Assembly: GCF_900168125.1 (NCBI RefSeq)
Contig: NZ_FUZF01000002.1
Span: 304,464 to 368,463 of the forward strand
DNA: 64,000 nt
Direction: 5' to 3'
Origin: Sphingobacterium nematocida
Lineage (GTDB): Bacteria > Bacteroidota > Bacteroidia > Sphingobacteriales > Sphingobacteriaceae
The position numbers and the translations under genes were made by a program. This document shows, piece after piece, positions 1 through 64,000 of this stretch (the stretch's first letter is position 1; every line of letters begins with the position of its first letter). Below the pieces are notes generated by a model. It did not search any database and was not told where the DNA came from. It saw only the letters and a program-made list of their open reading frames with translations.

Positions 1-1854
1 GATGGATCATACATCGATTACACCGGTAATTCTAGTCGAGCAAATCCCTATTGGACACTTAATAAAACATTGAATGATAGTAAAAAGGTACGCACAGGAG
101 GATCAGCAAATTTGACATACAGGTTCAATGAGAATTGGTCGGCAAACGCATCGGCAGGAACTGATTTCTATAAGTTTGATTTTTTTAATTTCTACGATTT
201 ATATACGCCCAATAGAGCAGGTGGTTCATTACGTATGAATCAACTTAATGTAAGAGAGGACAACTTTCAAGCTTTGTTAAATTTCAGTAAGGATATTTCA
301 TCCAAATTTAAAGTGGATGCTATGGTCGGTGGAAATATCATGAAATTTAATCGAGATCAGACCTTGACAAATGGATCAGAGATTAATGCACCAGGTAAAG
401 CCTTGATTACTAATTTTAGAGAAGTACAGGTTGTTCCTTCTAATCCAAGAAAGGAAATTCAGTCTTTGTTTGGAAATGTAATGTTTGGCTATAATCAATT
501 TATGTTTTTAAACTTACAAGGTAGAAATGATTGGTCTTCTGCGCTTCCAAAAGGAAACAACAGTTATTTCTATCCGGCGGCTGATCTATCGGTCGTGCTT
601 TCAGATGCATTCAATTTCAGTTCGTCGGTTGTCAATTATGCGAAATTAAGAACCTCTTACGGCCAAGTTGGAAGTGATACCGATCCCTACAAAACAAGTT
701 TTATGTATAGCCTGACGGGGCAATCCATGAATGGATTGCCAATGGGTGAAATTTTAGGTGATGTTATTCCAAATGCTAAATTAAAGCCGCAACGCAAAAA
801 TTCCTTTGAAGTAGGGGCTGATCTAAGTTTTTTTCAAAATAGAATTGGTTTAGACTTCACTTACTACAATGAGATTACGAAAGATGTTCTGCTAGATATC
901 CCCGTAAATGAAACTACTGGTTTCCGCTTTGCGTCTTTAAACGCAGCAAAATTAAAAAATACCGGTGTTGAAATTTTATTGAAATCAACAGTATTGAGTT
1001 TAGAAAATAGTTTTAAATGGAATTTGAGTCTAAACTTTGCAAAGAACTATAATACCGTGCTCGATATAACAAGTGGATTGGATGCCTATACTGTTGCGGA
1101 AGCACGTTGGGCAGGAGCGACAATTATCGCTGAAAAGGGAAAACCATTTGGATCAATCATAGGACGGACGTTTGTGTTAGATGAACAAGGCAGAAGAGTG
1201 CATGATAATCAAGGTATCCCTATCTTTACTACTGATCCTGAGACACTAGCATCTACACTTCCTGATTGGACAGGTGGTATTACGAATTCCTTTCAATATA
1301 AAGGTTTTGAAATGCGTGCGGTTATTGATATTAGAAAGGGTGGAAGTATGTACTCCGTTACCAATCGGACCATGCATGAAAATGGTACCCATTTGAATAC
1401 GCAAGAAGGACGTGATAGTTGGAATGAATACAATCAGGAACGTAGGGCCTTACAAACAGCAGGAGGGGATCCTGAAACAATAAATCGAAATAATAGAGGT
1501 TTTATAGGTGCGGGTGTTAATGAAAACGGAGAAGTTAATAATATCGGGGTCGATCCTTATATCTATTGGCGTACTGTAGTTGATAACACTGCCGCTCCAT
1601 TTATATATGATGGGGGCTATGTGAAATTACGTGACGTAGGTTTAAGTTACACACTTCCTAAAGGTTTGATCAAGAATTTTCCACTACATAATCTATCATT
1701 GGGTGTTATTGGACGAAATTTATGGATAATTTCTAAGCATGTACCTAATATTGATCCGGAGTCAAATTACAATAATGGAAATGGGCAAGGGTTAGAATAT
1801 GGCTCTTTGCCAGGACGTAGAAGTATCGGTTTTAATTTGAAGGCTAGTTTTTAA
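1..1854 (+). CDS. SusC/RagA-family TonB-dependent outer-membrane transporter (3' part)
   Basis: The frame is open from base 1, so this is the C-terminal roughly 617 codons of a longer gene; signal peptide, carboxypeptidase-like domain and plug lie outside the window. A TTG at base 70 could mimic a start but the reading frame continues upstream of it. The visible part is beta-barrel, rich in alternating aromatic and polar strands (GRNDWSSALPKGNNSYFYPA, LRTSYGQVGSDTDPY, the PDWTGGITNSFQYKGFEM segment typical of SusC proteins) and ends in an aromatic F. SusC proteins import glycans or other oligomers through the outer membrane with TonB energy and a SusD lipoprotein lid. The SusD gene follows after 37 bases. 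The substrate cannot be told from sequence. Confidence 0.93.
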   Translation, partial: DGSYIDYTGNSSRANPYWTLNKTLNDSKKVRTGGSANLTYRFNENWSANASAGTDFYKFDFFNFYDLYTPNRAGGSLRMNQLNVREDNFQALLNFSKDISSKFKVDAMVGGNIMKFNRDQTLTNGSEINAPGKALITNFREVQVVPSNPRKEIQSLFGNVMFGYNQFMFLNLQGRNDWSSALPKGNNSYFYPAADLSVVLSDAFNFSSSVVNYAKLRTSYGQVGSDTDPYKTSFMYSLTGQSMNGLPMGEILGDVIPNAKLKPQRKNSFEVGADLSFFQNRIGLDFTYYNEITKDVLLDIPVNETTGFRFASLNAAKLKNTGVEILLKSTVLSLENSFKWNLSLNFAKNYNTVLDITSGLDAYTVAEARWAGATIIAEKGKPFGSIIGRTFVLDEQGRRVHDNQGIPIFTTDPETLASTLPDWTGGITNSFQYKGFEMRAVIDIRKGGSMYSVTNRTMHENGTHLNTQEGRDSWNEYNQERRALQTAGGDPETINRNNRGFIGAGVNENGEVNNIGVDPYIYWRTVVDNTAAPFIYDGGYVKLRDVGLSYTLPKGLIKNFPLHNLSLGVIGRNLWIISKHVPNIDPESNYNNGNGQGLEYGSLPGRRSIGFNLKASF

Positions 1855-1891
1855 GATCAATGTTATGATAGAATTAATAAAAAGAAATAGA

Positions 1892-3493
1892 ATGAAAAGA
1901 GTAACATATTTTTCGATGATAGCTTTGGCATTAGCCTTAGGCAGTTGTACAAAAGATCTTACTTCTCTTAATGATAATCCTGCTGGTTTTAGTTCGTTAG
2001 AACCAGGGTATCAATTTACGAAAGTTCAAGCCGGGTTAGCAGGAGATCGGACAGAGGTCTGGCGTACCAATTTATTATTAACCTCGCCTATGATTCAACA
2101 TTTAGGAGGGGCCTGGGGAATTCAAGCCGGTGGACAGTATAATATTTTTGAAAGGATCTATTGGGAGACCTTATGGAATACCGTATATCCACGTGACTTA
2201 AAAAATATACAAGATGTAGTCGACAAGACTAAATCAGATCCTGAGCAAGTTAATATGCATGCCGCGGCTAAAGTCATGCGTGTCTTTATCTATGCTAAGA
2301 TGACCGATTTGTATGGAGACATCCCTTATTCAGAAGCTATCAAAGGATATACTGAGGGAAAATTGATGGCAAAGTACGATAAGCAGGAAGATATCTACAT
2401 GGATTTTTTCAAAGAATTAGACGAAGCCAATACATTATTTGATTTGTCAAAAGCGAAGATAAAAGGAGATATTTTCTATGGCGGTGATGTCGCGAAATGG
2501 AAGCGATTTACCAATTCACTTCGATTACGGTTAGGTATGCGGGTGAGTAATGTAAATCCGGTAGAATCGAAAAAGCAAGTTGAAGCCGCATTAAAAGCTG
2601 GAGTGATGACGAGTAATGATGATATCGCCATGACTAAGCATATGTCCATAAATTATGCGGATGGTGAATTACGAGGCAATGGTGCTTCGCAGGTTTTTAA
2701 AGGTGGTGATAACTCTAATGGATTCAAATTAGTAACTACCTTGGTAGATTATATGAAAAATAGAAAGGATCCGCGATTACCGATTTATGGTGGTACCTAT
2801 TTAGGCGATGGGGTGATCGGTGTTTCAAGTACAGTGATTGATATTACCAAGATATTCCGTCCTATCGGAATTCGACCAGGATCAATGGGTTGGTCTGATT
2901 GGAATCCAGGTATAACAGACCCCGATGCGAATGGTGTAAAACATGTAGTTTCGAATACCTTTGCTTACGTTCAACCCAGTGTTTACGTTTCGGCGCTGAA
3001 TGCACCTTCGTTTCACTTGACTTATGCTGAAGTAGAGTTTTTAAAGGCGGAGGCTGCCCTAAGAGGTTGGGGGGGATTAGCTAATCCAGTTGATTTCTTT
3101 GACAGAGGAATAGAAGCTAGTTGTGCCATGATGTCGCTGTATCCCAATGCGCCAAGTATTGCCGCAGCGAATGTGGATGAATTGAAAAATGCTTATAAGC
3201 CATTCCCAACTACATTTGAAGGGGCGATGGACGCTATTCACGGACAGATGTGGGTAAACTTCTTTTTGAATGGTCCTGAGGCTTATTCGAATTACAGACG
3301 AACAGGATATCCATCGGTGGTAGTACCTTCAAAGCCACCAGCAAATTATACTACATCAACTAATGGTGTTATTCCAAAAAGATTTATCTATCCAATGAAT
3401 CAGGTATTGCAAAATAAGGAACAGTTGCAAATAGCACTTGACCGTATGGGGGGTAAAGATGATTGGTTATCACCTGTTTGGTGGGATAAATAG
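1892..3493 (+). CDS. SusD/RagB-family nutrient-binding outer-membrane lipoprotein
   Basis: 533 aa. The start at 1892 puts a clean lipoprotein signal at the N-terminus (hydrophobic stretch then LGSC, acylated Cys19); an upstream in-frame ATG at 1865 would add nine residues before it and is less likely. The body resembles the SusD-like_2 group: the TPR-type helical segment KMTDLYGDIPYSEAIKGYT near residue 130-150, and the late LTYAEVEFLKAEAALRGWG helix. It should sit on the cell surface as the hinged lid of the SusC transporter encoded just upstream. It belongs to the same operon as the arylsulfotransferase-like gene that begins four bases after its stop. Confidence 0.93.
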   Translation: MKRVTYFSMIALALALGSCTKDLTSLNDNPAGFSSLEPGYQFTKVQAGLAGDRTEVWRTNLLLTSPMIQHLGGAWGIQAGGQYNIFERIYWETLWNTVYPRDLKNIQDVVDKTKSDPEQVNMHAAAKVMRVFIYAKMTDLYGDIPYSEAIKGYTEGKLMAKYDKQEDIYMDFFKELDEANTLFDLSKAKIKGDIFYGGDVAKWKRFTNSLRLRLGMRVSNVNPVESKKQVEAALKAGVMTSNDDIAMTKHMSINYADGELRGNGASQVFKGGDNSNGFKLVTTLVDYMKNRKDPRLPIYGGTYLGDGVIGVSSTVIDITKIFRPIGIRPGSMGWSDWNPGITDPDANGVKHVVSNTFAYVQPSVYVSALNAPSFHLTYAEVEFLKAEAALRGWGGLANPVDFFDRGIEASCAMMSLYPNAPSIAAANVDELKNAYKPFPTTFEGAMDAIHGQMWVNFFLNGPEAYSNYRRTGYPSVVVPSKPPANYTTSTNGVIPKRFIYPMNQVLQNKEQLQIALDRMGGKDDWLSPVWWDK

Positions 3494-3497
3494 ACCA

Positions 3498-4847
3498 ATG
3501 AAAACCTATTATTTTTACTTATATATACTGTTGTTTTCCCTTTGTGCGCTCGTATCTTCGAGTTGCACAAAGGGCACTCCACAGGACGATACTTTGATTG
3601 AGCAAGTCAAGGTCTTAAACGATGAGAATTCTGCGCTGTCGGCACGAATAATTATAGAGTTAACACGATCTGATGTTGTCTCTCTGCGATATCGAATAAA
3701 GGGAAGTGAGGAGAATTGGAAAATTGTGAGCGCTGAGAAGTCTCTTTTTAAACATCGAATCCCCTTATTGCATTTGCTGGAAAATACCGTTTATGAATTT
3801 GATGTTTTGATAAATGGAAAAAGTGTTTCTGGTTTAAGAAATTTTACCACGGCTAAAATTCCGCAATGGGTAAAAGACTTTTACAATTCCAATGATGAAG
3901 GAATAGTTAATCAATCGGAAGGTTATTTTTTGTTTTCTAATATGACAAGTCCTAGCTGTACGTATGTATTGGATCATCGGGGTCAATTAGTTTGGTATCG
4001 TGTAGGTCCAAATGTTGTAAAATCGGTTCATATGACTGCTGATCATGCTATACTAATGATCGAAGATGAAAATAAAACAAATTATGCAGACGGTAATATT
4101 GTTCTCAAATGTAACTTAGCTGGAGATACTCTGTTTTATGGAAAGGTAGGCAATAAGGGCTTTGATCAAATGGTTCATCATGATTTAAAACAAAATAATG
4201 CGGGTAATTATGTGTTAATTACAAATACTTTTAAAGATGGCAGGATTTGGGATGGTTTAGTGCAGTGGAGTAGTTCAGGAAGCAAAATTTGGGAATGGAA
4301 TACGAGTGAGTTCGAGACCTATTTTCCATCTTCTTTTGAAGGGCAACCTTGGGTTAATTCGGTATTTATAGATCAGGACGATCATTACTTAATATCGCTT
4401 CGTGCTATCCATCAAATATGGAAAGTTCACTCCAAAAGCGGAGAGGTGATTTGGCGATTGGGAGAAAATGGAGATTTAGTAATGGATCGTTCATCTGAAT
4501 TTGTACTGCAGCATTATGCTCATCGAAATCATAAAGGTGATATTATGCTATTTGATAATGGCCATACAAAAAGACCTTACTCTCGTATATTAGCTTTTGA
4601 GATAGATGAAAGATTAAAAGTTGCAAAAACCAAAATAGTTGTAAATGTCCCATCTACTTATTACTCGCCCATAATGGGAAGTGTTATTTTGATGAAGGAC
4701 AATAGTTTATTAGTAACAAGTTCTACTACGGGTACGTTTATGAAGTTGGACTTGACGGGTAAACTTCTTTGGAAAAAGAAAGTCAACGGGATGCTTTATC
4801 GCGTGGAGTATTTGGATGTTTTTAATGGTATGCTCGGGAACTTTTAA
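3498..4847 (+). CDS. Arylsulfotransferase (ASST)-like lipoprotein
   Basis: 449 aa from the ATG at 3498; the open frame runs further upstream inside susD, but only this start gives a lipoprotein signal (VSSSC, Cys23) and sits four bases after susD. After a short Ig/fibronectin-like region (about 35-120) comes a beta-propeller of the ASST family. Motifs that match bacterial arylsulfate sulfotransferases are the HHDL histidines (about 227-228), H342 in the QHYAHRNHKGD segment, and the FDNGH...YSRILAFEID block with its arginine. The known family moves sulfate from one phenol to another. Here it is the third gene of a susCD operon, so it may act on the imported ligand. Many Bacteroidota homologues are uncharacterised, so the reaction is inferred. 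Confidence 0.8.
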   Translation: MKTYYFYLYILLFSLCALVSSSCTKGTPQDDTLIEQVKVLNDENSALSARIIIELTRSDVVSLRYRIKGSEENWKIVSAEKSLFKHRIPLLHLLENTVYEFDVLINGKSVSGLRNFTTAKIPQWVKDFYNSNDEGIVNQSEGYFLFSNMTSPSCTYVLDHRGQLVWYRVGPNVVKSVHMTADHAILMIEDENKTNYADGNIVLKCNLAGDTLFYGKVGNKGFDQMVHHDLKQNNAGNYVLITNTFKDGRIWDGLVQWSSSGSKIWEWNTSEFETYFPSSFEGQPWVNSVFIDQDDHYLISLRAIHQIWKVHSKSGEVIWRLGENGDLVMDRSSEFVLQHYAHRNHKGDIMLFDNGHTKRPYSRILAFEIDERLKVAKTKIVVNVPSTYYSPIMGSVILMKDNSLLVTSSTTGTFMKLDLTGKLLWKKKVNGMLYRVEYLDVFNGMLGNF

Positions 4848-4848
4848 T

Positions 4849-4888
4849 TAATCAAAAAGGAGACTGTACCTAGTCTCCTTTTTGATTA
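4849..4888. terminator. Bidirectional intrinsic terminator
   Basis: Perfect 17-bp inverted repeat (4849-4865 with 4872-4888, loop of six bases) flanked by A- and T-runs, so it can work on both strands. It starts two bases after the stop of the ASST-like gene and contains the stop codon of the convergent lipoprotein gene. Confidence 0.9.
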
Positions 4889-5308
4889 GTTTCCAACTTC
4901 TGTGTCCGTCAACACGACTTTTATATACATGTCTTCAGGCGGGTTTACTGTATTTCCAGTACCAATATCTTCAGCGAAGATTCTAACTACCCCAATAGAG
5001 TAATTTGCACTGTAGTCATAGTCTGCGATTGTCGCAGGAATAATTTCGTAGGTTGTTTTGTTATTGTCATACGATATAGCTACACTTACATGGCCATCTT
5101 GAAAGTAGCGGTCATCTAAGTCTGTTATATTTTGTCTATATTCATATGTGTTTGTGCCATTTATCCTAACCCATTGACTGGACTTTACAGGATACACATA
5201 ACTAACTCCTGGAAGGGAGTTGTTGTTTGTGATATACTCCTTTGTACAGGAGCTTAAAGTAGCTAAGGATGCGCCTGCTATAGCGAGTGCGAGTAGTATT
5301 CGTTTCAT
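4886..5308 (-). CDS. Hypothetical lipoprotein, 140 aa
   Basis: The N-terminus is a typical Bacteroidota lipoprotein signal ending in LSSC (Cys21) followed by TKEY. The mature part (about 120 aa) is polar, Tyr/Asp/Asn-rich and predicted mainly beta (SSQWVRINGTNTYEYRQN, GHVSVAISYDN). I recognise no named family. It is transcribed alone, with the shared terminator at its 3' end and a 165-base gap upstream before the next minus-strand gene, so it is probably monocistronic. It is likely an envelope protein of unknown function. Confidence 0.8.
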   Translation of the reverse strand: MKRILLALAIAGASLATLSSCTKEYITNNNSLPGVSYVYPVKSSQWVRINGTNTYEYRQNITDLDDRYFQDGHVSVAISYDNNKTTYEIIPATIADYDYSANYSIGVVRIFAEDIGTGNTVNPPEDMYIKVVLTDTEVGN

Positions 5309-5416
5309 ATTTTCAAAGTAAAGTTAAAAATCAATTTAATATGTATCTTTCGAAGATAAGACACGTTCTATCTCCATAAGTTTAAAATTAAGCAAAAATT
5401 TTGCCATAAAAGTATA

Positions 5417-5459
5417 ATGGCCTGAAATCCGCTATGTATATGTAGGAATTCAGGTCATC
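5417..5459 (-). terminator. Likely terminator of the 5474-6283 gene
   Basis: Imperfect inverted repeat, 5417-5430 with 5446-5459 (two mismatches), followed on the minus strand by an A/T-rich run containing TTTT. It lies directly downstream of the minus-strand lipoprotein gene that ends at 5474. Confidence 0.5.
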
Positions 5460-5473
5460 ATTATTGTCGATTA

Positions 5474-6283
5474 TTATGGCAACAGGCTTATTTTTCGCTC
5501 TACCGATACATTATCTCCCATCAAAGCATTTCCGGCTTTATCAACAAGGGTAAGCCTGATTGTATTTTCTCCCATAGGAAGATTAAGGATTTCATAAGGT
5601 GTCCATTGATCAAGAAGAAATTCTTGTCCATTAATGTTGGCTTTGACCTTATTTCCGTCTGCTGCTAGTGTTGTGTTTTCTATAAAAAAGTCTAATAATA
5701 CAGTCTTTGTATCCGCTCCTTTGTATTCTCCCTTGGGTCTACTGTAGAATAGGGAAGGTTCGGTTACTTTAGGCAGCTCTTCTATCTTTGCATACGCATT
5801 GATTTTGAATTTTACAAGTTTTGATGCATTTGCTGTTTTAATGGATTCGTGAAAGGATCTAGATAGAAAAGACATTAAATAATGCTCCGAATTGAGCGGT
5901 ACGGTAGTCGTATGTTCGGGTTTGTACAATGCAGCATACGGTGTATTATCTAATATAAAATGGATATGCTGTCCTTCATGAGAGTTGGCCATATGATGGG
6001 TGTGCTCTGTCTGTTCGGTAAGGTTGAAATTATGGACATTATATTTAACATTAAGTTTGGCTGAGTCGGTGCCGATTTTTTCAGCTGTAATACTGGAAAT
6101 ACTTAAAGTGGCTTCGGGAAAATCTTTTGCATGAGCAATGGGGTTTACAGCAATAGCTCCTACTGAATCTTTTAAGGCAGTACTGTCCTTCACTTCGCCG
6201 GCTGTATTTTTTGTTGGATTGTTACAAGCGCTAAATAGAGCAAGAACTGTTAAGGCTGTCAAGCTAAATATTTGATATTTCAT
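5474..6283 (-). CDS. Hypothetical lipoprotein with His-rich motif
   Basis: 269 aa. Lipoprotein signal with FSAC (Cys20). Residues 94-108 hold a cluster of histidines (EHTHHMANSHEGQHIHF), followed by a pattern (FILDNTPYAALYKPEHTT, then YLMSFLSRSFHES) that recalls small Bacteroidota envelope proteins annotated as phosphopeptide-binding or DUF4399-like; I hold that only as a resemblance. The C-terminal half reads as an Ig-like beta domain that ends in MGENTIRLTLVDKAGN, a fold often used for binding. The His cluster might bind a metal. No operon partner: flanked by its own terminator and by the hemL terminator upstream. Confidence 0.75.
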   Translation of the reverse strand: MKYQIFSLTALTVLALFSACNNPTKNTAGEVKDSTALKDSVGAIAVNPIAHAKDFPEATLSISSITAEKIGTDSAKLNVKYNVHNFNLTEQTEHTHHMANSHEGQHIHFILDNTPYAALYKPEHTTTVPLNSEHYLMSFLSRSFHESIKTANASKLVKFKINAYAKIEELPKVTEPSLFYSRPKGEYKGADTKTVLLDFFIENTTLAADGNKVKANINGQEFLLDQWTPYEILNLPMGENTIRLTLVDKAGNALMGDNVSVERKISLLP

Positions 6284-6362
6284 AACATCTATGTTTACGT
6301 GATTATTTAATATAACGTATACAACAAGTAGATACAGCTATTTGTTTTTGGAAGGCAAAAAA

Positions 6363-6392
6363 AATAGGCTTCCCGATTGCAGGAAGCCTATT
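6363..6392 (-). terminator. Intrinsic terminator of hemL
   Basis: Perfect 11-bp stem (6363-6373 with 6382-6392, eight-base loop GC-rich at its base) followed on the minus strand by a run of eight U residues. It lies 27 bases after the hemL stop. Confidence 0.9.
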
Positions 6393-6418
6393 CTGTTTCT
6401 ATAAATTTTATGTTGGGG

Positions 6419-7729
6419 CTATGCTTCAAAAGCGATTAGCAACGATTCTTTGATTGATGTGATAGCCGTAGCTAAATCTTCTGTGCTATGTGCTGCAGAA
6501 ATAAAGCCTACCTCATACCCGGAAGGACCGAAATAGATTCCACGATTCAGCAATTCTCTGTGCATCTTTTTATAGTAAAGCATAGAGTTCGGGTCTATTT
6601 GATCTGCACGTTGAATTTTTTCTTTGGCTTCGAAAGCAAACCAAAATATAGAACCTACTGTAGAAATCTGTACATCAAGTTTGTGCTCAATTATGAATGC
6701 CTGTATTTCTGCTACAAAAGACTGTGTGGTTTGCTCTAACCGCTCATAGAAACCAGGCTGTGATAAGATCCGTAAGGCCGCAATCCCCGCTGCCATGGCC
6801 ACAGGATTTCCAGAAAGGGTACCTGCTTGATAAACATTTCCATCGGGAGATATATTAGACATTATTTCTGCTGATGCTCCGTAGGCTCCTACGGGCATCC
6901 CGCCACCGATGATCTTACCATAGGTAAGGATATCTGGCTGTATATCGTAGTGCTTGGCTGCTCCCTCAAAACCTAGACGAAAGCCGGTTATAACCTCATC
7001 AAATATTAACAAAGAACCGTTCTCTTTAGTGATATCACGCAAGAATTGAATATATGATTTGTCCTGGATAAGGAGCCCATTGTTTGCAGGTATTCCTTCG
7101 ATAATAACTGCAGCGATCTGGTCTTTAAAGTCGACAAAGACTTTTTCCAATGCCACTTTGTCGTTTAATGCGATTACGATGGTCTCGTCGGCAAAAGACT
7201 TTGGAACGCCAGCGGATGACGTTTCTCCAAAAGTGACTAAACCGGACCCTGCTTTTACTAGGAGAGAATCGGAGTGACCATGGTAGCAGCCTTCAAATTT
7301 TACAATCTTGTCCCTTCTGGTATATCCACGGGCCAATCTTATAGCAGACATTACCGCTTCTGTTCCAGAGCTTACGAAACGTATCTTCTCGATATATGTA
7401 TTGTTCGTTAAAATAAGTTCGGCCAATTCGTTTTCTAAACGGGTGGGGGCTCCAAAACTTAGACCTTTGCCCAGCTGAGCTTGTACCGCTTCGCGAACTT
7501 CTGAATTATTGTGTCCTAAGATCAAAGGGCCCCAAGAGCAACAAAAATCTATAAATTCGTTGCCATCGGCATCCCATAAATGAGAACCATCACCGCGCTC
7601 AATAAAAAGAGGACTACCGTACACCGATTTGAATGCACGCACCGGAGAATTTACACCTCCAGGGAAATAGTTCTTTGCTTTTTCGAAAAGTTCAGATGAC
7701 TTTTCTCTTGATATATCTTGTACTTTCAT
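6419..7729 (-). CDS. hemL: Glutamate-1-semialdehyde 2,1-aminomutase
   Basis: 436 aa, the usual family length. A fold-type I PLP enzyme that converts glutamate-1-semialdehyde to 5-aminolevulinate in the C5 tetrapyrrole pathway in the cytoplasm. Visible signatures are the N-terminal YFPGGVNSPVRAF block, VSSGTEAVMSAIRLARG for phosphate binding (about 119-135), the IFDEVITGFR aspartate (D244) and the PLP lysine K272 in TYGKIIGGGMPVGAYG. It is the last of the minus-strand heme genes (hemA, hemC-hemD, hemB, then hemL after an oppositely oriented gene). A TACCTTTG -7 box lies on the minus strand at 7756-7749, so it probably has its own promoter; no matching -33 box was found. Confidence 0.97.
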   Translation of the reverse strand: MKVQDISREKSSELFEKAKNYFPGGVNSPVRAFKSVYGSPLFIERGDGSHLWDADGNEFIDFCCSWGPLILGHNNSEVREAVQAQLGKGLSFGAPTRLENELAELILTNNTYIEKIRFVSSGTEAVMSAIRLARGYTRRDKIVKFEGCYHGHSDSLLVKAGSGLVTFGETSSAGVPKSFADETIVIALNDKVALEKVFVDFKDQIAAVIIEGIPANNGLLIQDKSYIQFLRDITKENGSLLIFDEVITGFRLGFEGAAKHYDIQPDILTYGKIIGGGMPVGAYGASAEIMSNISPDGNVYQAGTLSGNPVAMAAGIAALRILSQPGFYERLEQTTQSFVAEIQAFIIEHKLDVQISTVGSIFWFAFEAKEKIQRADQIDPNSMLYYKKMHRELLNRGIYFGPSGYEVGFISAAHSTEDLATAITSIKESLLIAFEA

Positions 7730-7870
7730 GTTTTGTCCAAAAATTAAACAAAGGTATTTATTAATTTTTTATTGAAGTTCATTTATGTGTCAATAAAGTT
7801 CGTCGTATATTTTCCATTTTTGAAGCTCAGTTTTTTATACTATATTTAAGTGTAATATGAGTTGACGATT

Positions 7871-8491
7871 ATGATACTAAAAATGTTATCCTGCGTATTT
7901 TTCTTGTTCCTCTCGACGCATTTATTGTCCCAAAATAGAGTTTTCGAAGATTTGGATGGTAATCGAATCTCAAAAGAAGATTTTTTTAATATTATACATA
8001 ATTCAGGGAATCTTTACGCTTATAAAGCCTTACATGATACTGTTATAACATTTTTATATGCTGGAAGCAGAGACTTTGAAGGAAAGCTACTTGAAGGTGA
8101 TTTTCAAGCGTTAAAAAAACTTTATCATTCTAATGAGAAGGGGTTTCCAATTATAATACAATATTTTCCGGGGGTTGACGACTGCAGTCAACACTTTATT
8201 TCTAGAAGACAGGAAATGATTAGGTTTCTTAAAGATAAAGACAGAAAAATTGCTAAAGGAAAAAAGAATCTTTTTAGTGTTTATAAATCGAATAAGGGTA
8301 TTGAAATACTTTCAGAACAATTAAAATGGAGACCTGATAAGAGTAATTTGATTGAACATTTGTTTTTTCCTTATCATTTCCCCTGTGGGTCATACGTTGT
8401 TGTGAATGAAAAGGGAAGCTATCGAGGATATTTTGGAGAATACGGAGCTAACCAAATTCTGGAGGATTATAAAATACTTAAACTAGATTAG
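7871..8491 (+). CDS. Hypothetical secreted protein inserted between hemB and hemL
   Basis: 206 aa from the ATG at 7871; the open frame begins nine bases earlier at a TTG that is not needed. The N-terminus is a signal peptide (hydrophobic residues about 4-18, likely cut near LLSQ). The rest is lysine- and aromatic-rich with no family I recognise; two cysteines survive in the mature part (DDCSQH and PCGSY), which might form a disulfide. It is the only plus-strand gene within the heme cluster and ends in a perfect terminator shared with hemB. Its function is unknown and unrelated-looking to heme synthesis. Confidence 0.75.
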   Translation: MILKMLSCVFFLFLSTHLLSQNRVFEDLDGNRISKEDFFNIIHNSGNLYAYKALHDTVITFLYAGSRDFEGKLLEGDFQALKKLYHSNEKGFPIIIQYFPGVDDCSQHFISRRQEMIRFLKDKDRKIAKGKKNLFSVYKSNKGIEILSEQLKWRPDKSNLIEHLFFPYHFPCGSYVVVNEKGSYRGYFGEYGANQILEDYKILKLD

Positions 8492-8525
8492 GGCCCCGTT
8501 AAATTAACGAGGCCCTAATCTAGTT
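8481..8525. terminator. Bidirectional intrinsic terminator
   Basis: Perfect 15-bp stem (8481-8495 with 8511-8525); the 15 bases between can fold further through CGTTAA/TTAACG, making an almost continuous palindrome. It overlaps the last codons of the plus-strand gene and ends two bases before the hemB stop codon. Confidence 0.85.
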
Positions 8526-8526
8526 A

Positions 8527-9498
8527 CTATTTTAACCAGCCCTTTTCAAGCACCTCTTTCGCATGATAAGTCAGAATAGAGGTAGCCCCCGCACGACGGA
8601 AACTTAATAGGGTCTCCATAATCACTGCTTCGGACAACCAGCCGTTTGCTATGGCAGCTTTTAGCATTGCGTACTCTCCTGATACGTTATAGGCGGCGAT
8701 TGGAAGATCGAAATTGTCGTGCAATAATTTAATAATATCTAAGTAAGGGAGACCTGGTTTGACCATAAGAAAATCAGCACCTTCTTCTGCGTCTAACTGT
8801 GCTTCGATTAATGCCTCTCTGCTATTTGCTGGATTCATCTGATAAGATTTTTTATCTCCATTTTTTGGCGCCGAACCCAATGCATCACGAAATGGTCCGT
8901 AATAGGCAGAAGCATATTTGGCGGTATATGACATGAGTGATACATTGGTAAAGCCGTTGTTGTCTAAGATAGAACGTATGTATCCGATACGCCCATCCAT
9001 CATGTCTGAAGGAGCAATGATGTCTGCTCCAGAATGTGCATGTGCTAAAGCCATTTTACCAAGTACCTCAAGGGTTTCGTCATTGAGGATTTCTCCGTTT
9101 TGAACAATACCGTCGTGTCCGTCTGAACTGTAAGGATCCATGGCTACGTCGGTAACTACACATGCTTCAGGGAAAGTCTTTTTTACGGCCTCAATAGCAC
9201 GCAAATAAAGGGTGCCTTCGCGATAGCTTTCTGTTGCATACTTGTCCTTCAAAACCTCTTCTACTGCGGGGAATAGATCAAATGCCTTTAAACCTAATTT
9301 GAGACAACTTTCTACCTCTCGTAAAAGATTATCAATAGAGTAGCGATAAATACCAGGCATGGATTTTACTTCTACCTTTTGGTTTTGGCCATCTACAATA
9401 AATAATGGGAATATTAGATTGGATGACGATAAATGTGTCTCCTGAATCATGTCACGAATGACGGCTGATTTTCTATTTCTTCTAGGACGTTGTAGCAT
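8527..9498 (-). CDS. hemB: Porphobilinogen synthase (delta-aminolevulinate dehydratase), zinc-independent type
   Basis: 323 aa. Condenses two 5-aminolevulinates to porphobilinogen. Both Schiff-base lysines are visible: K194 in SYTAKYASAYYGPF and K247 in DFLMVKPGLPYLD. The metal loop reads DVAMDPYSSDGHDG (about 117-130): the cysteines of the zinc enzymes are absent and an aspartate stands in their place, which marks the Mg/K-dependent class. It lies between hemC-hemD and the lone plus-strand gene, on the same strand as the other heme genes. The 136-base gap upstream suggests separate or partial co-transcription with hemC-hemD. Confidence 0.97.
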   Translation of the reverse strand: MLQRPRRNRKSAVIRDMIQETHLSSSNLIFPLFIVDGQNQKVEVKSMPGIYRYSIDNLLREVESCLKLGLKAFDLFPAVEEVLKDKYATESYREGTLYLRAIEAVKKTFPEACVVTDVAMDPYSSDGHDGIVQNGEILNDETLEVLGKMALAHAHSGADIIAPSDMMDGRIGYIRSILDNNGFTNVSLMSYTAKYASAYYGPFRDALGSAPKNGDKKSYQMNPANSREALIEAQLDAEEGADFLMVKPGLPYLDIIKLLHDNFDLPIAAYNVSGEYAMLKAAIANGWLSEAVIMETLLSFRRAGATSILTYHAKEVLEKGWLK

Positions 9499-9589
9499 TT
9501 CTTAGTATTTAGTACAAAGTAATTAGTATCTAGAATTGATGTGATCGCATTACTAATTCACTTGTTGTTTTGTTTAGACTCATGTTATG

Positions 9590-9612
9590 AGCGAGCTATT
9601 TTTTAGCTCGCT
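9590..9612. repeat. Short hairpin between hemC-hemD and hemB
   Basis: Eight-bp inverted repeat (9590-9597 with 9605-9612) around an A/T loop, in the 136-base gap. No U-run follows it on the minus strand, so it is not a clear terminator; it could stabilise or process the heme mRNA. Confidence 0.35.
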
Positions 9613-9634
9613 TCGTGGCCCTATCAATTCTTAG

Positions 9635-11224
9635 TTACATTTCTAACCCAAATATTGCTTCGGCTAGGCCCATTTCATCAGGAGAGAATGGTAGGCTGTA
9701 TTTTAACCCCATTTCTTCTATCACCTGTGCGGTCGAATAACCTATACAGATGATTTTTTGTCCTGGATCGGCAAGGTTTTCTTTGAAATAAGCCTGTACG
9801 TTACTTGGACTGGTGAAGACCAATACGTCTGAATTTGATTTATCGACATCTTCCTCCAAAACGGTTTCGTAGATAGGCATATCTATGATTTTTGTATTCG
9901 GGGTTAACGCTTTCTGTATACTCTGCAGGGAGTCCTTGGCCCTTGGGATGAGGACTGTTTGGCCATCAACGAGTTGGGCAAAAGTGTTTGCTATATCTTC
10001 TGTACTGATGCCAAGATCATCGCCAGAGAAATCGGCTACTCTTCCGAATTTTCGTAGGGTCGATTCAGAACCTCTGCCTAATACGGCTATTTTTGTTTTC
10101 TTTAAGATGAGTGGATCAAGATTGAAAAAATGTTCGATTGCATTCTTGCTGTTAAAGAATATCCAATCTGCTCTCTTCAAAATGAAGGAATCCAATACAT
10201 TTATGGTTGGGTATATTTTTATTAACGAACGCGCTTCTATCTGTATGTTGTGTTTGGCTAGATACCGTGCTAGGTAGGAGTTTTCATCTAGATCACGGGT
10301 TATAAATACCGACGAAGGTAGTTTTCGTGTCTTATCATATTTAGCGAATATAGACTCCGCGAGACCTTCTATTCGGTCGGATTGTATGTAGAGACGGTCT
10401 GGAAAATCTTCGTTATCTTCTGCAATCGATGTCCATACTTCGTACTTGTCATCACGTTTTCGGCAATAACAACCCAATGGAGCGTGACAACCCGCATCGA
10501 ACATATTTAATACTTTTCGCTCTACACCAATCGTCCTTGCTACTTCTACATCGTTTATCTTTTGCAAAATTTCAAACAGCTCTCCATCGGATTCTCTAAT
10601 TTGAATTGCTAATACGCCTTGTGCGGGGGCGGGGATTATTTCTACGGGAGATATTTCTTCGATATGAAAATCTGAAAGTTCCATGTTAATACGGCTTACA
10701 CCTGCTTTAGCAAGTACAATGGCATCATATTTTTCATCACGTAGTTTTTGAATACGTGTTTGCAAGTTGCCTCGGAGATCCTCGAATTCTAAATCAGGAC
10801 GGAGTGATAACAATTGTGCTTTTCTTCTGTTAGAGGAAGTTCCTACCGTAGCCGCATGCTTTATCGATAACCGCTTTTTGATATCGACGCAGTCTTTGTG
10901 TATTATTATTACTTCAGCTGGATTTTCTCTTTCAGAAACAGCCGCGATAATCAAACCAGGTGGATTTACTGTTGGTAGATCCTTGTGTGAGTGTACAGCT
11001 AGATCTATTTGAGCCGATAGCAACTCCTCTTCCAGTTCTTTGGTGAAAAAGCCTTTGCCTTCAAGCTTATCTAATCTCAGGTGTTGGATAATATCTCCTT
11101 GTGTCTTGATGATCTTTAATTCGGCATCTATGCCAATTTCCGCTAATCTGTCTTTTACAAAGTTAGCCTGCCACAGTGCAAGCTCACTGCCTCGTGTTCC
11201 AATAATTAGTTTTCTATTCAACAT
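9635..11224 (-). CDS. hemC: Fused hydroxymethylbilane synthase / uroporphyrinogen-III synthase
   Basis: 529 aa, far longer than a lone HemC (about 310). Residues 1-300 are HemC: IGTRGSELALWQA at the start, VHSHKDLPT, RGNLQTR, and the dipyrromethane-cofactor cysteine C246 in FDAGCHAPLGCY. Residues about 304-529 match HemD (uroporphyrinogen-III synthase) in layout: VFITRDLDENSYLARYL, WIFFNSKNAIEHFF, IAVLGRGSESTLRKFG, VLIPRAKDS and VFTSPSNVQAYF. One polypeptide would therefore make the linear tetrapyrrole and cyclise it, avoiding release of the unstable intermediate. No other hemD is visible in the cluster, which fits. The gene lies 106 bases after hemA on the same strand. Confidence 0.93.
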   Translation of the reverse strand: MLNRKLIIGTRGSELALWQANFVKDRLAEIGIDAELKIIKTQGDIIQHLRLDKLEGKGFFTKELEEELLSAQIDLAVHSHKDLPTVNPPGLIIAAVSERENPAEVIIIHKDCVDIKKRLSIKHAATVGTSSNRRKAQLLSLRPDLEFEDLRGNLQTRIQKLRDEKYDAIVLAKAGVSRINMELSDFHIEEISPVEIIPAPAQGVLAIQIRESDGELFEILQKINDVEVARTIGVERKVLNMFDAGCHAPLGCYCRKRDDKYEVWTSIAEDNEDFPDRLYIQSDRIEGLAESIFAKYDKTRKLPSSVFITRDLDENSYLARYLAKHNIQIEARSLIKIYPTINVLDSFILKRADWIFFNSKNAIEHFFNLDPLILKKTKIAVLGRGSESTLRKFGRVADFSGDDLGISTEDIANTFAQLVDGQTVLIPRAKDSLQSIQKALTPNTKIIDMPIYETVLEEDVDKSNSDVLVFTSPSNVQAYFKENLADPGQKIICIGYSTAQVIEEMGLKYSLPFSPDEMGLAEAIFGLEM

Positions 11225-11330
11225 GGATTATTTATGTTACAAAAATGCCAACGCAAATTTAGCCAAATACCCTAATAATCTGATCATATTATGTCAGAAT
11301 AAAGTATCTTTTAAGGAAGTTTTTTGTGAA

Positions 11331-12572
11331 TTAGTTGTTTTCGAATTCGGTATTCTTTACCAAGATTTCTTTAGCCATCACCATTGGAACCTTGATGTAT
11401 TTTTTTTCCATATAGTTAATGACTTTTTCCAGTACTTCACGGGCTTGAGGATCAAGTTTGCTTACGTCCTGAGCAAATATTTCGTTTATAGCTATCTCGC
11501 GAATTTCTTTTATTTTATTCGGGACCTGACGCATTGCAACTTCTACACGGCGCTGTTTAATAAGAGGAAGGAACTCTTTGATGTTATCTTCAATTATTTT
11601 TTTAGCATTGTCTAGTTCACCATAGCGTTCCTGGAGATTCTTTTCGGCTACAGCCTGTAATCCGCTAACTTCAATGTAATGTATTGGGTTGTTTGTCACA
11701 ACATCAGCACTGATGTCGTTTGGAATAGCTAAATCAACAATTATCTTCTTATCTGTTTCTTCTTGCAGAAGAGTTTGGTAGAGTTCGTTTCCAATAATTG
11801 ATTCAGAGGCACCTGTGCATGTAATCATTACATCGAATCCGCCTTTGTACTTAGGCAATTCGCTTAGTGGATAGGCTTCGCAATTCAGCTCCTTAGCAAG
11901 TGATTTTGCGTTCTCCAGCGTTCTGTTAAAGACAACAAAGTTAGATAACTTGTGTTTTTTGAGATATTTGGCTAAGTTTTGATTGGTCTCACCAGATCCG
12001 ATTACGAGTATTCTTGGGTTTTCTAGAAGTTTTACTTCCCTTAACTTACGGTAGGCTAATGATACGACTGATATTGGATTGCGCGAAATATTTGTATGCG
12101 TGTACACCTCTTTAGCTGTTTTAACGAGACGATCCATCATAAGACGTAAAAAGTCTCCCGTAAATCCAGCTTCTCGGCATTTTTCGTATGCTCTACGCAC
12201 CTGAGCTAAAATTTCTTTTTCACCTACAACCAAACTTTCAAGGGAGCAGGACATTCTGAAAAGGTGATTGAGGGCTTCAAGACCAGTGTAGCGCGTTACT
12301 TGACCTAAATAACATTGAAGTCGCTCGGACGGAACGCAAAAGTTCATTTTGTCCATGAAAACAGCAATAAAGTCGTCCGTCAATTCATGAGCTCCGTAGA
12401 AAACAAATTCCACACGATTACATGTAGCAATATAGAAAATCTCAGGGATGTCTAAATTGTTTTTTAGATTAATCAATCTGGAGTCTAACTCTTCGTTACA
12501 AATCACCAAATTGCCTAAATCTTTTAGGTCAACATGTTTGTGGGTAAATGCTATAACTTTTAAATTCTTCAA
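11331..12572 (-). CDS. hemA: Glutamyl-tRNA reductase
   Basis: 413 aa. First committed step of C5 heme synthesis: reduces glutamyl-tRNA to glutamate-1-semialdehyde with NADPH. The catalytic cysteine is C51 in the YIATCNRVEF motif; SLVVGEKEILAQVRRAY (about 110-126) and the Rossmann stretch ILVIGSGETNQNLAKYL (about 190) follow, with the dimerisation helix at the C-terminus. It is the first gene of the minus-strand heme run, and the divergent membrane-protein gene starts 205 bases away. A promoter with TACATTTG -7 box lies just upstream. Confidence 0.97.
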   Translation of the reverse strand: MKNLKVIAFTHKHVDLKDLGNLVICNEELDSRLINLKNNLDIPEIFYIATCNRVEFVFYGAHELTDDFIAVFMDKMNFCVPSERLQCYLGQVTRYTGLEALNHLFRMSCSLESLVVGEKEILAQVRRAYEKCREAGFTGDFLRLMMDRLVKTAKEVYTHTNISRNPISVVSLAYRKLREVKLLENPRILVIGSGETNQNLAKYLKKHKLSNFVVFNRTLENAKSLAKELNCEAYPLSELPKYKGGFDVMITCTGASESIIGNELYQTLLQEETDKKIIVDLAIPNDISADVVTNNPIHYIEVSGLQAVAEKNLQERYGELDNAKKIIEDNIKEFLPLIKQRRVEVAMRQVPNKIKEIREIAINEIFAQDVSKLDPQAREVLEKVINYMEKKYIKVPMVMAKEILVKNTEFENN

Positions 12573-12606
12573 CGCCTTGGTAATCTAAGCCTCAATTATA
12601 TTGATG

Positions 12607-12641
12607 CAAATGTAGATTAAAACCTTCGTTGTTATGTCAAA
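12607..12641 (-). promoter_or_regulatory. Candidate hemA promoter
   Basis: On the minus strand a -7 box TACATTTG (12614-12607) lies 35 bases before the hemA ATG, with TTTG (12641-12638) 23 bases upstream of it, slightly wider than the usual 19-21. A second TTTG is at 12652. It fits the Bacteroidota primary sigma-factor consensus by eye. Confidence 0.5.
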
Positions 12642-12742
12642 AATCTGTCAAAGGGAGTAATTTAGAAGTGTTATAAATAGTGTTAATTTTATGTTAAAAT
12701 CTTCTTTTTTTACCTTCTGTATGTTTGTTCTACGTTTATTTT

Positions 12743-12773
12743 TTTGACATTCAACATTTGAGATTTACCTTTA
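12743..12773 (+). promoter_or_regulatory. Candidate promoter reaching the start codon
   Basis: TTTG (12743-12746), 19-base spacer, TACCTTTA (12766-12773, one change from TAnnTTTG). Only four bases separate it from the ATG at 12778, so the mRNA would be leaderless or nearly so. Confidence 0.45.
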
Positions 12774-12777
12774 CGTT

Positions 12778-13176
12778 ATGTATATACTTAACAAAATTTA
12801 CGCCATATTGGGGATAGCTGTTGCAGCACTTTCGACCGTGTTTTGCCCATTTCTTAAAGTTCCATTAATAGGTAATTGGAATTTATACCAGACGGATATT
12901 GCGCTGTTCGGCCTTACGATTGGATTATTGTCTCTTCTTGTCTTATTTCTTTTCTTAAGAAAAGTAAGTCTTTTTCGTTGGGGAACCTATCTTTTTTTGA
13001 TCTGGTGTATAGTTGGATTTTTAGGTGTTTATTTCAAGATCAATAATTATTTCGGGATGAAATTTGTTGATGGGATGCTGGCTAAAACACTTCATTTGAA
13101 ATGGGGATGGTTTTTCTTGTTTATAGGAGCTGTTGTTATTTTGCTAAGTGTGAAGAAGGTTAAGGATATTAAATAA
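12778..13176 (+). CDS. Four-helix membrane protein of unknown function
   Basis: 132 aa with four predicted transmembrane segments (about 7-25, 43-61, 68-86 and 107-125). No catalytic or binding motif is apparent and I recognise no family. The start is fixed by the lack of other early ATG codons. The AI-2E-type transporter gene follows after 17 bases on the same strand, so the two are probably co-transcribed. The 205-base region upstream is shared with divergent hemA. Confidence 0.75.
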   Translation: MYILNKIYAILGIAVAALSTVFCPFLKVPLIGNWNLYQTDIALFGLTIGLLSLLVLFLFLRKVSLFRWGTYLFLIWCIVGFLGVYFKINNYFGMKFVDGMLAKTLHLKWGWFFLFIGAVVILLSVKKVKDIK

Positions 13177-13193
13177 AGTTATACGAGATAGCA

Positions 13194-14261
13194 ATGAGAA
13201 GTAAACAGATAAATAATACGCCAATTAACCAGATAATGCTAATTCTGGTTATCCTGTTGATCTGTATTTTGGTGTTTAAAAATCTATTGTATTACTTGCC
13301 TGGATTCTTAGGCGCGGTAACTTTGTACATTTTGTTTCGTAACTCATATATTTCGCTGACAGAGAGGCGTAAGTGGAATAAGTCTCTTACCAGTATAATG
13401 TATGTTTGTATTTCAATCGTATTTATAGTTCTTCCTATATGGGCTATTGTGGATTATTTAACTCCTCAGCTATCTACTTTTCTGACAAATACAGATCATA
13501 TCGTCCACCAATTTAATCTGCTTAAAGAGTATATGAATAGTAAAGCATTGCTGAAAGATATTGATATGTCGGATGAAGCTCTTTTGACTTTTTTGCAGAG
13601 TTTGACCCGATATATCCCTAACGTGGTGAATTCCGTAGTAGAGGTGGGGATCAATATCGTAGTCGCATTATTTGTTCTTTATTTTATGCTGGTTCACGGT
13701 AAGCGTATGGAAGCTTCGATCTATAAAGCTATTCCATTTTCGACCCGAAGTAAGAATGAGATATGGAACGAAGTGAACCTTATGGTGCGATCGAATGCGC
13801 TTGGTATACCAATTTTGGGTATATGTCAGGGTTTGGTAGCAATGTTGGGGTACTGGGTGTTTGGCGTGGAGAATTTTGTTCTTTTAGGAGTGCTTACCGG
13901 TGTGGCATCGATAGTTCCTGTGCTAGGCACAATGACTATTTATGTGCCTGTGAGTGTTATGGTGTTGGCCTCTGGGGAGACTGCCAATGGTATTGGTCTT
14001 GCTGTATATTGTTTCTTTTTAGTCGGGGGGATAGATAATATTTTGCGGTTTACGATTTTGAAGACTCTAGGAAATGTGCCACCGATGATTACCGTTTTTG
14101 GTGTATTGCTGGGATTGAATATGTTTGGTATGCTTGGTTTGATTTTTGGTCCACTGATATTGTCTTCTGTCGGTTTGTTGATCAGGGTGTATAGCAATGA
14201 ATACGGAAAGGGAAGTCATTTGATATTGATGGAAGAAGATTCGCATACGAATGAGAACTGA
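13194..14261 (+). CDS. AI-2E family transporter (PerM/YdiK-type)
   Basis: 355 aa, the usual size. A membrane protein with roughly eight helices: an N-terminal pair (about 14-50), one near 65-85, a soluble central segment, then the conserved C-terminal block with GICQGLVAMLGYWVFGV, SIVPVLGTMTIYVPV and the final FGVLLGLNMFGMLGLIFGP helix pair. The family exports autoinducer-2 in E. coli but most members have unknown substrates, some linked to sodium/proton exchange. A short palindrome plus T-run just after the stop (about 14269-14290) may terminate it. Confidence 0.88.
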   Translation: MRSKQINNTPINQIMLILVILLICILVFKNLLYYLPGFLGAVTLYILFRNSYISLTERRKWNKSLTSIMYVCISIVFIVLPIWAIVDYLTPQLSTFLTNTDHIVHQFNLLKEYMNSKALLKDIDMSDEALLTFLQSLTRYIPNVVNSVVEVGINIVVALFVLYFMLVHGKRMEASIYKAIPFSTRSKNEIWNEVNLMVRSNALGIPILGICQGLVAMLGYWVFGVENFVLLGVLTGVASIVPVLGTMTIYVPVSVMVLASGETANGIGLAVYCFFLVGGIDNILRFTILKTLGNVPPMITVFGVLLGLNMFGMLGLIFGPLILSSVGLLIRVYSNEYGKGSHLILMEEDSHTNEN

Positions 14262-14323
14262 TCCATAAAAGTGATCACTTACTTTTTTTTAAAATATATT
14301 TTCGGTTATCGTAAATATCTACT

Positions 14324-14331
14324 TATGTTTG
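14324..14331 (+). promoter_or_regulatory. -7 box of a candidate sRNA promoter
   Basis: TATGTTTG fits TAnnTTTG exactly. About 20 bases upstream only TTTT/TTTC is found, a weak -33 element. It lies in a 356-base intergenic region. Confidence 0.4.
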
Positions 14332-14333
14332 TA

Positions 14334-14512
14334 ACACAAAGGGAGATGAAAAGAAATACTTTGTGAGTATATACTCACAATTGTAACCAAAAGAGTAAAC
14401 AACTGAATATTGATAGACCTCAAAGTCTTAAAACTTGTAAGAAATTTTTCTACCCAATTATAAACTAATTTTGATGAAGACTTGTCCAATTGCCCGCGAC
14501 AAGTCTTTTTTT
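14334..14512 (+). ncRNA. Candidate small RNA upstream of rbfA
   Basis: A transcription unit of about 175-180 bases is bounded by the TATGTTTG box at 14324 and a strong terminator (10-bp stem, 14477-14486 with 14498-14507, then seven T). It carries no convincing open reading frame. Near its 5' end is a perfect 20-bp palindrome at 14361-14380, bracketed by two similar stretches (14329-14341 and 14381-14395, both starting TTGTAAC). rbfA downstream has its own TAAGTTTG box (14546-14553), so this unit is not obviously its leader. It could be a regulatory RNA; I cannot assign a family. Confidence 0.45.
14477..14512 (+). terminator. Intrinsic terminator of the candidate sRNA
   Basis: Ten-bp perfect stem (14477-14486 with 14498-14507), eleven-base loop, followed by a T-run. 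Confidence 0.85.
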
Positions 14513-14617
14513 ATGTATGTATTCGAGAATACAAAGCATTTTATCTAAGTTTGTAGTATATAGGTGTACTTTAGGGTGTATCTATGATTTTTATTTATTT
14601 TACATAATTGATACAGC

Positions 14618-14989
14618 ATGGGAACGGAAAGTAAGCGACAACAGAGATTTGCAGGAGTAATTCAACAGGATCTTGCCGAACTATTTTTACGGGACGGGAA
14701 AAATTGGGCTCCTGGCGCTTTCATAACGGTTACAAAGGTTCGTGTTACTCCTGATCTTGCGATTGCTCGCGTGTACCTAAGCTTCTTGAATGTTAATACT
14801 GCTAAGGCTGATATAGCTAGTATCAAGACTAAAACGAGTGAGATTCGTTATAAGCTTGGTGCCCGGATTAAGAATCAGGCAAGAATTGTTCCTGATTTGG
14901 AGTTTTTTCTTGATGATACAAACGAATATGTAGAGCATATGGATCGTCTTTTCGACGAGATCAGTAAGGAGCCTAGACAACCCGATTAG
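14618..14989 (+). CDS. rbfA: Ribosome-binding factor A
   Basis: 123 aa. A single KH-type domain protein that helps mature the 16S rRNA 5' end in 30S particles. The family pattern is visible: RQQRFAGVIQQDLAELFLRD at the N-terminus, ITVTKVRVTPDLAIARVYLSF in the middle and IKNQARIVPDLEFFLDD before the C-terminus (usual HxLRxxPEL region). The TAAGTTTG box at 14546-14553 would give a leader of about 60 bases. aat follows after 19 bases, so the two may be co-transcribed. Confidence 0.95.
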   Translation: MGTESKRQQRFAGVIQQDLAELFLRDGKNWAPGAFITVTKVRVTPDLAIARVYLSFLNVNTAKADIASIKTKTSEIRYKLGARIKNQARIVPDLEFFLDDTNEYVEHMDRLFDEISKEPRQPD

Positions 14990-15008
14990 TTCTCACGGTT
15001 TAATTGTA

Positions 15009-15686
15009 ATGATATTTCAATTGGACAAGGATAACTACCTATTTCCAGATGCCACAATGGCTGAGGAAGATGGACTTTTGGCTATAGGCGGCGATTTGAG
15101 TACAGGACGTTTATTGCAGGCGTATAAACGCGGTGTATTTCCATGGTATAGCGAGGATACGCCTATTTTGTGGTACGCTCCCCACGAGCGATTCGTTCTT
15201 TATCCTTCGCAAATAAAGGTGAGTAAGTCTATGGCTAAATTGTTGGCAAGAAATACATTTGATATCTCTTTCAATAAGGACTTCGGACATGTGATGCAGC
15301 ACTGCTCTACAATTTCTAGACGAGATCAAGACGGTACATGGATCGTGGATGATATGCTTTCGGCGTATAAGCGACTACATGATGAGGGCTACGCACATAG
15401 TGTAGAGGTATGGCAATCGGGAAATTTAGTAGGAGGCTTGTATGGCGTGTTGGTCGGAAAGGTTTTTTGTGGAGAGAGCATGTTCTCTAAAGTCGCGGAT
15501 GCTTCTAAAGCGGCATTAATTTATTTATGCCAAAATTTTGATTTGGAATTGATAGATTGCCAGATTTACTCTTCCCATTTGGCGTCAATGGGGGCAACGA
15601 CTATAGATGCTTCGTTTTTTTACAATAAGCTGAATGAACAAGTTATTGAACGTAATGGACTACAAAAGTTATTTCGATATCCCTAG
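15009..15686 (+). CDS. aat: Leucyl/phenylalanyl-tRNA-protein transferase
   Basis: 225 aa. Adds Leu or Phe from tRNA to the N-terminus of proteins starting with Lys or Arg, making them N-degron substrates for ClpS-ClpAP/ClpCP. Family motifs seen: FPDATMAEEDGLLAIGGDLS, LLQAYKRGVFPWY, PILWYAPHERFVL, CGESMFSK and SKAALIYLC, and IDCQIYSSHLASMGA. The matching adaptor gene clpS is in the same window at 35297. It overlaps the next gene by 32 bases, which suggests tight co-translation. Confidence 0.96.
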   Translation: MIFQLDKDNYLFPDATMAEEDGLLAIGGDLSTGRLLQAYKRGVFPWYSEDTPILWYAPHERFVLYPSQIKVSKSMAKLLARNTFDISFNKDFGHVMQHCSTISRRDQDGTWIVDDMLSAYKRLHDEGYAHSVEVWQSGNLVGGLYGVLVGKVFCGESMFSKVADASKAALIYLCQNFDLELIDCQIYSSHLASMGATTIDASFFYNKLNEQVIERNGLQKLFRYP

Positions 15687-16743
15687 CGGGTTGACTTATT
15701 TTAATACTCCTGGAAATGGCTTGATGCCAAAGACACATCATCAATGGCGTAGACGTCGGGATATAGACTTTTTTGATCCATCTAGTGATCTGAGGGATCA
15801 ACAGGTAGTATTTATACAGGAGGTAAAAGAAGCGTTAGCAGCGATGTTTAATTGTTCTGAAGAGAACGTTTATTGTGTTCCCAATTTTTCATTTGGTTAT
15901 AATGCGTTACTCGGTGGGCTTCCTTCAGGTACGAGGTTTGCCATATTGGAAGAAGACTATCCTTCATTAAATTATCCTATTATAAGTCGTGGATTCCCCT
16001 ATAAGGTCGTGAAAAGTGGAGATGGAAATTTGGAGGAACGGATTTTGGATATTATTCGTCAGGGCACGGTCGATGTACTGCTGTTAAGCGTGGTACAGTA
16101 TATAACAGGAGTAAAGATAGATATGGAGTTCATCAAGACTCTTAAGCGGGAGTTTCCAGCTCTTATTGTAATCGGAGATGCTACACAGTACCTGGGTACG
16201 GAACCTTTTGACTTTATGGAGTCTGGTTTTGATGCTATAGGTGGTAGCGGCTATAAGTGGATGATGGCAGGATTTGGAAACGGTTATATGATGTTATCCG
16301 ATAAATTAAAGAAGTTTCTATATAGCGATGCATTAACTCGACCCAGACCGACTGAGGCGATGTGGGCTCATAAATCGATAATAGATACGTTTTTTGAACC
16401 TGGACATCAAGATACATTGAGCCATGGTACATTACTCGAATCTGTTCGTTTTTTTGATAAGTTAGGTTTATCCAATGTAAAGGAACATATAGATGAAGTG
16501 AAAGGATATGCTTATGAGCAGTTTTTAGAAAGGGGTTGGATATTACCAGCCGTTACAGAAAGATCCTGTAGGTCGTCATTAATCAACTTGCAGGTGCCAC
16601 AGGAATGTTATTCCGCTTTGGGGGCAGCGGGAATTAAGTGTTTTCCTCGAGGGACGGGAATTCGAATCGGTATACATTTGTACAATGATAAAGCGGATGT
16701 AGACTATTTAGTCAAGATTTTAGATAAGAATATAGTAAGATGA
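15655..16743 (+). CDS. Class V aminotransferase-fold PLP enzyme
   Basis: 362 aa from the ATG at 15655; the open frame starts 21 bases earlier inside aat, but MDYKSYF aligns better with family N-termini. Fold-type I PLP enzyme of the class V/cysteine-desulfurase-like superfamily: TYFNTPGNGLMP near the start, GDATQYLGTEPFDF with D175, and GGSGYKWMMAGFGNGYM with the Schiff-base lysine K201. The short C-terminus has RIGIHLYND, resembling the small-domain arginine region. No catalytic-loop cysteine of a desulfurase is evident, so a transaminase or lyase on a small substrate is more likely; the substrate is unknown. Confidence 0.85.
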   Translation: MDYKSYFDIPSGLTYFNTPGNGLMPKTHHQWRRRRDIDFFDPSSDLRDQQVVFIQEVKEALAAMFNCSEENVYCVPNFSFGYNALLGGLPSGTRFAILEEDYPSLNYPIISRGFPYKVVKSGDGNLEERILDIIRQGTVDVLLLSVVQYITGVKIDMEFIKTLKREFPALIVIGDATQYLGTEPFDFMESGFDAIGGSGYKWMMAGFGNGYMMLSDKLKKFLYSDALTRPRPTEAMWAHKSIIDTFFEPGHQDTLSHGTLLESVRFFDKLGLSNVKEHIDEVKGYAYEQFLERGWILPAVTERSCRSSLINLQVPQECYSALGAAGIKCFPRGTGIRIGIHLYNDKADVDYLVKILDKNIVR

Positions 16744-17387
16744 ATTTTAAGATAGGGGATTTGGTCAGATTTGTAGAGGAGCCCATTGAAGGGCATATTA
16801 CTTCTATTCAAGCAAATGATATCATAGGAGTGACGGATACTACGGGTTTTGAGATACCGGTTTTGAAATCCAAAGTAACATTGGTGCATGGAAATATGCG
16901 AATGCCGGAGGATGATATTGAGGATGGGGAAGCTAGCATAAATCTACCTTTTGTTGATAAGGGGATTTTTGTAGGGATCGCAGGGGAGCAAAAGTTGGGA
17001 TTGGCTAAGTTTTACATTATTAATGAAACCTCATTCGAGCTGTTGGTTAGTATTTCCGAGTTATCGGGTACAAAAGTTACAGGTGTATTTGGTAATTTAA
17101 TTCCGAAGCAGGACTATGCGCAATTTTATATAGCAAACTTTTCAGCTGTCGGCAAATGGCCAACATTTAATATACAGATTATTACGCATAGTAAAATAGC
17201 TCATGTGCAAAGGCAGCCGCTTAGTAAAGAGTTTCGTGTGAAACCTTTAGAATTAATAAATTCTAAAGAGCGCGTAGAGATGTTGAATGACAAAGTCTGG
17301 TTGTACGAATTGGATAAAAAAGAAGAGGATATCGGATTAGATAAGTTGAAATCACACTTTATTTCGCATAGACCTAAAGGGAGATAA
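16740..17387 (+). CDS. DUF2027-type protein lacking the Smr domain
   Basis: 215 aa. It starts with an ATGA overlap on the aminotransferase stop, so translation is probably coupled. The N-terminal MNFKIGDLVRFVEEPIEGHI and DTTGFEIPVLKSKVTLVHG match the start of Bacteroidota DUF2027 proteins, which usually run to about 330-370 aa and end in a DNA-binding Smr (MutS2 C-terminal) domain. Here the protein ends at about the point where that domain would begin and no continuation is seen in other frames before the terminator. It is therefore a short natural variant or an old truncation; its function is unknown. Confidence 0.75.
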   Translation: MNFKIGDLVRFVEEPIEGHITSIQANDIIGVTDTTGFEIPVLKSKVTLVHGNMRMPEDDIEDGEASINLPFVDKGIFVGIAGEQKLGLAKFYIINETSFELLVSISELSGTKVTGVFGNLIPKQDYAQFYIANFSAVGKWPTFNIQIITHSKIAHVQRQPLSKEFRVKPLELINSKERVEMLNDKVWLYELDKKEEDIGLDKLKSHFISHRPKGR

Positions 17388-17406
17388 TGGTAGGTAGAAT
17401 ACGTTT

Positions 17407-17454
17407 AAAAAGACAAAACCGACTTTAAGATTTTAAAGTCGGTTTTGTCTTTTA
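17407..17454. terminator. Bidirectional intrinsic terminator
   Basis: Perfect 22-bp stem (17407-17428 with 17433-17454) with a four-base loop and A/T-runs at both outer ends, between the convergent DUF2027 gene and tsf. Confidence 0.92.
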
Positions 17455-17472
17455 TAATATCTAATTAATAGA

Positions 17473-18309
17473 TTACGCGCCTAACTGAACACGTTTGAAT
17501 GCTGTCACTGTTAATCCTTTAGATACTGAATCTAAGAATTGAGCAATGTTTTTAGATGAATCTTTAACAAACTCTTGGTTTAATAAAGTTGTATCTTTAA
17601 AGAATTTGTTTAATTTACCTTGAGCAATTTTCTCTGCCATTTCAGCAGGTTTACCTTCAGCGATGATTTGATCTTTAGCAATAGCTATCTCACGATCAAT
17701 TGTGTTTTGATCTACACCATCTTTGTCTATAGCAACTGGGTTCATTGCAGCGATTTGCATAGCTACATCTTTACCTGCTTCATCCGCACCAGCTACATCT
17801 GCTGAAAGTCCCACTAATACACCTAGACGGTAGTTACCGTGGATGTAAGCTACTACTTTTTCACCTGTTACGATTTCGTATTTAGAAACGTCAATTTTCT
17901 CACCGATTACACCTGTTTGCTCGATTAAAGATTCTGAAATAACTTTTCCATCAACAGTTAAAGCTTTCAAATCTTCCAAAGAAGCAGGCGTGTTAGCCAA
18001 AGCTACGTCAGCGATTTTTTCTGCGAAAGCAACGAAATCAGAGTTTTTAGCAACGAAATCAGTTTCACAGTTAACTTCTACTACTATACCTGTTTTACCG
18101 TCAGCCGAAGATTTAGCAATGATAACACCTTCGTTAGAGTCACGGTCTTGACGGCTAGCAGCTACTTTAGCTCCTTTTTTGCGTAAGTAGTCAACAGCGG
18201 CTTCAAAGTCACCGTTTGCTTCTACTAAAGCTTTTTTACAATCCATCATACCTGCGCCTGTTTGTTGACGCAATTTGTTTACATCTGATGCAGAAATTTG
18301 TACTGACAT
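17473..18309 (-). CDS. tsf: Elongation factor Ts
   Basis: 278 aa. Nucleotide-exchange factor for EF-Tu. Visible landmarks are the UBA-like N-terminus VNKLRQQTGAGMMDCKKALVEANGDFEAAVDYLRKKG, the VEVNCETDFVAKN core motif (about 77-89), and the C-terminal repeat ending in TVTAFKRVQLGA. The start at 18309 has no Shine-Dalgarno sequence, only an A-rich stretch. It follows rpsB by 166 bases, within which a terminator-like hairpin lies, so its expression can differ from rpsB. Confidence 0.97.
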   Translation of the reverse strand: MSVQISASDVNKLRQQTGAGMMDCKKALVEANGDFEAAVDYLRKKGAKVAASRQDRDSNEGVIIAKSSADGKTGIVVEVNCETDFVAKNSDFVAFAEKIADVALANTPASLEDLKALTVDGKVISESLIEQTGVIGEKIDVSKYEIVTGEKVVAYIHGNYRLGVLVGLSADVAGADEAGKDVAMQIAAMNPVAIDKDGVDQNTIDREIAIAKDQIIAEGKPAEMAEKIAQGKLNKFFKDTTLLNQEFVKDSSKNIAQFLDSVSKGLTVTAFKRVQLGA

Positions 18310-18389
18310 GATATTTTCTTTTTTTTATAAAATTACAATTGTGGGGTTAACAAATGCTTCTCCGATAGGTAAAGCTATTGTTAACATTG

Positions 18390-18460
18390 AAAAAAGAAAC
18401 CGGATAGACATGCAAGGTTTAGGAAGCTTTTCTTCCAGAAACCAACACTTGTCCATCCGG
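18390..18460 (-). terminator. Terminator or attenuator between rpsB and tsf
   Basis: On the minus strand an 11-bp stem (18460-18450 with 18410-18400, one G-U pair) encloses an inner GGAAG/CTTCC hairpin and is followed by a U-rich run (18399-18389). This looks like an intrinsic terminator inside the ribosomal operon; partial read-through would set the rpsB/tsf ratio, as has been proposed for other bacteria. Confidence 0.6.
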
Positions 18461-18475
18461 CCCTATATAGAATAA

Positions 18476-19282
18476 TTATTCTACGTCTTTTGCTTTACGA
18501 GTGCGTTTTCCTGGAGTAGCATCTGCTGCTTCACCATTGTCTACTGCCGCCTTAGCTGCAACAGCTTCTTTTTCCGCATCTTCTTCTTTGTCGCGTTTGC
18601 GCTCTTCCAAACCTTCAACGATTGCTTGTCCGATAATTCCTGCGATTAAGCTAATTGATTTAGTAGCGTCATCGTTTGCAGGGATTGGGAAATCAATGTT
18701 AGTAGGATCAGAGTTTGTATCTACCATCGCAAAAGTAGGAATGTTTAATTTGATAGCCTCAGCTACAGCAATGTGCTCTTTTTTAACATCGATGATGAAT
18801 AAAGCTGCTGGTAGACGGTTCAAATCAGCGATACCTCCTAAAAGGTTTTCTAATTTGATACGCTCACGCTGAATCATTAATTTTTCCTTTTTAGATAATA
18901 CATCGAATGTACCATCTTTTTGCATTTTGTCGATGTTAGACATCTTTTTGATAGACTTACGTACTGTTGCGAAGTTTGTAAGCATACCACCTAACCAACG
19001 CTCAGTAACATAAGGCATGTTTACATCCTTAGCTTGTTGTGCGATGATTTCTTTTGCTTGTTTTTTCGTTGCTACGAATAAAACTTTACGACCTGATTTT
19101 ACGATTTGTTTGATAGCTGAAGCAGCTTCTTCTAATTTCGTAAGGGTCTTGTTTAAATCGATAATGTGGATACCGTTGCGCTCCATGAAAATGTACTTAG
19201 CCATTTTCGGGTCCCATTTACGTGTAAGGTGACCAAAGTGAACACCTGCATCCAATAAATCTTGATAAGTAGTTCTTGCCAT
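18476..19282 (-). CDS. rpsB: 30S ribosomal protein S2
   Basis: 268 aa. Signatures: DLLDAGVHFGHLTRKWDPKM at the N-terminus, RNGIHIIDLNKT, KVLFVATKKQAKEII, YVTERWLGGMLTNF, and FAMVDTNSDPTNIDFPIPANDD. The C-terminus is an acidic/basic tail rich in E, K and A, as in other Bacteroidota. It begins 18 bases after rpsI with a strong Shine-Dalgarno sequence (AAAGGAGG on the minus strand, 19298-19291, eight bases before the ATG), unusual in a phylum that mostly does without one. Confidence 0.98.
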   Translation of the reverse strand: MARTTYQDLLDAGVHFGHLTRKWDPKMAKYIFMERNGIHIIDLNKTLTKLEEAASAIKQIVKSGRKVLFVATKKQAKEIIAQQAKDVNMPYVTERWLGGMLTNFATVRKSIKKMSNIDKMQKDGTFDVLSKKEKLMIQRERIKLENLLGGIADLNRLPAALFIIDVKKEHIAVAEAIKLNIPTFAMVDTNSDPTNIDFPIPANDDATKSISLIAGIIGQAIVEGLEERKRDKEEDAEKEAVAAKAAVDNGEAADATPGKRTRKAKDVE

Positions 19283-19300
19283 TTTTTGATCCTCCTTTGA

Positions 19301-19687
19301 TTAACGTTTACTGAATTGGAATCTTCTACGAGCTTTCTTGCGTCCTGGTTTTTTACGCTCAACCATACGGTCATCACGTGTTACTAAACCTTTAGCGCGT
19401 AAAGCTGGTTTTACTTCTGGATCTAGCTCAACTAGTGCTTTAGCGATTGCTAAACGTACAGCTTCTGCTTGACCTTTTACTCCACCACCATGAACGTTAA
19501 CTTTGACATCAAAGTTTGCTAATGACTCGGCTACTAATAAAGATTGAGTAGCGATGTATTGCAAAGGTAATGTTGGGAAATACTCTTTGTAATCTTTACC
19601 ATTAATGATAATGTTACCACTTCCTGCTCCTAAGTAAATACGAGCAACAGCAGTTTTTCTTCTTCCTGAAGTGTTAGTTGTTGACAT
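19301..19687 (-). CDS. rpsI: 30S ribosomal protein S9
   Basis: 128 aa. Starts STTNTSGRRKTAVARIYL and ends in the basic tail with PGRKKARRRFQFSKR that reaches the P-site tRNA; HGGGVKGQAEAVRLAIAKAL is the central conserved block. It lies 11 bases after rplM. The minus strand carries AAGGAGC (19700-19694) six bases before the ATG, a good Shine-Dalgarno match. Confidence 0.98.
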   Translation of the reverse strand: MSTTNTSGRRKTAVARIYLGAGSGNIIINGKDYKEYFPTLPLQYIATQSLLVAESLANFDVKVNVHGGGVKGQAEAVRLAIAKALVELDPEVKPALRAKGLVTRDDRMVERKKPGRKKARRRFQFSKR

Positions 19688-19698
19688 AATAGTGCTCC

Positions 19699-20142
19699 TT
19701 AGAATTTAACTGGTTTTGGATTTTGTGCCTCATGTTTGTGCTCACCACCAGCGTAAACAAATAAGTTTTTGAATAACTGACGGCCAAGACGGTTTTTAGG
19801 TAACATACCACGAACCGCTTTTTCGATGATGCGCTCAGGATGCTTCGCCATTAATTCTTTAGGAGAAACAAAACGCTGACCACCTGGGTAGCCTGTGTAG
19901 CGAACATAAGTTTTGTCGCCTAATTTGTTTCCTGTCAACTTAATTTTGTCCGCATTGATAACAATAACGTTATCACCGCAGTCTACGTGTGGGGTAAATG
20001 TAGGCTTGTGTTTTCCACGAATTACTTTCGCAATTTCACTGGCCAAGCGCCCCAAGATCTCGCCCTCAGCGTCAACAACGATCCACTCTTTGTTAACGGT
20101 GTTCTTGTTGGCAGAGACAGTTTTGTAACTTAACGTATTCAC
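19699..20142 (-). CDS. rplM: 50S ribosomal protein L13
   Basis: 147 aa. Conserved blocks [30 protein letters not shown] (here [15 protein letters not shown]), [24 protein letters not shown] and [17 protein letters not shown]. First gene of the rplM-rpsI-rpsB-tsf unit. No Shine-Dalgarno sequence precedes it, in contrast to rpsI and rpsB. Its promoter is a good match at 20205-20237. Confidence 0.98.
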
Positions 20143-20204
20143 TTGCTTTTATTTAATTAATTAATTTTGTTATCTTCTCAATCGTAATCACTACAATCGG
20201 ATTG

Positions 20205-20237
20205 CAAAGGTACATTTTTTATTTCTTATTTTGCAAA
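20205..20237 (-). promoter_or_regulatory. Promoter of the rplM operon
   Basis: On the minus strand: -33 TTTG (20237-20234), 21-base spacer, -7 TACCTTTG (20212-20205). This is a full match to the Bacteroidota consensus and predicts a leader of about 55 bases before rplM. Confidence 0.75.
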
Positions 20238-20395
20238 GTATAGTTCTGTTATTTTTTTAGGCTTTTATGTAGAGGATTTTCGCTTTTTATGTGTAGATGT
20301 ATGGTTTAACATTTATTAAGATAATACGTATTAAACTTTTTGATACTATTGTACTCTTTTTCTACAGCAATATGCTACCTTAGTAAGGTGTTACA

Positions 20396-22120
20396 ATGGA
20401 TTCGACGATGATTTTAAATAGAAAGATGGTATCTCGCATTAAGAAAATAGTGTTTTTTGGTTTGATGCTAACAGGCGGTGTTGCTACGGCTCAAACTACT
20501 GAACCGCCTTATAAGATGCAGTTGGCTAAAATTGAGGAACGCCTTAAAGTTGGTGACTTTAGAGAGGCTATGAGTGAGATGGATCGTATTACGGCCCAAT
20601 ATCCAAAAGCAGCAGAGGTGTATTATGCCAAAGGATTGTTATTTGGGCAGACGGGTAATTATGAAGAGGCTTTGGGAAATGCAAAGACGGCATACGAGTA
20701 TGACCCTAGTATCATGCACGCTAATTTTGTTGTCGAGTTGTATAAAAGTAAACAGAATTGGACAGAGGCGGCAGCGCTAATGAGAGAGCTTCGACTCAAA
20801 TATCCTATGCTGTCGTCCGTAGGGAGGGACTTGATGATGATTCTTTCTAACGATAAAAAATTAGATGAGGCTGTATCAGTGTATAAGGATGAGGTGACAA
20901 AGGGGCATGTCTCTGATACGCTAGACGTTGTTTTAGCTGATGTGTATGTCATGAACGGGAAGCATAAGGAGGCAAGGGCGGTGCTAGAACCATGGGACGG
21001 AAAATCTGGTTTGAGACATGTTTACGGTACATTGGGATATATAAATTTAGAAGAGGGTAAGCCTAAGCAAGCTGTTGCTGTATTAGAGCGGGGTGTTAAA
21101 TTCAGTAAAGATCCTGTGCTGTATCTTGATCTTGCCGATGCTTATAAAGCGGACAACAAGAATAAACAGGTTTTTGAAACGCTGAAGCTGGCGTTTGAAT
21201 CAAATAAGGTGGATTTTGTTGATAAGCATCGTGTCATGCAAAGCTTGATGCATCCTGGTTTTAAGGATTTTTCTATCGGTCAAATTCAAGAATTGGCAAA
21301 TATCTTAGTATTGGTACATCCGAGGATAGCAGAAAGCCATGTTATTAAGGGTGAGGTGTTGTGGCGGGGTGGAAATACGGCCGAGGCACGGTCTTTATTT
21401 CTTACTGCTGTAGGACTCAACCCGAGACATGTAGATGCTTGGCGCATGTTGATTAATACGGATCTGGGTCTCAATCAGGTAAATGAGGCAATACAGCACG
21501 CCGATGAGGCAATGCGGGCAAACCCTGGAAATGCTATGCTAATGTATTTTGCAGGATTATCCTTTATGGTAAAGGAGGATTACGAAAAGACAAGATCCAT
21601 GTTGGAAATGGCTTTAGATCATAGTGAAGAAGAAAACACATATTTGAGATCGATTATCTACAGTGGGTTGGGAGATCTTTATCACCAATTGAAGATGGAT
21701 GCTGCATCAGACGTGGCTTACGAAGAAGCCATTCAGCTGGACAGTACGAATAGTACAGCAATGAATAATCTTGCGTATTATTTGTCTATCCGTAAGCAAG
21801 ATCTGGATAAAGCGGCCGAGTTTGCTCGGAGGGCGAATGTGTTGGATGCTAACTCTTCTACTTTTCAGGATACTTATGCATGGGTTTTATTTCAGCAAGG
21901 AAATTATAATGAAGCTGCTGTCTGGATGGAAAAGGCTATAAAATCGTCCTCCTCGCCGTCAGCACTGTTGTTTGAACATTCTGGGGATATTTTGATAAAG
22001 CTCGGACGGGAAAAGGAAGCCATTAAGCGATGGGAAAAGGCATTGTCATTGACAAAAGATAATCAGGTCGATGTCGAAAAAATAAAATTAAAAATAAAAG
22101 AGAAACGATATGTTGACTAG
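20396..22120 (+). CDS. TPR-repeat periplasmic protein
   Basis: 574 aa from 20396; an alternative ATG at 20426 gives a neater signal peptide (MVSRIKKIVFFGLMLTGG...ATAQ) and may be the true start. The mature protein is a long array of tetratricopeptide repeats, visible as YYAKGLLFGQTGNYEEAL, DAWRMLINTDLGLNQVNEA, AMNNLAYYLSIRKQDLDKA and TYAWVLFQQGNYNEAAVW. Such proteins scaffold partners and have no catalysis. Its stop overlaps the start of the DUF4292 lipoprotein by 11 bases, and an EnvC-like gene follows, so it probably works in the cell envelope. Confidence 0.85.
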   Translation: MDSTMILNRKMVSRIKKIVFFGLMLTGGVATAQTTEPPYKMQLAKIEERLKVGDFREAMSEMDRITAQYPKAAEVYYAKGLLFGQTGNYEEALGNAKTAYEYDPSIMHANFVVELYKSKQNWTEAAALMRELRLKYPMLSSVGRDLMMILSNDKKLDEAVSVYKDEVTKGHVSDTLDVVLADVYVMNGKHKEARAVLEPWDGKSGLRHVYGTLGYINLEEGKPKQAVAVLERGVKFSKDPVLYLDLADAYKADNKNKQVFETLKLAFESNKVDFVDKHRVMQSLMHPGFKDFSIGQIQELANILVLVHPRIAESHVIKGEVLWRGGNTAEARSLFLTAVGLNPRHVDAWRMLINTDLGLNQVNEAIQHADEAMRANPGNAMLMYFAGLSFMVKEDYEKTRSMLEMALDHSEEENTYLRSIIYSGLGDLYHQLKMDAASDVAYEEAIQLDSTNSTAMNNLAYYLSIRKQDLDKAAEFARRANVLDANSSTFQDTYAWVLFQQGNYNEAAVWMEKAIKSSSSPSALLFEHSGDILIKLGREKEAIKRWEKALSLTKDNQVDVEKIKLKIKEKRYVD

Positions 22121-22880
22121 GTGTTTGTTTTTTTTGCTTTCATTATTAATTATTGTGGGATGCGGAAGTAAGAAGAAGTTGATAGGTACGAATCCTGAAG
22201 CCAGTACGGTAAATAGAACTACGGCGGAAGGGTATTTGATTAATAATCTAGATTTTCGAACTTTTAACGGAAGGGCAAAAGCAAAGGTTGAGTTTGATAA
22301 TGAAAAGCAAGATGTGACATTGCATGTTCGAATGCAGCGCGATCAAGCTATTTGGATTTCTGTAACTGCTACTATGTTTAATTATGAAGCGGCCCGTGTT
22401 AAAATCACGCCGGACAGTATTCAAATATTAAACAAAATGCAAAGTACTTATATTTCAAAACCGTTCGCGTATGTACATCGGTATACCGGGGCAGGGATTT
22501 CTTTTTCTGCTCTGCAAGATCTCTTGATGGCAAATGTATCACAGTCTTTGTTGAGGACAGACCAGATCACTGTGGCTAGTGCATCGGATGAAGTGCAGAT
22601 TGTAGGGGTCAAGGGAGATCTTTCTTTTCAATATAGCTTGAATGAAAAGCACAGACCGAAAGTATTTCGATTAAACGCGGTAGGTGCCAGTGATAATCTT
22701 GAATCATATTACAGCAGCTTTGTGATTTCTGATGGTTATAACTTTCCGCAGAATCAACATATTAAGTTGAGTGCTGGCGGAATGAATATAAGTGCTGTTT
22801 TGAACTATAACAAAGCGGAATTTAATCAAAATGTAGAAATGCCTTTTCTCATTCCATCAAAGTATAAGATGATACCGTGA
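22110..22880 (+). CDS. DUF4292 lipoprotein
   Basis: 256 aa. Lipoprotein signal with IIVGC (Cys18). The body matches the Bacteroidota DUF4292 pattern: FRTFNGRAKAKVEFDNEKQD, then RMQRDQAIWISVTATMFNYEAARVKITPDSI, and a beta-rich remainder, similar in layout to LolB/LppX-like lipid-binding folds. Function is unknown; the context (TPR protein before it, EnvC-like protein after it) is conserved in my memory of Bacteroidota genomes and suggests an envelope role. It overlaps the TPR gene by 11 bases, which implies translational coupling. Confidence 0.85.
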   Translation: MLTRCLFFLLSLLIIVGCGSKKKLIGTNPEASTVNRTTAEGYLINNLDFRTFNGRAKAKVEFDNEKQDVTLHVRMQRDQAIWISVTATMFNYEAARVKITPDSIQILNKMQSTYISKPFAYVHRYTGAGISFSALQDLLMANVSQSLLRTDQITVASASDEVQIVGVKGDLSFQYSLNEKHRPKVFRLNAVGASDNLESYYSSFVISDGYNFPQNQHIKLSAGGMNISAVLNYNKAEFNQNVEMPFLIPSKYKMIP

Positions 22881-22978
22881 GGCATTAGGTGTTAAAATAC
22901 GATTTTTATTAGGCAAGTAAGCGAGATATGTTTATTTTTGGAGGCTGTATAAAAGGCTAAATTAAGAAGTAGCAATTC

Positions 22979-24244
22979 ATGATTTTGAAGAAAATATTAT
23001 TCATTATATTTATAATTGGCGCGGGCGTGCATTTTTCCTACGGTCAGAGTAGTGCTCAATTAAAAAAGCAACTGGAAAAGATAAATGCCGATATTTCTGC
23101 CTTAAATAAAGAATTGAGTGCAAAAACAAAAGAAAAACTTCTTTCTCAAAAGGAGGTGAACGCACTCAGTAGACAGCTTAACCTAAGAGAGGATAAGATT
23201 ACGATAATTAATAAGGAACTCGGCAATCTTTCTTACCAGATCAATGAAAATACGAAATCGGTGAACGGATTGAAGGCCGAATTGGAGCGAATCAGAAAGG
23301 ATTATGAGAAGATGATCATGTTTGCATTTCGTAACAAAAACGGCTACAACAAGATGATGTTTATTTTCGCTTCCAAGGACTTTAACCAAGCCTTTAAACG
23401 AGTCAAGTATCTTCAACAGTTCAATGATGCACGAAAAATTAAGGCTGCGGAGATAGAGGGAGTGAAAAAAGAAATTGAATTAAAAATAGCTCGATTAGAG
23501 GCCGATAGAAAAGCGCAAAGAGAGCTTTTGGCTGAGCAGCAGAATGAGAAGAGTATTATCGCTAAAGATCGTTCTGCACATCAGGTCGAGTTAAGTCAAT
23601 TGGCTAAGGAAGAAAAGTCCTTCAAAGGGAGGCTGAGTGCTAAACAGCAAGAGAAGAAGAAGATGGAAGCGTTGATCCGTGCAGCAGTACAACGTGAAAT
23701 AGCCGAGGAAAGACGTAAGGCAGAGGCCGAACGAAAACGTCTAGCAGAGGCGGAGGCGAAGCGTACAGGCAAAACTGTAGAAGAAGTCGAAAAGAAAACA
23801 CCTAAGAAGACCGATAGTGAAGTGTTGCGTTCTACACCAGAAGCTGAAAGATTGTCCGCAGATTTTAAATCTAATAGGGGGCGTTTGCCTTGGCCTGTGG
23901 CTCAGGGTAATATCGCACGGGGCTTTGGTATGCGGACGATCGAAGGTATTTCTACTTTTGAACCGGATATCGCTATTCGTACCGGGCCAGGCGCTGGTGT
24001 GAGGGCTGTTTTTGATGGAGAAGTTGTACAAGCTGTATCTGGCGTTATCGTAATTCGACATGGTGAATACTTTAGTTTCTACTCTAATTTGGCTTCGGTA
24101 AGTGTACGTAGAGGGCAGAACGTAAGTAGAGGTCAGCAGATCGGTACGGCAGACGATGATCCAGATTTAGGGTTTCCTGTTGTCAATTTTGGACTATCTC
24201 AGGGAACTAAGGAATTTGACCCATCTTCTTGGATAGCAAGATAG
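22979..24244 (+). CDS. EnvC-like amidase activator (degenerate LytM/M23 domain)
   Basis: 421 aa. Signal peptide (to about residue 21, SYGQ), a long coiled coil (about 25-275, with KKQLEKINADISALNKELSA and a Lys/Glu/Ala-rich second half) and a C-terminal LytM domain (about 305-421). The zinc ligands of active M23 peptidases are not intact: the usual HxH near the end reads VNFGL, and the first His region reads TFEPDIAI. That is the state of EnvC and NlpD, which activate cell-division amidases rather than cut peptidoglycan. A TATTTTTG box at 22933-22940 may be its promoter. Confidence 0.88.
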   Translation: MILKKILFIIFIIGAGVHFSYGQSSAQLKKQLEKINADISALNKELSAKTKEKLLSQKEVNALSRQLNLREDKITIINKELGNLSYQINENTKSVNGLKAELERIRKDYEKMIMFAFRNKNGYNKMMFIFASKDFNQAFKRVKYLQQFNDARKIKAAEIEGVKKEIELKIARLEADRKAQRELLAEQQNEKSIIAKDRSAHQVELSQLAKEEKSFKGRLSAKQQEKKKMEALIRAAVQREIAEERRKAEAERKRLAEAEAKRTGKTVEEVEKKTPKKTDSEVLRSTPEAERLSADFKSNRGRLPWPVAQGNIARGFGMRTIEGISTFEPDIAIRTGPGAGVRAVFDGEVVQAVSGVIVIRHGEYFSFYSNLASVSVRRGQNVSRGQQIGTADDDPDLGFPVVNFGLSQGTKEFDPSSWIAR

Positions 24245-24328
24245 TTACGGGATATTAATTTATTAATAACTATATTTGTGTTAACGGAGTAATTATTGTA
24301 AGAGTTTTTATACGCATAAAAGAATAAA

Positions 24329-24529
24329 ATGTATACATCAAATTTATTATTTATAGGAACCCAAGAGATTATCATTATCGTGGTGTTGGTTCTGTTGTTG
24401 TTTGGAGGAAAGAAAATTCCTGAGTTAATGCGTGGTTTGGGACGTGGTGTGAAAGAATTTAAGGATGGACAAAAGGAAGAGCCATCTGAGCAAAAAAACA
24501 ATACATCTGATAATACAAGCAATCCTTAA
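24329..24529 (+). CDS. tatA: Sec-independent translocase subunit TatA
   Basis: 66 aa. One N-terminal transmembrane helix (about 8-26) followed by the hinge FGGKKIPELMRGLGRGVKEFKDG, the classical TatA amphipathic helix, and a short charged tail. TatA forms the pore of the twin-arginine pathway with TatC. It stands alone here, with no tatC near, and ends in a strong terminator. A TATATTTG box at 24273-24280 would give a leader of about 45 bases. Confidence 0.93.
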   Translation: MYTSNLLFIGTQEIIIIVVLVLLLFGGKKIPELMRGLGRGVKEFKDGQKEEPSEQKNNTSDNTSNP

Positions 24530-24546
24530 TGATTGTATTACAAATG

Positions 24547-24595
24547 AAAAGGAGGATTTGATCTTGCTCTTAGCTTGATCAAATCCTCCTTTTTT
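24547..24595 (+). terminator. Intrinsic terminator of tatA
   Basis: Perfect 17-bp stem (24547-24563 with 24577-24593), 13-base loop, and T-run. Confidence 0.92.
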
Positions 24596-24637
24596 ATTAT
24601 AAATCTCGCCCACTAGTCGGCTGAAAAACTAGAAAGC

Positions 24638-26080
24638 ATGAAATTTTCTATTATTTTATCAATAGTTGCTGTATTTGTATTGTCTACTAAAACTAGCGCA
24701 CAGGAAGTAACAATTGATAGTCAAAAGGAAGAACTGAATAGTTCGATGGTTACTTTTATAGAACTTCAGCAAAAACAGCTGGCTTCTCATTTGGATTCTA
24801 TAAAAGAGAATTTCGATCCTAATTTGGAAATTACTCCAGAAGATCTCGGGATTCTACGACGTCTTAAGTCGGTCTCGAGGGAAGTTCCGTTAGAGTTCAA
24901 TTCGCATGTAAAGGGGTATATTGAAAAATATACTTCGCAGAATTATAGGCCCTATATGAACCGACTTTTAGGATTAAGCCAGCATTACTTTGGAATTTAC
25001 GAAAAGGTATTTGAGGAGATGGGACTTCCTGATGAGATTAAATACCTCTCTTTGGTGGAATCATCATTAAATCCGCATCTGGTGTCTACCTCAGGTGCCG
25101 TAGGTCCTTGGCAATTTATGTTTGCTACAGCTAAGTTTTATAACTTAGAAATGAATAGAAATATAGACGAACGTAAAGATGCGTACGCGTCTAGTTACGC
25201 GGTAGGTCAGTATCTCAAAGAAGCTTATGATCAATTTGATGATTGGCTTTTAGCATTGGCATCTTACAACTGTGGAAGGGGCTGTGTAAAACGAGCTATA
25301 GAACGCTCTGGCTTACATAATCCTTCTTATTGGGAACTATCTCCATTCCTTCCGAAAGAGACCCGGAATTACATTCCGAAGTATATCGCCATGACCTATG
25401 TTTTATCGAACACAGATTATTATGGCATTGAAGCTGTGTCAACTGAACTTGAGTTGTCAAATAAGTTGGTCATGGTAGATCGAAAAATTGATTTAGACAA
25501 TGTGGCAAAGGCTATAGGTGTTACGATACAACAGTTGAAGTATTATAATCCGTCGTTTAAGCAGCGTATAATAGTAGGGTCAGTTGAAAAACCTAAGCGC
25601 TTGTTACTGCCGTTGACCGACGTGACGAATGACAGTCTCCTGTATGTTGCCCTGCATGAAGTTACGCCGATTCAAGAAGAATCGACGGTCAAGAACGAGG
25701 GGCTGATGTTAGCGGATCAACAAGAAAAACAAAAAGTATATAAAGTTAAGGAGGGGGAGACGTTAACGTCTGTGTCTCGTAAGTTTGGTGTTTCTGTTCA
25801 GAACTTACGGGCATGGAACGAGTTGTCTTCTAAAAGTAGGATAATTGGCCGTTCATTAATTGTCGAAAAGCCTGTTGATACCCGGCTTGCCAAAAATATT
25901 AAAACAGCTTCTGTCTCAGCAAAATCCAGTGTAGTAGTTTACACTGTTAAAAAAGGTGATTCGCTGGATCGTATTGCCAGTAAATTTAATGGAAGTACGG
26001 TGTCTAAATTGAAAGCTGACAATGGCCTGAAAAGCAGTATGATTAAACCAGGAATGAAGCTTAAAGTTAATAAGGGGTAA
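24638..26080 (+). CDS. Membrane-bound lytic murein transglycosylase with two LysM domains (MltD-like)
   Basis: 480 aa. Signal peptide ends near TSAQ (residue 22). The SLT domain (about 110-270) carries the catalytic glutamate E141 in YLSLVESSLNPHLVSTSGAVGPWQF, with ASYNCGRGCVKRA and ETRNYIPKYIAMTYVL further on. Two LysM peptidoglycan-binding modules follow at about 365-410 (VYKVKEGETLTSVSRKFGVS) and 432-478 (VVYTVKKGDSLDRIASKF). It cleaves glycan strands to 1,6-anhydro ends in the periplasm. It lacks a lipobox, so it is probably periplasmic or peripherally bound through LysM. Confidence 0.93.
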   Translation: MKFSIILSIVAVFVLSTKTSAQEVTIDSQKEELNSSMVTFIELQQKQLASHLDSIKENFDPNLEITPEDLGILRRLKSVSREVPLEFNSHVKGYIEKYTSQNYRPYMNRLLGLSQHYFGIYEKVFEEMGLPDEIKYLSLVESSLNPHLVSTSGAVGPWQFMFATAKFYNLEMNRNIDERKDAYASSYAVGQYLKEAYDQFDDWLLALASYNCGRGCVKRAIERSGLHNPSYWELSPFLPKETRNYIPKYIAMTYVLSNTDYYGIEAVSTELELSNKLVMVDRKIDLDNVAKAIGVTIQQLKYYNPSFKQRIIVGSVEKPKRLLLPLTDVTNDSLLYVALHEVTPIQEESTVKNEGLMLADQQEKQKVYKVKEGETLTSVSRKFGVSVQNLRAWNELSSKSRIIGRSLIVEKPVDTRLAKNIKTASVSAKSSVVVYTVKKGDSLDRIASKFNGSTVSKLKADNGLKSSMIKPGMKLKVNKG

Positions 26081-26108
26081 GCAGTAGATTGTTAATAGTA
26101 GATGCAGC

Positions 26109-26624
26109 TTAGGAAAGCCAAGCTGCATCTGCTTCATTGTCAATTTCTTCTAGTCGAACTTCTACATGTTCTTTCAGGATAGTGGAGAGTTTGGTCCCAT
26201 AAAAGTCACTGAATATTGGGAATTGGTGGTGACTTCTATCTATAAGAACAGCAGTACGCATTTTTTTCAAAGGGACATTTATAAAGGCGGCTAAGGCGTA
26301 AGCCAAAGTTCTTCCACTATTTAACACGTCATCAACAATTATCACCGCTTTGTTTTTTGCCATTTCTACAGGTTGGTCTGTAACGGCTTCAAGTGTTCTT
26401 TTGCTCTTTTCAATACTAACTTTGATGAGCTCTATTTCTTTTTCAGGAGCTATTTCTTTTAGTATTGACTGTAGGCGTTTGGCGAAGATATAGCCACGTT
26501 CTGCAATCCCTACTAACACAACGGCTTTCTCTTCAAAATTATCTTCCAGGATTTGATAAGCAATTCTTTTTGACTTTTGCTGTATCTGTTCCTTATTTAG
26601 TATTAAAGTCTTCTTTGTTGGCAT
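26109..26624 (-). CDS. Phosphoribosyltransferase-family protein (PyrR-like)
   Basis: 171 aa. Type I PRTase fold with the PRPP loop AVIIVDDVLNSGRTLAYAL (about 93-111) and the flexible-loop region. A start at 26624 gives MPTKKTLILNKEQIQQKSKRIAYQILE, similar to PyrR and to small PRTases of Bacteroidota. No pyr gene lies nearby, and no RNA-binding context is visible, so I do not call it PyrR. It may salvage a base or nucleoside; the substrate is open. It converges with the transglycosylase gene. Confidence 0.82.
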   Translation of the reverse strand: MPTKKTLILNKEQIQQKSKRIAYQILEDNFEEKAVVLVGIAERGYIFAKRLQSILKEIAPEKEIELIKVSIEKSKRTLEAVTDQPVEMAKNKAVIIVDDVLNSGRTLAYALAAFINVPLKKMRTAVLIDRSHHQFPIFSDFYGTKLSTILKEHVEVRLEEIDNEADAAWLS

Positions 26625-26705
26625 AATGATTATTTGACCATGCTAATTTAACAAAACTCTAGGTAAGTTTCGTTACAATATTAAATACTATAGAACTTTC
26701 ATAAA

Positions 26706-26737
26706 GAAAGCCCGAATGTAGTGTCATTCAGGCTTTC
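26706..26737 (-). terminator. Terminator of the NlpC/P60 gene
   Basis: Thirteen-bp stem (26706-26718 with 26725-26737, one G-U pair) followed by a U-rich stretch on the minus strand, 24 bases after the stop. Confidence 0.8.
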
Positions 26738-26760
26738 GGAATTTCTTTTGATAAAGGTTA

Positions 26761-27336
26761 TTATTTCCCCTCTTCTTTGTAATTTGTGGCGTCTGCTGTC
26801 ATAATTCTGTCTTCGTCTTTTTTCGGCCGTCCCCCGTTATAATAGTAGCGTTTCCAATACGCCTCATTAAGACTACTAACCATTACTCCTTTGCTGGACG
26901 AAGCATGTGCGAATTTGTCATCTCCTAAATACACACCCACATGAGTAATACTCCTGCTACGGATTTTAAAAAAGACCAAATCTCCAGCTTGCAACTCACC
27001 TTTTCCAATAGGAGTTACATTGTCATATTGATTTCTACTGTTATATCCGATTGTGGTATTAAAGACATTTTCATATACGGCTAATGAAAATTTAGAACAA
27101 TCGATTCCTTTTTTAGAATCTCCACCTAAACGATAAGGTGTTCCTAACCAATCATAGACAAACTGATAAAGTTTGGTGCTTGCTGTAGCATTAACTGCTA
27201 CCCCCATGATTTGAGAAAAGTACTCTTTTGCAAGATTATCCTGATCTCCGGTTTTACTTTTGTTTGTTGTTTGTGCGTGCGACACTAGACAAAAGCCTGT
27301 CAATAGCAAGCCTGCTATTAGTTTTTTTGTTTTCAT
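26761..27336 (-). CDS. NlpC/P60-family peptidoglycan endopeptidase
   Basis: 191 aa. Signal peptide ending near SHAQ (residue 22), then an NlpC/P60 domain with the papain-like triad: C80 in GIDCSKFSLAVY, H132 in SITHVGVYLGDD and H144 in KFAHASSSKGV. It should cut the D-Glu/meso-DAP bond of stem peptides in the periplasm. It is monocistronic: terminator downstream and a 500-base intergenic region upstream that also serves the divergent thr operon. A tandem 18-base repeat with 21-base spacing lies 47-85 bases before its start. Confidence 0.92.
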   Translation of the reverse strand: MKTKKLIAGLLLTGFCLVSHAQTTNKSKTGDQDNLAKEYFSQIMGVAVNATASTKLYQFVYDWLGTPYRLGGDSKKGIDCSKFSLAVYENVFNTTIGYNSRNQYDNVTPIGKGELQAGDLVFFKIRSRSITHVGVYLGDDKFAHASSSKGVMVSSLNEAYWKRYYYNGGRPKKDEDRIMTADATNYKEEGK

Positions 27337-27382
27337 TAAATCGCTTTATGTTTAATTACAACTTTCCTTCCTAATACATCTA

Positions 27383-27421
27383 CAATTGTATAACATATGT
27401 GTGCAATTGTGTAACGTATGT
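27383..27421. repeat. Two-copy direct repeat, 21-bp period, upstream of the NlpC/P60 gene
   Basis: Copies at 27383-27400 and 27404-27421 share 16 of 18 bases (CAATTGTxTAACxTATGT). Spacing of two helical turns suits cooperative binding of a regulator near the minus-strand promoter. No known factor is recognised. Confidence 0.45.
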
Positions 27422-27652
27422 CAACGAAGATAACACATAATGCCATCCAATCCAAGCAATTTTACTTTTTTTTAACAAAACTTTAACTTTTAGTGTGGCT
27501 TAAAGTCTTCTTTTTGAGAGAGTTCGTGTTTGTGTTGTAGATTGGTTTGTAAAAAGATATGTTTTATTTGTTAACGTAATCTGGACGAGGATAATATATA
27601 GCATAGAGGATGATTCATTATTTTTGTTTTATTTCTATTTTCTTAAAATAAA

Positions 27653-27685
27653 TTTGCATTTAATAAAAATGTTGTATTATCTTTA
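27653..27685 (+). promoter_or_regulatory. Promoter of the thr operon
   Basis: TTTG (27653-27656), 21-base spacer, TATCTTTA (27678-27685, one change from TAnnTTTG). Transcription would start near 27690, about 16 bases before the leader-peptide ATG. Confidence 0.6.
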
Positions 27686-27705
27686 TCTAAAATTTACGAA
27701 AAGAT

Positions 27706-27786
27706 ATGATTTTAAACGTTATTATTTCAACAACTATTATTACCACTGGGATAAACTCGGAGGGAGGTAGTTCTATGTTGAAATAA
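27706..27786 (+). CDS. thrL: Thr/Ile-rich leader peptide of the thr operon
   Basis: A 26-codon open frame, ATG to TAA. Codons 6-14 read IISTTIITT: four Thr and four Ile in nine residues, the same type of run as in the E. coli thr leader. It lies between a consensus promoter and an intrinsic terminator that precedes thrA. Ribosomes stalled at these codons when charged tRNA-Thr or tRNA-Ile is scarce would free the antiterminator described in the next entry. The function rests on this arrangement, not on similarity of the peptide as a whole. Confidence 0.85.
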   Translation: MILNVIISTTIITTGINSEGGSSMLK

Positions 27787-27838
27787 CACGTGTAATAAAT
27801 ATAGAAAGCCTTCCTCCAAAAGAGGAAGGCTTTTTTTT
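27722..27838 (+). promoter_or_regulatory. Transcription attenuator of thrABC
   Basis: Three competing hairpins can be drawn. (1) 27722-27732 with 27776-27786, perfect 11 bp, extended inside by 27739-27744 with 27766-27771; its 5' arm covers the Thr/Ile codons. (2) Antiterminator 27759-27767 with 27809-27817, nine pairs including one G-U. (3) Terminator 27805-27816 with 27822-27833, GC-rich, followed by eight T (27831-27838). Hairpins 2 and 3 share 27809-27817, and 1 and 2 share 27766-27767, which is the logic of classical amino-acid attenuation. Confidence 0.82.
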
Positions 27839-27875
27839 GTGCTACTTTAAAACAAACAAACTAAATATAGAACTA

Positions 27876-30323
27876 ATGAAGGTATTAAAATTTGGAGGTA
27901 CATCCGTAGGTACAGTGGCGAGTATAGAAAAGGTACTGTCAATTGTTAGGGATTCTTTTGATAAGGATGAGAAGCCGCTAGTGGTTTTGTCGGCAATGTC
28001 GGGAGTAACGAATCTATTGACACAGATGGCCGAAGACGCTGCAGAAGGGAAGGGGTTTAGTGAGAATCTGGAGATAATTGAAGAAAAACATTTCGATGTT
28101 GTCAGAAAACTGATTGCAGTCAAATTTCAAAATCCGGTCTTTACGAAGCTGAAACTAATGGTCAATGATCTAGACGACATACTGCAAGGTATAGCGACAT
28201 TGAGAGAGCTAAGTGCCCAAAGTAAAGATTTGGTCTTGTCCTTCGGAGAAAGGTTTTCTAATTATATGGTGTCTAAGATCATGGAGCAATATGTTCCCGA
28301 ATCTGAATATATCAATGCTTCTCATTATATCAAAACAGATTCTGATTTTGGGAATGCACATATTAAGGAAGATTTAACCACTCAACTGATTCAAGCTCTT
28401 TCCTATACCCATGCGAATAAGTTGCTTTTTGTTACGGGATTTATCGGTTCAAACGATAAAGGGAGGGTTACGACGTTAGGGCGTGGTGGTTCAGATTATA
28501 CGGCGGCTATATTTGGTTCCGTATTGGGCGCTTCTATTATCGAGATATGGACAGATGTGAATGGTATGTTGACCGCGGATCCAAGAATCGTGAAGAAGGC
28601 TTTTTCACTGCCTATATTATCCTATACGGAGGCAATGGAGTTGTCTTATTTTGGTGCTAAAGTCATTTATCCACCGACAATGATTCCGGCGTTTATGAAG
28701 AAAATTCCTATTGCGATTAGAAATACTTTCGAACCTCATCTGTTAGGAACCCGTATTCAATTCGAATCGGATAAGTCTAACTATCCAATTAAAGGTATTT
28801 CATCTATTTCAGATATATCGATCATCAATCTTACGGGAAGCGGAATGATTGGTAAATCTGGTTTTTCAGGACGTTTGTTTACCTTATTGGCTCGCGAGCA
28901 GATTAATGTTGTTTTAATCACACAATCTTCTTCGGAGCACAGCATTACGTTTGCAGTAAACCCATCGGATGCCACCAGGGCATTAACTTTGATTGCGGCT
29001 GAGTTTGAGCTGGAGTTGGCCGCAAATAAGCTAGTTATGCCAGAAGTAGAAGAAGACCTTTCTGTATTGGCTATTGTTGGGGAGAATATGAAGCGGACAC
29101 CTGGGATGTCAGGTAAATTATTTCACGCACTCGGTCGAAATGGTATAAACGTTCGTGCCATAGCTCAGGGGTCTTCTGAATTTAATATTTCTGTTATTAT
29201 TTCCAAAGAAGATCTTGCAAAAGCATTGAATGCTGTACACGATGCCTTTTTTGCGGAGTTAAAGAAAACATTGTATGTCTTTAATCTGGGTACTGGTAAT
29301 ATAGGCGCGACTTTGTTCAAACAGTTGTATAAGCAGCATGATTTCTTGTTGGAAAACAACGACATCGAAATTAAGGTGGTGGGAATCTCCAATTCAAGAA
29401 AAATGCTGTTTGATGTGTCAGGTGTTGATTTGGGTAGCTGGGAAGAAGCTTTGGAAACGAAAGGAGAGATTGCGGACCTGACCGGTTTCATAGAACATAT
29501 GAAAGCTCTTAATCTGCCCAACTGTGTATTTATTGATAACACGGCTAGTAAACTACCAGCAACTTATTATGAGGATATTTTTAAATCCAATATATCTATC
29601 GTGACCTGTAATAAAATAGCGAATTCGGGAGATTATGCCCAGTACCAGTCGTTACATGAAACAGCGCGTAAACACGGCGTAGATTTTTACTATGAGACGA
29701 ATGTCGGTGCGGGATTACCTATAGTACGTGTGTTAAAGGACTTGATGATGAGCGGAGATCGTATTCTGAAAATAGAAGCGATTTTATCCGGTACGATATC
29801 TTATATCTTTAACAATTTTGTGGGGGATGTTTCATTTTATGAAATTGTGAAGAAGGCGCAAGAGTTAGGTTATACAGAGCCCGATCCGAGAGACGATTTA
29901 GGTGGCGTTGATTTTATGCGTAAGATGTTGATCTTAGCTCGGGATGCTGGACATGCTATTGAATCTTCGGATGTAAACTTGGGTGCCATACTTCCAGAGT
30001 CTTGCCTATCGGCATCGTCTGTCGATGAGTTCTACGCAGAATTGTTGAAGGCCGAACAATACTTTAATGCTTTAAAAGATAGAGCTGCAGCTGCTGGTCA
30101 AGTAATCCGTTATATCGGTAAATTGGAAAAGGGGAAAGTTAGTATTTCTTTGCAGATGGTGGATGGCACACATCCATTTTACGCACTATCAGGAAGTGAT
30201 AATATCATATCATTTACGACCGAGCGTTATAAAGAAAGACCTCTCGTGGTGAAAGGGCCCGGTGCCGGTGCAGAAGTAACTGCAGGAGGCGTATTTGCAG
30301 ATTTGGTAAATGTCGGAGCGTAA
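27876..30323 (+). CDS. thrA: Bifunctional aspartate kinase / homoserine dehydrogenase
   Basis: 815 aa from the ATG at 27876, where MKVLKFGGTSVGT begins the kinase; the open frame runs 39 bases further up into the terminator. Residues 1-290 are aspartokinase (VLSAMSGVTNLL, GRGGSDYTAAIFG, EIWTDVNGMLTADPRIV), about 300-455 two ACT-type regulatory segments (SGMIGKSGFSGRLF, TPGMSGKLFHALGRNGINVRAIAQGSSE), and about 462-815 homoserine dehydrogenase (VFNLGTGNIGATL, GAGLPIVRVLKDL, GTISYIFNNF, KAQELGYTEPDPRDDLGGVD). It catalyses the first and third steps from aspartate to threonine. ACT domains suggest feedback inhibition in addition to attenuation. Confidence 0.97.
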   Translation: MKVLKFGGTSVGTVASIEKVLSIVRDSFDKDEKPLVVLSAMSGVTNLLTQMAEDAAEGKGFSENLEIIEEKHFDVVRKLIAVKFQNPVFTKLKLMVNDLDDILQGIATLRELSAQSKDLVLSFGERFSNYMVSKIMEQYVPESEYINASHYIKTDSDFGNAHIKEDLTTQLIQALSYTHANKLLFVTGFIGSNDKGRVTTLGRGGSDYTAAIFGSVLGASIIEIWTDVNGMLTADPRIVKKAFSLPILSYTEAMELSYFGAKVIYPPTMIPAFMKKIPIAIRNTFEPHLLGTRIQFESDKSNYPIKGISSISDISIINLTGSGMIGKSGFSGRLFTLLAREQINVVLITQSSSEHSITFAVNPSDATRALTLIAAEFELELAANKLVMPEVEEDLSVLAIVGENMKRTPGMSGKLFHALGRNGINVRAIAQGSSEFNISVIISKEDLAKALNAVHDAFFAELKKTLYVFNLGTGNIGATLFKQLYKQHDFLLENNDIEIKVVGISNSRKMLFDVSGVDLGSWEEALETKGEIADLTGFIEHMKALNLPNCVFIDNTASKLPATYYEDIFKSNISIVTCNKIANSGDYAQYQSLHETARKHGVDFYYETNVGAGLPIVRVLKDLMMSGDRILKIEAILSGTISYIFNNFVGDVSFYEIVKKAQELGYTEPDPRDDLGGVDFMRKMLILARDAGHAIESSDVNLGAILPESCLSASSVDEFYAELLKAEQYFNALKDRAAAAGQVIRYIGKLEKGKVSISLQMVDGTHPFYALSGSDNIISFTTERYKERPLVVKGPGAGAEVTAGGVFADLVNVGA

Positions 30324-30363
30324 AATTTGTATAAAATAGATGACCCCTTGTAACCAAAAAAAG

Positions 30364-31353
30364 ATGAATCAGAATAAGTTAGATAAAAAGATAGATTTCG
30401 AAAATATATTGGACAAAGTCCGAGTTTTTGCTCCCGCCACTGTGGCAAATATGATTTGCGGATTTGATATTCTCGGATTTGCTGTAGATAAGCCTGGTGA
30501 TGAAGTCAAGATGTATCGGGTGTCAGAGCCCGGTGTAAGAATTCGTTGTATAACTGGAGACGATGGTCGTCTCCCTTTAGACCCGGATAGAAATACGGTG
30601 AGCGCCTGTGTTAAGATGTTATTGTCAGATTTGGGATTGTTAAATGATATCGGTGTAGAGATTGAGTTGATTAAACATATGCCTATTGGTTCTGGTTTAG
30701 GCTCAAGTTCTGCCAGTACGGTAGCCGGACTTTTTGCCGTAAATGTTTTATTAGGGAGTCCTCTTTCTAAAACTGAACTAATGCCGTATTGCGTAGAAGG
30801 GGAACGATTAGCCTGTGGATATGGACATGCTGATAATGTAGCTCCTGCTCTTATGGGGGGAGTGACATTGATTCGAGGTCAGGCTGATTTGGACGTTATT
30901 AGACTTCCGGTTCCGGACGAATTATATGTTGGCATTGTGTTTCCTCAGGTTGATGTCCCGACACGTGATGCGAGGAAGCTGATCAAGGATAAAGTTCTTT
31001 TAAAAGATGCGGTGGTGCAGTGGGGAAATATTGCCGGGGTAGTAGCAGGACTTTTTCAGAATGACTACGGTCTGATTGGAAGAAGTATGCAAGATGTGTT
31101 AATCGAGCCTACACGGGCTATTTTGATTCCCGAATTTTATGAAATGAAGCGAATTGCTTTAGAGAATGGTGCATTGAGTTTTGGAATATCTGGATCGGGC
31201 CCTTCTGTTGTGGCGGTGTCTAGAGGAGGGGAGGTGGCACAAATCATTGTTGACAAAATTAAGGATCATCTGTCCGCTAGAGAGATAGATAGTTTGCAAT
31301 ATGTGTCTGCTGTTAATATAGCAGGACCCAAAGTGCTGGAATTTGATGTCTAG
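30364..31353 (+). CDS. thrB: Homoserine kinase
   Basis: 329 aa from the ATG at 30364, preceded by an A-run; another in-frame ATG at 30340 would add eight residues. GHMP-kinase fold: VRVFAPATVANMICGFDILGFA at the start, the ATP loop PIGSGLGSSSASTVAG (about 108-123), and the C-terminal GISGSGPSVVAV. It phosphorylates homoserine for ThrC. It begins 40 bases after thrA and precedes thrC by 39 bases, in one operon. Confidence 0.96.
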   Translation: MNQNKLDKKIDFENILDKVRVFAPATVANMICGFDILGFAVDKPGDEVKMYRVSEPGVRIRCITGDDGRLPLDPDRNTVSACVKMLLSDLGLLNDIGVEIELIKHMPIGSGLGSSSASTVAGLFAVNVLLGSPLSKTELMPYCVEGERLACGYGHADNVAPALMGGVTLIRGQADLDVIRLPVPDELYVGIVFPQVDVPTRDARKLIKDKVLLKDAVVQWGNIAGVVAGLFQNDYGLIGRSMQDVLIEPTRAILIPEFYEMKRIALENGALSFGISGSGPSVVAVSRGGEVAQIIVDKIKDHLSAREIDSLQYVSAVNIAGPKVLEFDV

Positions 31354-31392
31354 TGTCGAAGTTTTAAATCTAATATCTTAAATCTAAAAAAA

Positions 31393-32700
31393 ATGAAATT
31401 TTATAGTACGAATAATAAAGATCTACGTGTTTCCTTCCAAGATGCCGTATTCCATTCCTTGCCACAGGATAGAGGTTTATATATGCCCGAAGTGATCCCG
31501 CAGTTAGCCCCTTTGTTTATCCGAAATATTCAGCAGTATTCTTTACAGGAGATCGCTTTGACAGTGGCAAGTGCGTTAATTGGAGATGATATTCCGAAAA
31601 GCGATTTGAAATCCATAATCGCAGACGCGATTAACTTTGACGCCCCCGTTAAGTTTTTGGATTCCGAGACAGCTGTTTTGGAGCTTTTTCATGGCCCTTC
31701 ATATGCTTTCAAAGATTTTGGAGCACGATTTATGAGTCGTGTGATGGGGTATTTCTCTAAAAAAGGGGATGGATTATTAGATGTCCTTGTTGCGACATCT
31801 GGTGATACAGGAGGTGCTGTTGCCCTGGGATTTCTTGGTGTTGAAGGAACTCGGGTCACTATTCTATATCCCAAAGGTAAAGTTTCTAAAGTACAGGAAG
31901 AACAGTTGACAACGAATGGACAAAATATCCGGGCGGTAGAGGTTGAGGGGACTTTTGATGATTGTCAAGCTTTAGTAAAGCAAGCTTTTGGTGATGCTGA
32001 GCTTAATGCAGTGCTACGTCTCACCTCCGCCAATTCCATTAATATAGCCCGTTTAATACCACAAACTTTTTATTATTTCTGGGCTTATGCGCAATTGAAG
32101 GCACAGGGAGTCGACGATGTAGTATTCAGTGTTCCTAGTGGTAATTTTGGTAATATTGGCGCTGGTTTATTGGCTTATAGAATGGGGCTACCTGTTAAAC
32201 ATTTTGTTGCGGGCACGAATGTGAATGATACAGTTCCACGTTTTCTAAAATCAGGTTCTTATGACCCTAAACCGTCTATTCAAACGCTGGCCAATGCGAT
32301 GGATGTAGGAGATCCCAGTAACTGGGTCCGTATCAAGGATCTATTTCAGGGAAATCTAGATGAATTACGTTATGTTATCTCTTCCTATACCTATACGGAT
32401 GAAGAAACACAAGTAGCGATGAAGGAGCTTTTTGAGAAATATAGTTATGTAGCATGTCCACATACTGCTATAGGATATCTAGCGGGGCAGGCATACCGAA
32501 AGGATCATCCCGGAGCGTATGCTTCTGTGTTCCTGTCGACAGCTCATCCCTGTAAATTTCCAGATGCGATCGACAAAGCAATATTTGCAAATGTAGAACA
32601 GCCAAAAGGCGCTTCTGATCTGTCTAATAAACCGAAAGTGGCTACAGCCGCTTCTATAGATTTTGAGGAATTCAAGAGCTATCTATTGAATTGGAAATAA
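31393..32700 (+). CDS. thrC: Threonine synthase
   Basis: 435 aa. Fold-type II PLP enzyme that converts O-phosphohomoserine to threonine. The Schiff-base lysine is K107 in PSYAFKDFGARF; VATSGDTGGAVALGF (about 134-148) and SVPSGNFGNIGAG (phosphate binding of PLP, about 250) are also plain. The N-terminus FYSTNNKDLRVSFQDAV is that of the ThrC-1 type. Last gene of the thrABC operon, followed by a likely terminator. Confidence 0.97.
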   Translation: MKFYSTNNKDLRVSFQDAVFHSLPQDRGLYMPEVIPQLAPLFIRNIQQYSLQEIALTVASALIGDDIPKSDLKSIIADAINFDAPVKFLDSETAVLELFHGPSYAFKDFGARFMSRVMGYFSKKGDGLLDVLVATSGDTGGAVALGFLGVEGTRVTILYPKGKVSKVQEEQLTTNGQNIRAVEVEGTFDDCQALVKQAFGDAELNAVLRLTSANSINIARLIPQTFYYFWAYAQLKAQGVDDVVFSVPSGNFGNIGAGLLAYRMGLPVKHFVAGTNVNDTVPRFLKSGSYDPKPSIQTLANAMDVGDPSNWVRIKDLFQGNLDELRYVISSYTYTDEETQVAMKELFEKYSYVACPHTAIGYLAGQAYRKDHPGAYASVFLSTAHPCKFPDAIDKAIFANVEQPKGASDLSNKPKVATAASIDFEEFKSYLLNWK

Positions 32701-32710
32701 CCGACGATTT

Positions 32711-32747
32711 AATTAGGTAATTGCTGTGCAGGGGGAATTACCTAATT
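32711..32747 (+). terminator. Likely terminator after thrC
   Basis: Perfect 12-bp A/T-rich stem (32711-32722 with 32736-32747), 13-base loop. No clean T-run follows, so efficiency is uncertain. Confidence 0.5.
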
Positions 32748-32845
32748 GAACTTTAAATCGGTTAAAAGAGGGGTTTTGAAATAAAGTTTCGAAAAAATGG
32801 ACGATAAATAATATTATTTGTTTTTTCAGTTTTATTTTTGTGCCA

Positions 32846-34030
32846 ATGAATAAGATAATCCTTCATAAAGGCAAAGATAAAGCCGCTTGGCAATTGCATC
32901 CTTGGGTGTTTTCCGGGGCCGTAAATAAAATAATTGGTCCAATTCAACCTGGAGAGGTTGTTTCAGTCTACAATATAGATGACGAATTTATAGCATATGG
33001 TGTATATAATAATACATCTCGCGTTGCTGTACGATTGTTAGAATGGAATCCTGCAAATCAGATTGACGAGCAGTGGTGGCGGATGCGTGTGAAAAAAGCT
33101 GTTCAAAATAGAGCGCACCTGTTGGGCAGTGATAACGACAGTGTTCGTTTAATTTTTGCTGAAGCTGATTTTTTACCAGGATTGATTGCGGATAAGTATG
33201 CTGACTTTATTTCGATACAAGTCCATGCGGCTGGTGTCGAAAATGTAAAAGCAGTTATTGTTGACGAATTGGTGAAGTTGTTAGCTCCTAAAGGGATTTA
33301 TGAACGCAGTGATCTGAAGTCTCGGGAATATGAGGGACTTAAAGATGTAAATGGTTTGTTGTGGGGAGAATTACCTCCTGAATTTGTCGATATTGTCGAA
33401 AATGGGATCCATTATCGGGTAAATATTATTGACGGTCAGAAATCAGGGTTTTACTGCGATCAGCGGGAAAACAGATTGTTGACAGCGCAATATGTGAAAG
33501 GTAAACGCATTTTGGATTGTTTTTGTTATTCAGGTGGTTTTACTTTGAACGCTTTTCGCAATGGTGCTGCAGAGATAGTTTCGGTCGACAGTTCTGCCTT
33601 AGCGATCGAAACACTAAAAGATAATATTGCCTATAATAAGTTTGATACTTTTCCACATCAAGCGATACAGTCTGATGTTAATAAATATTTACGGCATTTG
33701 GGGGAGCAGGGGGAGAAGTTTGATGTAATCGTTTTGGATCCGCCTAAATATGCACCCTCTCGTTCCACATTGGAAAAAGCATCGCGGGCATACAAGGATC
33801 TGAACCGAAGAGGATTGATGCTGTTGGAAAGCGGGGGGCTGTTGGCTACGTTTTCGTGTTCAGGTGCTATGGATATTGACACATTTAAGCAGGTTTTAGC
33901 TTGGGCAGCATTGGATGCGGGCAAAGAGATCCAGTTTATACGACAATTTTCTCAACCAGAGGATCATCCTGTTAGAGCTTCTTTTCCAGAAGGTGAGTAT
34001 CTAAAAGGTTTGTTGGTGCGTGTGATATAA
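32846..34030 (+). CDS. Class I SAM-dependent rRNA methyltransferase with PUA domain (RlmI-like)
   Basis: 394 aa from the ATG at 32846; a GTG six bases earlier is less likely. PUA domain (about 1-80, HPWVFSGAVNKIIGPIQPGEVVSVY), an EEHE-like middle segment, then a Rossmann methyltransferase: ILDCFCYSGGFTLNAFRNGAAEIVSVDSS (SAM site, about 222-250) and VIVLDPPKYAPS (catalytic motif IV, about 296-307). Cysteines in LATFSCSGAMD fit the m5C type. In E. coli RlmI modifies C1962 of 23S rRNA; the same target is inferred. A TATTTTTG box sits five bases before the ATG. Confidence 0.9.
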   Translation: MNKIILHKGKDKAAWQLHPWVFSGAVNKIIGPIQPGEVVSVYNIDDEFIAYGVYNNTSRVAVRLLEWNPANQIDEQWWRMRVKKAVQNRAHLLGSDNDSVRLIFAEADFLPGLIADKYADFISIQVHAAGVENVKAVIVDELVKLLAPKGIYERSDLKSREYEGLKDVNGLLWGELPPEFVDIVENGIHYRVNIIDGQKSGFYCDQRENRLLTAQYVKGKRILDCFCYSGGFTLNAFRNGAAEIVSVDSSALAIETLKDNIAYNKFDTFPHQAIQSDVNKYLRHLGEQGEKFDVIVLDPPKYAPSRSTLEKASRAYKDLNRRGLMLLESGGLLATFSCSGAMDIDTFKQVLAWAALDAGKEIQFIRQFSQPEDHPVRASFPEGEYLKGLLVRVI

Positions 34031-34042
34031 AGAAATTTTAAT

Positions 34043-34082
34043 TTATTCCTTAGTAACTTTAACTTCGGTTACTAAGGAATAA
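34043..34082. terminator. Bidirectional intrinsic terminator
   Basis: Perfect 15-bp stem (34043-34057 with 34068-34082), ten-base loop, between the methyltransferase and the convergent fabH. Confidence 0.88.
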
Positions 34083-34101
34083 TCCTATCAGAAAAAATAG
34101 A

Positions 34102-35148
34102 TTACCAGCGAATCAAGGCTGACCCCCAGGTAAAACCGGCACCAAAGGCCGCAAGACAGATCAAATCACCTTCCTTCACACTTCCTGTTTCCCAAGCTTC
34201 AGAAAGTGCAATAGGCACAGAAGCAGCGGTCGTATTGCCATACTTTTGAATATTATTGAACACTTGATCGTCCCTTAGACCTAAGGTTTTCTGTACAAAT
34301 TGAGATATGCGCAGGTTCGCTTGGTGTGGTACCAGTAGGTCTATATCTGTGCTTTTTAAGTTGTTTTTTGCTAGAGCTTCGCCAATTACTTCAGGGAATT
34401 TTACAACAGCTTTTTTAAAGACTGCTTGTCCATCCATATAAGGGAAAGCAGAGCCATCTTCAAGCATTTCTGCTGTCATTAACATACCGCCCAATTCTTG
34501 GTCGGGCCAATTTGGTCTGTTTTCTAATCCTTTTCCGCCAGAAGCCCCGGGATAATACATGGCGAGTTTTTCTGCTTCAGTACCATCTGAATGTAAGTGG
34601 GTACTTAAAATACCTTTCCCTGCTTCTGTGGCAGGTTGGAGCACCGCCGCGCCGGCTCCATCTCCGAAGATTACGGAAACCGCTCTTCCTCGAGTCGAGA
34701 AATCTAACGCATAAGAATGCTTTTCAGATCCGACAACAAGAATGTTCTTATACATTCCTGTCTTGATAAATTGATCTGCTATAGATAACGCATATATGAA
34801 TCCCGAACATTGATTTCGAATGTCTAGCGCACCTATTTCCTTCATCTCCATTTCGCGTTGCAAGAGCACACCACAGCCAGGGAAATAGTAGTCTGGTGAT
34901 AATGTAGCGAAGATAATGAAGTCTACATCATCTTTCGTGATACCAGCTCGTTCGATGGCTATTTTAGCAGCTTCTACCCCCATGGATGTTGTTGTTTCCT
35001 CGAGTCTGTCGGCATACCTTCTTTCCTTGATACCTGTTCGTTCTTGGATCCATTCGTCACTGGTATCCATAAAGCGCTTCAGGTCATTGTTGGTGTATAT
35101 GTTTTTAGGTACGTAATGACCTAAGCCTGCAATTTTGGACTGAAACAT
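34102..35148 (-). CDS. fabH: 3-oxoacyl-ACP synthase III
   Basis: 348 aa. Thiolase-fold enzyme that starts fatty-acid synthesis by joining acyl-CoA to malonyl-ACP. The triad is C114 in DIRNQCSGFIYAL, H275 in LLVPHQANLRI and N305 in NIQKYGNTTAASVPIAL. The N-terminal KIAGLGHYVPKNIYTNNDL and DTSDEWIQERTGIKERR are standard. It lies alone on the minus strand, without fabD/plsX neighbours, so it may be one of several FabH paralogues of the genome. Confidence 0.95.
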   Translation of the reverse strand: MFQSKIAGLGHYVPKNIYTNNDLKRFMDTSDEWIQERTGIKERRYADRLEETTTSMGVEAAKIAIERAGITKDDVDFIIFATLSPDYYFPGCGVLLQREMEMKEIGALDIRNQCSGFIYALSIADQFIKTGMYKNILVVGSEKHSYALDFSTRGRAVSVIFGDGAGAAVLQPATEAGKGILSTHLHSDGTEAEKLAMYYPGASGGKGLENRPNWPDQELGGMLMTAEMLEDGSAFPYMDGQAVFKKAVVKFPEVIGEALAKNNLKSTDIDLLVPHQANLRISQFVQKTLGLRDDQVFNNIQKYGNTTAASVPIALSEAWETGSVKEGDLICLAAFGAGFTWGSALIRW

Positions 35149-35296
35149 TTTCTGTTGCTATTTTGTGAATAATAAATTCTATTTAGTTGTCCCTTTTGTT
35201 CGCAATATTGGTATATATGTGGGTTTCACATTTTTCAAACAAGAGGAATTTATTACAAAATTACGCATTTTTTGAAAAATACACTATTTTTGCGCT

Positions 35297-35578
35297 ATGG
35301 GTGTAGAAACCGCACAAGAAACCTTTACGCTTGAAGAAATATTAGCGTCAGTTAAGGAGAGTCATAAACTGATTCTGTGGAATGATGATATCAATACATT
35401 CGATCATGTGATCTATTGTCTGATGCATCATTTGCAGTACACAGAATCTCAGGCTGAACGTATAGCATGGAAGGTGCATAGCGAAGGAAAGTGTGCGGTG
35501 CTGGAAGGTCCTTACGTCGAACTTGAAGTCTATCGCAAGATACTCAAGTCTGAGGGATTGACTGTTTCTGTTGAATAG
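35297..35578 (+). CDS. clpS: ClpS adaptor for N-degron proteolysis
   Basis: 93 aa. The ClpS core is visible: HKLILWNDDINTFDHVIYCL, where the NDD and following segment make the N-end binding pocket, then AWKVHSEGKCAVLEGPYVELEVYRKIL. The adaptor binds proteins with bulky N-terminal residues and hands them to the Clp AAA+ unfoldase. It pairs in function with aat at 15009, which creates such residues. A TATTTTTG box at 35285-35292 ends only four bases before the ATG. Confidence 0.93.
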   Translation: MGVETAQETFTLEEILASVKESHKLILWNDDINTFDHVIYCLMHHLQYTESQAERIAWKVHSEGKCAVLEGPYVELEVYRKILKSEGLTVSVE

Positions 35579-35639
35579 TTTTTGATCGGTAATAATACAG
35601 TTACGTTTGTCGCTTATTCTTTTTAATTCTACATTTTTG

Positions 35640-35659
35640 TAGCTTACGAACGTAAGCTA
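35640..35659. repeat. Inverted repeat next to the TonB-receptor start
   Basis: Nine-bp arms (35640-35648 with 35651-35659) with an AA centre, five bases before the ATG at 35664. It may be an operator or an RNA hairpin covering the start. Confidence 0.4.
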
Positions 35660-35663
35660 ACAT

Positions 35664-38153
35664 ATGCGACTTAAACTATTATTTTCTTTATTTTTCATTT
35701 TTCCGTTATTTATTTACGCGCAATTAGGCCAATTTAAAGTGCGGGTCGTAGAGGAGTCTACTGGTGAGCCTATGCTGGGCGTTAGTGTATCGCTATTGGA
35801 CCCAGTATCGAAGGTACAGGTGAAAGGAAGGCAGACTAATGTCGATGGAGTCGCCGTTATTGAAGCTATCAATCCAGGTAGTTACGCTGTTAAAATTAGT
35901 TTTATCGGTATGGTCGATTACGAAAAAAATACCGTTGCTATATCAGCTAATAAAAGCACAGATATCGGTACGGTGAAGCTTTTTGAAGGCGGCAAACAGT
36001 TGGATGAGGTTGTTGTGAAAGGGAAAGTTCCTGAGCTACAGTTGGCCATCGATAAAAAAGTGTTTGATGTCTCTCAGAGTACAGTGAGTGTTGGTGGAAC
36101 TGCTCAGGATTTATTGGGTAATGTGCCGACACTGCAGGTGGATGCTGATGGTTCTGTGAGTTTGAGAGGTTCGACCAGTGTTCGTATCTTGATTGATGGT
36201 AAAGAGTCAGCTATGGCCGGATCGGACGTAAATAAGTTGCTCCAATCTTTGCCTGCGGATGCGGTTGCGAAAGTGGAGATAATAACGAATCCATCTGCTA
36301 AGTACGATGCTGAGGGGCAGTCGGGAATAATTAATATCGTATTGAAGAAAAATATCCGGACAGGATTTAATGGTGTTGTAACTACTTCTGTCGGGTCTTA
36401 TGATAACTATAATGCGGGTATTACCTTGAATTATAGAGATCGTAAGTTTAATTATTTTGGAGGATATAATTATAGAAATGGACGGAACGTGGGGGAGAGT
36501 GGAGTGCATACTATCGAGTTATTTGAAGGGATGCAAAGGGATACGAGTGAAGTTACTGATTCTAAATCGGAAAGCTTTAGGAAAGGGGTTAGTAATTCTT
36601 TCCGTCTAGGGGCAGATTATTACGCAAGTGAAAAGACAACGCTAAGCCTAGGGTCGAATATAAGTATAAGAGACAATAATAGGGGAGAAGATATTTCCTA
36701 TACTTATATGCATCGACCTACTATGGGAACACAAAGTGATCGTATATCGAGACAGATAGAGCAGGATTTTGGGTATGATATTTCTTTCGATTATAAGCGG
36801 ATTCTGCGGAAGGATGGGGAAGAGCTGACAGCGAATGTTACCTATGGAAATGATAAAGAGGACGGCACTAATAATTACGTACAGACCTATGATATAGGAA
36901 CTATACCCGAGAGTAAAAGAGATAATAAAACGAGTGAAAAGGGTCAAAATTGGAACTTTCAATTAGACTATGTATTGCCTCTTGGTGAAAACCATAAGTT
37001 TGAAGCAGGGTATCGCGGTATCTTGCGTTCTTCGGACGAAAGGCAAGAGTCGGATAAGCTCTCTGGAGGAGAAATGGTGCGGGATTATGATGTGAGTAAT
37101 GATTTCGAAATGACTTCGGGTGTCCATGCCTTATATGCTAACTATCAGCGTATGTTGTCCGAGCGGATAGGTTTTCAGTTTGGTCTACGCGCTGAGGATG
37201 CCTATTTAAATACGACCATTAGAAGTTTTAAACCAGAATTAATTGCTAGTGGAAAGGATCTTGAGCATGGTAGGCTTGATTACTTTAGGGTTTATCCCAG
37301 TTTATTTCTGACTTATGATGTCAATGCCGAAGGAGATAAGCTACAAATGAGTTATTCACGGAGAGTGCAGCGCCCGCGGGGATGGCAGGTAAATCCATTT
37401 GTCGATATTTCGGATGAAACTAATTACAGACAGGGTAATCCGGATTTGATGCCAGAAGATATTCATGCTGTAGAGTTGAGTTTTGCTAAATTCTATTCCA
37501 AATGGAATTTCCTTTTGTCGGGATACTACCGACGTGTCAATGATGTCACACAGCCGTTTCAATACGATAAGAATGATCCGATCGCAGCTGTCTATCTTAA
37601 AGAGAATACCAACGCAACATTTATGCGTTGGGAGAATGTAGGTTCTAGGAACAATGCTGGGTTCGAGCTCGTGTCTAAGGTTAATATTTTTCCATGGTGG
37701 GATATGACAGGTAATATCAATCTATTTTATTTTAAGGTGAATCCTAATGCTGCATTTGATGTTAAAAGTACGGACGGGCTTTCTTGGAATGGAAACTTAA
37801 CGACAAACGTTAAACTGGCAAAGACCACCTCCGTACAGCTACGGGGGGATTACCGAGCTCCTATGAATAGTCTTCAAGGGAAAATGAAGGCCATGCATGG
37901 TGTAGACATGGCTGTCAAACAGGATGTCCTTAAAGGAAAAGGAACGATTACATTTAACGTACGCGACATGTTTGACTCTAGGCTTTTTGGAGGAGATAGC
38001 TATCTTCCTTCACAATATTCTGATCGTTATTTTCGATGGTCAAAGCGGACGTTTAATCTCGGTTTCTCGTATAGATTCGGTATTCAGGATCTGAGTAAAG
38101 GTAAAAGAGGAAATGAAGATATGTCGTCCGACGATAGTCAGGGGGGATATTAG
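35664..38153 (+). CDS. TonB-dependent receptor, outer-membrane beta-barrel family
   Basis: 829 aa. Signal peptide (to about residue 20, FIYAQ), then a carboxypeptidase-regulatory-like Ig domain (about 22-105, VRVVEESTGEPMLGVSVSLL), a plug domain (about 118-220, with VPTLQVDADGSVSLRGSTSVRILIDGKES) and a long C-terminal barrel of the OMP_b-brl_3 type. It lacks a SusD partner, unlike the gene at the start of the window, so it likely serves a small ligand (metal complex, peptide or unknown) or is a non-transporting relative. A palindrome lies at its start. A DUF1080 gene follows 139 bases later. Confidence 0.9.
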   Translation: MRLKLLFSLFFIFPLFIYAQLGQFKVRVVEESTGEPMLGVSVSLLDPVSKVQVKGRQTNVDGVAVIEAINPGSYAVKISFIGMVDYEKNTVAISANKSTDIGTVKLFEGGKQLDEVVVKGKVPELQLAIDKKVFDVSQSTVSVGGTAQDLLGNVPTLQVDADGSVSLRGSTSVRILIDGKESAMAGSDVNKLLQSLPADAVAKVEIITNPSAKYDAEGQSGIINIVLKKNIRTGFNGVVTTSVGSYDNYNAGITLNYRDRKFNYFGGYNYRNGRNVGESGVHTIELFEGMQRDTSEVTDSKSESFRKGVSNSFRLGADYYASEKTTLSLGSNISIRDNNRGEDISYTYMHRPTMGTQSDRISRQIEQDFGYDISFDYKRILRKDGEELTANVTYGNDKEDGTNNYVQTYDIGTIPESKRDNKTSEKGQNWNFQLDYVLPLGENHKFEAGYRGILRSSDERQESDKLSGGEMVRDYDVSNDFEMTSGVHALYANYQRMLSERIGFQFGLRAEDAYLNTTIRSFKPELIASGKDLEHGRLDYFRVYPSLFLTYDVNAEGDKLQMSYSRRVQRPRGWQVNPFVDISDETNYRQGNPDLMPEDIHAVELSFAKFYSKWNFLLSGYYRRVNDVTQPFQYDKNDPIAAVYLKENTNATFMRWENVGSRNNAGFELVSKVNIFPWWDMTGNINLFYFKVNPNAAFDVKSTDGLSWNGNLTTNVKLAKTTSVQLRGDYRAPMNSLQGKMKAMHGVDMAVKQDVLKGKGTITFNVRDMFDSRLFGGDSYLPSQYSDRYFRWSKRTFNLGFSYRFGIQDLSKGKRGNEDMSSDDSQGGY

Positions 38154-38227
38154 TGTAATTTAATAATTAACTAAGTGTAGGAATTACATTAAGTAGTCGT
38201 ATATTTATGATTATAATTATAACTGTG

Positions 38228-38260
38228 ATCCTGAGTGTGTTCGCTGAACACATCGAAGAT
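38228..38260. repeat. Possible REP-like palindromic element
   Basis: Seven-bp stem (38236-38242 with 38246-38252, loop GCT) inside CCTGAG...TCGAAG ends, a pattern I associate with interspersed intergenic repeats of many genomes. It sits in the gap before the DUF1080 gene. Only one copy is seen in the window. Confidence 0.35.
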
Positions 38261-38292
38261 AATATGATAATCGATAAATACGCTATATCCGA

Positions 38293-39102
38293 ATGAATAA
38301 GAAAATTATTATAACCTGTGCAATGGCCGGTTTTTTGTCATGGACAGCTTTATATGCGCAAGGAAAGAAAAGCGCTGAGACTGTCGTCCCAACTTACGAA
38401 TTGCTGCATCTACCCAAAGTAGATCTCGCTAAGTTTAAAAAAAATAAGAGTGGTGCATATGTGATTTTTGATGGAAGCTCTTTGGAAGGTTGGCGGGGGT
38501 ATAACAAGACCTATGTGCCGAGTAAATGGAGTATAGAAGATGGAGCGCTTAAATTTTCCAGAGAGCCGAAAGTTGATAAGCCAGAGGGGGGCGATATTAT
38601 CTTTGCCCATGACTTCAAAAACTTTGAATTAGAGTTTGAATGGAAGATTTCGGAAGCGGGCAACTCTGGTGTTTTTTTCTTGGCAAAAGAGGTGAAGGGG
38701 CAACCGATATATATATCTAGTCCAGAATATCAGATCCTGGATAACGAAAAGCATCCTGATGCATCAAAAGGTGTTGATGGTAATCGTAAATCAGCTTCAT
38801 TGTACGATATGATTCCAGCAAAGCCGCAAAATGCAAAAGCTGTTGGAGAATGGAACAAATCAAAAATAGTTGTGAAGGGAGAAAAGGTAGAGCATTATCA
38901 AAACGGTAAAAAAGTAGTTGAGTATACAATCCGGACACCAGAATGGAAAGCATTACTTCAATCGAGCAAGTTTAGCCAGGATAAATGGCCTTTGGCTTTT
39001 GAGATGTTATCCAAAGTCGGAGCAGAGCCTGGTGTAGTAGGGTTTCAAGATCATGGAGACGATGTGTGGTACCGAAGTATTACAGTAAAGGTCTTAAAGT
39101 AG
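38293..39102 (+). CDS. DUF1080 (3-keto-disaccharide hydrolase-like) secreted protein
   Basis: 269 aa. Signal peptide cut near LYAQ (about residue 23). The DUF1080 concanavalin-like domain spans about 50-269: YVIFDGSSLEGWRGYN, KWSIEDGALKF, FELEFEWKISEAGNSGVFFL, PEYQILDNEKHPDASK and GEWNKSKIVVKGEKVEHYQNGKKVVEY. Members act on sugars in the periplasm, some hydrolysing 3-keto-glucosides. It may be linked with the TonB receptor upstream, but no dehydrogenase partner is present. Confidence 0.9.
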   Translation: MNKKIIITCAMAGFLSWTALYAQGKKSAETVVPTYELLHLPKVDLAKFKKNKSGAYVIFDGSSLEGWRGYNKTYVPSKWSIEDGALKFSREPKVDKPEGGDIIFAHDFKNFELEFEWKISEAGNSGVFFLAKEVKGQPIYISSPEYQILDNEKHPDASKGVDGNRKSASLYDMIPAKPQNAKAVGEWNKSKIVVKGEKVEHYQNGKKVVEYTIRTPEWKALLQSSKFSQDKWPLAFEMLSKVGAEPGVVGFQDHGDDVWYRSITVKVLK

Positions 39103-39120
39103 CAAAGGCTTTAATTGATG

Positions 39121-39162
39121 AAATGATAAGGGGGCATTCTGTTGAGTGCCCCCTTATCATTT
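39121..39162. terminator. Bidirectional intrinsic terminator
   Basis: Perfect 16-bp stem (39121-39136 with 39147-39162) with a GGGGG/CCCCC core and ten-base loop; it touches the stop of the convergent HAD gene. Confidence 0.93.
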
Positions 39163-39862
39163 AAAAGATATATTGAAGCTCCTTTAAGTCTACAATCATG
39201 TGATTAATGTCTGCTGGCTTTTGAGCTCCCGTACTGTTGAAGTAGATGGCTTCTAAGCCTGCATTTTGAGCTCCCCTAATATCGGCATCCAGATTGTCGC
39301 CAATCATAATAGAGGTGTTCTTTTCGGCTTGTCCATTGTTGATCGCATAGTCGAATATGCGTGGATCAGGTTTGTTGACTCCAAATATTTCGGAGATCAC
39401 AATAGTCTTGAAATAATCTTTGAGTGCACTATGTTTTAATTTCAGTTCACAAGCTTCTTTAAAACCATTAGATATCAAGTGTAGATTGTATCGATCTTGA
39501 AGATAGCCAAGTGTCTCGTGCGCGTGGGGGAATAGGTTTGTTTTTGTGGGGCATATCTGCAAGTACTCTTCTTCAAATGCCGTTGGGAATAGAACGGGGT
39601 CTACGCCCAGTTGAGTGAAGGTGTCTGCAAAACGTAACTTTCTCAGTGTTGGTTTGTCGATTTTTCCCTGATGATACAGGTCCCAAACACGATGATTATT
39701 GATTGTGTATGTCTCGATAAATAAATCTGGATTATTTTCGCCAAAAAGACGGTCAAACTGAAACCTATGGTATAGTTCATGTAATGTTTCTTCTGCATTT
39801 TTGTCAAAGTCCCAAATCGTGTGGTCCAAGTCGAAAAATATATCTTTTTTTTGTGTAAACAT
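39161..39862 (-). CDS. HAD-superfamily noncanonical nucleotidase (YjjG-like)
   Basis: 233 aa from the ATG at 39862; the only longer start is a TTG two codons upstream. HAD motif I FFDLDHTIWDF (D11 and D13), motif II LHLISNGF, the lysine region, and motif III/IV in PDPRIFDYAINN...TSIMIGDNLDADIRGAQNAG. The helical cap insertion after motif I fits the YjjG group, which dephosphorylates pyrimidine and damaged nucleotides. On the minus strand TATCTTTG (39873-39866) ends three bases before the ATG, so the mRNA may be leaderless. Confidence 0.88.
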   Translation of the reverse strand: MFTQKKDIFFDLDHTIWDFDKNAEETLHELYHRFQFDRLFGENNPDLFIETYTINNHRVWDLYHQGKIDKPTLRKLRFADTFTQLGVDPVLFPTAFEEEYLQICPTKTNLFPHAHETLGYLQDRYNLHLISNGFKEACELKLKHSALKDYFKTIVISEIFGVNKPDPRIFDYAINNGQAEKNTSIMIGDNLDADIRGAQNAGLEAIYFNSTGAQKPADINHMIVDLKELQYIF

Positions 39863-39958
39863 ATGCAAAGATACCCCCTCTTTTTCTTATTAGTGTCATA
39901 AAACACAGGCTATTTTATTATGCACCTATATTTGCCTATTTTTGTTGAAATAGCATTT

Positions 39959-40834
39959 ATGAGAAGAGCTCTCTTTTGGTTTTACTTACTGGCACTATAT
40001 GCGCTTTGTCAACTCATAGGTTGGGGATATATGTTTATCAAACATGTACCTGATCGTAAAGGAATGATTATTGGCGAAGGTTTAATCTTTATTGCCATTT
40101 TTGTATTAGCGGTGATTAAGTTGAAAAAACACTTGGAGCGTGAGCGTTATTATCAACAACAGCAACAGAACTTTCTTCTTTCTGTAACTCACGAACTGAA
40201 ATCTCCATTGGCGTCAGTCAAGCTTTATTTGCAGACCATACTAAAACGTGATCTTGATAGAGAGCAACAGAAAACTTTTTTGTCCAATTCTTTAAAAGAT
40301 ATTGAGCGTTTGGATTATTTGGTTGAGAATGTGCTATTGGCCACAAAGTTAGAGAATAGAACGTTCATCCTGCCCAAGGAAGATTTTGACTTCTCGTTAC
40401 TAATAGAAGAAATTTTAGATAGATTACAGAAGAACGCTTGTAAGTCAGAGATTATTAAACCATATATCGAACCGGGGGTGATACTACACGCCGATAAATT
40501 TGCAATTACCAATGTAGTGACTAACCTTGTAGAGAATGCTATAAAATATTCTCCTCCATGTGCTAATGTAGAGGTGAATCTGAAGATAAAGGATAAAGAT
40601 CTCGTGTTTTCGGTGTCGGATCATGGCGCTGGTATACAGGATGAGGAAAAGCGACTTATCTTCAATAAATTCTATCGTGTAGGAAATGAGTCAACCCGCA
40701 AAACCAAAGGAACTGGTTTGGGGTTATATATAGTGAAATCTGTATTGCAAAAACATGATGCGACGATTAGGGTTATGGATAATAAGCCTTCTGGAAGCAT
40801 CTTTGAAGTAACATTTGAAAATTATGCAAGCTAA
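39959..40834 (+). CDS. Sensor histidine kinase
   Basis: 291 aa from the ATG at 39959; an ATG 39 bases upstream in the same frame precedes a TATTTTTG -7 box (39937-39944), so the later start is preferred. Two transmembrane helices (about 5-27 and 36-54) with almost no periplasmic loop, then DHp with the phospho-acceptor H79 in FLLSVTHELKSPLASVKLYLQ, and an HATPase domain with N-box NLVENAIKYSP, G1 DHGAGIQ and G2 GTGLGLYIVKS. With so little periplasmic sequence it probably senses the membrane or a partner. It overlaps the response-regulator gene. Confidence 0.93.
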   Translation: MRRALFWFYLLALYALCQLIGWGYMFIKHVPDRKGMIIGEGLIFIAIFVLAVIKLKKHLERERYYQQQQQNFLLSVTHELKSPLASVKLYLQTILKRDLDREQQKTFLSNSLKDIERLDYLVENVLLATKLENRTFILPKEDFDFSLLIEEILDRLQKNACKSEIIKPYIEPGVILHADKFAITNVVTNLVENAIKYSPPCANVEVNLKIKDKDLVFSVSDHGAGIQDEEKRLIFNKFYRVGNESTRKTKGTGLGLYIVKSVLQKHDATIRVMDNKPSGSIFEVTFENYAS

Positions 40835-41543
40835 GCAAAGGATACTCTTAGTCGAAGACGAGGAACACTTGTTGGAGGCCATCAAACTGAATTTAGAATT
40901 AGAAGGCTACCGTGTCACTACGGCTACCGACGGAAAGAAAGCGTTGAAAATCTTTAAAGAAGAACGTTTTAATCTGATTATTTTGGATGTTATGATTCCG
41001 GAAATTGACGGTTTTCAGGTAGCGGAGACTATTCGTCTCCAGAATACCGAAGTGCCTATCATGTTTTTGACTGCCAAAAATAGCAGCGAAGACCGGATTA
41101 CAGGACTTAAAAAAGGTGCTGATGACTATTTGGTGAAACCTTTCAATCTTGAAGAACTAATTTTACGCGTGGGAAATCTAATCCGGCGTGGTATGAAAGG
41201 CGATGAATTGAAAGAGTTAAATTCCTATACTATTGGGGATAAAACCATCTATTTTAATTCGTACGAATTGCACTTGGCAGATGGTACTGTTACTTCTCTT
41301 ACTAAAAAAGAAACAATGTTGTTGAAGCTTTTGATTGAGCGACGCAATGAAGCTGTCTCTAGAGAGCAGATCTTGGAAACTGTTTGGAATTATGATGTGT
41401 ACCCGTCTACGAGAACTATCGATAATTTTATCCTGACATTTAGAAAGTATTTTGAACCAGACCAGAAGCACCCTATCTATTTTCACTCGATACGCGGTGT
41501 AGGGTATAAGTTTACGGATACTCCCGAAGGCCAAGGTGAGTAG
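40824..41543 (+). CDS. OmpR/PhoB-family response regulator
   Basis: 239 aa from the ATG at 40824; another ATG is nine bases earlier. Receiver domain 1-120 with D55 in LIILDVMIPEIDGF as phosphorylation site, T/K residues in FLTAKNS and LVKPFNLEEL. C-terminal winged helix (about 140-235): LTKKETMLLKLLIERRNEAVSREQILETVW and RTIDNFILTFRKYFEPD. It overlaps the kinase gene and is surely its partner. Targets are unknown; the heme genes hemE and hemJ lie in the same downstream run. Confidence 0.94.
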   Translation: MQAKQRILLVEDEEHLLEAIKLNLELEGYRVTTATDGKKALKIFKEERFNLIILDVMIPEIDGFQVAETIRLQNTEVPIMFLTAKNSSEDRITGLKKGADDYLVKPFNLEELILRVGNLIRRGMKGDELKELNSYTIGDKTIYFNSYELHLADGTVTSLTKKETMLLKLLIERRNEAVSREQILETVWNYDVYPSTRTIDNFILTFRKYFEPDQKHPIYFHSIRGVGYKFTDTPEGQGE

Positions 41544-41548
41544 CTTTT

Positions 41549-41707
41549 ATGAAATATCCTGTAGCACAGACTATACAAGCACGAATGACCGAGAAGCAGC
41601 ATGCACAGCATCAGGCAATAAAAATGTGCATAATATACTTTGGATATTCCATCCCGGAATGTTGGGACAAGATAATGACCGTTAAAAAGCAGATTATTTA
41701 CATATGA
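41549..41707 (+). CDS. Possible 52-aa small protein
   Basis: An ATG five bases after the response-regulator stop opens 52 codons, and its TGA overlaps the ATG of the next gene as ATGA. This exact packing fits a translationally coupled gene. The product is hydrophilic at first (MKYPVAQTIQARMTEKQHAQ) and contains two cysteines (CIIYFGY and PECWDK) with a basic end. No family is recognised and there is no signal peptide. The same DNA also carries an 84-codon frame on the other strand, which I judge less likely. It may still be chance. Confidence 0.4.
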   Translation: MKYPVAQTIQARMTEKQHAQHQAIKMCIIYFGYSIPECWDKIMTVKKQIIYI

Positions 41708-42219
41708 ATACACGCTTTCGGATGATAATAGTGTCAATAGCGGTGGTAGGCTTAGCTTATTCCGTTGTTTTTAAGCACTATAATGTTTGTGTTTATCTCT
41801 TGGGGATTATGGGGTATTTCATATGGAGCCAGTATCGAGAAGGGACAGTTTTTCTCGCGACACAAGCATTTCATAAACAAGATTACGAAAAGACAAAAAG
41901 ATTACTCGCAGAGATCAAAAATCCCGACCACCTAAGGAAAGGACGACGTAACTTTTATGAATTTATGCTAGGTAATATAGCGTTGAAGGAGAATCAGATA
42001 GAAGAAGCTGAATATCATTTTCAATTGGCTTCGAGATTGCCTTGGCGCAGAGATAATGAAAAAGGCATGGTGTTGATTAATCTAGCAAATATCAACTTAC
42101 GAAAAAAGGATTATGATCGTGTCACAACGTATCTAGATTTGGCTGATAAGTTGGCTCTTACACAGCGACAAGGTGATATTGTTAGAAAAATTAGGGAAGA
42201 CGTAAAAAAATATAATTAA
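41704..42219 (+). CDS. Membrane-anchored TPR protein
   Basis: 171 aa. N-terminal two hydrophobic segments (about 7-40) anchor it, followed by three TPR-like helices pairs (ATQAFHKQDYEKTKRLLAEI, FYEFMLGNIALKENQIEEAEYHF, VLINLANINLRKKDYDRVTTYLDLA). Probably a scaffold at the inner membrane. It is placed between the two-component system and hemE, only six bases before the latter, so the run is likely one operon. Its relation to heme or signalling is unproven. Confidence 0.8.
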   Translation: MNTRFRMIIVSIAVVGLAYSVVFKHYNVCVYLLGIMGYFIWSQYREGTVFLATQAFHKQDYEKTKRLLAEIKNPDHLRKGRRNFYEFMLGNIALKENQIEEAEYHFQLASRLPWRRDNEKGMVLINLANINLRKKDYDRVTTYLDLADKLALTQRQGDIVRKIREDVKKYN

Positions 42220-42225
42220 GAAATA

Positions 42226-43260
42226 GTGAGTACAATTTTACAGAACGATTTGTTTATCAAAGCTGCACTTTCGCAGCAAACAGAAAGACCTCCGGTGTGG
42301 ATGATGCGTCAAGCAGGACGTTTTATGCCAGAGTATTGGGAAATCAAGAATAAATATAGCTTCTTGGAGATGTGTAAGACTCCTGAGATTGCTGCAGATG
42401 TCACTATGTTGCCTGTGGACCTCCTAGGTATCGATGCAGCTATTCTTTTTTCTGATATTCTAGTTACTGCTGAAGCTATGGGAGGTGACTTATCCTTTGA
42501 ACAGGGTGTGGGGCCTCGTTTTTCGAATCCAGTTCGGTCATTCGCGGATGCAGAAAAGCTGTCTGTAGATTGCTTAGACAAACTTCAATATGTAGCTGAT
42601 GCGATTAAAGTGATACAGGAACGCCTAAACGGACGTATTCCACTTATTGGTTTCGCTGGCGCACCATTTACCATATTAAGCTATTTGGTAGAAGGGGCTT
42701 CTTCTAAGGATTTTAAGTTAACAAAACTTATGCTTAATAATGAGCCAGAACTTGCTCATCTTATCTTGCAGAAAATTGCTGACTTAACGATAGCTTACTT
42801 GAATATGCAGATTGATGCTGGTGTCAATGCTGTACAGTTGTTCGATAGTTGGGCGTCTGCATTGTCTTGGAATGATTATCATACATTTTCTCATAAGTAC
42901 AATAAGTATATTATCGACAATCTGAAACGCACGGTGCCGGTTATTTCTTTTGCAAAAGGAGCTTCTGTGTTTGCACCAGTAATGGCGGAGACTAAGCCTG
43001 ATGTAATTTCGGTCGATTGGAATGCAGACCTGTTAAATATTAAGAAGAGTCTACCTGCTGGTATGGCTGTTCAGGGGAATTTGGATCCATTTATCATGTA
43101 TGCTAATAAACCTGTTATCAAGGCTAAGATACATGAGCTTTTTGAGCGTATGCGGGGGGAGAATGGTTTCATATGTAACCTGGGGCATGGTATCATGCCG
43201 GATATGCCATTTGACCACGTCAAGTACGCTGTAGAAGTCATTAAAGAGTTTAGATACTAA
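42226..43260 (+). CDS. hemE: Uroporphyrinogen decarboxylase
   Basis: 344 aa. Starts with GTG at 42226 because no in-frame ATG lies upstream of the conserved PPVWMMRQAGRFMPEYWE motif. Further signatures are LGIDAAILFSDILV, GFAGAPFTILSYLVEG, VQLFDSWASALS and FICNLGHGIMPDMP. It removes four carboxylates from uroporphyrinogen III, giving coproporphyrinogen III. It follows the TPR gene by six bases and leads into a terminator before hemJ. Together with hemL, hemB, hemC-hemD and hemA it accounts for most of the pathway to coproporphyrinogen. Confidence 0.97.
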   Translation: MSTILQNDLFIKAALSQQTERPPVWMMRQAGRFMPEYWEIKNKYSFLEMCKTPEIAADVTMLPVDLLGIDAAILFSDILVTAEAMGGDLSFEQGVGPRFSNPVRSFADAEKLSVDCLDKLQYVADAIKVIQERLNGRIPLIGFAGAPFTILSYLVEGASSKDFKLTKLMLNNEPELAHLILQKIADLTIAYLNMQIDAGVNAVQLFDSWASALSWNDYHTFSHKYNKYIIDNLKRTVPVISFAKGASVFAPVMAETKPDVISVDWNADLLNIKKSLPAGMAVQGNLDPFIMYANKPVIKAKIHELFERMRGENGFICNLGHGIMPDMPFDHVKYAVEVIKEFRY

Positions 43261-43266
43261 TAAATC

Positions 43267-43298
43267 AAAAAGGAAAAATTATTTAATTTTTCCTTTTT
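43267..43298 (+). terminator. Intrinsic terminator after hemE
   Basis: Fourteen-bp stem of mostly A-T pairs with a GG/CC core (43267-43280 with 43285-43298), four-base loop, T-run. The T-rich 3' end merges with the -7 box of hemJ. Confidence 0.7.
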
Positions 43299-43309
43299 AC
43301 TTTTGTGTT

Positions 43310-43861
43310 ATGATATATCTATATGCTAAGGCAATACATATAATTTTTGTAATATGTTGGATGGCGGGACTTTTCTATATGCCCCGTCTTTTCATTTATC
43401 ATACGGAGGCCAAGGGAAAAGGAGAGGTGGAATATAATGTGTTGCACCGGCAATTTGCTATTATGGAAAACCGTCTCTGGTGGGTCATCACGACTCCTGC
43501 AATGTATATTACGATTGTTTCTGCTGTATTGATGTTGTATCTTAATCCGGGTTTGCTGTCCTTAGGTTGGATGCATGTCAAGTTGTTATTTGTTGGTGGT
43601 ATGGTCTTCTATCACTTTAGGACTCAGCGAATAATGTTTAGGTTGAGAGATGGGGCTTCTACATGGACGTCACATCAACTACGACTTTGGAATGAAGTTT
43701 CTACCATATTGTTGTTTGCTATTGTATTTGTTGTTATTTTGAAATCAGCACTGAGCTGGATTTATGGAGTGGTGGGCTTGTTGGCTTTAGCGATTTTATT
43801 GATGATACTAATTAAACTTTATAAAAAATACCGGAAATCAAAAGGAGAGAAGGTAGACTAA
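43310..43861 (+). CDS. hemJ: Protoporphyrinogen IX oxidase, HemJ type
   Basis: 183 aa, a polytopic membrane protein with about five helices. It matches the UPF0093/HemJ pattern: YLYAKAIHIIFVICWMAGLFYMPRLFIYH at the start (H10), FAIMENRLWWVITTPAMYITI, and GWMHVKLLFVGGMVFYHF with H89 and K91, the histidine and lysine that matter in the known enzyme; RLWNEVSTILLFAIVFVVILK closes it. It oxidises protoporphyrinogen IX to protoporphyrin IX in the inner membrane. It lies after hemE, 49 bases on. TACTTTTG (43298-43305) ends four bases before the ATG. Confidence 0.92.
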   Translation: MIYLYAKAIHIIFVICWMAGLFYMPRLFIYHTEAKGKGEVEYNVLHRQFAIMENRLWWVITTPAMYITIVSAVLMLYLNPGLLSLGWMHVKLLFVGGMVFYHFRTQRIMFRLRDGASTWTSHQLRLWNEVSTILLFAIVFVVILKSALSWIYGVVGLLALAILLMILIKLYKKYRKSKGEKVD

Positions 43862-43867
43862 TTTATT

Positions 43868-44365
43868 ATGAGAAGAGTTTTTTTGACAATTATGTTTATG
43901 ACTGGTTTATCGATACTTTCATTTGGACAGGACCATAGTTGGGCTTTTGGCTTTTATGGAGATATGAGTGTAAAATCAGCAAAGGAGAGTAGTTTCGGTG
44001 TGCAGGGCAAGTATGACCTGAACAGTCGGAACTCGGTACAAGGACAGGTGCATGGAAGGAGTAATTTTGTTTCTGTTGGTGCAGATTATCTTTTCTCGTT
44101 TTTAGATAAGCGAAAAAGCAATTTTAACGTTTTTCTTGGAGCGGGAGCTACTGAAGATTTTGTGCGTTACCAAGATCCTGGTGTACAAGAGTATGTATTT
44201 GTAAAGGATGAACGGTTCGTTCTGAATGGACAGCTCGGATTGAGCTATTATTTTAAGCCTGTACAATTATCTGTCTATACAGGGTATAAGGTGAAGTATC
44301 TAGTAGAAGATGATACGTTTCTGCCTAATTATTTAACGCTTGGCGTACGATATCATTTGTGGTAA
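43868..44365 (+). CDS. Small outer-membrane beta-barrel protein
   Basis: 165 aa. Signal peptide ending near SFGQ (residue 20), then about eight amphipathic beta strands (HSWAFGFYGDMSVKS, SSFGVQGKYDLNSRNSVQGQ, VSVGADYLFSFLD, FNVFLGAGA, LNGQLGLSYYFKPVQLSVYT) and a C-terminal aromatic W, as expected for an eight-strand barrel inserted by BamA. No family beyond the fold can be named. It lies six bases after hemJ, so the two are co-transcribed. Confidence 0.75.
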   Translation: MRRVFLTIMFMTGLSILSFGQDHSWAFGFYGDMSVKSAKESSFGVQGKYDLNSRNSVQGQVHGRSNFVSVGADYLFSFLDKRKSNFNVFLGAGATEDFVRYQDPGVQEYVFVKDERFVLNGQLGLSYYFKPVQLSVYTGYKVKYLVEDDTFLPNYLTLGVRYHLW

Positions 44366-44397
44366 TATGTTACGGAGCGATTATGCTCCATAACATA
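44366..44397. terminator. Bidirectional intrinsic terminator
   Basis: Thirteen-bp stem with one mismatch (44366-44378 with 44385-44397), six-base loop, overlapping the end of the convergent dehydrogenase gene. Confidence 0.78.
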
Positions 44398-45811
44398 AAT
44401 ACTTAATTTCGAGGTATTCGTCTAATCCGTATCTAGCACCCTCTCTACCTATTCCGGATTGTTTTATGCCCCCAAAAGGAGCGGATGCATTGGAGATTAG
44501 TCCTGTATTGATACCAACCATCCCTGCTTCCAAAGCTTCACCTACCCGGTAGCAGCGGTGGATATTTTCACTGTAGAAATATGCGGCCAAACCAAACGGC
44601 GTGTTGTTTGCTAATTTAATTGCTTCTTCTTCATTGTTGAACTTAAATAATGCACATATGGGGCCGAATGTTTCCTCTTCACTTATTAGGGAGTCCTGAG
44701 GGACTTCAGTGAGTACTGTGGGTGCGAAGAAATTATCCTTCAGCGCCTTTCCTCCAGTCAATATTTTAGCTCCTCGGCTTACCGCATCCTCCACATGCTC
44801 TTTTACTTTTGCTAAGCCAGCTTGATTGATTAGGGGGCCTACCTGTACGCCTTGCAAAAAACCGTCCCCAACCTTTAATGACTTAACAGCTGTGCTAAGC
44901 TTTGTCGCAAATTCGTCGTAGACGGCCTCCTGTATGTAAAATCTATTGATAGAAACACAGGTCTGTCCAGAGTTTCTGAACTTTCCTGCGATAGCTCCCA
45001 AAACTGCTTTATCAATATCTGCATCTTCGAATACAAGAAACGGAGCATTCCCACCTAGTTCGAAAGAAACTCTTTTAATGGTACTGGCAGCTTGTTGCAT
45101 AAGTGTCCGGCCGACAGGTGTTGATCCTGTAAATGTAATCTTTTGAACAATAGGGTTTGTAGCCAACTCTTCCCCAAATCCTTTACTGTTTTTGGAGGTA
45201 AGCACGGAAAAAACACCCTTGGGTATTCCTGCCATTTCGACCAATTTGGCTAGTGCTATTGCTGTAAATGGAGTTTGTGAAGCTGGTTTTAAGACGACGG
45301 TACATCCAGCAACTAAGGCCGGAGCTAGTTTTCGCGTAATCATTGCTAGAGGAAAGTTCCATGGTGTGATAGCGGCTACTACACCTACAGGTTGCTTAAT
45401 TGTCATTAAGTGGTTATTGCCTTTCAGTGAAGGGATAGTCTCGCCATAGGCACGCTTGCCCTCCTCTGCAAACCACTCTACAAATGAAGCACCATAGTCA
45501 ACCTCACCTAAGGATTCTGTCAAAGGCTTACCACATTCCAGTGTCATTATTTCTGCAAGCTCGTTTTTGTGGAGTAGAATGAGTTCGTAGATTTTATCGA
45601 CGAGTTGACAACGCGTGCCAATAGGGGTCTGACGCCAAGGCGAAAGTGCTGATTCGGCTGCTTTAATCGCACTTTTGCAATGATCAATATGTAGATCCGG
45701 GACCGTGCCTATTACTTTGTTTGTAGATGGGTTTACGACTTCAAAAGTATGTTCTGAAGTTATAAACTCACCATTGATATATGCTTGTTGTATAAATAGT
45801 GTGTTTGTCAT
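44381..45811 (-). CDS. gabD: NAD(P)-dependent succinate-semialdehyde dehydrogenase
   Basis: 476 aa, full length for the aldehyde-dehydrogenase family. Motifs: NFPLAMITRKLAPALVAGC with the cofactor pocket (about 152-170), FTGSTPVGR (about 227), the general-base E251 in SFELGGNAPFLV and the nucleophile C285 in NSGQTCVSINRF; EETFGPICALFKF and PFGGIKQSGIGREG follow. The GMVGINTGLISNASAPFGG segment is that of the GabD group. It oxidises succinate semialdehyde to succinate; related semialdehydes are possible. It is monocistronic, without a gabT neighbour. Confidence 0.92.
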   Translation of the reverse strand: MTNTLFIQQAYINGEFITSEHTFEVVNPSTNKVIGTVPDLHIDHCKSAIKAAESALSPWRQTPIGTRCQLVDKIYELILLHKNELAEIMTLECGKPLTESLGEVDYGASFVEWFAEEGKRAYGETIPSLKGNNHLMTIKQPVGVVAAITPWNFPLAMITRKLAPALVAGCTVVLKPASQTPFTAIALAKLVEMAGIPKGVFSVLTSKNSKGFGEELATNPIVQKITFTGSTPVGRTLMQQAASTIKRVSFELGGNAPFLVFEDADIDKAVLGAIAGKFRNSGQTCVSINRFYIQEAVYDEFATKLSTAVKSLKVGDGFLQGVQVGPLINQAGLAKVKEHVEDAVSRGAKILTGGKALKDNFFAPTVLTEVPQDSLISEEETFGPICALFKFNNEEEAIKLANNTPFGLAAYFYSENIHRCYRVGEALEAGMVGINTGLISNASAPFGGIKQSGIGREGARYGLDEYLEIKYLCYGA

Positions 45812-45907
45812 GATTCCTCTATTTATGTAGATAACAATAGATAGCTAATGTAGTTTGTCAATTGGCATGAAAGTTCTTTGCGAGTATGAAGAGTAATACG
45901 TTAAGAA

Positions 45908-45932
45908 AAAAAGAGGAACCCGTCCTCTTTTT
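45908..45932. terminator. Terminator of ribBA
   Basis: Perfect ten-bp stem (45908-45917 with 45923-45932), five-base loop, A-run and T-run on the two sides. It lies three bases after the ribBA stop. Confidence 0.88.
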
Positions 45933-45935
45933 ATT

Positions 45936-47150
45936 TTATAAATTCTTAAGAATGGTGTGTCCCATTCGATCTCGCTTGGTCTTCAAATATTCCTCATTGT
46001 ACACATTGGGTTCGATTTCAATAGGAACATTCTCGACTACTTCTAATCCGTACCCCACTAGACCGGCTCTTTTTGTCGGATTGTTTGACATTAGTCGCAT
46101 TTTTGTAACCCCCATATGACGGATTATCTGTGCACCCACACCATAATCCCTGAGGTCTGCTTTAAAACCCAGTTGTGTATTTGCATCTACTGTGTCGATC
46201 CCGTCTTCTTGAAGTTTGTAAGCGAGTAGTTTGTTGATCAGCCCTATACCGCGACCTTCTTGATTCATGTAAACGATGATTCCCTTTCCTTCTTTCTCAA
46301 TCATCTCCATTGCTTTGTGGAGTTGGGGGCCACAATCACAACGGCAAGAACCAAAGATATCTCCCGTCATACAGGAGCTGTGTACGCGAACTAATACAGG
46401 TTCGTCTTCTTTCCAGTCCCCTTTGTAGATAGCAAGATGCTGCTGTCCGCTATTTTTTTGAGTGAAAGCCTTCATTTGAAAATCGCCGTAAGCAGTAGGC
46501 ATTTTTACAGATACTTCCTCTTTGATTAAGGTATCGTGTTTCAGACGATATTCGATTAAGTCTTCGATGCTTATTATTTTCAGATTAAAACGTTTAGCTA
46601 CTTCCATCAGATCCGGAAGTCTTGCCATTTCGCCGTCATCCTTTAATATTTCTACGAGCACACCTGCTGGCTCAAAGCCAGCTAGTCTTGCTATATCAAC
46701 AGTGGCTTCGGTGTGACCAGTACGACGTAATACGCCTCCGTCCATAGCGATCAAAGGAAAGATATGTCCTGGACGACCTAGTTCTTCAGGCTTGATATTA
46801 GGATCTATTAATGCTTTAATTGTTTTTGAGCGATCTGAAGCTGATATTCCTGTGGTACAACCATAACCTTGCAAATCTACGGATACCGTAAAGTTTGTTT
46901 CATATATAGCTGTATTCTGACCTACCATTGGGTGTAAATCTAATTCTTTACAGCGTTGCTCCGTCAACGGGGCACAAACTAATCCTCGTCCATGCGTCGC
47001 CATAAAGTTTATAATCTCAGGTGTGGCATTTCTCGCTGCGGTTACAAAGTCTCCTTCGTTTTCCCTATCTTCATCGTCTACAACGATGATTACTTTCCCT
47101 GCTTTGATGTCTTCAATAGCTTCTTCGATCGTGTTTAATTTTATATCCAT
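45936..47150 (-). CDS. ribBA: Bifunctional DHBP synthase / GTP cyclohydrolase II
   Basis: 404 aa. N-terminal 3,4-dihydroxy-2-butanone-4-phosphate synthase (1-203: [60 protein letters not shown]) and C-terminal GTP cyclohydrolase II (about 208-404) with zinc cysteines in [20 protein letters not shown], the [17 protein letters not shown] motif and [16 protein letters not shown]. Both opening reactions of riboflavin synthesis are in one protein. A TACCTTTG box on the minus strand at 47180-47173 is its likely promoter; only 75 bases lie upstream, so there is no FMN riboswitch. Confidence 0.97.
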
Positions 47151-47225
47151 TGATATATGAGTTTTCGAATTACAAAGGTATGTTTGATTTATCTTGCTTT
47201 AATAATAAGGAAGTCAAAATTGTGA

Positions 47226-48683
47226 TTATACCTTTTGTTTTTTGATGTTTAGTTTTTCTTTAATCCATGACAAAGCATATTGAGCTTTGATTTTATACTG
47301 GTCTATATCGAATAAAGCCGAGTCTGTGGTCGATTTGTAAGTCAGGAATGCAGCTAACGGACTTAATACGATGATTGCCATCCACATTCCCCAAAATGGA
47401 CTGATAGCTCCATCTTTCGCTGATTTCTCTGCTACGGTAGAGATAATATGATATATCAAGAAAAATATGATGGATATCACTACTGGTGCTCCCAGTCCAC
47501 CTTTTCTAATGATGGCTCCTAGAGGAGCTCCAATAGCAAATAAGAGCAGACAAGAAACGGCAAGCGTAAATTTGCGGTGATACTCAATATCATAGCGAAG
47601 ATCTTTGTCTACTAATGCTTGATATTCTACAGATCTATTGAAAGTTCCATCCTTAAATTGTTGGATCTGCCCCAGGGCGCTGCTTACAATGTTTCTTTTT
47701 GCTGCTTCAGGTACATTATCTAATAGGTTACCTTCAATTTTTAATTTAGACTTTTGATGTACGCCTTCGTTGTAATATCGTGATGTAAAGAGAATATTGT
47801 GCTTTAGTTCCTGTGCGCTGATTCTTGATACACTGTCCAATTCCATCCGGTTGGTGTCAGACTTTAATTTAAGCTGACGTAGATTTAGCATCTGATGGTG
47901 TTGTTTAAACAAGTTTTCATCTGTACGCTTCATTTCAAAAGCATCCATGTTAAACTTTGTCTCTGTCTCCTTAAAATAAAAACGGGTAAACTGTTGGCGT
48001 GGATCATAGGTCTTGGCATTGCTGGCACGAGAGTCCTCATAGCGTACGCCATCAATCAGTTTTAGAATCATAAAATTTTGATCCCGTGAGTTGTACATAT
48101 ATCCCTCTTTTGCTACTAGCACATCGCTACCAGCCGTACCCTTCGATTTATCATAAATAGTAAGATCATATAATACGGTCCCATCTTTACTTTTGCTTTT
48201 TGCACGAATCGAATATCCTGGTATAGTACTGTTAAAAATCCCGGGTTTGATAAGAAAGTCTGCTTTTTTATTGCGTACATCCCAAAGAAGAGAACCCATT
48301 TTTAGGTTTACGACAGGAAGTATATAGTCTGAAAATAGAAAAGACCCAGACGCAAATAATGCGACCAGAATAAAAAGCGGACTCATCGCTTTACGAAGAG
48401 ATACTCCTGCCGCTTTGATCGCAACTAATTCGTAGCTTTCTCCTAAATTACCAAATGTCATAATCGAGGATAGGAGCATAGATAAGGGGAGTGCCATTGC
48501 TAGTTGTACGGCACATTGATAGCCAATAAGCTCCATAATAACGTACCACTCGAATCCCTTTCCGATCAGGTCGTCAATATATTTAAATAAAAAAAGCATC
48601 AAAAGCACAAACATCACAATACAAAATGTGACGATAAACGGCTTAATGAATGCTTGTAGTATTAATACGTGTACTTTTTTCAT
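47226..48683 (-). CDS. LptF/LptG-family permease
   Basis: 485 aa. Six transmembrane helices in two groups (about 14-36, 54-80, 98-120 and 385-405, 415-435, 440-460) around a periplasmic beta-jellyroll, the layout of the lipopolysaccharide export permeases LptF/LptG (YjgP/YjgQ). Conserved stretches are ALPLSMLLSSIMTFGNLGESYELVAIKAAGVSL and YHRKFTLAVSCLLLFAIGAPLGAIIRKGGLG. It extracts LPS from the inner membrane with LptB. Whether it is F or G cannot be told. A TATCTTTG box is at 48743-48736 on the minus strand. Confidence 0.92.
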   Translation of the reverse strand: MKKVHVLILQAFIKPFIVTFCIVMFVLLMLFLFKYIDDLIGKGFEWYVIMELIGYQCAVQLAMALPLSMLLSSIMTFGNLGESYELVAIKAAGVSLRKAMSPLFILVALFASGSFLFSDYILPVVNLKMGSLLWDVRNKKADFLIKPGIFNSTIPGYSIRAKSKSKDGTVLYDLTIYDKSKGTAGSDVLVAKEGYMYNSRDQNFMILKLIDGVRYEDSRASNAKTYDPRQQFTRFYFKETETKFNMDAFEMKRTDENLFKQHHQMLNLRQLKLKSDTNRMELDSVSRISAQELKHNILFTSRYYNEGVHQKSKLKIEGNLLDNVPEAAKRNIVSSALGQIQQFKDGTFNRSVEYQALVDKDLRYDIEYHRKFTLAVSCLLLFAIGAPLGAIIRKGGLGAPVVISIIFFLIYHIISTVAEKSAKDGAISPFWGMWMAIIVLSPLAAFLTYKSTTDSALFDIDQYKIKAQYALSWIKEKLNIKKQKV

Positions 48684-48750
48684 GTATCTTTAAGCATAGC
48701 CTTTCCTAACTTTGTGTTAGGCTACGAGCGACAAACAAAGATACAGAATT

Positions 48751-49128
48751 TTAAGCACCAATTACACTCTGTAGATAGCTTATAGAGTTGTCCCAGATTT
48801 TTTTTCTATCATCTACATTTTCATCTTTTGCATGATCCGTTATCGCTAGAGCGACATCATTTGTGAGTTCGTCTTGCACTATTTCTAGTTCAAAAAAATG
48901 AGGTTCGTCATCAATCCATTTGAATTTGACGTATTTGTTTTCTTTATATGCGGCAAGCTTTGCTCTATGGTGTTCACCATCCCAGATAAATTCATAGATT
49001 CCGTCGTGGTAGATGACGTCATCGGCAAACCATTGTGATAAGTCATTTGGCTCAACCAGATAAGGGTATAGAATACGAGGGGAAGAGTTGATTATATATT
49101 CAAGTTGTATTTTAGTTTTTTCCGACAT
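48751..49128 (-). CDS. START-like domain (AHSA1/SRPBCC) protein
   Basis: 125 aa from 49128; an ATG two codons further up is equally possible. The fold is helix-grip: IQLEYIINSSPRILYPYLVEPNDLSQWFADDV is the typical start, then EFIWDGEHHRAKLAAYKENKYVKFKWID, and the last helix DDRKKIWDNSISYLQSVI. Bacteroidota carry this small START-like family widely, usually near lptF/G-type genes, with unknown ligand. It is followed by the LptF/G gene on the same strand, 67 bases away. Confidence 0.82.
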   Translation of the reverse strand: MSEKTKIQLEYIINSSPRILYPYLVEPNDLSQWFADDVIYHDGIYEFIWDGEHHRAKLAAYKENKYVKFKWIDDEPHFFELEIVQDELTNDVALAITDHAKDENVDDRKKIWDNSISYLQSVIGA

Positions 49129-49326
49129 AGACAAATCACTTTTTAGTTTACGTTCTCTTATTGATTTTTGTAATGATACATATTTTTATTTTAAAAGAGT
49201 AGCAAGTCGGATAAAAATTGTTCACATTGAAAAAGTTGTCAACATGTTACAGGTTTCATTTATAGATAATTGCGGTTGAGGCCTTTTAGGAGGATTAATA
49301 ATTTGTTAAAATCTCGAAATAATTCC

Positions 49327-49356
49327 TTTGAAAATAATTCCTTATTGCTATATTTG
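49327..49356 (+). promoter_or_regulatory. Promoter of tRNA-Met
   Basis: TTTG (49327-49330), 18-base spacer, TATATTTG (49349-49356), a full match to TAnnTTTG; the tRNA begins 13 bases later. Confidence 0.7.
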
Positions 49357-49368
49357 CATCACCGAAAC

Positions 49369-49442
49369 GGCGGGGTAGCTCAGATGGTTAGAGCGCAGGA
49401 TTCATAACCCTGAGGTCGGCAGTTCGATCCTGCTCCCCGCTA
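49369..49442 (+). tRNA. tRNA-Met (anticodon CAT)
   Basis: 74 bases fold as a cloverleaf: acceptor GGCGGGG with CCCCGCT (first pair G-U), T8 and A9, D-stem GCTC/GAGC, anticodon loop TTCATAA, T-arm GGCAG-TTCGATC-CTGCT and discriminator A; CCA is not encoded. The anticodon stem has one A-C mismatch next to the loop. The acceptor is paired at 1-72 and the anticodon stem lacks three G-C pairs, so it is not the initiator. A lysidine-modified tRNA-Ile with CAT cannot be fully excluded. Confidence 0.93.
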
Positions 49443-49447
49443 CTGAA

Positions 49448-49475
49448 AAAAGCTTCAAGGAAACTTGAAGCTTTT
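49448..49475 (+). terminator. Terminator of tRNA-Met
   Basis: Perfect 12-bp stem (49448-49459 with 49464-49475), GAAA tetraloop and T-run, six bases after the tRNA. Confidence 0.88.
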
Positions 49476-49509
49476 GTTATTTATAGGTATTAACGAGGCG
49501 GGCTTCATA

Positions 49510-49525
49510 TCCGCCAGCTGGCGGA
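49510..49525. repeat. GC-rich palindrome TCCGCCAGCTGGCGGA
   Basis: A perfect 16-bp palindrome in an A+T-rich genome, just before the repeated tRNA 3' end. It has the look of a small mobile palindromic element; only one copy is in this window. Confidence 0.6.
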
Positions 49526-49527
49526 CT

Positions 49528-49566
49528 GCAGTTCGATCCTGCTCCCCGCTACTAAAAAAAGCTTCA
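49528..49566 (+). repeat. Second copy of the tRNA-Met 3' end and terminator start
   Basis: Bases 49528-49566 repeat 49419-49457 with 38 of 39 identical; the first 25 bases are the T-arm and acceptor end of the tRNA. The 5' half of a tRNA is missing (the bases before it only loosely recall the anticodon arm). A second, weaker terminator (49557-49567 with 49574-49584) follows. It is either a degenerate tandem tRNA duplicate or the scar (att site) of an integrated element. Confidence 0.75.
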
Positions 49567-49584
49567 CTGAAAAGTGAGGCTTTT

Positions 49585-49970
49585 GTTGTTTTTTGCCCTT
49601 GGTTAACGTTTAGCAATGTTTGTTACTGTTTCAGTAGTAAGGAATTCTAAGGGATAGACGGAAAAAAATACGTACCAATCCTGAAAGTCATAAAATACGT
49701 TGTATCGACCGTCGAGGATTAGAATCCGTAGTTAAAAAATAATGGGGGAGGAGAGTAATGTTAAAAGAAGAGATAGTGAGTTGATGTTTAAGATACTGTT
49801 TGGGATTTTAGGTTCGTTTAACAGTTTGCTGGTTTCTTTGTGGTTTAGGGTAGAAGAAAACGCAAATCTTTGTGGCCTCTACATTTTATATTGATTCTGA
49901 ATCGATGGGGATAGGAGGGGCGAGCTGAGGAAATCATTTTATTTCTTCCAATAGAAAATGTTTTTTTACA
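49585..49970. other. Gene-poor stretch between tRNA remnant and polysaccharide locus
   Basis: No convincing gene. On the minus strand a 42-codon stretch (49731-49603) is open without an ATG; on the plus strand a 50-codon frame (49742-49894) has an ATG but no support. Both look like eroded sequence. No promoter for the HTH gene downstream is evident here, since that gene reads the other way. Confidence 0.5.
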
Positions 49971-50366
49971 TTAAAAATAACCATTTTTGCCTGTTGTGTT
50001 CTTATTTGAAGGTGAATTCTCAGAAATGAGATTTAATAGATCATTATATTTTTCTAACAAGCTAATATATTTATTCATCCAAAAATAAACAGAATTATTA
50101 TCAATGTCTGTGTTTTTTACGGAAGAAGCATCTTGTGCACTAAGTACGTGACGATGGTTTTTTATTAACGTTTCGGGTAGTTCGGCCGTAAAATCGTGTC
50201 CAATTATATTACCAACTTCCAAGAGAATTTGAAGATTCAGATTTTCTTGTTCAAACCAATTATATATTGTTCTTCTACTTACTTTAAGCTTTCGGGATAA
50301 TTCGCTAATCCCAATACGTTCCATTCGAAGAACCTGTTCTAAAATATTTCCTACGTGTATGCCCAT
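49971..50366 (-). CDS. HTH-domain regulator at the end of the polysaccharide locus
   Basis: 131 aa. The first 60 residues hold a helix-turn-helix of the Cro/XRE or Fis-like type (ILEQVLRMERIGISELSRKLKVSRRTIYNWFEQ), where ISELSRKLKVS and RRTIYNWF are the two helices. The remainder is predicted helical and ends in an Asn-rich tail. It is transcribed with the polysaccharide genes, as their most distal member 23 bases after the dehydratase, so it may control the locus or simply ride with it. DNA target is unknown. Confidence 0.78.
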   Translation of the reverse strand: MGIHVGNILEQVLRMERIGISELSRKLKVSRRTIYNWFEQENLNLQILLEVGNIIGHDFTAELPETLIKNHRHVLSAQDASSVKNTDIDNNSVYFWMNKYISLLEKYNDLLNLISENSPSNKNTTGKNGYF

Positions 50367-50389
50367 GATAAAAAAATGTAAAAGTTGAT

Positions 50390-52342
50390 CTAATTAGCCT
50401 CAAACAAGTCTAGCTCTTCATATCTGGAATTATTACTGATGAAGTCTGGTAGAATTTCTTTCATTTTTTTTACCATTTCATAGTCATTGTTCAAGCTATT
50501 TAAGCGCAATAATTCCTCTGTAACCCGATGAACATAATTAAAGCTGTAATCAATAATTTTAGATATTTTAATCTTTTGATGATGGGTTGGAATAGTTTCT
50601 TCTTCCAGAAGGAGCAACTCCTCATATAACTTCTCTCCTGGGCGTAGTCCGGTAAAAACAATTTTGATATCCTTATCGGGCGCCATGCCGGCAAGTTTGA
50701 TCATGTTCTTTGCCAGATCAAGAATCTTAACCGGATCTCCCATATCAAAAATAAAGATTTCACCTCCATTTCCCATTGCTGCAGCTTCTAATACCAATTG
50801 TACAGACTCAGGAATAGTCATAAAATATCTGGTTATTTCGGGATGGGTAACTGTTATTGGCCCCCCCTTTTCTATCTGAGCTTTAAATCTCGGAATGACA
50901 GAGCCGTTTGACCCCATAACATTCCCGAAGCGGGTCGTAATAAATTTAGTTTTTGGTTTATGTAGACTCTTAAAATTTGCTGTAACGTTTTCCGAAGCGG
51001 ATAATATATTATTGTTATTTAGCGATTGGATATACATTTCTGCAAGACGTTTAGAAGCTCCCATAATATTAGTGGGTTTTACAGCTTTGTCTGTAGAAAT
51101 CATAATAAACTTTTCTACCTCATGATCGATCGAGAGATCGGATATGTTTTTCGTACCTAATACGTTGGTTAATATAGCTTCTGCAGGATTATTTTCCATC
51201 ATCGGAACATGTTTATAAGCCGCCGCGTGAAAAACAATCTGTGGTTTAAATTCTTCAAACAGTGTTTTCATCCGGCTTTTGTTTTGGATGTTGGCCATGA
51301 ATATTTTGGTTTTACCTTCGGGGTAATAATCTTCAATTTCAAGCTGAAGCTCATGTAAAGGTGTTTCTGCCTGATCGCAGAGGATGATATACTCTGGGTT
51401 ATAGTTTAAAACCTGACGCACAATTTCGGAACCGATTGAACCTGCTGCTCCGGTAATCAAAACTCTCTTTCCGTTTATCTCTTTTGATACATTATTCTTT
51501 TTGAGGATAATAGGTTCCCGTTGTAAAAGATCTTCAATTTTCAAGTCCTGTATCTGATTAGGGCTTAATTTGCCATATAGCCATTTATCAGAAGACGGCA
51601 CTGTAACGACTTTAATGCCCAGCTCTATACATTTTTCAATTGCTTTCTTTTTTCCATTAATATTCAGATCGTTGCCAACTAATAAAACCTTATTGATAGC
51701 ATATTTTTTCTTAAGTGTTTCTATGCAAAATGACGGATATACATTTTTTTGTTCTATATGTTTGTTTATTTTATCTTGATCATCATCAATAAAACCAAAC
51801 ACGTTTATAGGTGCTTCCTGACAGGTGTCGAGTGCTTGTTTCACCAGGATTGAGGTGTTGTCAGTCCCATAAATTAAGATATTATCCTTTATATTTCCAG
51901 GTTGTAAATCTTTTAAATATCCAAAAATGTGTTTAACGGCTATTCTCAAAATAATTAACAAGGATGAAGAAATAAAAAAGTTCAATAACAGTGCTTTGTC
52001 AAACCATTTCCATGGAAGTTTAAAATATGGAGCAACAAGCAGATTACCGATAAGCATAAAACCAATACTGCTTATTAGCACTGCCATGAATACGCGAAAG
52101 ATATCTTCTGTATTGGAATATCTTATGATTCCTGTATGAATTCTCATGCTGATAAACACGTAAATAGAGATCACACTGTACAGACCTATATACAGGATAT
52201 CGCTGGTGTAAAACAATTCAGCAGATTCAATTTTTTTGGTCAGCAATAAAGATATAAAGAGTGTCCAGATTACGATTAACTGATCGATCAATAATATCAA
52301 CCATCTTGAATGTACTTTATCACTAAATAATAACTTTTTCAT
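50390..52342 (-). CDS. Membrane nucleotide-sugar 4,6-dehydratase (WbpM/FlaA1/CapD family)
   Basis: 650 aa from the ATG at 52342; the frame continues 14 codons further, overlapping the next gene. Four N-terminal transmembrane helices (about 13-30, 42-62, 78-100, 110-135), a Rossmann-like CoA-binding segment (about 150-280), then the dehydratase domain (about 285-640): VLITGAAGSIGSEIVRQV, AAYKHVPMMENNP, and STDKAVKPTNIMGASKRLAEM, where Met replaces the Tyr of YxxxK, as is normal in the large UDP-GlcNAc 4,6-dehydratases. The product feeds amino-deoxy sugars into the polysaccharide. Confidence 0.93.
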   Translation of the reverse strand: MKKLLFSDKVHSRWLILLIDQLIVIWTLFISLLLTKKIESAELFYTSDILYIGLYSVISIYVFISMRIHTGIIRYSNTEDIFRVFMAVLISSIGFMLIGNLLVAPYFKLPWKWFDKALLLNFFISSSLLIILRIAVKHIFGYLKDLQPGNIKDNILIYGTDNTSILVKQALDTCQEAPINVFGFIDDDQDKINKHIEQKNVYPSFCIETLKKKYAINKVLLVGNDLNINGKKKAIEKCIELGIKVVTVPSSDKWLYGKLSPNQIQDLKIEDLLQREPIILKKNNVSKEINGKRVLITGAAGSIGSEIVRQVLNYNPEYIILCDQAETPLHELQLEIEDYYPEGKTKIFMANIQNKSRMKTLFEEFKPQIVFHAAAYKHVPMMENNPAEAILTNVLGTKNISDLSIDHEVEKFIMISTDKAVKPTNIMGASKRLAEMYIQSLNNNNILSASENVTANFKSLHKPKTKFITTRFGNVMGSNGSVIPRFKAQIEKGGPITVTHPEITRYFMTIPESVQLVLEAAAMGNGGEIFIFDMGDPVKILDLAKNMIKLAGMAPDKDIKIVFTGLRPGEKLYEELLLLEEETIPTHHQKIKISKIIDYSFNYVHRVTEELLRLNSLNNDYEMVKKMKEILPDFISNNSRYEELDLFEAN

Positions 52343-52352
52343 AAGAGTAATT

Positions 52353-53408
52353 TTAGATAAATGATAGAGAGGAAAATAAGGCAATGAAAGCTCTGTATAA
52401 AGGGAAATAGTCGATGGCTATTTTTTTGTCAACGCCTCGCTTATCAAGCAAATAGTTGTATGCTTTGCGGTTTGCAATGAACCGGAAACTTTTATAGTTT
52501 AAGAAGAGATCTGAAAAAGCCGATTTCCATCGGAACAGGGAATCTTCTTTAAAGCCGAGCCCCCCACCTAGATGAAAAAACTTCATTCCCCTTTCGCGTC
52601 CAATAATGGTAATTTCATCAACTAGAAATTTTGCAGGAGATTGATTCAAATAGGATGCTTTAGTAGCAACCAAATGTGCCTGAATAATTCCGTGAGAAAA
52701 AGAGATAATCGTTGCACATGTTATTTCATCACCTAAATAAACCAATAATAATCTGCAGTCAAACTCATTTGAATGAATTAAGTCTGTAAAATATTGTTTA
52801 TCAAATAAATAGTATTCTGTTGATCCGATTCTACGCATGTTTTCTGTATAGATATCAATGAATATATCAATATCTTCTGGTCGTTTTGATTCCTTTACGA
52901 AGTATCCTTTGTCACGGCACCTTTTGATTGATCTAGAGGTAGAGCGATCGTACTTTTTACGCTGAACATCTAAAGGCAAATTCAGATCCAGAGCGACTGT
53001 AAGTCCATTTTCATGAACTCCTTCGAATTCTTTCATCAAAATGTACTGATCAAAAAAGGGGTGCAATCGGGAGAATACGGAGACTATCTGTTCGTTTTTC
53101 AGAAATTTTAAAAATGACTTTTTAAAATTATCGATTAATCCTTCATTCAGCTGTTCGAATTTTTTACTTGCAATTGGTCCAGGATATCCATACACAGAGC
53201 TTAAATCAAAAAATGGCGAATCAGGGATAACTCTTTTGAGGAACGGAAAGGCTATGAAATCTTCACCTTCTTCATAAATCAAGAGTATAGGATTACCACT
53301 ATTGTCTAAAGAATGATAATGCCAGGTATGATAAAAATCATGTACAAAAGAACGGTTAACGTAAGAATTCCATTCGTTTCTTTCGTTAAGGGTAAGTAAT
53401 TTAATCAT
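52353..53408 (-). CDS. FemAB/GNAT-fold protein, paralogue 1
   Basis: 351 aa from the ATG at 53408, chosen because the two paralogues start at the equivalent residue (MRKLITL and MAYRLIN). It matches the FemAB-like/GNAT (Acetyltransf_6) group: DFYHTWHYHSLDNSGNPIL, YGYPGPIASKKFEQL, FSRLHPFFDQY, TENMRRIGSTEYYLFDKQYF and MKFFHLGGGLGFKEDSLFRWKSAFS. FemAB-like enzymes move an amino acid or acyl group onto peptidoglycan or sugars. There are two more copies at 53469-54527 and 57007-58038. Its target is probably the polysaccharide made by this locus. Confidence 0.8.
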   Translation of the reverse strand: MIKLLTLNERNEWNSYVNRSFVHDFYHTWHYHSLDNSGNPILLIYEEGEDFIAFPFLKRVIPDSPFFDLSSVYGYPGPIASKKFEQLNEGLIDNFKKSFLKFLKNEQIVSVFSRLHPFFDQYILMKEFEGVHENGLTVALDLNLPLDVQRKKYDRSTSRSIKRCRDKGYFVKESKRPEDIDIFIDIYTENMRRIGSTEYYLFDKQYFTDLIHSNEFDCRLLLVYLGDEITCATIISFSHGIIQAHLVATKASYLNQSPAKFLVDEITIIGRERGMKFFHLGGGLGFKEDSLFRWKSAFSDLFLNYKSFRFIANRKAYNYLLDKRGVDKKIAIDYFPLYRAFIALFSSLSFI

Positions 53409-53468
53409 AGAATACATTTTTAGGTGGATAAGAGACCAGGAGGTTAATCAAATACTAACCTATATTAG

Positions 53469-54527
53469 CTAATATTGGAGCACTGCATTATTTACCGGCA
53501 CAAAGTCGCATCTGTATAAGGGGAAGTAATCAATCTTATTATTAGGATCGATTCCTATACGATCAACTAAGGAATTATATATTCGCTCATTGGCGACATA
53601 GCGCCAACTTTTATATTCTAAAAACAGATCTGAAAAGCCAGCTTTCCAGTTAAACAAGGTATCTTCTTTAAAACCTAAACCACCACCTAAATGGTAATAT
53701 TTCATGCCTAATTTACGTCCGAGGATGCTAATTTCGTCCGTTAAAAATTTGGCGGGTGATTTATGAAGATATTTAGTTAAGGTAGCCACCAAATGGGCTT
53801 CAATTATGCCGCATGTACAGGTAATTATGCTGCCACAAATTATCTTATCGCCAGCATAAACCAATATAAGACGACAATCAAACTCATCTGTACTAATGAG
53901 GTCTATAAAATATTGTTTATTAAAAAAATAGTAATCTCCGGCTTCAATCCGTCTCATGTTTTCTGTATATATGTCAAAAAAGGCACTGATATCCTCAAGA
54001 TCTTTTGTCTCTTTTACTGAATAGCCATTGTTCCACGCTTTTTTGATATATTGATAAGTGGATTTCCTGTATTTTTTACGCTGCTGTTCAAGTGGAATAG
54101 TAAGATCAATGGCTACAGTTTTGCCATTTTTGTAAACACCTCCGAATTTTTCGATTAATAAATATTGATTAAAGAAAGGGTGAAGTCTGGAAAATACAGA
54201 AATATTATGTTCCTTATCCAGAAAGTCCAGAAAGGAGCTTTTAAAATTATCCATCAGACTTTCTTCAAGATCTTCAAATTTGCGGTTAGAAATAGGCCCG
54301 GTATAACCATATACAGAACCCAGATCTGAAAACGGGGAATCTGATATTTTTCTTTTAAGCAAAGGTAAAGCGATATAGTTATTTCCTTCTTCATACACGA
54401 AGAGAACGGGATCTCCACTTTGATCTAGAGTATGATAATGCCAGGTATGATAAAAATCATATTCTATGGAACCCTTTACGTAGGCTATCCATTGCTCTTT
54501 GTGAAAAAGAGTAATTAATTTTCTCAT
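53469..54527 (-). CDS. FemAB/GNAT-fold protein, paralogue 2
   Basis: 352 aa. Close relative of paralogue 1 (both carry DFYHTWHYHxL, YGYxGPIxxxKFE, FSRLHPFxxQ, MRRIxxxxYYxFxKQYF and GMKxxHLGGGLGFKED), so these two arose from a recent duplication; they are separated by 60 bases. A few cysteines (ICGSIITCTCGII) near residue 230 are not shared with paralogue 1. Cytoplasmic, no signal or membrane segment. Function is inferred as acyl or aminoacyl transfer. Confidence 0.8.
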   Translation of the reverse strand: MRKLITLFHKEQWIAYVKGSIEYDFYHTWHYHTLDQSGDPVLFVYEEGNNYIALPLLKRKISDSPFSDLGSVYGYTGPISNRKFEDLEESLMDNFKSSFLDFLDKEHNISVFSRLHPFFNQYLLIEKFGGVYKNGKTVAIDLTIPLEQQRKKYRKSTYQYIKKAWNNGYSVKETKDLEDISAFFDIYTENMRRIEAGDYYFFNKQYFIDLISTDEFDCRLILVYAGDKIICGSIITCTCGIIEAHLVATLTKYLHKSPAKFLTDEISILGRKLGMKYYHLGGGLGFKEDTLFNWKAGFSDLFLEYKSWRYVANERIYNSLVDRIGIDPNNKIDYFPLYRCDFVPVNNAVLQY

Positions 54528-54546
54528 GATAGTAAGCGAACTAAGG

Positions 54547-55041
54547 TTAGATGGGAAACTCTTTTTTATTTAATTTCATTTTAATAAATCCATTTCCTTC
54601 ATTGGAGCCTACTGCAACAAAGCCCATTCTTTCGTAAGTTTTACAAGCAGAAATATTTAATGGATTTACCTCTAATAAAACACGTTTTAAACCTAGTTCG
54701 AAAAAAGCATACTTTAATATAAGCTTTGTAGCTTGCTTGCCTATTCCGTTTCCCCATAAGCTTTTTTCACCTATGAATATATGAAAGGATGCCAGTCCAT
54801 TATTTATATTTAATAACTGAATATTTCCTATGTATTGATTGTTTTCTTTAAGACAAATTGCAAACCGTCGTTCATCCTTATTCTCTAATTTGCCTTTTAT
54901 CCATTCCTGCTCAGTTTCTAAAGAAATGTATCTATCAGGTTTAAATTCAGTATATTTCCAGATGTCAGAATCATTTCTCCACTGATAAGAGACATTTGCA
55001 TCGCTTAAAACCAATGGTCTTATATAAACTAAATTATCCAT
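54547..55041 (-). CDS. GNAT acetyltransferase (RimL/PseH-like)
   Basis: 164 aa, a single GNAT domain. LVLSDANVSYQWRNDSDIWKY and LETEQEWI at the N-terminus, IYIGNIQLLNI-type strand, then the acetyl-CoA loop GNGIGKQATKLILKYAF and VLLEVNPLNISACKTYERMGF, the C-terminal signature of RimJ/RimL enzymes. PseH, which acetylates a 4-amino sugar nucleotide, belongs to this type. With the dehydratase (50390) and the DegT-like protein (55112) it could complete a dehydratase-aminotransferase-acetyltransferase set. It lies 20 bases from paralogue 2. Confidence 0.85.
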   Translation of the reverse strand: MDNLVYIRPLVLSDANVSYQWRNDSDIWKYTEFKPDRYISLETEQEWIKGKLENKDERRFAICLKENNQYIGNIQLLNINNGLASFHIFIGEKSLWGNGIGKQATKLILKYAFFELGLKRVLLEVNPLNISACKTYERMGFVAVGSNEGNGFIKMKLNKKEFPI

Positions 55042-55111
55042 CCTATTTTTTTTAAAAAATTAAAGTAAATTCATAATGTGAATCAAAAAATAAAGAGGCT
55101 AGTAAATAGAA

Positions 55112-56098
55112 TTAGGAAGTTAGTTCATGTATTATATCTTTCAACACACAAACTATTCGTTCCATATCTTTTATAGTATACCGATGATCTATTGGTAGTG
55201 GGACAAGGTGTTTTGCCAGATGATTTTCAAACATATGTTCGTTTGTCCACTTAAAAACATTGGGCCAATAGGTAGGAACAAATATTTTATTCGCTATAAG
55301 TTTAGTTTTAACTTTATCATTTGAAATAAGAAGAGGGTATACCATAGGAACAGCATCTACAGGCATTTCAATATCCAGTTCATTTATTAGAGCCAAATTT
55401 TCCTGCAGATGATTATAGTTTTGTTTTCTTATTTTTTCACTGTTTTTATAATTAATTCCAGAAAGAATTTTCTGCGTTAGAACAGACATCTTTTTTATAT
55501 CGTTATTTTCAAGACTTTTATCGTTTTCAACAAAATCTCCATATGAATTTTCACTCCCAACATCGATACTCTTTATAAGATGTAACAATCTATCAAAAGA
55601 TATGTCCGTTTCTATGTTCAATCTGAGACTACTATTAAGTTGCAAGTAAGCACCATCAGAGACGCCAAAAAACTTTCTGCATGAATATATTGTATCGATC
55701 TTATCTATTGGTTTTGAAAAGAAGGCTTGCGAATTATCAACAATTAAATTTTTAATGTTTTTGCTTAATTTTTCTACTGTATGCTGTTTTATGCCGAAAT
55801 AGTTGGTATACAAAAAGCATTCAGCATATCCAATTTCAAAATCAACTATAGGGTCTAACTGTTTGTCCAGTGTATAAAACTCATATGGAACTGCCAATTT
55901 TAACATAGGTTCCAATATCGTATCACACGTAAAATAGGGGATATAAATTTTAGTATACCCCTTAACCCTCAATATATATTCTAATGCATTTCTGGATGTA
56001 TTTAATTTTATGAGTGAAGGATAGTATTCTTCTCCATTTGAGAGTTGTAACTGAAAAAAGCCTCCAATGGTTTTCTGAAGTTCTTTTTGATCTTTCAT
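55112..56098 (-). CDS. DegT/DnrJ/EryC1/StrS-like PLP-fold protein (divergent)
   Basis: 328 aa, shorter than the usual 370-400. The layout is that of sugar aminotransferases: LNTSRNALEYILRVKGYTKIYIPYFTCDTILEP replaces the sGTAL region, D121 in LIVDNSQAFF contacts PLP nitrogen, and K142 in YSCRKFFGVSDGAYL takes the place of the Schiff-base lysine. The N-terminal region is divergent and the C-terminus is short. Either it aminates a keto-sugar made by the dehydratase or has another task. No obvious stop defect. It lies 34 bases downstream of the PhyH gene. Confidence 0.72.
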   Translation of the reverse strand: MKDQKELQKTIGGFFQLQLSNGEEYYPSLIKLNTSRNALEYILRVKGYTKIYIPYFTCDTILEPMLKLAVPYEFYTLDKQLDPIVDFEIGYAECFLYTNYFGIKQHTVEKLSKNIKNLIVDNSQAFFSKPIDKIDTIYSCRKFFGVSDGAYLQLNSSLRLNIETDISFDRLLHLIKSIDVGSENSYGDFVENDKSLENNDIKKMSVLTQKILSGINYKNSEKIRKQNYNHLQENLALINELDIEMPVDAVPMVYPLLISNDKVKTKLIANKIFVPTYWPNVFKWTNEHMFENHLAKHLVPLPIDHRYTIKDMERIVCVLKDIIHELTS

Positions 56099-56132
56099 AA
56101 AAATTGGAAGTTAAATTTTCAAAAAAAAACTA

Positions 56133-56936
56133 TTAACCTTGACTCGATAAATACATTCTTTTATGAGGAGGTTGATAAAACTCGTACAAATCTGCTGGAA
56201 TTCTGGCGTTATAACCAACAACTTGCCTTAAGCTTTCACTTAAAGATTCTCCAAATTCATAACCTAAATATCTTGGAAAATCAAACATCGGCTTAAAGAA
56301 TGGTTTGGTAAAACTTAATGTTAATACTTTTCTGGCATTTTCAGTGTAATTTTTACCAGCAGCATGCCATAAGTTAGAATCAAACAAGATAATACTACCT
56401 TTTTGCGTTATCGCTCGGTCAGCGTATTTGTAAAAATATTCCTCACTCGGTTTAACATCTTCCTTATGTGAGCCTGAAAGTAGATAAGTAGCACCATTCT
56501 CTTCTGTAAAATGATCAAGCAACACAATCATTTGGATCATCATTTTCATGTTTCCGGTAAAACTTCTCAAATCCCGATGAATATTTTGAACATACGGCCT
56601 ATCATTTTTCATGTTAATAACCGCACTAAAGCCATTTAAGATATAGTTTCCACCTAAAAAGAAGCGCATTTCCTTATCACAAAACATTTGTTCTAAAAAA
56701 TTTAAACTAAAATTGTCACATTCCAATAAATGATGAAGGGTGCCCTCCATATTTGTTTCAATACCGTTTTGGGTTTGGATTTCTCTTCTCTGCAAATAAG
56801 CCGGTTCCAGGTCATTAATAATTTGAGCAATCAGCCCCTCATTAAGAGCGTTTTCATATATAACCCAACCAAACTGATCAATTGCATTCTCAAAGTCACT
56901 AATAGTAGCTCCAGAATAATTAAATATATTTTTCAA
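56133..56936 (-). CDS. PhyH-family Fe(II)/2-oxoglutarate dioxygenase
   Basis: 267 aa. The 2-His-1-carboxylate iron site is H120 and D122 in NIHRDLRS and H191 in SNLWHAAGKN; R202 in TENARKVLTL would bind 2-oxoglutarate. The GATYLLSGSHK segment before the third ligand is typical of PhyH. It should hydroxylate or desaturate an organic substrate in the cytoplasm, possibly a nucleotide sugar, lipid carrier or amino acid used by the neighbouring FemAB-like enzymes. Such enzymes occur in some antibiotic and polysaccharide loci. Confidence 0.85.
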   Translation of the reverse strand: MKNIFNYSGATISDFENAIDQFGWVIYENALNEGLIAQIINDLEPAYLQRREIQTQNGIETNMEGTLHHLLECDNFSLNFLEQMFCDKEMRFFLGGNYILNGFSAVINMKNDRPYVQNIHRDLRSFTGNMKMMIQMIVLLDHFTEENGATYLLSGSHKEDVKPSEEYFYKYADRAITQKGSIILFDSNLWHAAGKNYTENARKVLTLSFTKPFFKPMFDFPRYLGYEFGESLSESLRQVVGYNARIPADLYEFYQPPHKRMYLSSQG

Positions 56937-57006
56937 AGTATATAGATTTAATGGTTAAAAATTTAGTTTTTTTAATAAAACCCGGAATTTTGAAATCGGA
57001 TTGATT

Positions 57007-58038
57007 TTATTTAATGGCCATTTCAGGGTAACGGTACAAGGGAAAATAATTTATATTTAAGTCGTTCTTTCTTTCTTTGATCAGGTCATTGTATACGAAT
57101 GTATCTGATACAAATTTCCAGGTAGAATCCTCGAGAAACAGATTTGAAAAGGATGATTTAAATTTAAATAAGGAGTCTTCCCGACCTCCCAAACCACCAC
57201 CCAGGTGAAAATACTTCATTCCCAGCTGCCTGCCTATTATACTTATTTCGTCCGTGAGTAGCTTACTGGGCGATTGATTAACATAATCGACTGCTGTGGC
57301 AGACAGGTGGTTTCGTATTATACCTCCACAACACATAATAATTGCGCCACAAATCATTTTAATTCCATCATACATCACGATTAACTTGCAACTATCCTCT
57401 TTAATGATTGCCGCAAAATAATCTTCATTGAAAAAATAGCTTTTTTCTGCTTTCAGCCGGTGCATGTTCTCATTGTACATGGCCGTAAATAGACTTATTT
57501 CATCTCCGGTTTTAGCTTCTTTAATAATGTAGGGCATCTTTCTCAAGTGTCTGATTTGTCTGCCCATCCTTTTTTCATAGCCTATTCTTTGCTCTTCAAT
57601 AGAAATGGATAAGTCCATGTAAACGGTTTTACCATTGTTGGAAATACCTCCTATTTTTTCAATCAACACTTTCTGGTCAATAAAAGGATTAAGTCTACAG
57701 AAAACACAGATATATCTTCCCGTGTTCATGAAGTTTAAGAAGAAATACTTGAAATTTTCAAGTATTTGGTCACTTATGTCTGCAAATTTTCTGTTGGAAA
57801 TCGGCCCTGAATAACCATATACAGAAGTCAGATCATACAAACCTGAATTTGCAATTTCTCTTTTTAGTAGGGGTAGCGCAATAAACACATCCGATTCTTC
57901 GTAAACGAAAAGAAATGGATCCCCGTTTTTCTCTAGTGAATGATAGTGCCAGGTATGATAGAAATCATAGTTTACAGAATTATGGACATATGCTGTCCAT
58001 TCTTCCGATTGTTGAAAATTGATCAAGCGATATGCCAT
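57007..58038 (-). CDS. FemAB/GNAT-fold protein, paralogue 3
   Basis: 343 aa. It has the family layout (DFYHTWHYHSLEKNGDPFL, YGYSGPISNRKFADI, FCRLNPFIDQKVL, MYNENMHRLKAEKSYFFNEDYF, GMKYFHLGGGLGGREDSLFKFKSSFS) but is more diverged than paralogues 1 and 2, for example FCRLNPF for FSRLHPF and GREDSL for KEDSL. So the duplication that formed it is older. It stands apart from the other two, before the GT4 gene. Function as for paralogue 1; a different acceptor or donor is likely. Confidence 0.8.
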   Translation of the reverse strand: MAYRLINFQQSEEWTAYVHNSVNYDFYHTWHYHSLEKNGDPFLFVYEESDVFIALPLLKREIANSGLYDLTSVYGYSGPISNRKFADISDQILENFKYFFLNFMNTGRYICVFCRLNPFIDQKVLIEKIGGISNNGKTVYMDLSISIEEQRIGYEKRMGRQIRHLRKMPYIIKEAKTGDEISLFTAMYNENMHRLKAEKSYFFNEDYFAAIIKEDSCKLIVMYDGIKMICGAIIMCCGGIIRNHLSATAVDYVNQSPSKLLTDEISIIGRQLGMKYFHLGGGLGGREDSLFKFKSSFSNLFLEDSTWKFVSDTFVYNDLIKERKNDLNINYFPLYRYPEMAIK

Positions 58039-58084
58039 GACTAATAATGTATTTAAAGAACTACAGTTTTTTTAGATGTACAAG

Positions 58085-59233
58085 CTAACCAACGTTCATG
58101 ATTTTAAGCATTTCTGCATTGACAAGGTTCACATCAAATTTCTCTTTGGCGAATTTTCGCCCATTGATACCATATGAGATAATATCTCGGGTATTATTTA
58201 TGTAGTGTTCCATTTTGGAAGCAAGAGCTGGAATGTTTTTTACGGGAACCAAAAAACCATTAGTACAGGAAGGTGAAACATTTACAGTTTCACGACATCC
58301 AACAGAATCGCTGGTAATGATGGCTCTTCCCATGGCCATGCCTTCTAGGATACATCTAGGAACACCTTCTCCATAATACGAAGGGAGTACAACGATGGAT
58401 GAATTTTTTATATACGGTCTTACGTCATCCACTTGTCCTATATATTCTACGGTATCTCCAGATTGGATTTTGAAATACAGTTCCTTGTTAATGGAGTCAA
58501 TGTTATCATCAAAAGAACCAATAAGCCTGAATTTTATATCCGGGTATTTGGATCTGATGGTTTTCGCCGCTTCAAAAAATTCATTTACACCTTTTGCATT
58601 GATAAGGCGAGATATCATTAGAAAGCTGATATTCGTAGTTTCTGGTTCAGAATAATCATAATGGCCCAAATCCACACCAGAACCATTTACTACAAATGCC
58701 TGATGTTTAATTCCGATTATACCTGATTTTATTAATTTATTATAATCATCTCGGTTCTGAAAAATGATTCTGACCCTCCGGTTTTCCATCAGACTGAACT
58801 TAAGCAGTGTTTTGGTTATCAGGCTCACTACACTTTTTTTAGAACCATTATCGGTGAAATTATACCCCAGTCCGGTTAACATCGGAGTTATACAATCTAT
58901 TCCACAAAGCTTTGCTATAATTGTTCCATAGATTACAGGTTTAAATGTGTAGGGAAAGAAAATATCCGGTCTTAGTTTCCTGATAACCTTGTATAATTGA
59001 ATCATGTATGTAAGATCGGAGAGGATCGATACATTACTTCCGTTCAGATGATTTTCAAAAACAGTTACTCCAAGATTCTTTAGCTTTTCTTGAACATGCT
59101 GTTGTGAAATTTTTGGGGTATAAACAAACACCTCATTCTTCTTGATAAGTTCTTCAATGAGTTTACCCCTAAAATCAAGTAATGTACGCGGAGAATCGCA
59201 CGCTATCAATACTTTTTTTCTATTTTCTGCCAT
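58085..59233 (-). CDS. Glycosyltransferase family 4
   Basis: 382 aa. GT-B fold. The N-terminal domain begins KVLIACDSPRTLLDFRGKLIEELIK and contains FPYTFKPVIYGTIIAKLCGI; the C-terminal domain carries FVVNGSGVDLGHYDYSEPE, ISFLMISRLINAKGVNEFFEAA and SYYGEGVPRCILEGMAMGRAIITSD, where the EGVPRxxLEGMA block binds the nucleotide sugar. It adds a sugar, retaining the anomer, to a lipid- or glycan-bound acceptor. The donor is not evident. Distal neighbour of the lyase gene; a terminator lies between. Confidence 0.9.
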   Translation of the reverse strand: MAENRKKVLIACDSPRTLLDFRGKLIEELIKKNEVFVYTPKISQQHVQEKLKNLGVTVFENHLNGSNVSILSDLTYMIQLYKVIRKLRPDIFFPYTFKPVIYGTIIAKLCGIDCITPMLTGLGYNFTDNGSKKSVVSLITKTLLKFSLMENRRVRIIFQNRDDYNKLIKSGIIGIKHQAFVVNGSGVDLGHYDYSEPETTNISFLMISRLINAKGVNEFFEAAKTIRSKYPDIKFRLIGSFDDNIDSINKELYFKIQSGDTVEYIGQVDDVRPYIKNSSIVVLPSYYGEGVPRCILEGMAMGRAIITSDSVGCRETVNVSPSCTNGFLVPVKNIPALASKMEHYINNTRDIISYGINGRKFAKEKFDVNLVNAEMLKIMNVG

Positions 59234-59268
59234 AATAATGGAATTAAAAAGAATTATACATGAACCAA

Positions 59269-59299
59269 AAGGCCACCTGACTTACAGTCAGATGGCCTT
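59269..59299 (-). terminator. Terminator of the pectate-lyase gene
   Basis: Thirteen-bp stem with one G-U pair (59269-59281 with 59287-59299), five-base loop, then UUUU on the minus strand. Confidence 0.8.
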
Positions 59300-59330
59300 G
59301 CAATTAAATATTTTAACTTACTTCTGTTGA

Positions 59331-60713
59331 TTATAAGGTTGCGCCAGCACCTTTCATCACAATAGATGGAACATTTGCAGCAGTACTAAGTACTGATTTA
59401 TATTCGTAAGTAGGTACCCAGTTTGAAGGGGCCGTAGTAATTTTGTTTTTTCCAGAGTTATCAAATATATTGGTACTTTCACCGCTGATAACACCTGCTA
59501 CAGGACTAAGTTCTGTTCTGATCGGAAGCGTAGTGTTTTTGAAATAACTATTTTCCACTCTTACAATTGCCCCCATAAAAGAGCTAACAAATCCTGCATT
59601 GTCATAATAGTTATTGAAAGTATGAACAGTTCCATATCTCACATTCGGACAACGTTCTGAAACATTATAGAAATAGTTGTTATGTACAGTAACACGAAGT
59701 TTGCCAACAGATTCAGGTTCGTTGTAACTAAAACCGATCAGCATAGCTTTATGGTTGTCGTACAGCTTATTCCATGATAGTGTAACGTAGTCAGCACCAG
59801 TTCCTACGTCCAACAATCCATCATAGTAATCCCAGTCACTTACCCGTTCTGATGAAAGGTCACAGTGATCTACCCATACGTGGTGTGCACCACCTTTGAT
59901 AATTATATTTGAATATGTTTTAACTTTGCTGATTGTCATATTCCGGATAATGATATTGCTCTTCCCGTAGATAAACAAACTTGCACCAATCAGTTTAGAT
60001 CCGTTAAGGCCCAAAATCGTTTTATTAGATTGTACTCTAAGTAATCCAGATCCTGTAATTGTACCAGAAACTTGTATAATCAATGGTGCCGAGGATGAAA
60101 CAGCACTTTGAAGCGCTGAAAAAGTTGATACAGTTACCGTCTGACCGCCTGCACCACCTGTTGTTTTACCATTTACAGAAGCATATCCGATAGGTTCATT
60201 AGTAGATACTGGAGGATCTGTGGTACCAGTTGGCGGAACTACTGGAGGTATTGTAATGCTTTGATCGCCTACAGTATAGGTGTATTTCTTACGATTGGTT
60301 CTCGGATCTGAGTTATCAGAAGCCGAAAGAAACAAGAACCCCGATTTATGACTGAAACGACCTTTACCTAAGTTTCTGATTTCCTGGTGTACAGAGTGCG
60401 AAGGGCCTATTTCAACTCCATTTTCAAATACTCTTACGGTTGATGCAGTTGGCTTATCGTTTGTGTCGCTTATTAAATTGGCGTCCATCGGAATTCGTAC
60501 CGAAAATCCGCCATCGGAAATACCTTTTGAAACATTTACTGTGAATACAGAAGTTGAAGTTGTTGAAACAGCACTTTGTAAATCCACATCGTTAGGCGCA
60601 TCAATTGTTAGATTTTCTACCCCTTCTTTTTGACATTGACTAAAGGTAAAAATTGTAAACAGTAGTGAGCTAAATACTAGCACTTTTGTAATTAATTTTG
60701 TTTTCTTCTGCAT
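59331..60713 (-). CDS. Pectate lyase (PL1-type) lipoprotein
   Basis: 460 aa from the ATG at 60713; the frame runs 12 codons further. Lipoprotein signal (TFSQC, Cys27), a roughly 130-residue N-terminal beta domain, a short Pro/Thr linker (VPPTGTTDPPVST), then a right-handed beta-helix of polysaccharide lyase family 1. Pectate-lyase marks are VWVDHCDLSS, DYYDGLLDVGTGADYVTLSWNKLYDNHKAMLIG and SERCPNVRYGTVHTFNNYYDN, the last with the catalytic arginine region. It cuts polygalacturonate by beta-elimination, needing calcium. It is an unusual gene for a synthesis locus, next to the epimerase that makes the galacturonate donor. It has its own promoter and terminator. Confidence 0.9.
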   Translation of the reverse strand: MQKKTKLITKVLVFSSLLFTIFTFSQCQKEGVENLTIDAPNDVDLQSAVSTTSTSVFTVNVSKGISDGGFSVRIPMDANLISDTNDKPTASTVRVFENGVEIGPSHSVHQEIRNLGKGRFSHKSGFLFLSASDNSDPRTNRKKYTYTVGDQSITIPPVVPPTGTTDPPVSTNEPIGYASVNGKTTGGAGGQTVTVSTFSALQSAVSSSAPLIIQVSGTITGSGLLRVQSNKTILGLNGSKLIGASLFIYGKSNIIIRNMTISKVKTYSNIIIKGGAHHVWVDHCDLSSERVSDWDYYDGLLDVGTGADYVTLSWNKLYDNHKAMLIGFSYNEPESVGKLRVTVHNNYFYNVSERCPNVRYGTVHTFNNYYDNAGFVSSFMGAIVRVENSYFKNTTLPIRTELSPVAGVISGESTNIFDNSGKNKITTAPSNWVPTYEYKSVLSTAANVPSIVMKGAGATL

Positions 60714-60746
60714 GAATTTTTGTGTTTTAAATTTACATCTTGGGCG

Positions 60747-60778
60747 CAAACCTAAAGGATTTGTAATTTAAAACACAA
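60747..60778 (-). promoter_or_regulatory. Candidate promoter of the pectate-lyase gene
   Basis: On the minus strand TAGGTTTG (60754-60747) is a full -7 match, about 34 bases before the ATG; ATTG (60778-60775) with 20-base spacing is a -33 box with one change. The lyase thus seems separately transcribed inside the locus. Confidence 0.5.
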
Positions 60779-60916
60779 TGCAGATAATGAAGTAGTTATC
60801 TAATTTAACTTTGAAGAGTTTTTTGCTAGGCCTTGATTTTTAAGCGGTTGTGATTTTTCAAATTTTTGTTTTCAAGTAAAATTATTGAAGTTGTTAAAAA
60901 ACCTTATGTTACAGTA

Positions 60917-62017
60917 TTATGACAAACCATTTGCGGTTTGTATAATTTTTGTCTGATTTTGATAAGGTGCTGTATAATAGTTGTTGTACCAGTTTACAAA
61001 ATTTTTAACCCCTGTTCCCACACTTGTTATTGGTTGATAATGAAGCTTATTGGTTAAATCATTAATGTCAGCAGAAGTTTCGGCAACATCTCCCGCTTGC
61101 ATAGGCAAAAAGGCTTTATTAGCTTTAATTCCAGTATGTTTTTCGATTTCATTAATAAAATTTAGCAAACTTACCGGTTCTCCTCTTCCAATGTTATAAA
61201 CAGCGTAAGGTACTTTTGAAGTGGCAGGATCAGGACTTTTCGCATCCCAATTTGGATCTGCTTGTGCGGGAGTATCAATTACTCGAACTATGCCTTCGAC
61301 AATATCGTCAATGTAAGTAAAATCTCTACTCATCTCTCCGCTATTGAAAACTTCTATTTCTTCACCTTCCATTATTGCTTTAGTAAAAATATACAAAGCC
61401 ATGTCTGGTCTACCCCAAGGACCGTAAACTGTAAAAAATCTTAAACCTGTCGTTGGCAAATTAAACAAGTAGCTATAGGCATGAGCCATTAATTCATTAC
61501 TTTTTTTAGATGCAGCGTAGAGTGAAACGGGATGATTTACGCTTTCATGTGTAGAAAAAGGCATTACCTTATTTAATCCATACACACTCGATGAGCTGGC
61601 ATAAAGTAAGTGTTTAATTTTGAAATTTCTACAGCACTCTAAAACATTCAAAAAGCCTTTTATATTAGTCTCTACATAAACTTCAGGATTTGTGATACTG
61701 TATCTTACACCTGCTTGTGCAGCAAGGTTGCAAACAGCATCAAACTGAAAAGTTTCAAAACAAGTCGCTAAACTTTCACTATCACAAATATCCAGTTTAA
61801 TAAAAGTATAGTTTGGATATTTAGTACTTATCCTACTTTTACCATATTCTAGTTCTGTCACATCTATTCCTGTTTCTATAAGTCTATCGTGTTTTAAGTT
61901 GACATCATAGTAATCATTGATGTTATCTATACCTACTACTGTATCTCCTCTTTCTAACAAACGTTTGGCTAAATGGAAGCCAATAAATCCGGCCGTGCCT
62001 GTGACTAAAATTTTCAT
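60917..62017 (-). CDS. UDP-glucuronate 4-epimerase (CapI/LpsL-like)
   Basis: 366 aa. Extended SDR fold: NAD loop ILVTGTAGFIGFHLAKRLLERGD, GIDNINDYYDVNLKHDRL as found in UDP-GlcA epimerases, then Ser-Tyr-Lys with SSSSVYGLN and SLYAASKKSNELMAHAYSYL, and LRFFTVYGPWGRPDMALYIFTKAI. The NxNDYYD and GPWGRPDMA motifs point to the UDP-glucuronate rather than the UDP-glucose epimerases. It makes UDP-galacturonate for the polysaccharide. The C-terminus extends a little beyond family average. Confidence 0.9.
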   Translation of the reverse strand: MKILVTGTAGFIGFHLAKRLLERGDTVVGIDNINDYYDVNLKHDRLIETGIDVTELEYGKSRISTKYPNYTFIKLDICDSESLATCFETFQFDAVCNLAAQAGVRYSITNPEVYVETNIKGFLNVLECCRNFKIKHLLYASSSSVYGLNKVMPFSTHESVNHPVSLYAASKKSNELMAHAYSYLFNLPTTGLRFFTVYGPWGRPDMALYIFTKAIMEGEEIEVFNSGEMSRDFTYIDDIVEGIVRVIDTPAQADPNWDAKSPDPATSKVPYAVYNIGRGEPVSLLNFINEIEKHTGIKANKAFLPMQAGDVAETSADINDLTNKLHYQPITSVGTGVKNFVNWYNNYYTAPYQNQTKIIQTANGLS

Positions 62018-62069
62018 AAGATATAAGTTTATAGATGAATTATAGATTGTTTGAGTCTTTTATTAAAAG

Positions 62070-63158
62070 TTATAAGCTATTTACTCGGTGCATCTCTTCC
62101 AGAATGGAACTAATAAATAGCTCAGGACTGCGATCTTTGAGGTAGTCTTGTCTGGTGTCGTTTTTCTGACTGGGATAATCAGCGAGCGCAAACCCTATAG
62201 CTGATGTTAAAGAGTTGATATTATTGGGTTCAACTTTAAGAATAGAAGGTATTTTTTCAATGCCGCCGGCGCAAAGGGTCGAAACAACCGAGTCATTTAC
62301 GGCCATCATTTCAAGTAAAACATTTGGAAATCCTTCTTTAATGGATGAGACAATACATAGTTTTGCTTTTTTATAATATGGTATTGGATTATCAACATGC
62401 CCCATTAGGATTACTCGCTCTTGTAGACCAGTGTCTTTTATTAAAGTATTGAGATTTTTCCTTTCTTTGCCTTCTCCTAATATCAATAAATTTAGATTCT
62501 CATGCTGCTGTGCGATTTTTTCAAATGCACGGATTAGTATTGAAAAGCCCTTTTCAGGAATTAACCTGCCAGCTGAGCAGATAAATTCTGAACCGGTCAG
62601 CTTTTCATCTATAGGGGCTTCTGCTTTTTTTAATATATGATTTAGTTCAATCGGATTTTCTATTATTACAGCCTTATCGTCTGGTATAAATTTATTTTGC
62701 GCTAATAGCTGATTACGCATAATCTCCGTTTGGCACACGATTAAATTAACTGCCGGATAACCTAATCGATATGCTATCTTATAGCTTAATCTTTTGACAC
62801 CTGTATAGCGGGTAAATACCGAAGTGCATTCACGGACAATTAGGCTTGATTTTAGGTATCCAACGCGTTTGAGTAGGCCTAAATACGAATTTAGGTAAGG
62901 ATGTGTGCTTATGATCGTGTAATCTTTTCTGTAAGGGTATAGCTCTTTAATAAGTTTTAGAAAGCCGATCAACAGCGTCTCTTGAGTCAAATGCTTTACC
63001 TCCTGTGTTTTTGGTATGAAAAGGCGCGAATCAAATACATGTTTCAGAAATATTAATGGACTGTTTGTTACACCTGCTGCCATACGCAGGATATTTTCTG
63101 CTCCACCTGCAGTATCAGACATTGATACAAATAATAATCTATTTGAAATCGTATCCAT
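62070..63158 (-). CDS. Glycosyltransferase family 4
   Basis: 362 aa from the ATG at 63158; 11 codons further upstream are open but poorly placed. GT-B fold: N-terminal NRLLFVSMSDTAGGAENILRM, C-terminal ICSAGRLIPEKGFSILIRAF, LNLLILGEGKERKNLNTLI, VILMGHVDNPIPYYKKAKLCIVSSIKEGFPNVLLEMMAV, the last with the EGFPxxLLE donor-binding motif. It adds one sugar of the repeat unit. It lies 52 bases upstream of the epimerase in transcription order, in the same run. Confidence 0.92.
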   Translation of the reverse strand: MDTISNRLLFVSMSDTAGGAENILRMAAGVTNSPLIFLKHVFDSRLFIPKTQEVKHLTQETLLIGFLKLIKELYPYRKDYTIISTHPYLNSYLGLLKRVGYLKSSLIVRECTSVFTRYTGVKRLSYKIAYRLGYPAVNLIVCQTEIMRNQLLAQNKFIPDDKAVIIENPIELNHILKKAEAPIDEKLTGSEFICSAGRLIPEKGFSILIRAFEKIAQQHENLNLLILGEGKERKNLNTLIKDTGLQERVILMGHVDNPIPYYKKAKLCIVSSIKEGFPNVLLEMMAVNDSVVSTLCAGGIEKIPSILKVEPNNINSLTSAIGFALADYPSQKNDTRQDYLKDRSPELFISSILEEMHRVNSL

Positions 63159-63215
63159 CCTTTGAAAATAATCACATTTCTCAGCTAACATTATGCGCCG
63201 ATAAGGGCATATATT

Positions 63216-64000
63216 TTAGTAAAGAACTTTTTTTAATAATCTATGTACAGGAGTAATGGGAGAATGTGTTCTTCTCTTTCCATCTACAACAATCAAATCG
63301 TTTCCAAAGCTGATATTATGCATACCTTCCAAATAAGGGGCTTCCGGTAATAATTCAAAATCAGGATCTGATTTAAATGAATGTTCAGAAAGTTCAGAAA
63401 TCTTATTGATAATTATGGATCCTCCGTAACGGATTTCCAGATTCTGAGTTGGGCGGTAAAGTCGCCCGTTTACTATAAATAAGTTTCCGGCACTCCTGCA
63501 ATTTTTTGAACTTACCGGAATGGGGTTTAATGCATGTGGTTTAAATTCCTCCTCTAATGAATCTGAATAGTATATGTATAGATCATTTAGCATACCATCT
63601 ATATTGGTAAATAGCCAATATTTTCCCTTGTAGTAGATAATCGAAGTATCTACATAGCGTGGCCCCACTAGCAAAACCCTTTTCTTCTTTAACTCGGTCG
63701 AGTTTTCATGATCCAGCTGATACAGACTTACTTCACCTGCATCTGCTGTTTCAGGAATGCAATAAAAATTTGACTTTTCTTCAAAAATGTATGGGTATGA
63801 AAAGTGGATCCCTTTTGGTGTAAGGCCAGATATCCTTTGTTTAGTGCTAAAATTAAAATTTTTAATTCTCGAAATTTTGCCTTTAATCTTCCAAAAGTTA
63901 AGCTCCTCATAGTAGATGAAAAGACTGGAATTAATTTTGACAACAAAGGGATCTGCCGAATAATGCGCTTCATCCTCCTCCAGCCATACTACTTTTCCAT
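63216..64000 (-). CDS. Beta-propeller glycan-associated protein (GIPC-transferase-like), 5' end outside the window
   Basis: The minus-strand frame is open from 63216 to the window edge, giving the last 261 codons; a TTG at 63674 is not the start. The visible part matches Bacteroidota proteins related to glucosamine inositolphosphorylceramide transferases and GH43-like propellers: ADPFVVKINSSLFIYYEE, SYPYIFEEKSNFYCIPETADAGEVSLYQLD, VDTSIIYYKGKYWLFTNID, SAGNLFIVNGRLYRPTQN and GNDLIVVDGKRR. The N-terminal catalytic or formyltransferase part, if present, is missing here. Its activity on glycans is inferred. Confidence 0.82.
   Translation of the reverse strand, partial: GKVVWLEEDEAHYSADPFVVKINSSLFIYYEELNFWKIKGKISRIKNFNFSTKQRISGLTPKGIHFSYPYIFEEKSNFYCIPETADAGEVSLYQLDHENSTELKKKRVLLVGPRYVDTSIIYYKGKYWLFTNIDGMLNDLYIYYSDSLEEEFKPHALNPIPVSSKNCRSAGNLFIVNGRLYRPTQNLEIRYGGSIIINKISELSEHSFKSDPDFELLPEAPYLEGMHNISFGNDLIVVDGKRRTHSPITPVHRLLKKVLY

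Follow-up and report, generated by a model that had tools for sequence, protein, structure and literature searches.

Transcription attenuation of the E. coli type is well known, and the thr leader of E. coli, thrL, is among the closest described counterparts of the region considered here. Before reporting its own case from the Firmicutes, a 2010 survey regarded leader-peptide systems as unproven beyond the Proteobacteria and Actinobacteria (PMC2965389). Within the Bacteroidota, 'strong clues' for leader-peptide attenuation 5′ of amino-acid biosynthesis operons have been described for Flavobacterium psychrophilum, with the main text not naming thr (PMC9723704), and Bacteroid-trp RNA (RF01692), which going by its name pertains to the trp operon, is a predicted cis-regulatory RNA of the Bacteroidetes (Weinberg 2010, PMC2864571). 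This report provides a comparative assessment of a leader that precedes thrABC in Sphingobacterium nematocida, a member of the same phylum as F. psychrophilum; 'the window' denotes the whole stretch of DNA analysed, i.e. 64 000 nucleotides. The leader very probably attenuates transcription of thrABC by way of the ribosome, charged tRNA-Thr and tRNA-Ile being what it senses, and a thr leader of this kind, which is not listed in Rfam and may have been predicted earlier, is now seen throughout the distant Sphingobacteriaceae.

The leader region and its genes

The leader region sits between an NlpC/P60-like peptidase gene and the thrA start codon (Table 1), and since the upstream gene is divergent and on the minus strand, the terminator within the region is not its own. 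Downstream, thrA, thrB and thrC each score above their own NCBIfam cut-off, and the ThrA protein is 94 % identical to that of Sphingobacterium sp. xlx-96. The putative promoter, if used, would place the start of transcription at approximately 27692. In most of 78 leaders, a TTTG-like box, a spacer of 20–21 nt and a TAnnTTT-like box lie about 11–26 nt 5′ of the leader ATG, and the flavobacterial study cites TAnnTTTG as the −7 box of the Bacteroidota sigma consensus (PMC9723704).

Table 1. Positions of genes, leader elements and pairings in the window
Feature	Position	Strand	Details
NlpC/P60-like peptidase gene	26761–27336	−	Divergent from thrABC
Promoter (putative)	27653–27685	+	TTTG 27653–27656, 21-nt spacer, TAtcTTTA 27678–27685
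Leader peptide ORF, MILNVIISTTIITTGINSEGGSSMLK	27706–27786	+	26 codons; ATG 27706, stop 27784–27786
Regulatory codons 6–14	27721–27747	+	Ile Ile Ser Thr Thr Ile Ile Thr Thr (IISTTIITT); 4 Ile and 4 Thr
Outer 1:2 helix	27722–27732 (TTATTTCAACA) : 27776–27786 (TGTTGAAATAA)	+	3′ strand contains the stop codon
Protector hairpin	27743–27750 : 27756–27763	+	Last two Thr codons pair with strand A; MFE structure
Antiterminator strand A, GGAGGGAGGT	27759–27768	+	10 bp with strand B; compensatory changes in relatives
Antiterminator helix extension	27771–27779 : 27798–27806	+	Covaries within Sphingobacterium
Strand B, GCCTTCCTCC	27808–27817	+	Terminator 5′ arm; common to terminator and antiterminator
Intrinsic terminator	27803–27838 (hairpin 27803–27835)	+	14-bp stem, 5-nt loop, T8 tract; −20.6 kcal/mol
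thrA, bifunctional (fused) aspartate kinase/homoserine dehydrogenase I	27876–30323	+	ATG at 27876; NF006959 1007 bits, cut-off 726
thrB, homoserine kinase	30340–31353	+	NF002288 357.7 bits, cut-off 194
thrC, threonine synthase	31393–32700	+	TIGR00260 278 bits, cut-off 167

The elements of the leader can be read directly from the DNA. Eight of the nine regulatory codons specify Thr or Ile, a density not attained when the intergenic region was dinucleotide-shuffled 2000 times (best shuffle, seven of nine), and the folding energy of the leader is 6.1 s.d. below that of shuffles. Three of the features by which attenuators are classically recognized are found together, namely a short ORF rich in Thr and Ile codons, a terminator ahead of the first gene, and a covarying antiterminator that is mutually exclusive with that terminator.

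Conservation and covariation among relatives

The leader was sought upstream of thrA in the 80 best named loci. A first scan, covering 260 nt, located it in 77 of the 80; in L055 and L080 it starts further out, at about 302 and 336 nt upstream, and L062 is cut by a contig end and cannot be judged, giving a denominator of 79. The leader is thus present in 79 of 79 judgeable loci, most of which have the full set of elements (L137 was left out of the comparison). Among 57 distinct codon runs, the final two codons specify Thr in every case and are followed by Gly (54) or Asp (3), i.e. a terminal TT(G/D), and the earlier positions are nearly all Thr, Ile or Ser, interchanging with one another and showing synonymous variation. 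Relatives nearly always use ACC for both of the final Thr codons (ACC ACC GG in most; ACC ACT GG in the window), the other Thr codons of the run being variable, and pairing with strand A in the protector hairpin would explain this near-constancy. As an observation apart, the thrA leaders of L091 (G007) and L055 (MIARAFRITGRIGMTTIMSIMGDVQSWR; MKTYFYTMTTITTTMTQIMEEAV) have Met codons mixed with those for Thr and Ile, which suggests that these two leaders may also sense the supply of Met.

Strands A and B change together. Over 63 distinct pairs, cognate A:B pairing was equalled by 0 of 10 000 permutations overall and by 4 of 10 000 within Sphingobacterium, shared ancestry remaining in these permutation tests. 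Compensatory pairs include GAGGGGAG/CTTCCCTC in Olivibacter, CGGGAAGG/CCTTCCCG in L034, CGGGGC/GTCCCG in Pedobacter and two from a different family, CAGAAAGG/CCTTTCTG and TAGAGAGG/CCTCTCTA. In L002–L005 and L007, the match between A and B continues into bases of the terminator loop (TTCTGG/CCAGAA in L002–L004), which argues for antiterminator pairing, since the terminator does not need those bases. Moreover, strand A is read in differing frames among the clades of relatives (RRK, GGR, AEE, EGGS) with its bases constant; hence, it is the bases and not the peptide that are conserved. The accessory pairings behave similarly, as the cognate arms of the outer 1:2 helix fit each other better than exchanged arms do (0 of 10 000 permutations overall and 6 of 10 000 within Sphingobacterium, with shared ancestry remaining), and a protector-like hairpin with a central mismatch recurs in most of 53 distinct relatives. 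The helix extension covaries within Sphingobacterium (0 of 10 000 permutations, shared ancestry again remaining), and outside that genus its permutation result is not significant (3005 of 10 000). Because strand A is shifted by at least one column between genera, RNAalifold recovered the terminator alone from a joint alignment, and A/B and the other helices were assessed by permutation and per-sequence folding in place of such an alignment.

These results bear on the initial annotation, which had described a classical peptide-leader attenuator of thrABC in a Sphingobacteriaceae-like genome. The genome is indeed that of a Sphingobacterium or a near relative, judging by ThrA; the 26-codon leader with four Thr and four Ile codons in nine positions is confirmed, and the protector, antiterminator and terminator pairings that make up its three mutually exclusive structures are all present. 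Absence of the leader frame or the hairpin pairing from relatives was to count against the annotation, yet the frame occurs in all 79 loci and the A:B pairing covaries. The annotation as a peptide-leader attenuator of thrABC is supported.

A proposed ribosome-mediated switch

In the proposed mechanism, RNA polymerase would start near 27692 and a ribosome would begin to translate the leader. If Thr and Ile are both in ample supply, this ribosome would advance beyond codon 16 and cover strand A, which, after the passage of the ribosome, would be held by the Thr codons (in the protector hairpin) and by the outer 1:2 helix; with A masked, B would pair with the 3′ arm of the terminator, and transcription would end at about 27838. 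With either amino acid short, the ribosome would stall at codons 6–14, over the 5′ side of the protector, leaving A free to pair, along with the extension, with B before the terminator 3′ arm exists, such that no terminator forms and thrABC is transcribed. Translation of the leader, termination and the response to Thr and Ile are what we infer; the fit of the codon positions to the switch is apparent from the sequence itself.

That fit was modelled by equilibrium foldings of truncated segments, as opposed to kinetics, on the assumption that the front edge of the ribosome lies 13 nt from the A-site codon. In this ribosome-position model, A pairs with B for every A-site codon as far as 14 (the last Thr codon), and masking of A begins at codon 17. 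When the full transcript from the window is folded, the antiterminator results if a ribosome occupies codons 10–14, and the terminator if it has reached codon 16 or beyond. A stall at codon 9 leaves the two states close, with the terminator slightly favoured by energy, and so the order of synthesis during transcription must matter there. A ribosome-free shortened transcript favours A:B, at 0.99 for the window and 0.97 for E. coli thrL in the same crude model. In the clade of the window, the stop codon lies several codons beyond strand A; consequently, a ribosome waiting at the stop codon no longer covers all of A, and termination would then rest on the protector and the 1:2 helix.

Other explanations for the region must be weighed against attenuation. 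One holds that control is exerted mainly through translation or mRNA stability, in which case the leader would be a uORF and the hairpin would serve for processing; such regulation has been little tested in the Bacteroidota, and other Bacteroidota thr leaders lack an intrinsic terminator. However, a 14-bp stem followed at once by T8 and conserved through changes on both sides is a textbook intrinsic terminator, making this explanation very unlikely: seven of the ten consensus terminator pairs show both-side changes among relatives, and, although an automatic scan gave no terminator for 6 of 78, visual inspection shows a hairpin with a T-run in most of the six. Riboswitches and T-boxes also work by exchange between antiterminator and terminator in a structured 5′ UTR. 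Nevertheless, a metabolite-binding riboswitch or T-box to which the ORF is incidental is extremely unlikely, given that no such family matches among 4227 Rfam families (the top match being Thr_leader), that the conserved parts are the Thr/Ile frame, with its synonymous variation, and strands A and B rather than a large aptamer, and that the codon positions agree with the modelled ribosome footprint. Finally, GGAGGAAG is Shine-Dalgarno-like in most relatives, but the notion that this GGAGG strand resembles a Shine-Dalgarno sequence because ribosomes pause or initiate there, and is no antiterminator, is exceedingly improbable and was rejected along with the riboswitch and T-box, as the strand covaries with the terminator arm, losing GGAGG, in Pedobacter, Olivibacter, L034 and family f3.

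Comparison with E. coli thrL

The best match of the window among the Rfam families is RF00506 (Thr_leader), over model positions 1–118 of 118; its score of 40.6 bits (E 2e-6), like the 29–41 bits of those relatives that match, does not reach the gathering score of 55, so that the leader is not a Thr_leader member by the standard of Rfam. Like the leader of the window, E. coli thrL has a run of Thr and Ile codons with an ITTG end, a terminator ahead of a fused thrA, and the same modelled switch point (A:B up to codon 14, masked from codon 17), and its strand A, at leader nt 55–63, falls within the codons immediately preceding the stop, just as it does in the 21-codon relatives. The geometry of the two leaders is equal. 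In contrast, the strand sequences are different, the ThrA proteins belong to distant lineages, and the clade of the window has the extended, 26-codon leader. The claim made at the outset that the region otherwise shares nothing with its E. coli counterpart was consequently too strong, in view of the Thr_leader match, the common ITTG tail and the like placement of strand A.

Other leaders in the Bacteroidota

Other families in the sample differ from the window in having a second type of thr leader (L117, L120, L123, L125–L127, L133, L134, L144, L155 and L157, and also L110, L112, L122 and L140–L142). Here, an ORF of approximately 12–36 codons has its Thr/Ile run at the end, with a hairpin immediately there (ACCCC-stop-GGGGT or, in family f8, ACGGG..CCCGT), the stop codon often lying in the loop, and a conserved CATATNATCC-like stretch follows the hairpin. 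Neither an intrinsic terminator nor a convincing Rfam match was found for this second type, which is possibly Rho-dependent.

Two further leaders were noted in the genome of the window. The his leader MITLLSHHIHMHHRQFGDM (L190, C28:105800-107400; HHIHMHH), in which the last His codon enters an ATCGCCA-GTT-TGGCGAT hairpin and an intrinsic terminator was not seen, resembles the thr leaders with a hairpin at the stop codon. The trp leader MTQSTYQFWWWPGANSVGRHLYWFSE (L191, C37:11200-12600) contains three Trp codons, an A strand (CGTCGGG), a B strand (CCCGACG) and a terminator, and on these elements is of the same antiterminator/terminator design as the thr leader. At E 0.1, the RF01692 covariance model matches neither the window nor this trp leader.

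Evolution of the thr leader

In the ThrA tree, terminator-type leaders fall in one strongly supported Bacteroidota clade (100/99), which includes the Sphingobacteriaceae along with several members of a different family, f3, and a single f2 genome. Those f3 genomes that encode another ThrA (44–45 % identical to that of the window) carry the other leader type, a pattern to be expected had a thrA-leader cassette moved between families. In three additional f3 genomes, G448, G432 and G409 (L146–L148), no leader was found upstream of thrA; their ThrA proteins, 63–67 % identical to that of the window, are nested among those of the Sphingobacteriaceae, an apparent case of thrA transfer with loss of the attenuator. 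E. coli ThrA falls far outside the clade, on a very long branch, and the lineages between have another (Thr-run) leader type or none. Since terminator-type leaders occupy one Bacteroidota clade with E. coli ThrA remote from it, an origin within the Bacteroidota, with sharing between families, is favoured over very ancient inheritance, shared descent with the attenuator of E. coli being the less favoured possibility. The initial annotation had offered 'independent or very ancient' origins; judged by the ThrA tree, the former is the more likely, though not proven, and the latter the less likely. A fuller scenario has about an even chance of being correct. In it, Thr/Ile attenuation of thrA would have arisen in the Bacteroidota independently of the Proteobacteria, converged on the same geometry and come to be shared between families along with the ThrA lineage to which it belongs. 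The sister lineages would have developed a second type of thr leader, not described before, with a stop-codon hairpin in place of the intrinsic terminator.

Implications

The Sphingobacteriaceae thr leaders would allow Rfam to be extended, and the system is easy to test. The phylum is of interest because translation initiation there usually proceeds without Shine-Dalgarno sites, whose absence in flavobacteria has been noted (PMC9723704). Going by the comparative evidence, ribosome-read attenuation, which entails tight ribosome–polymerase coupling, likely serves the Sphingobacteriaceae as a standing control of their amino-acid operons.
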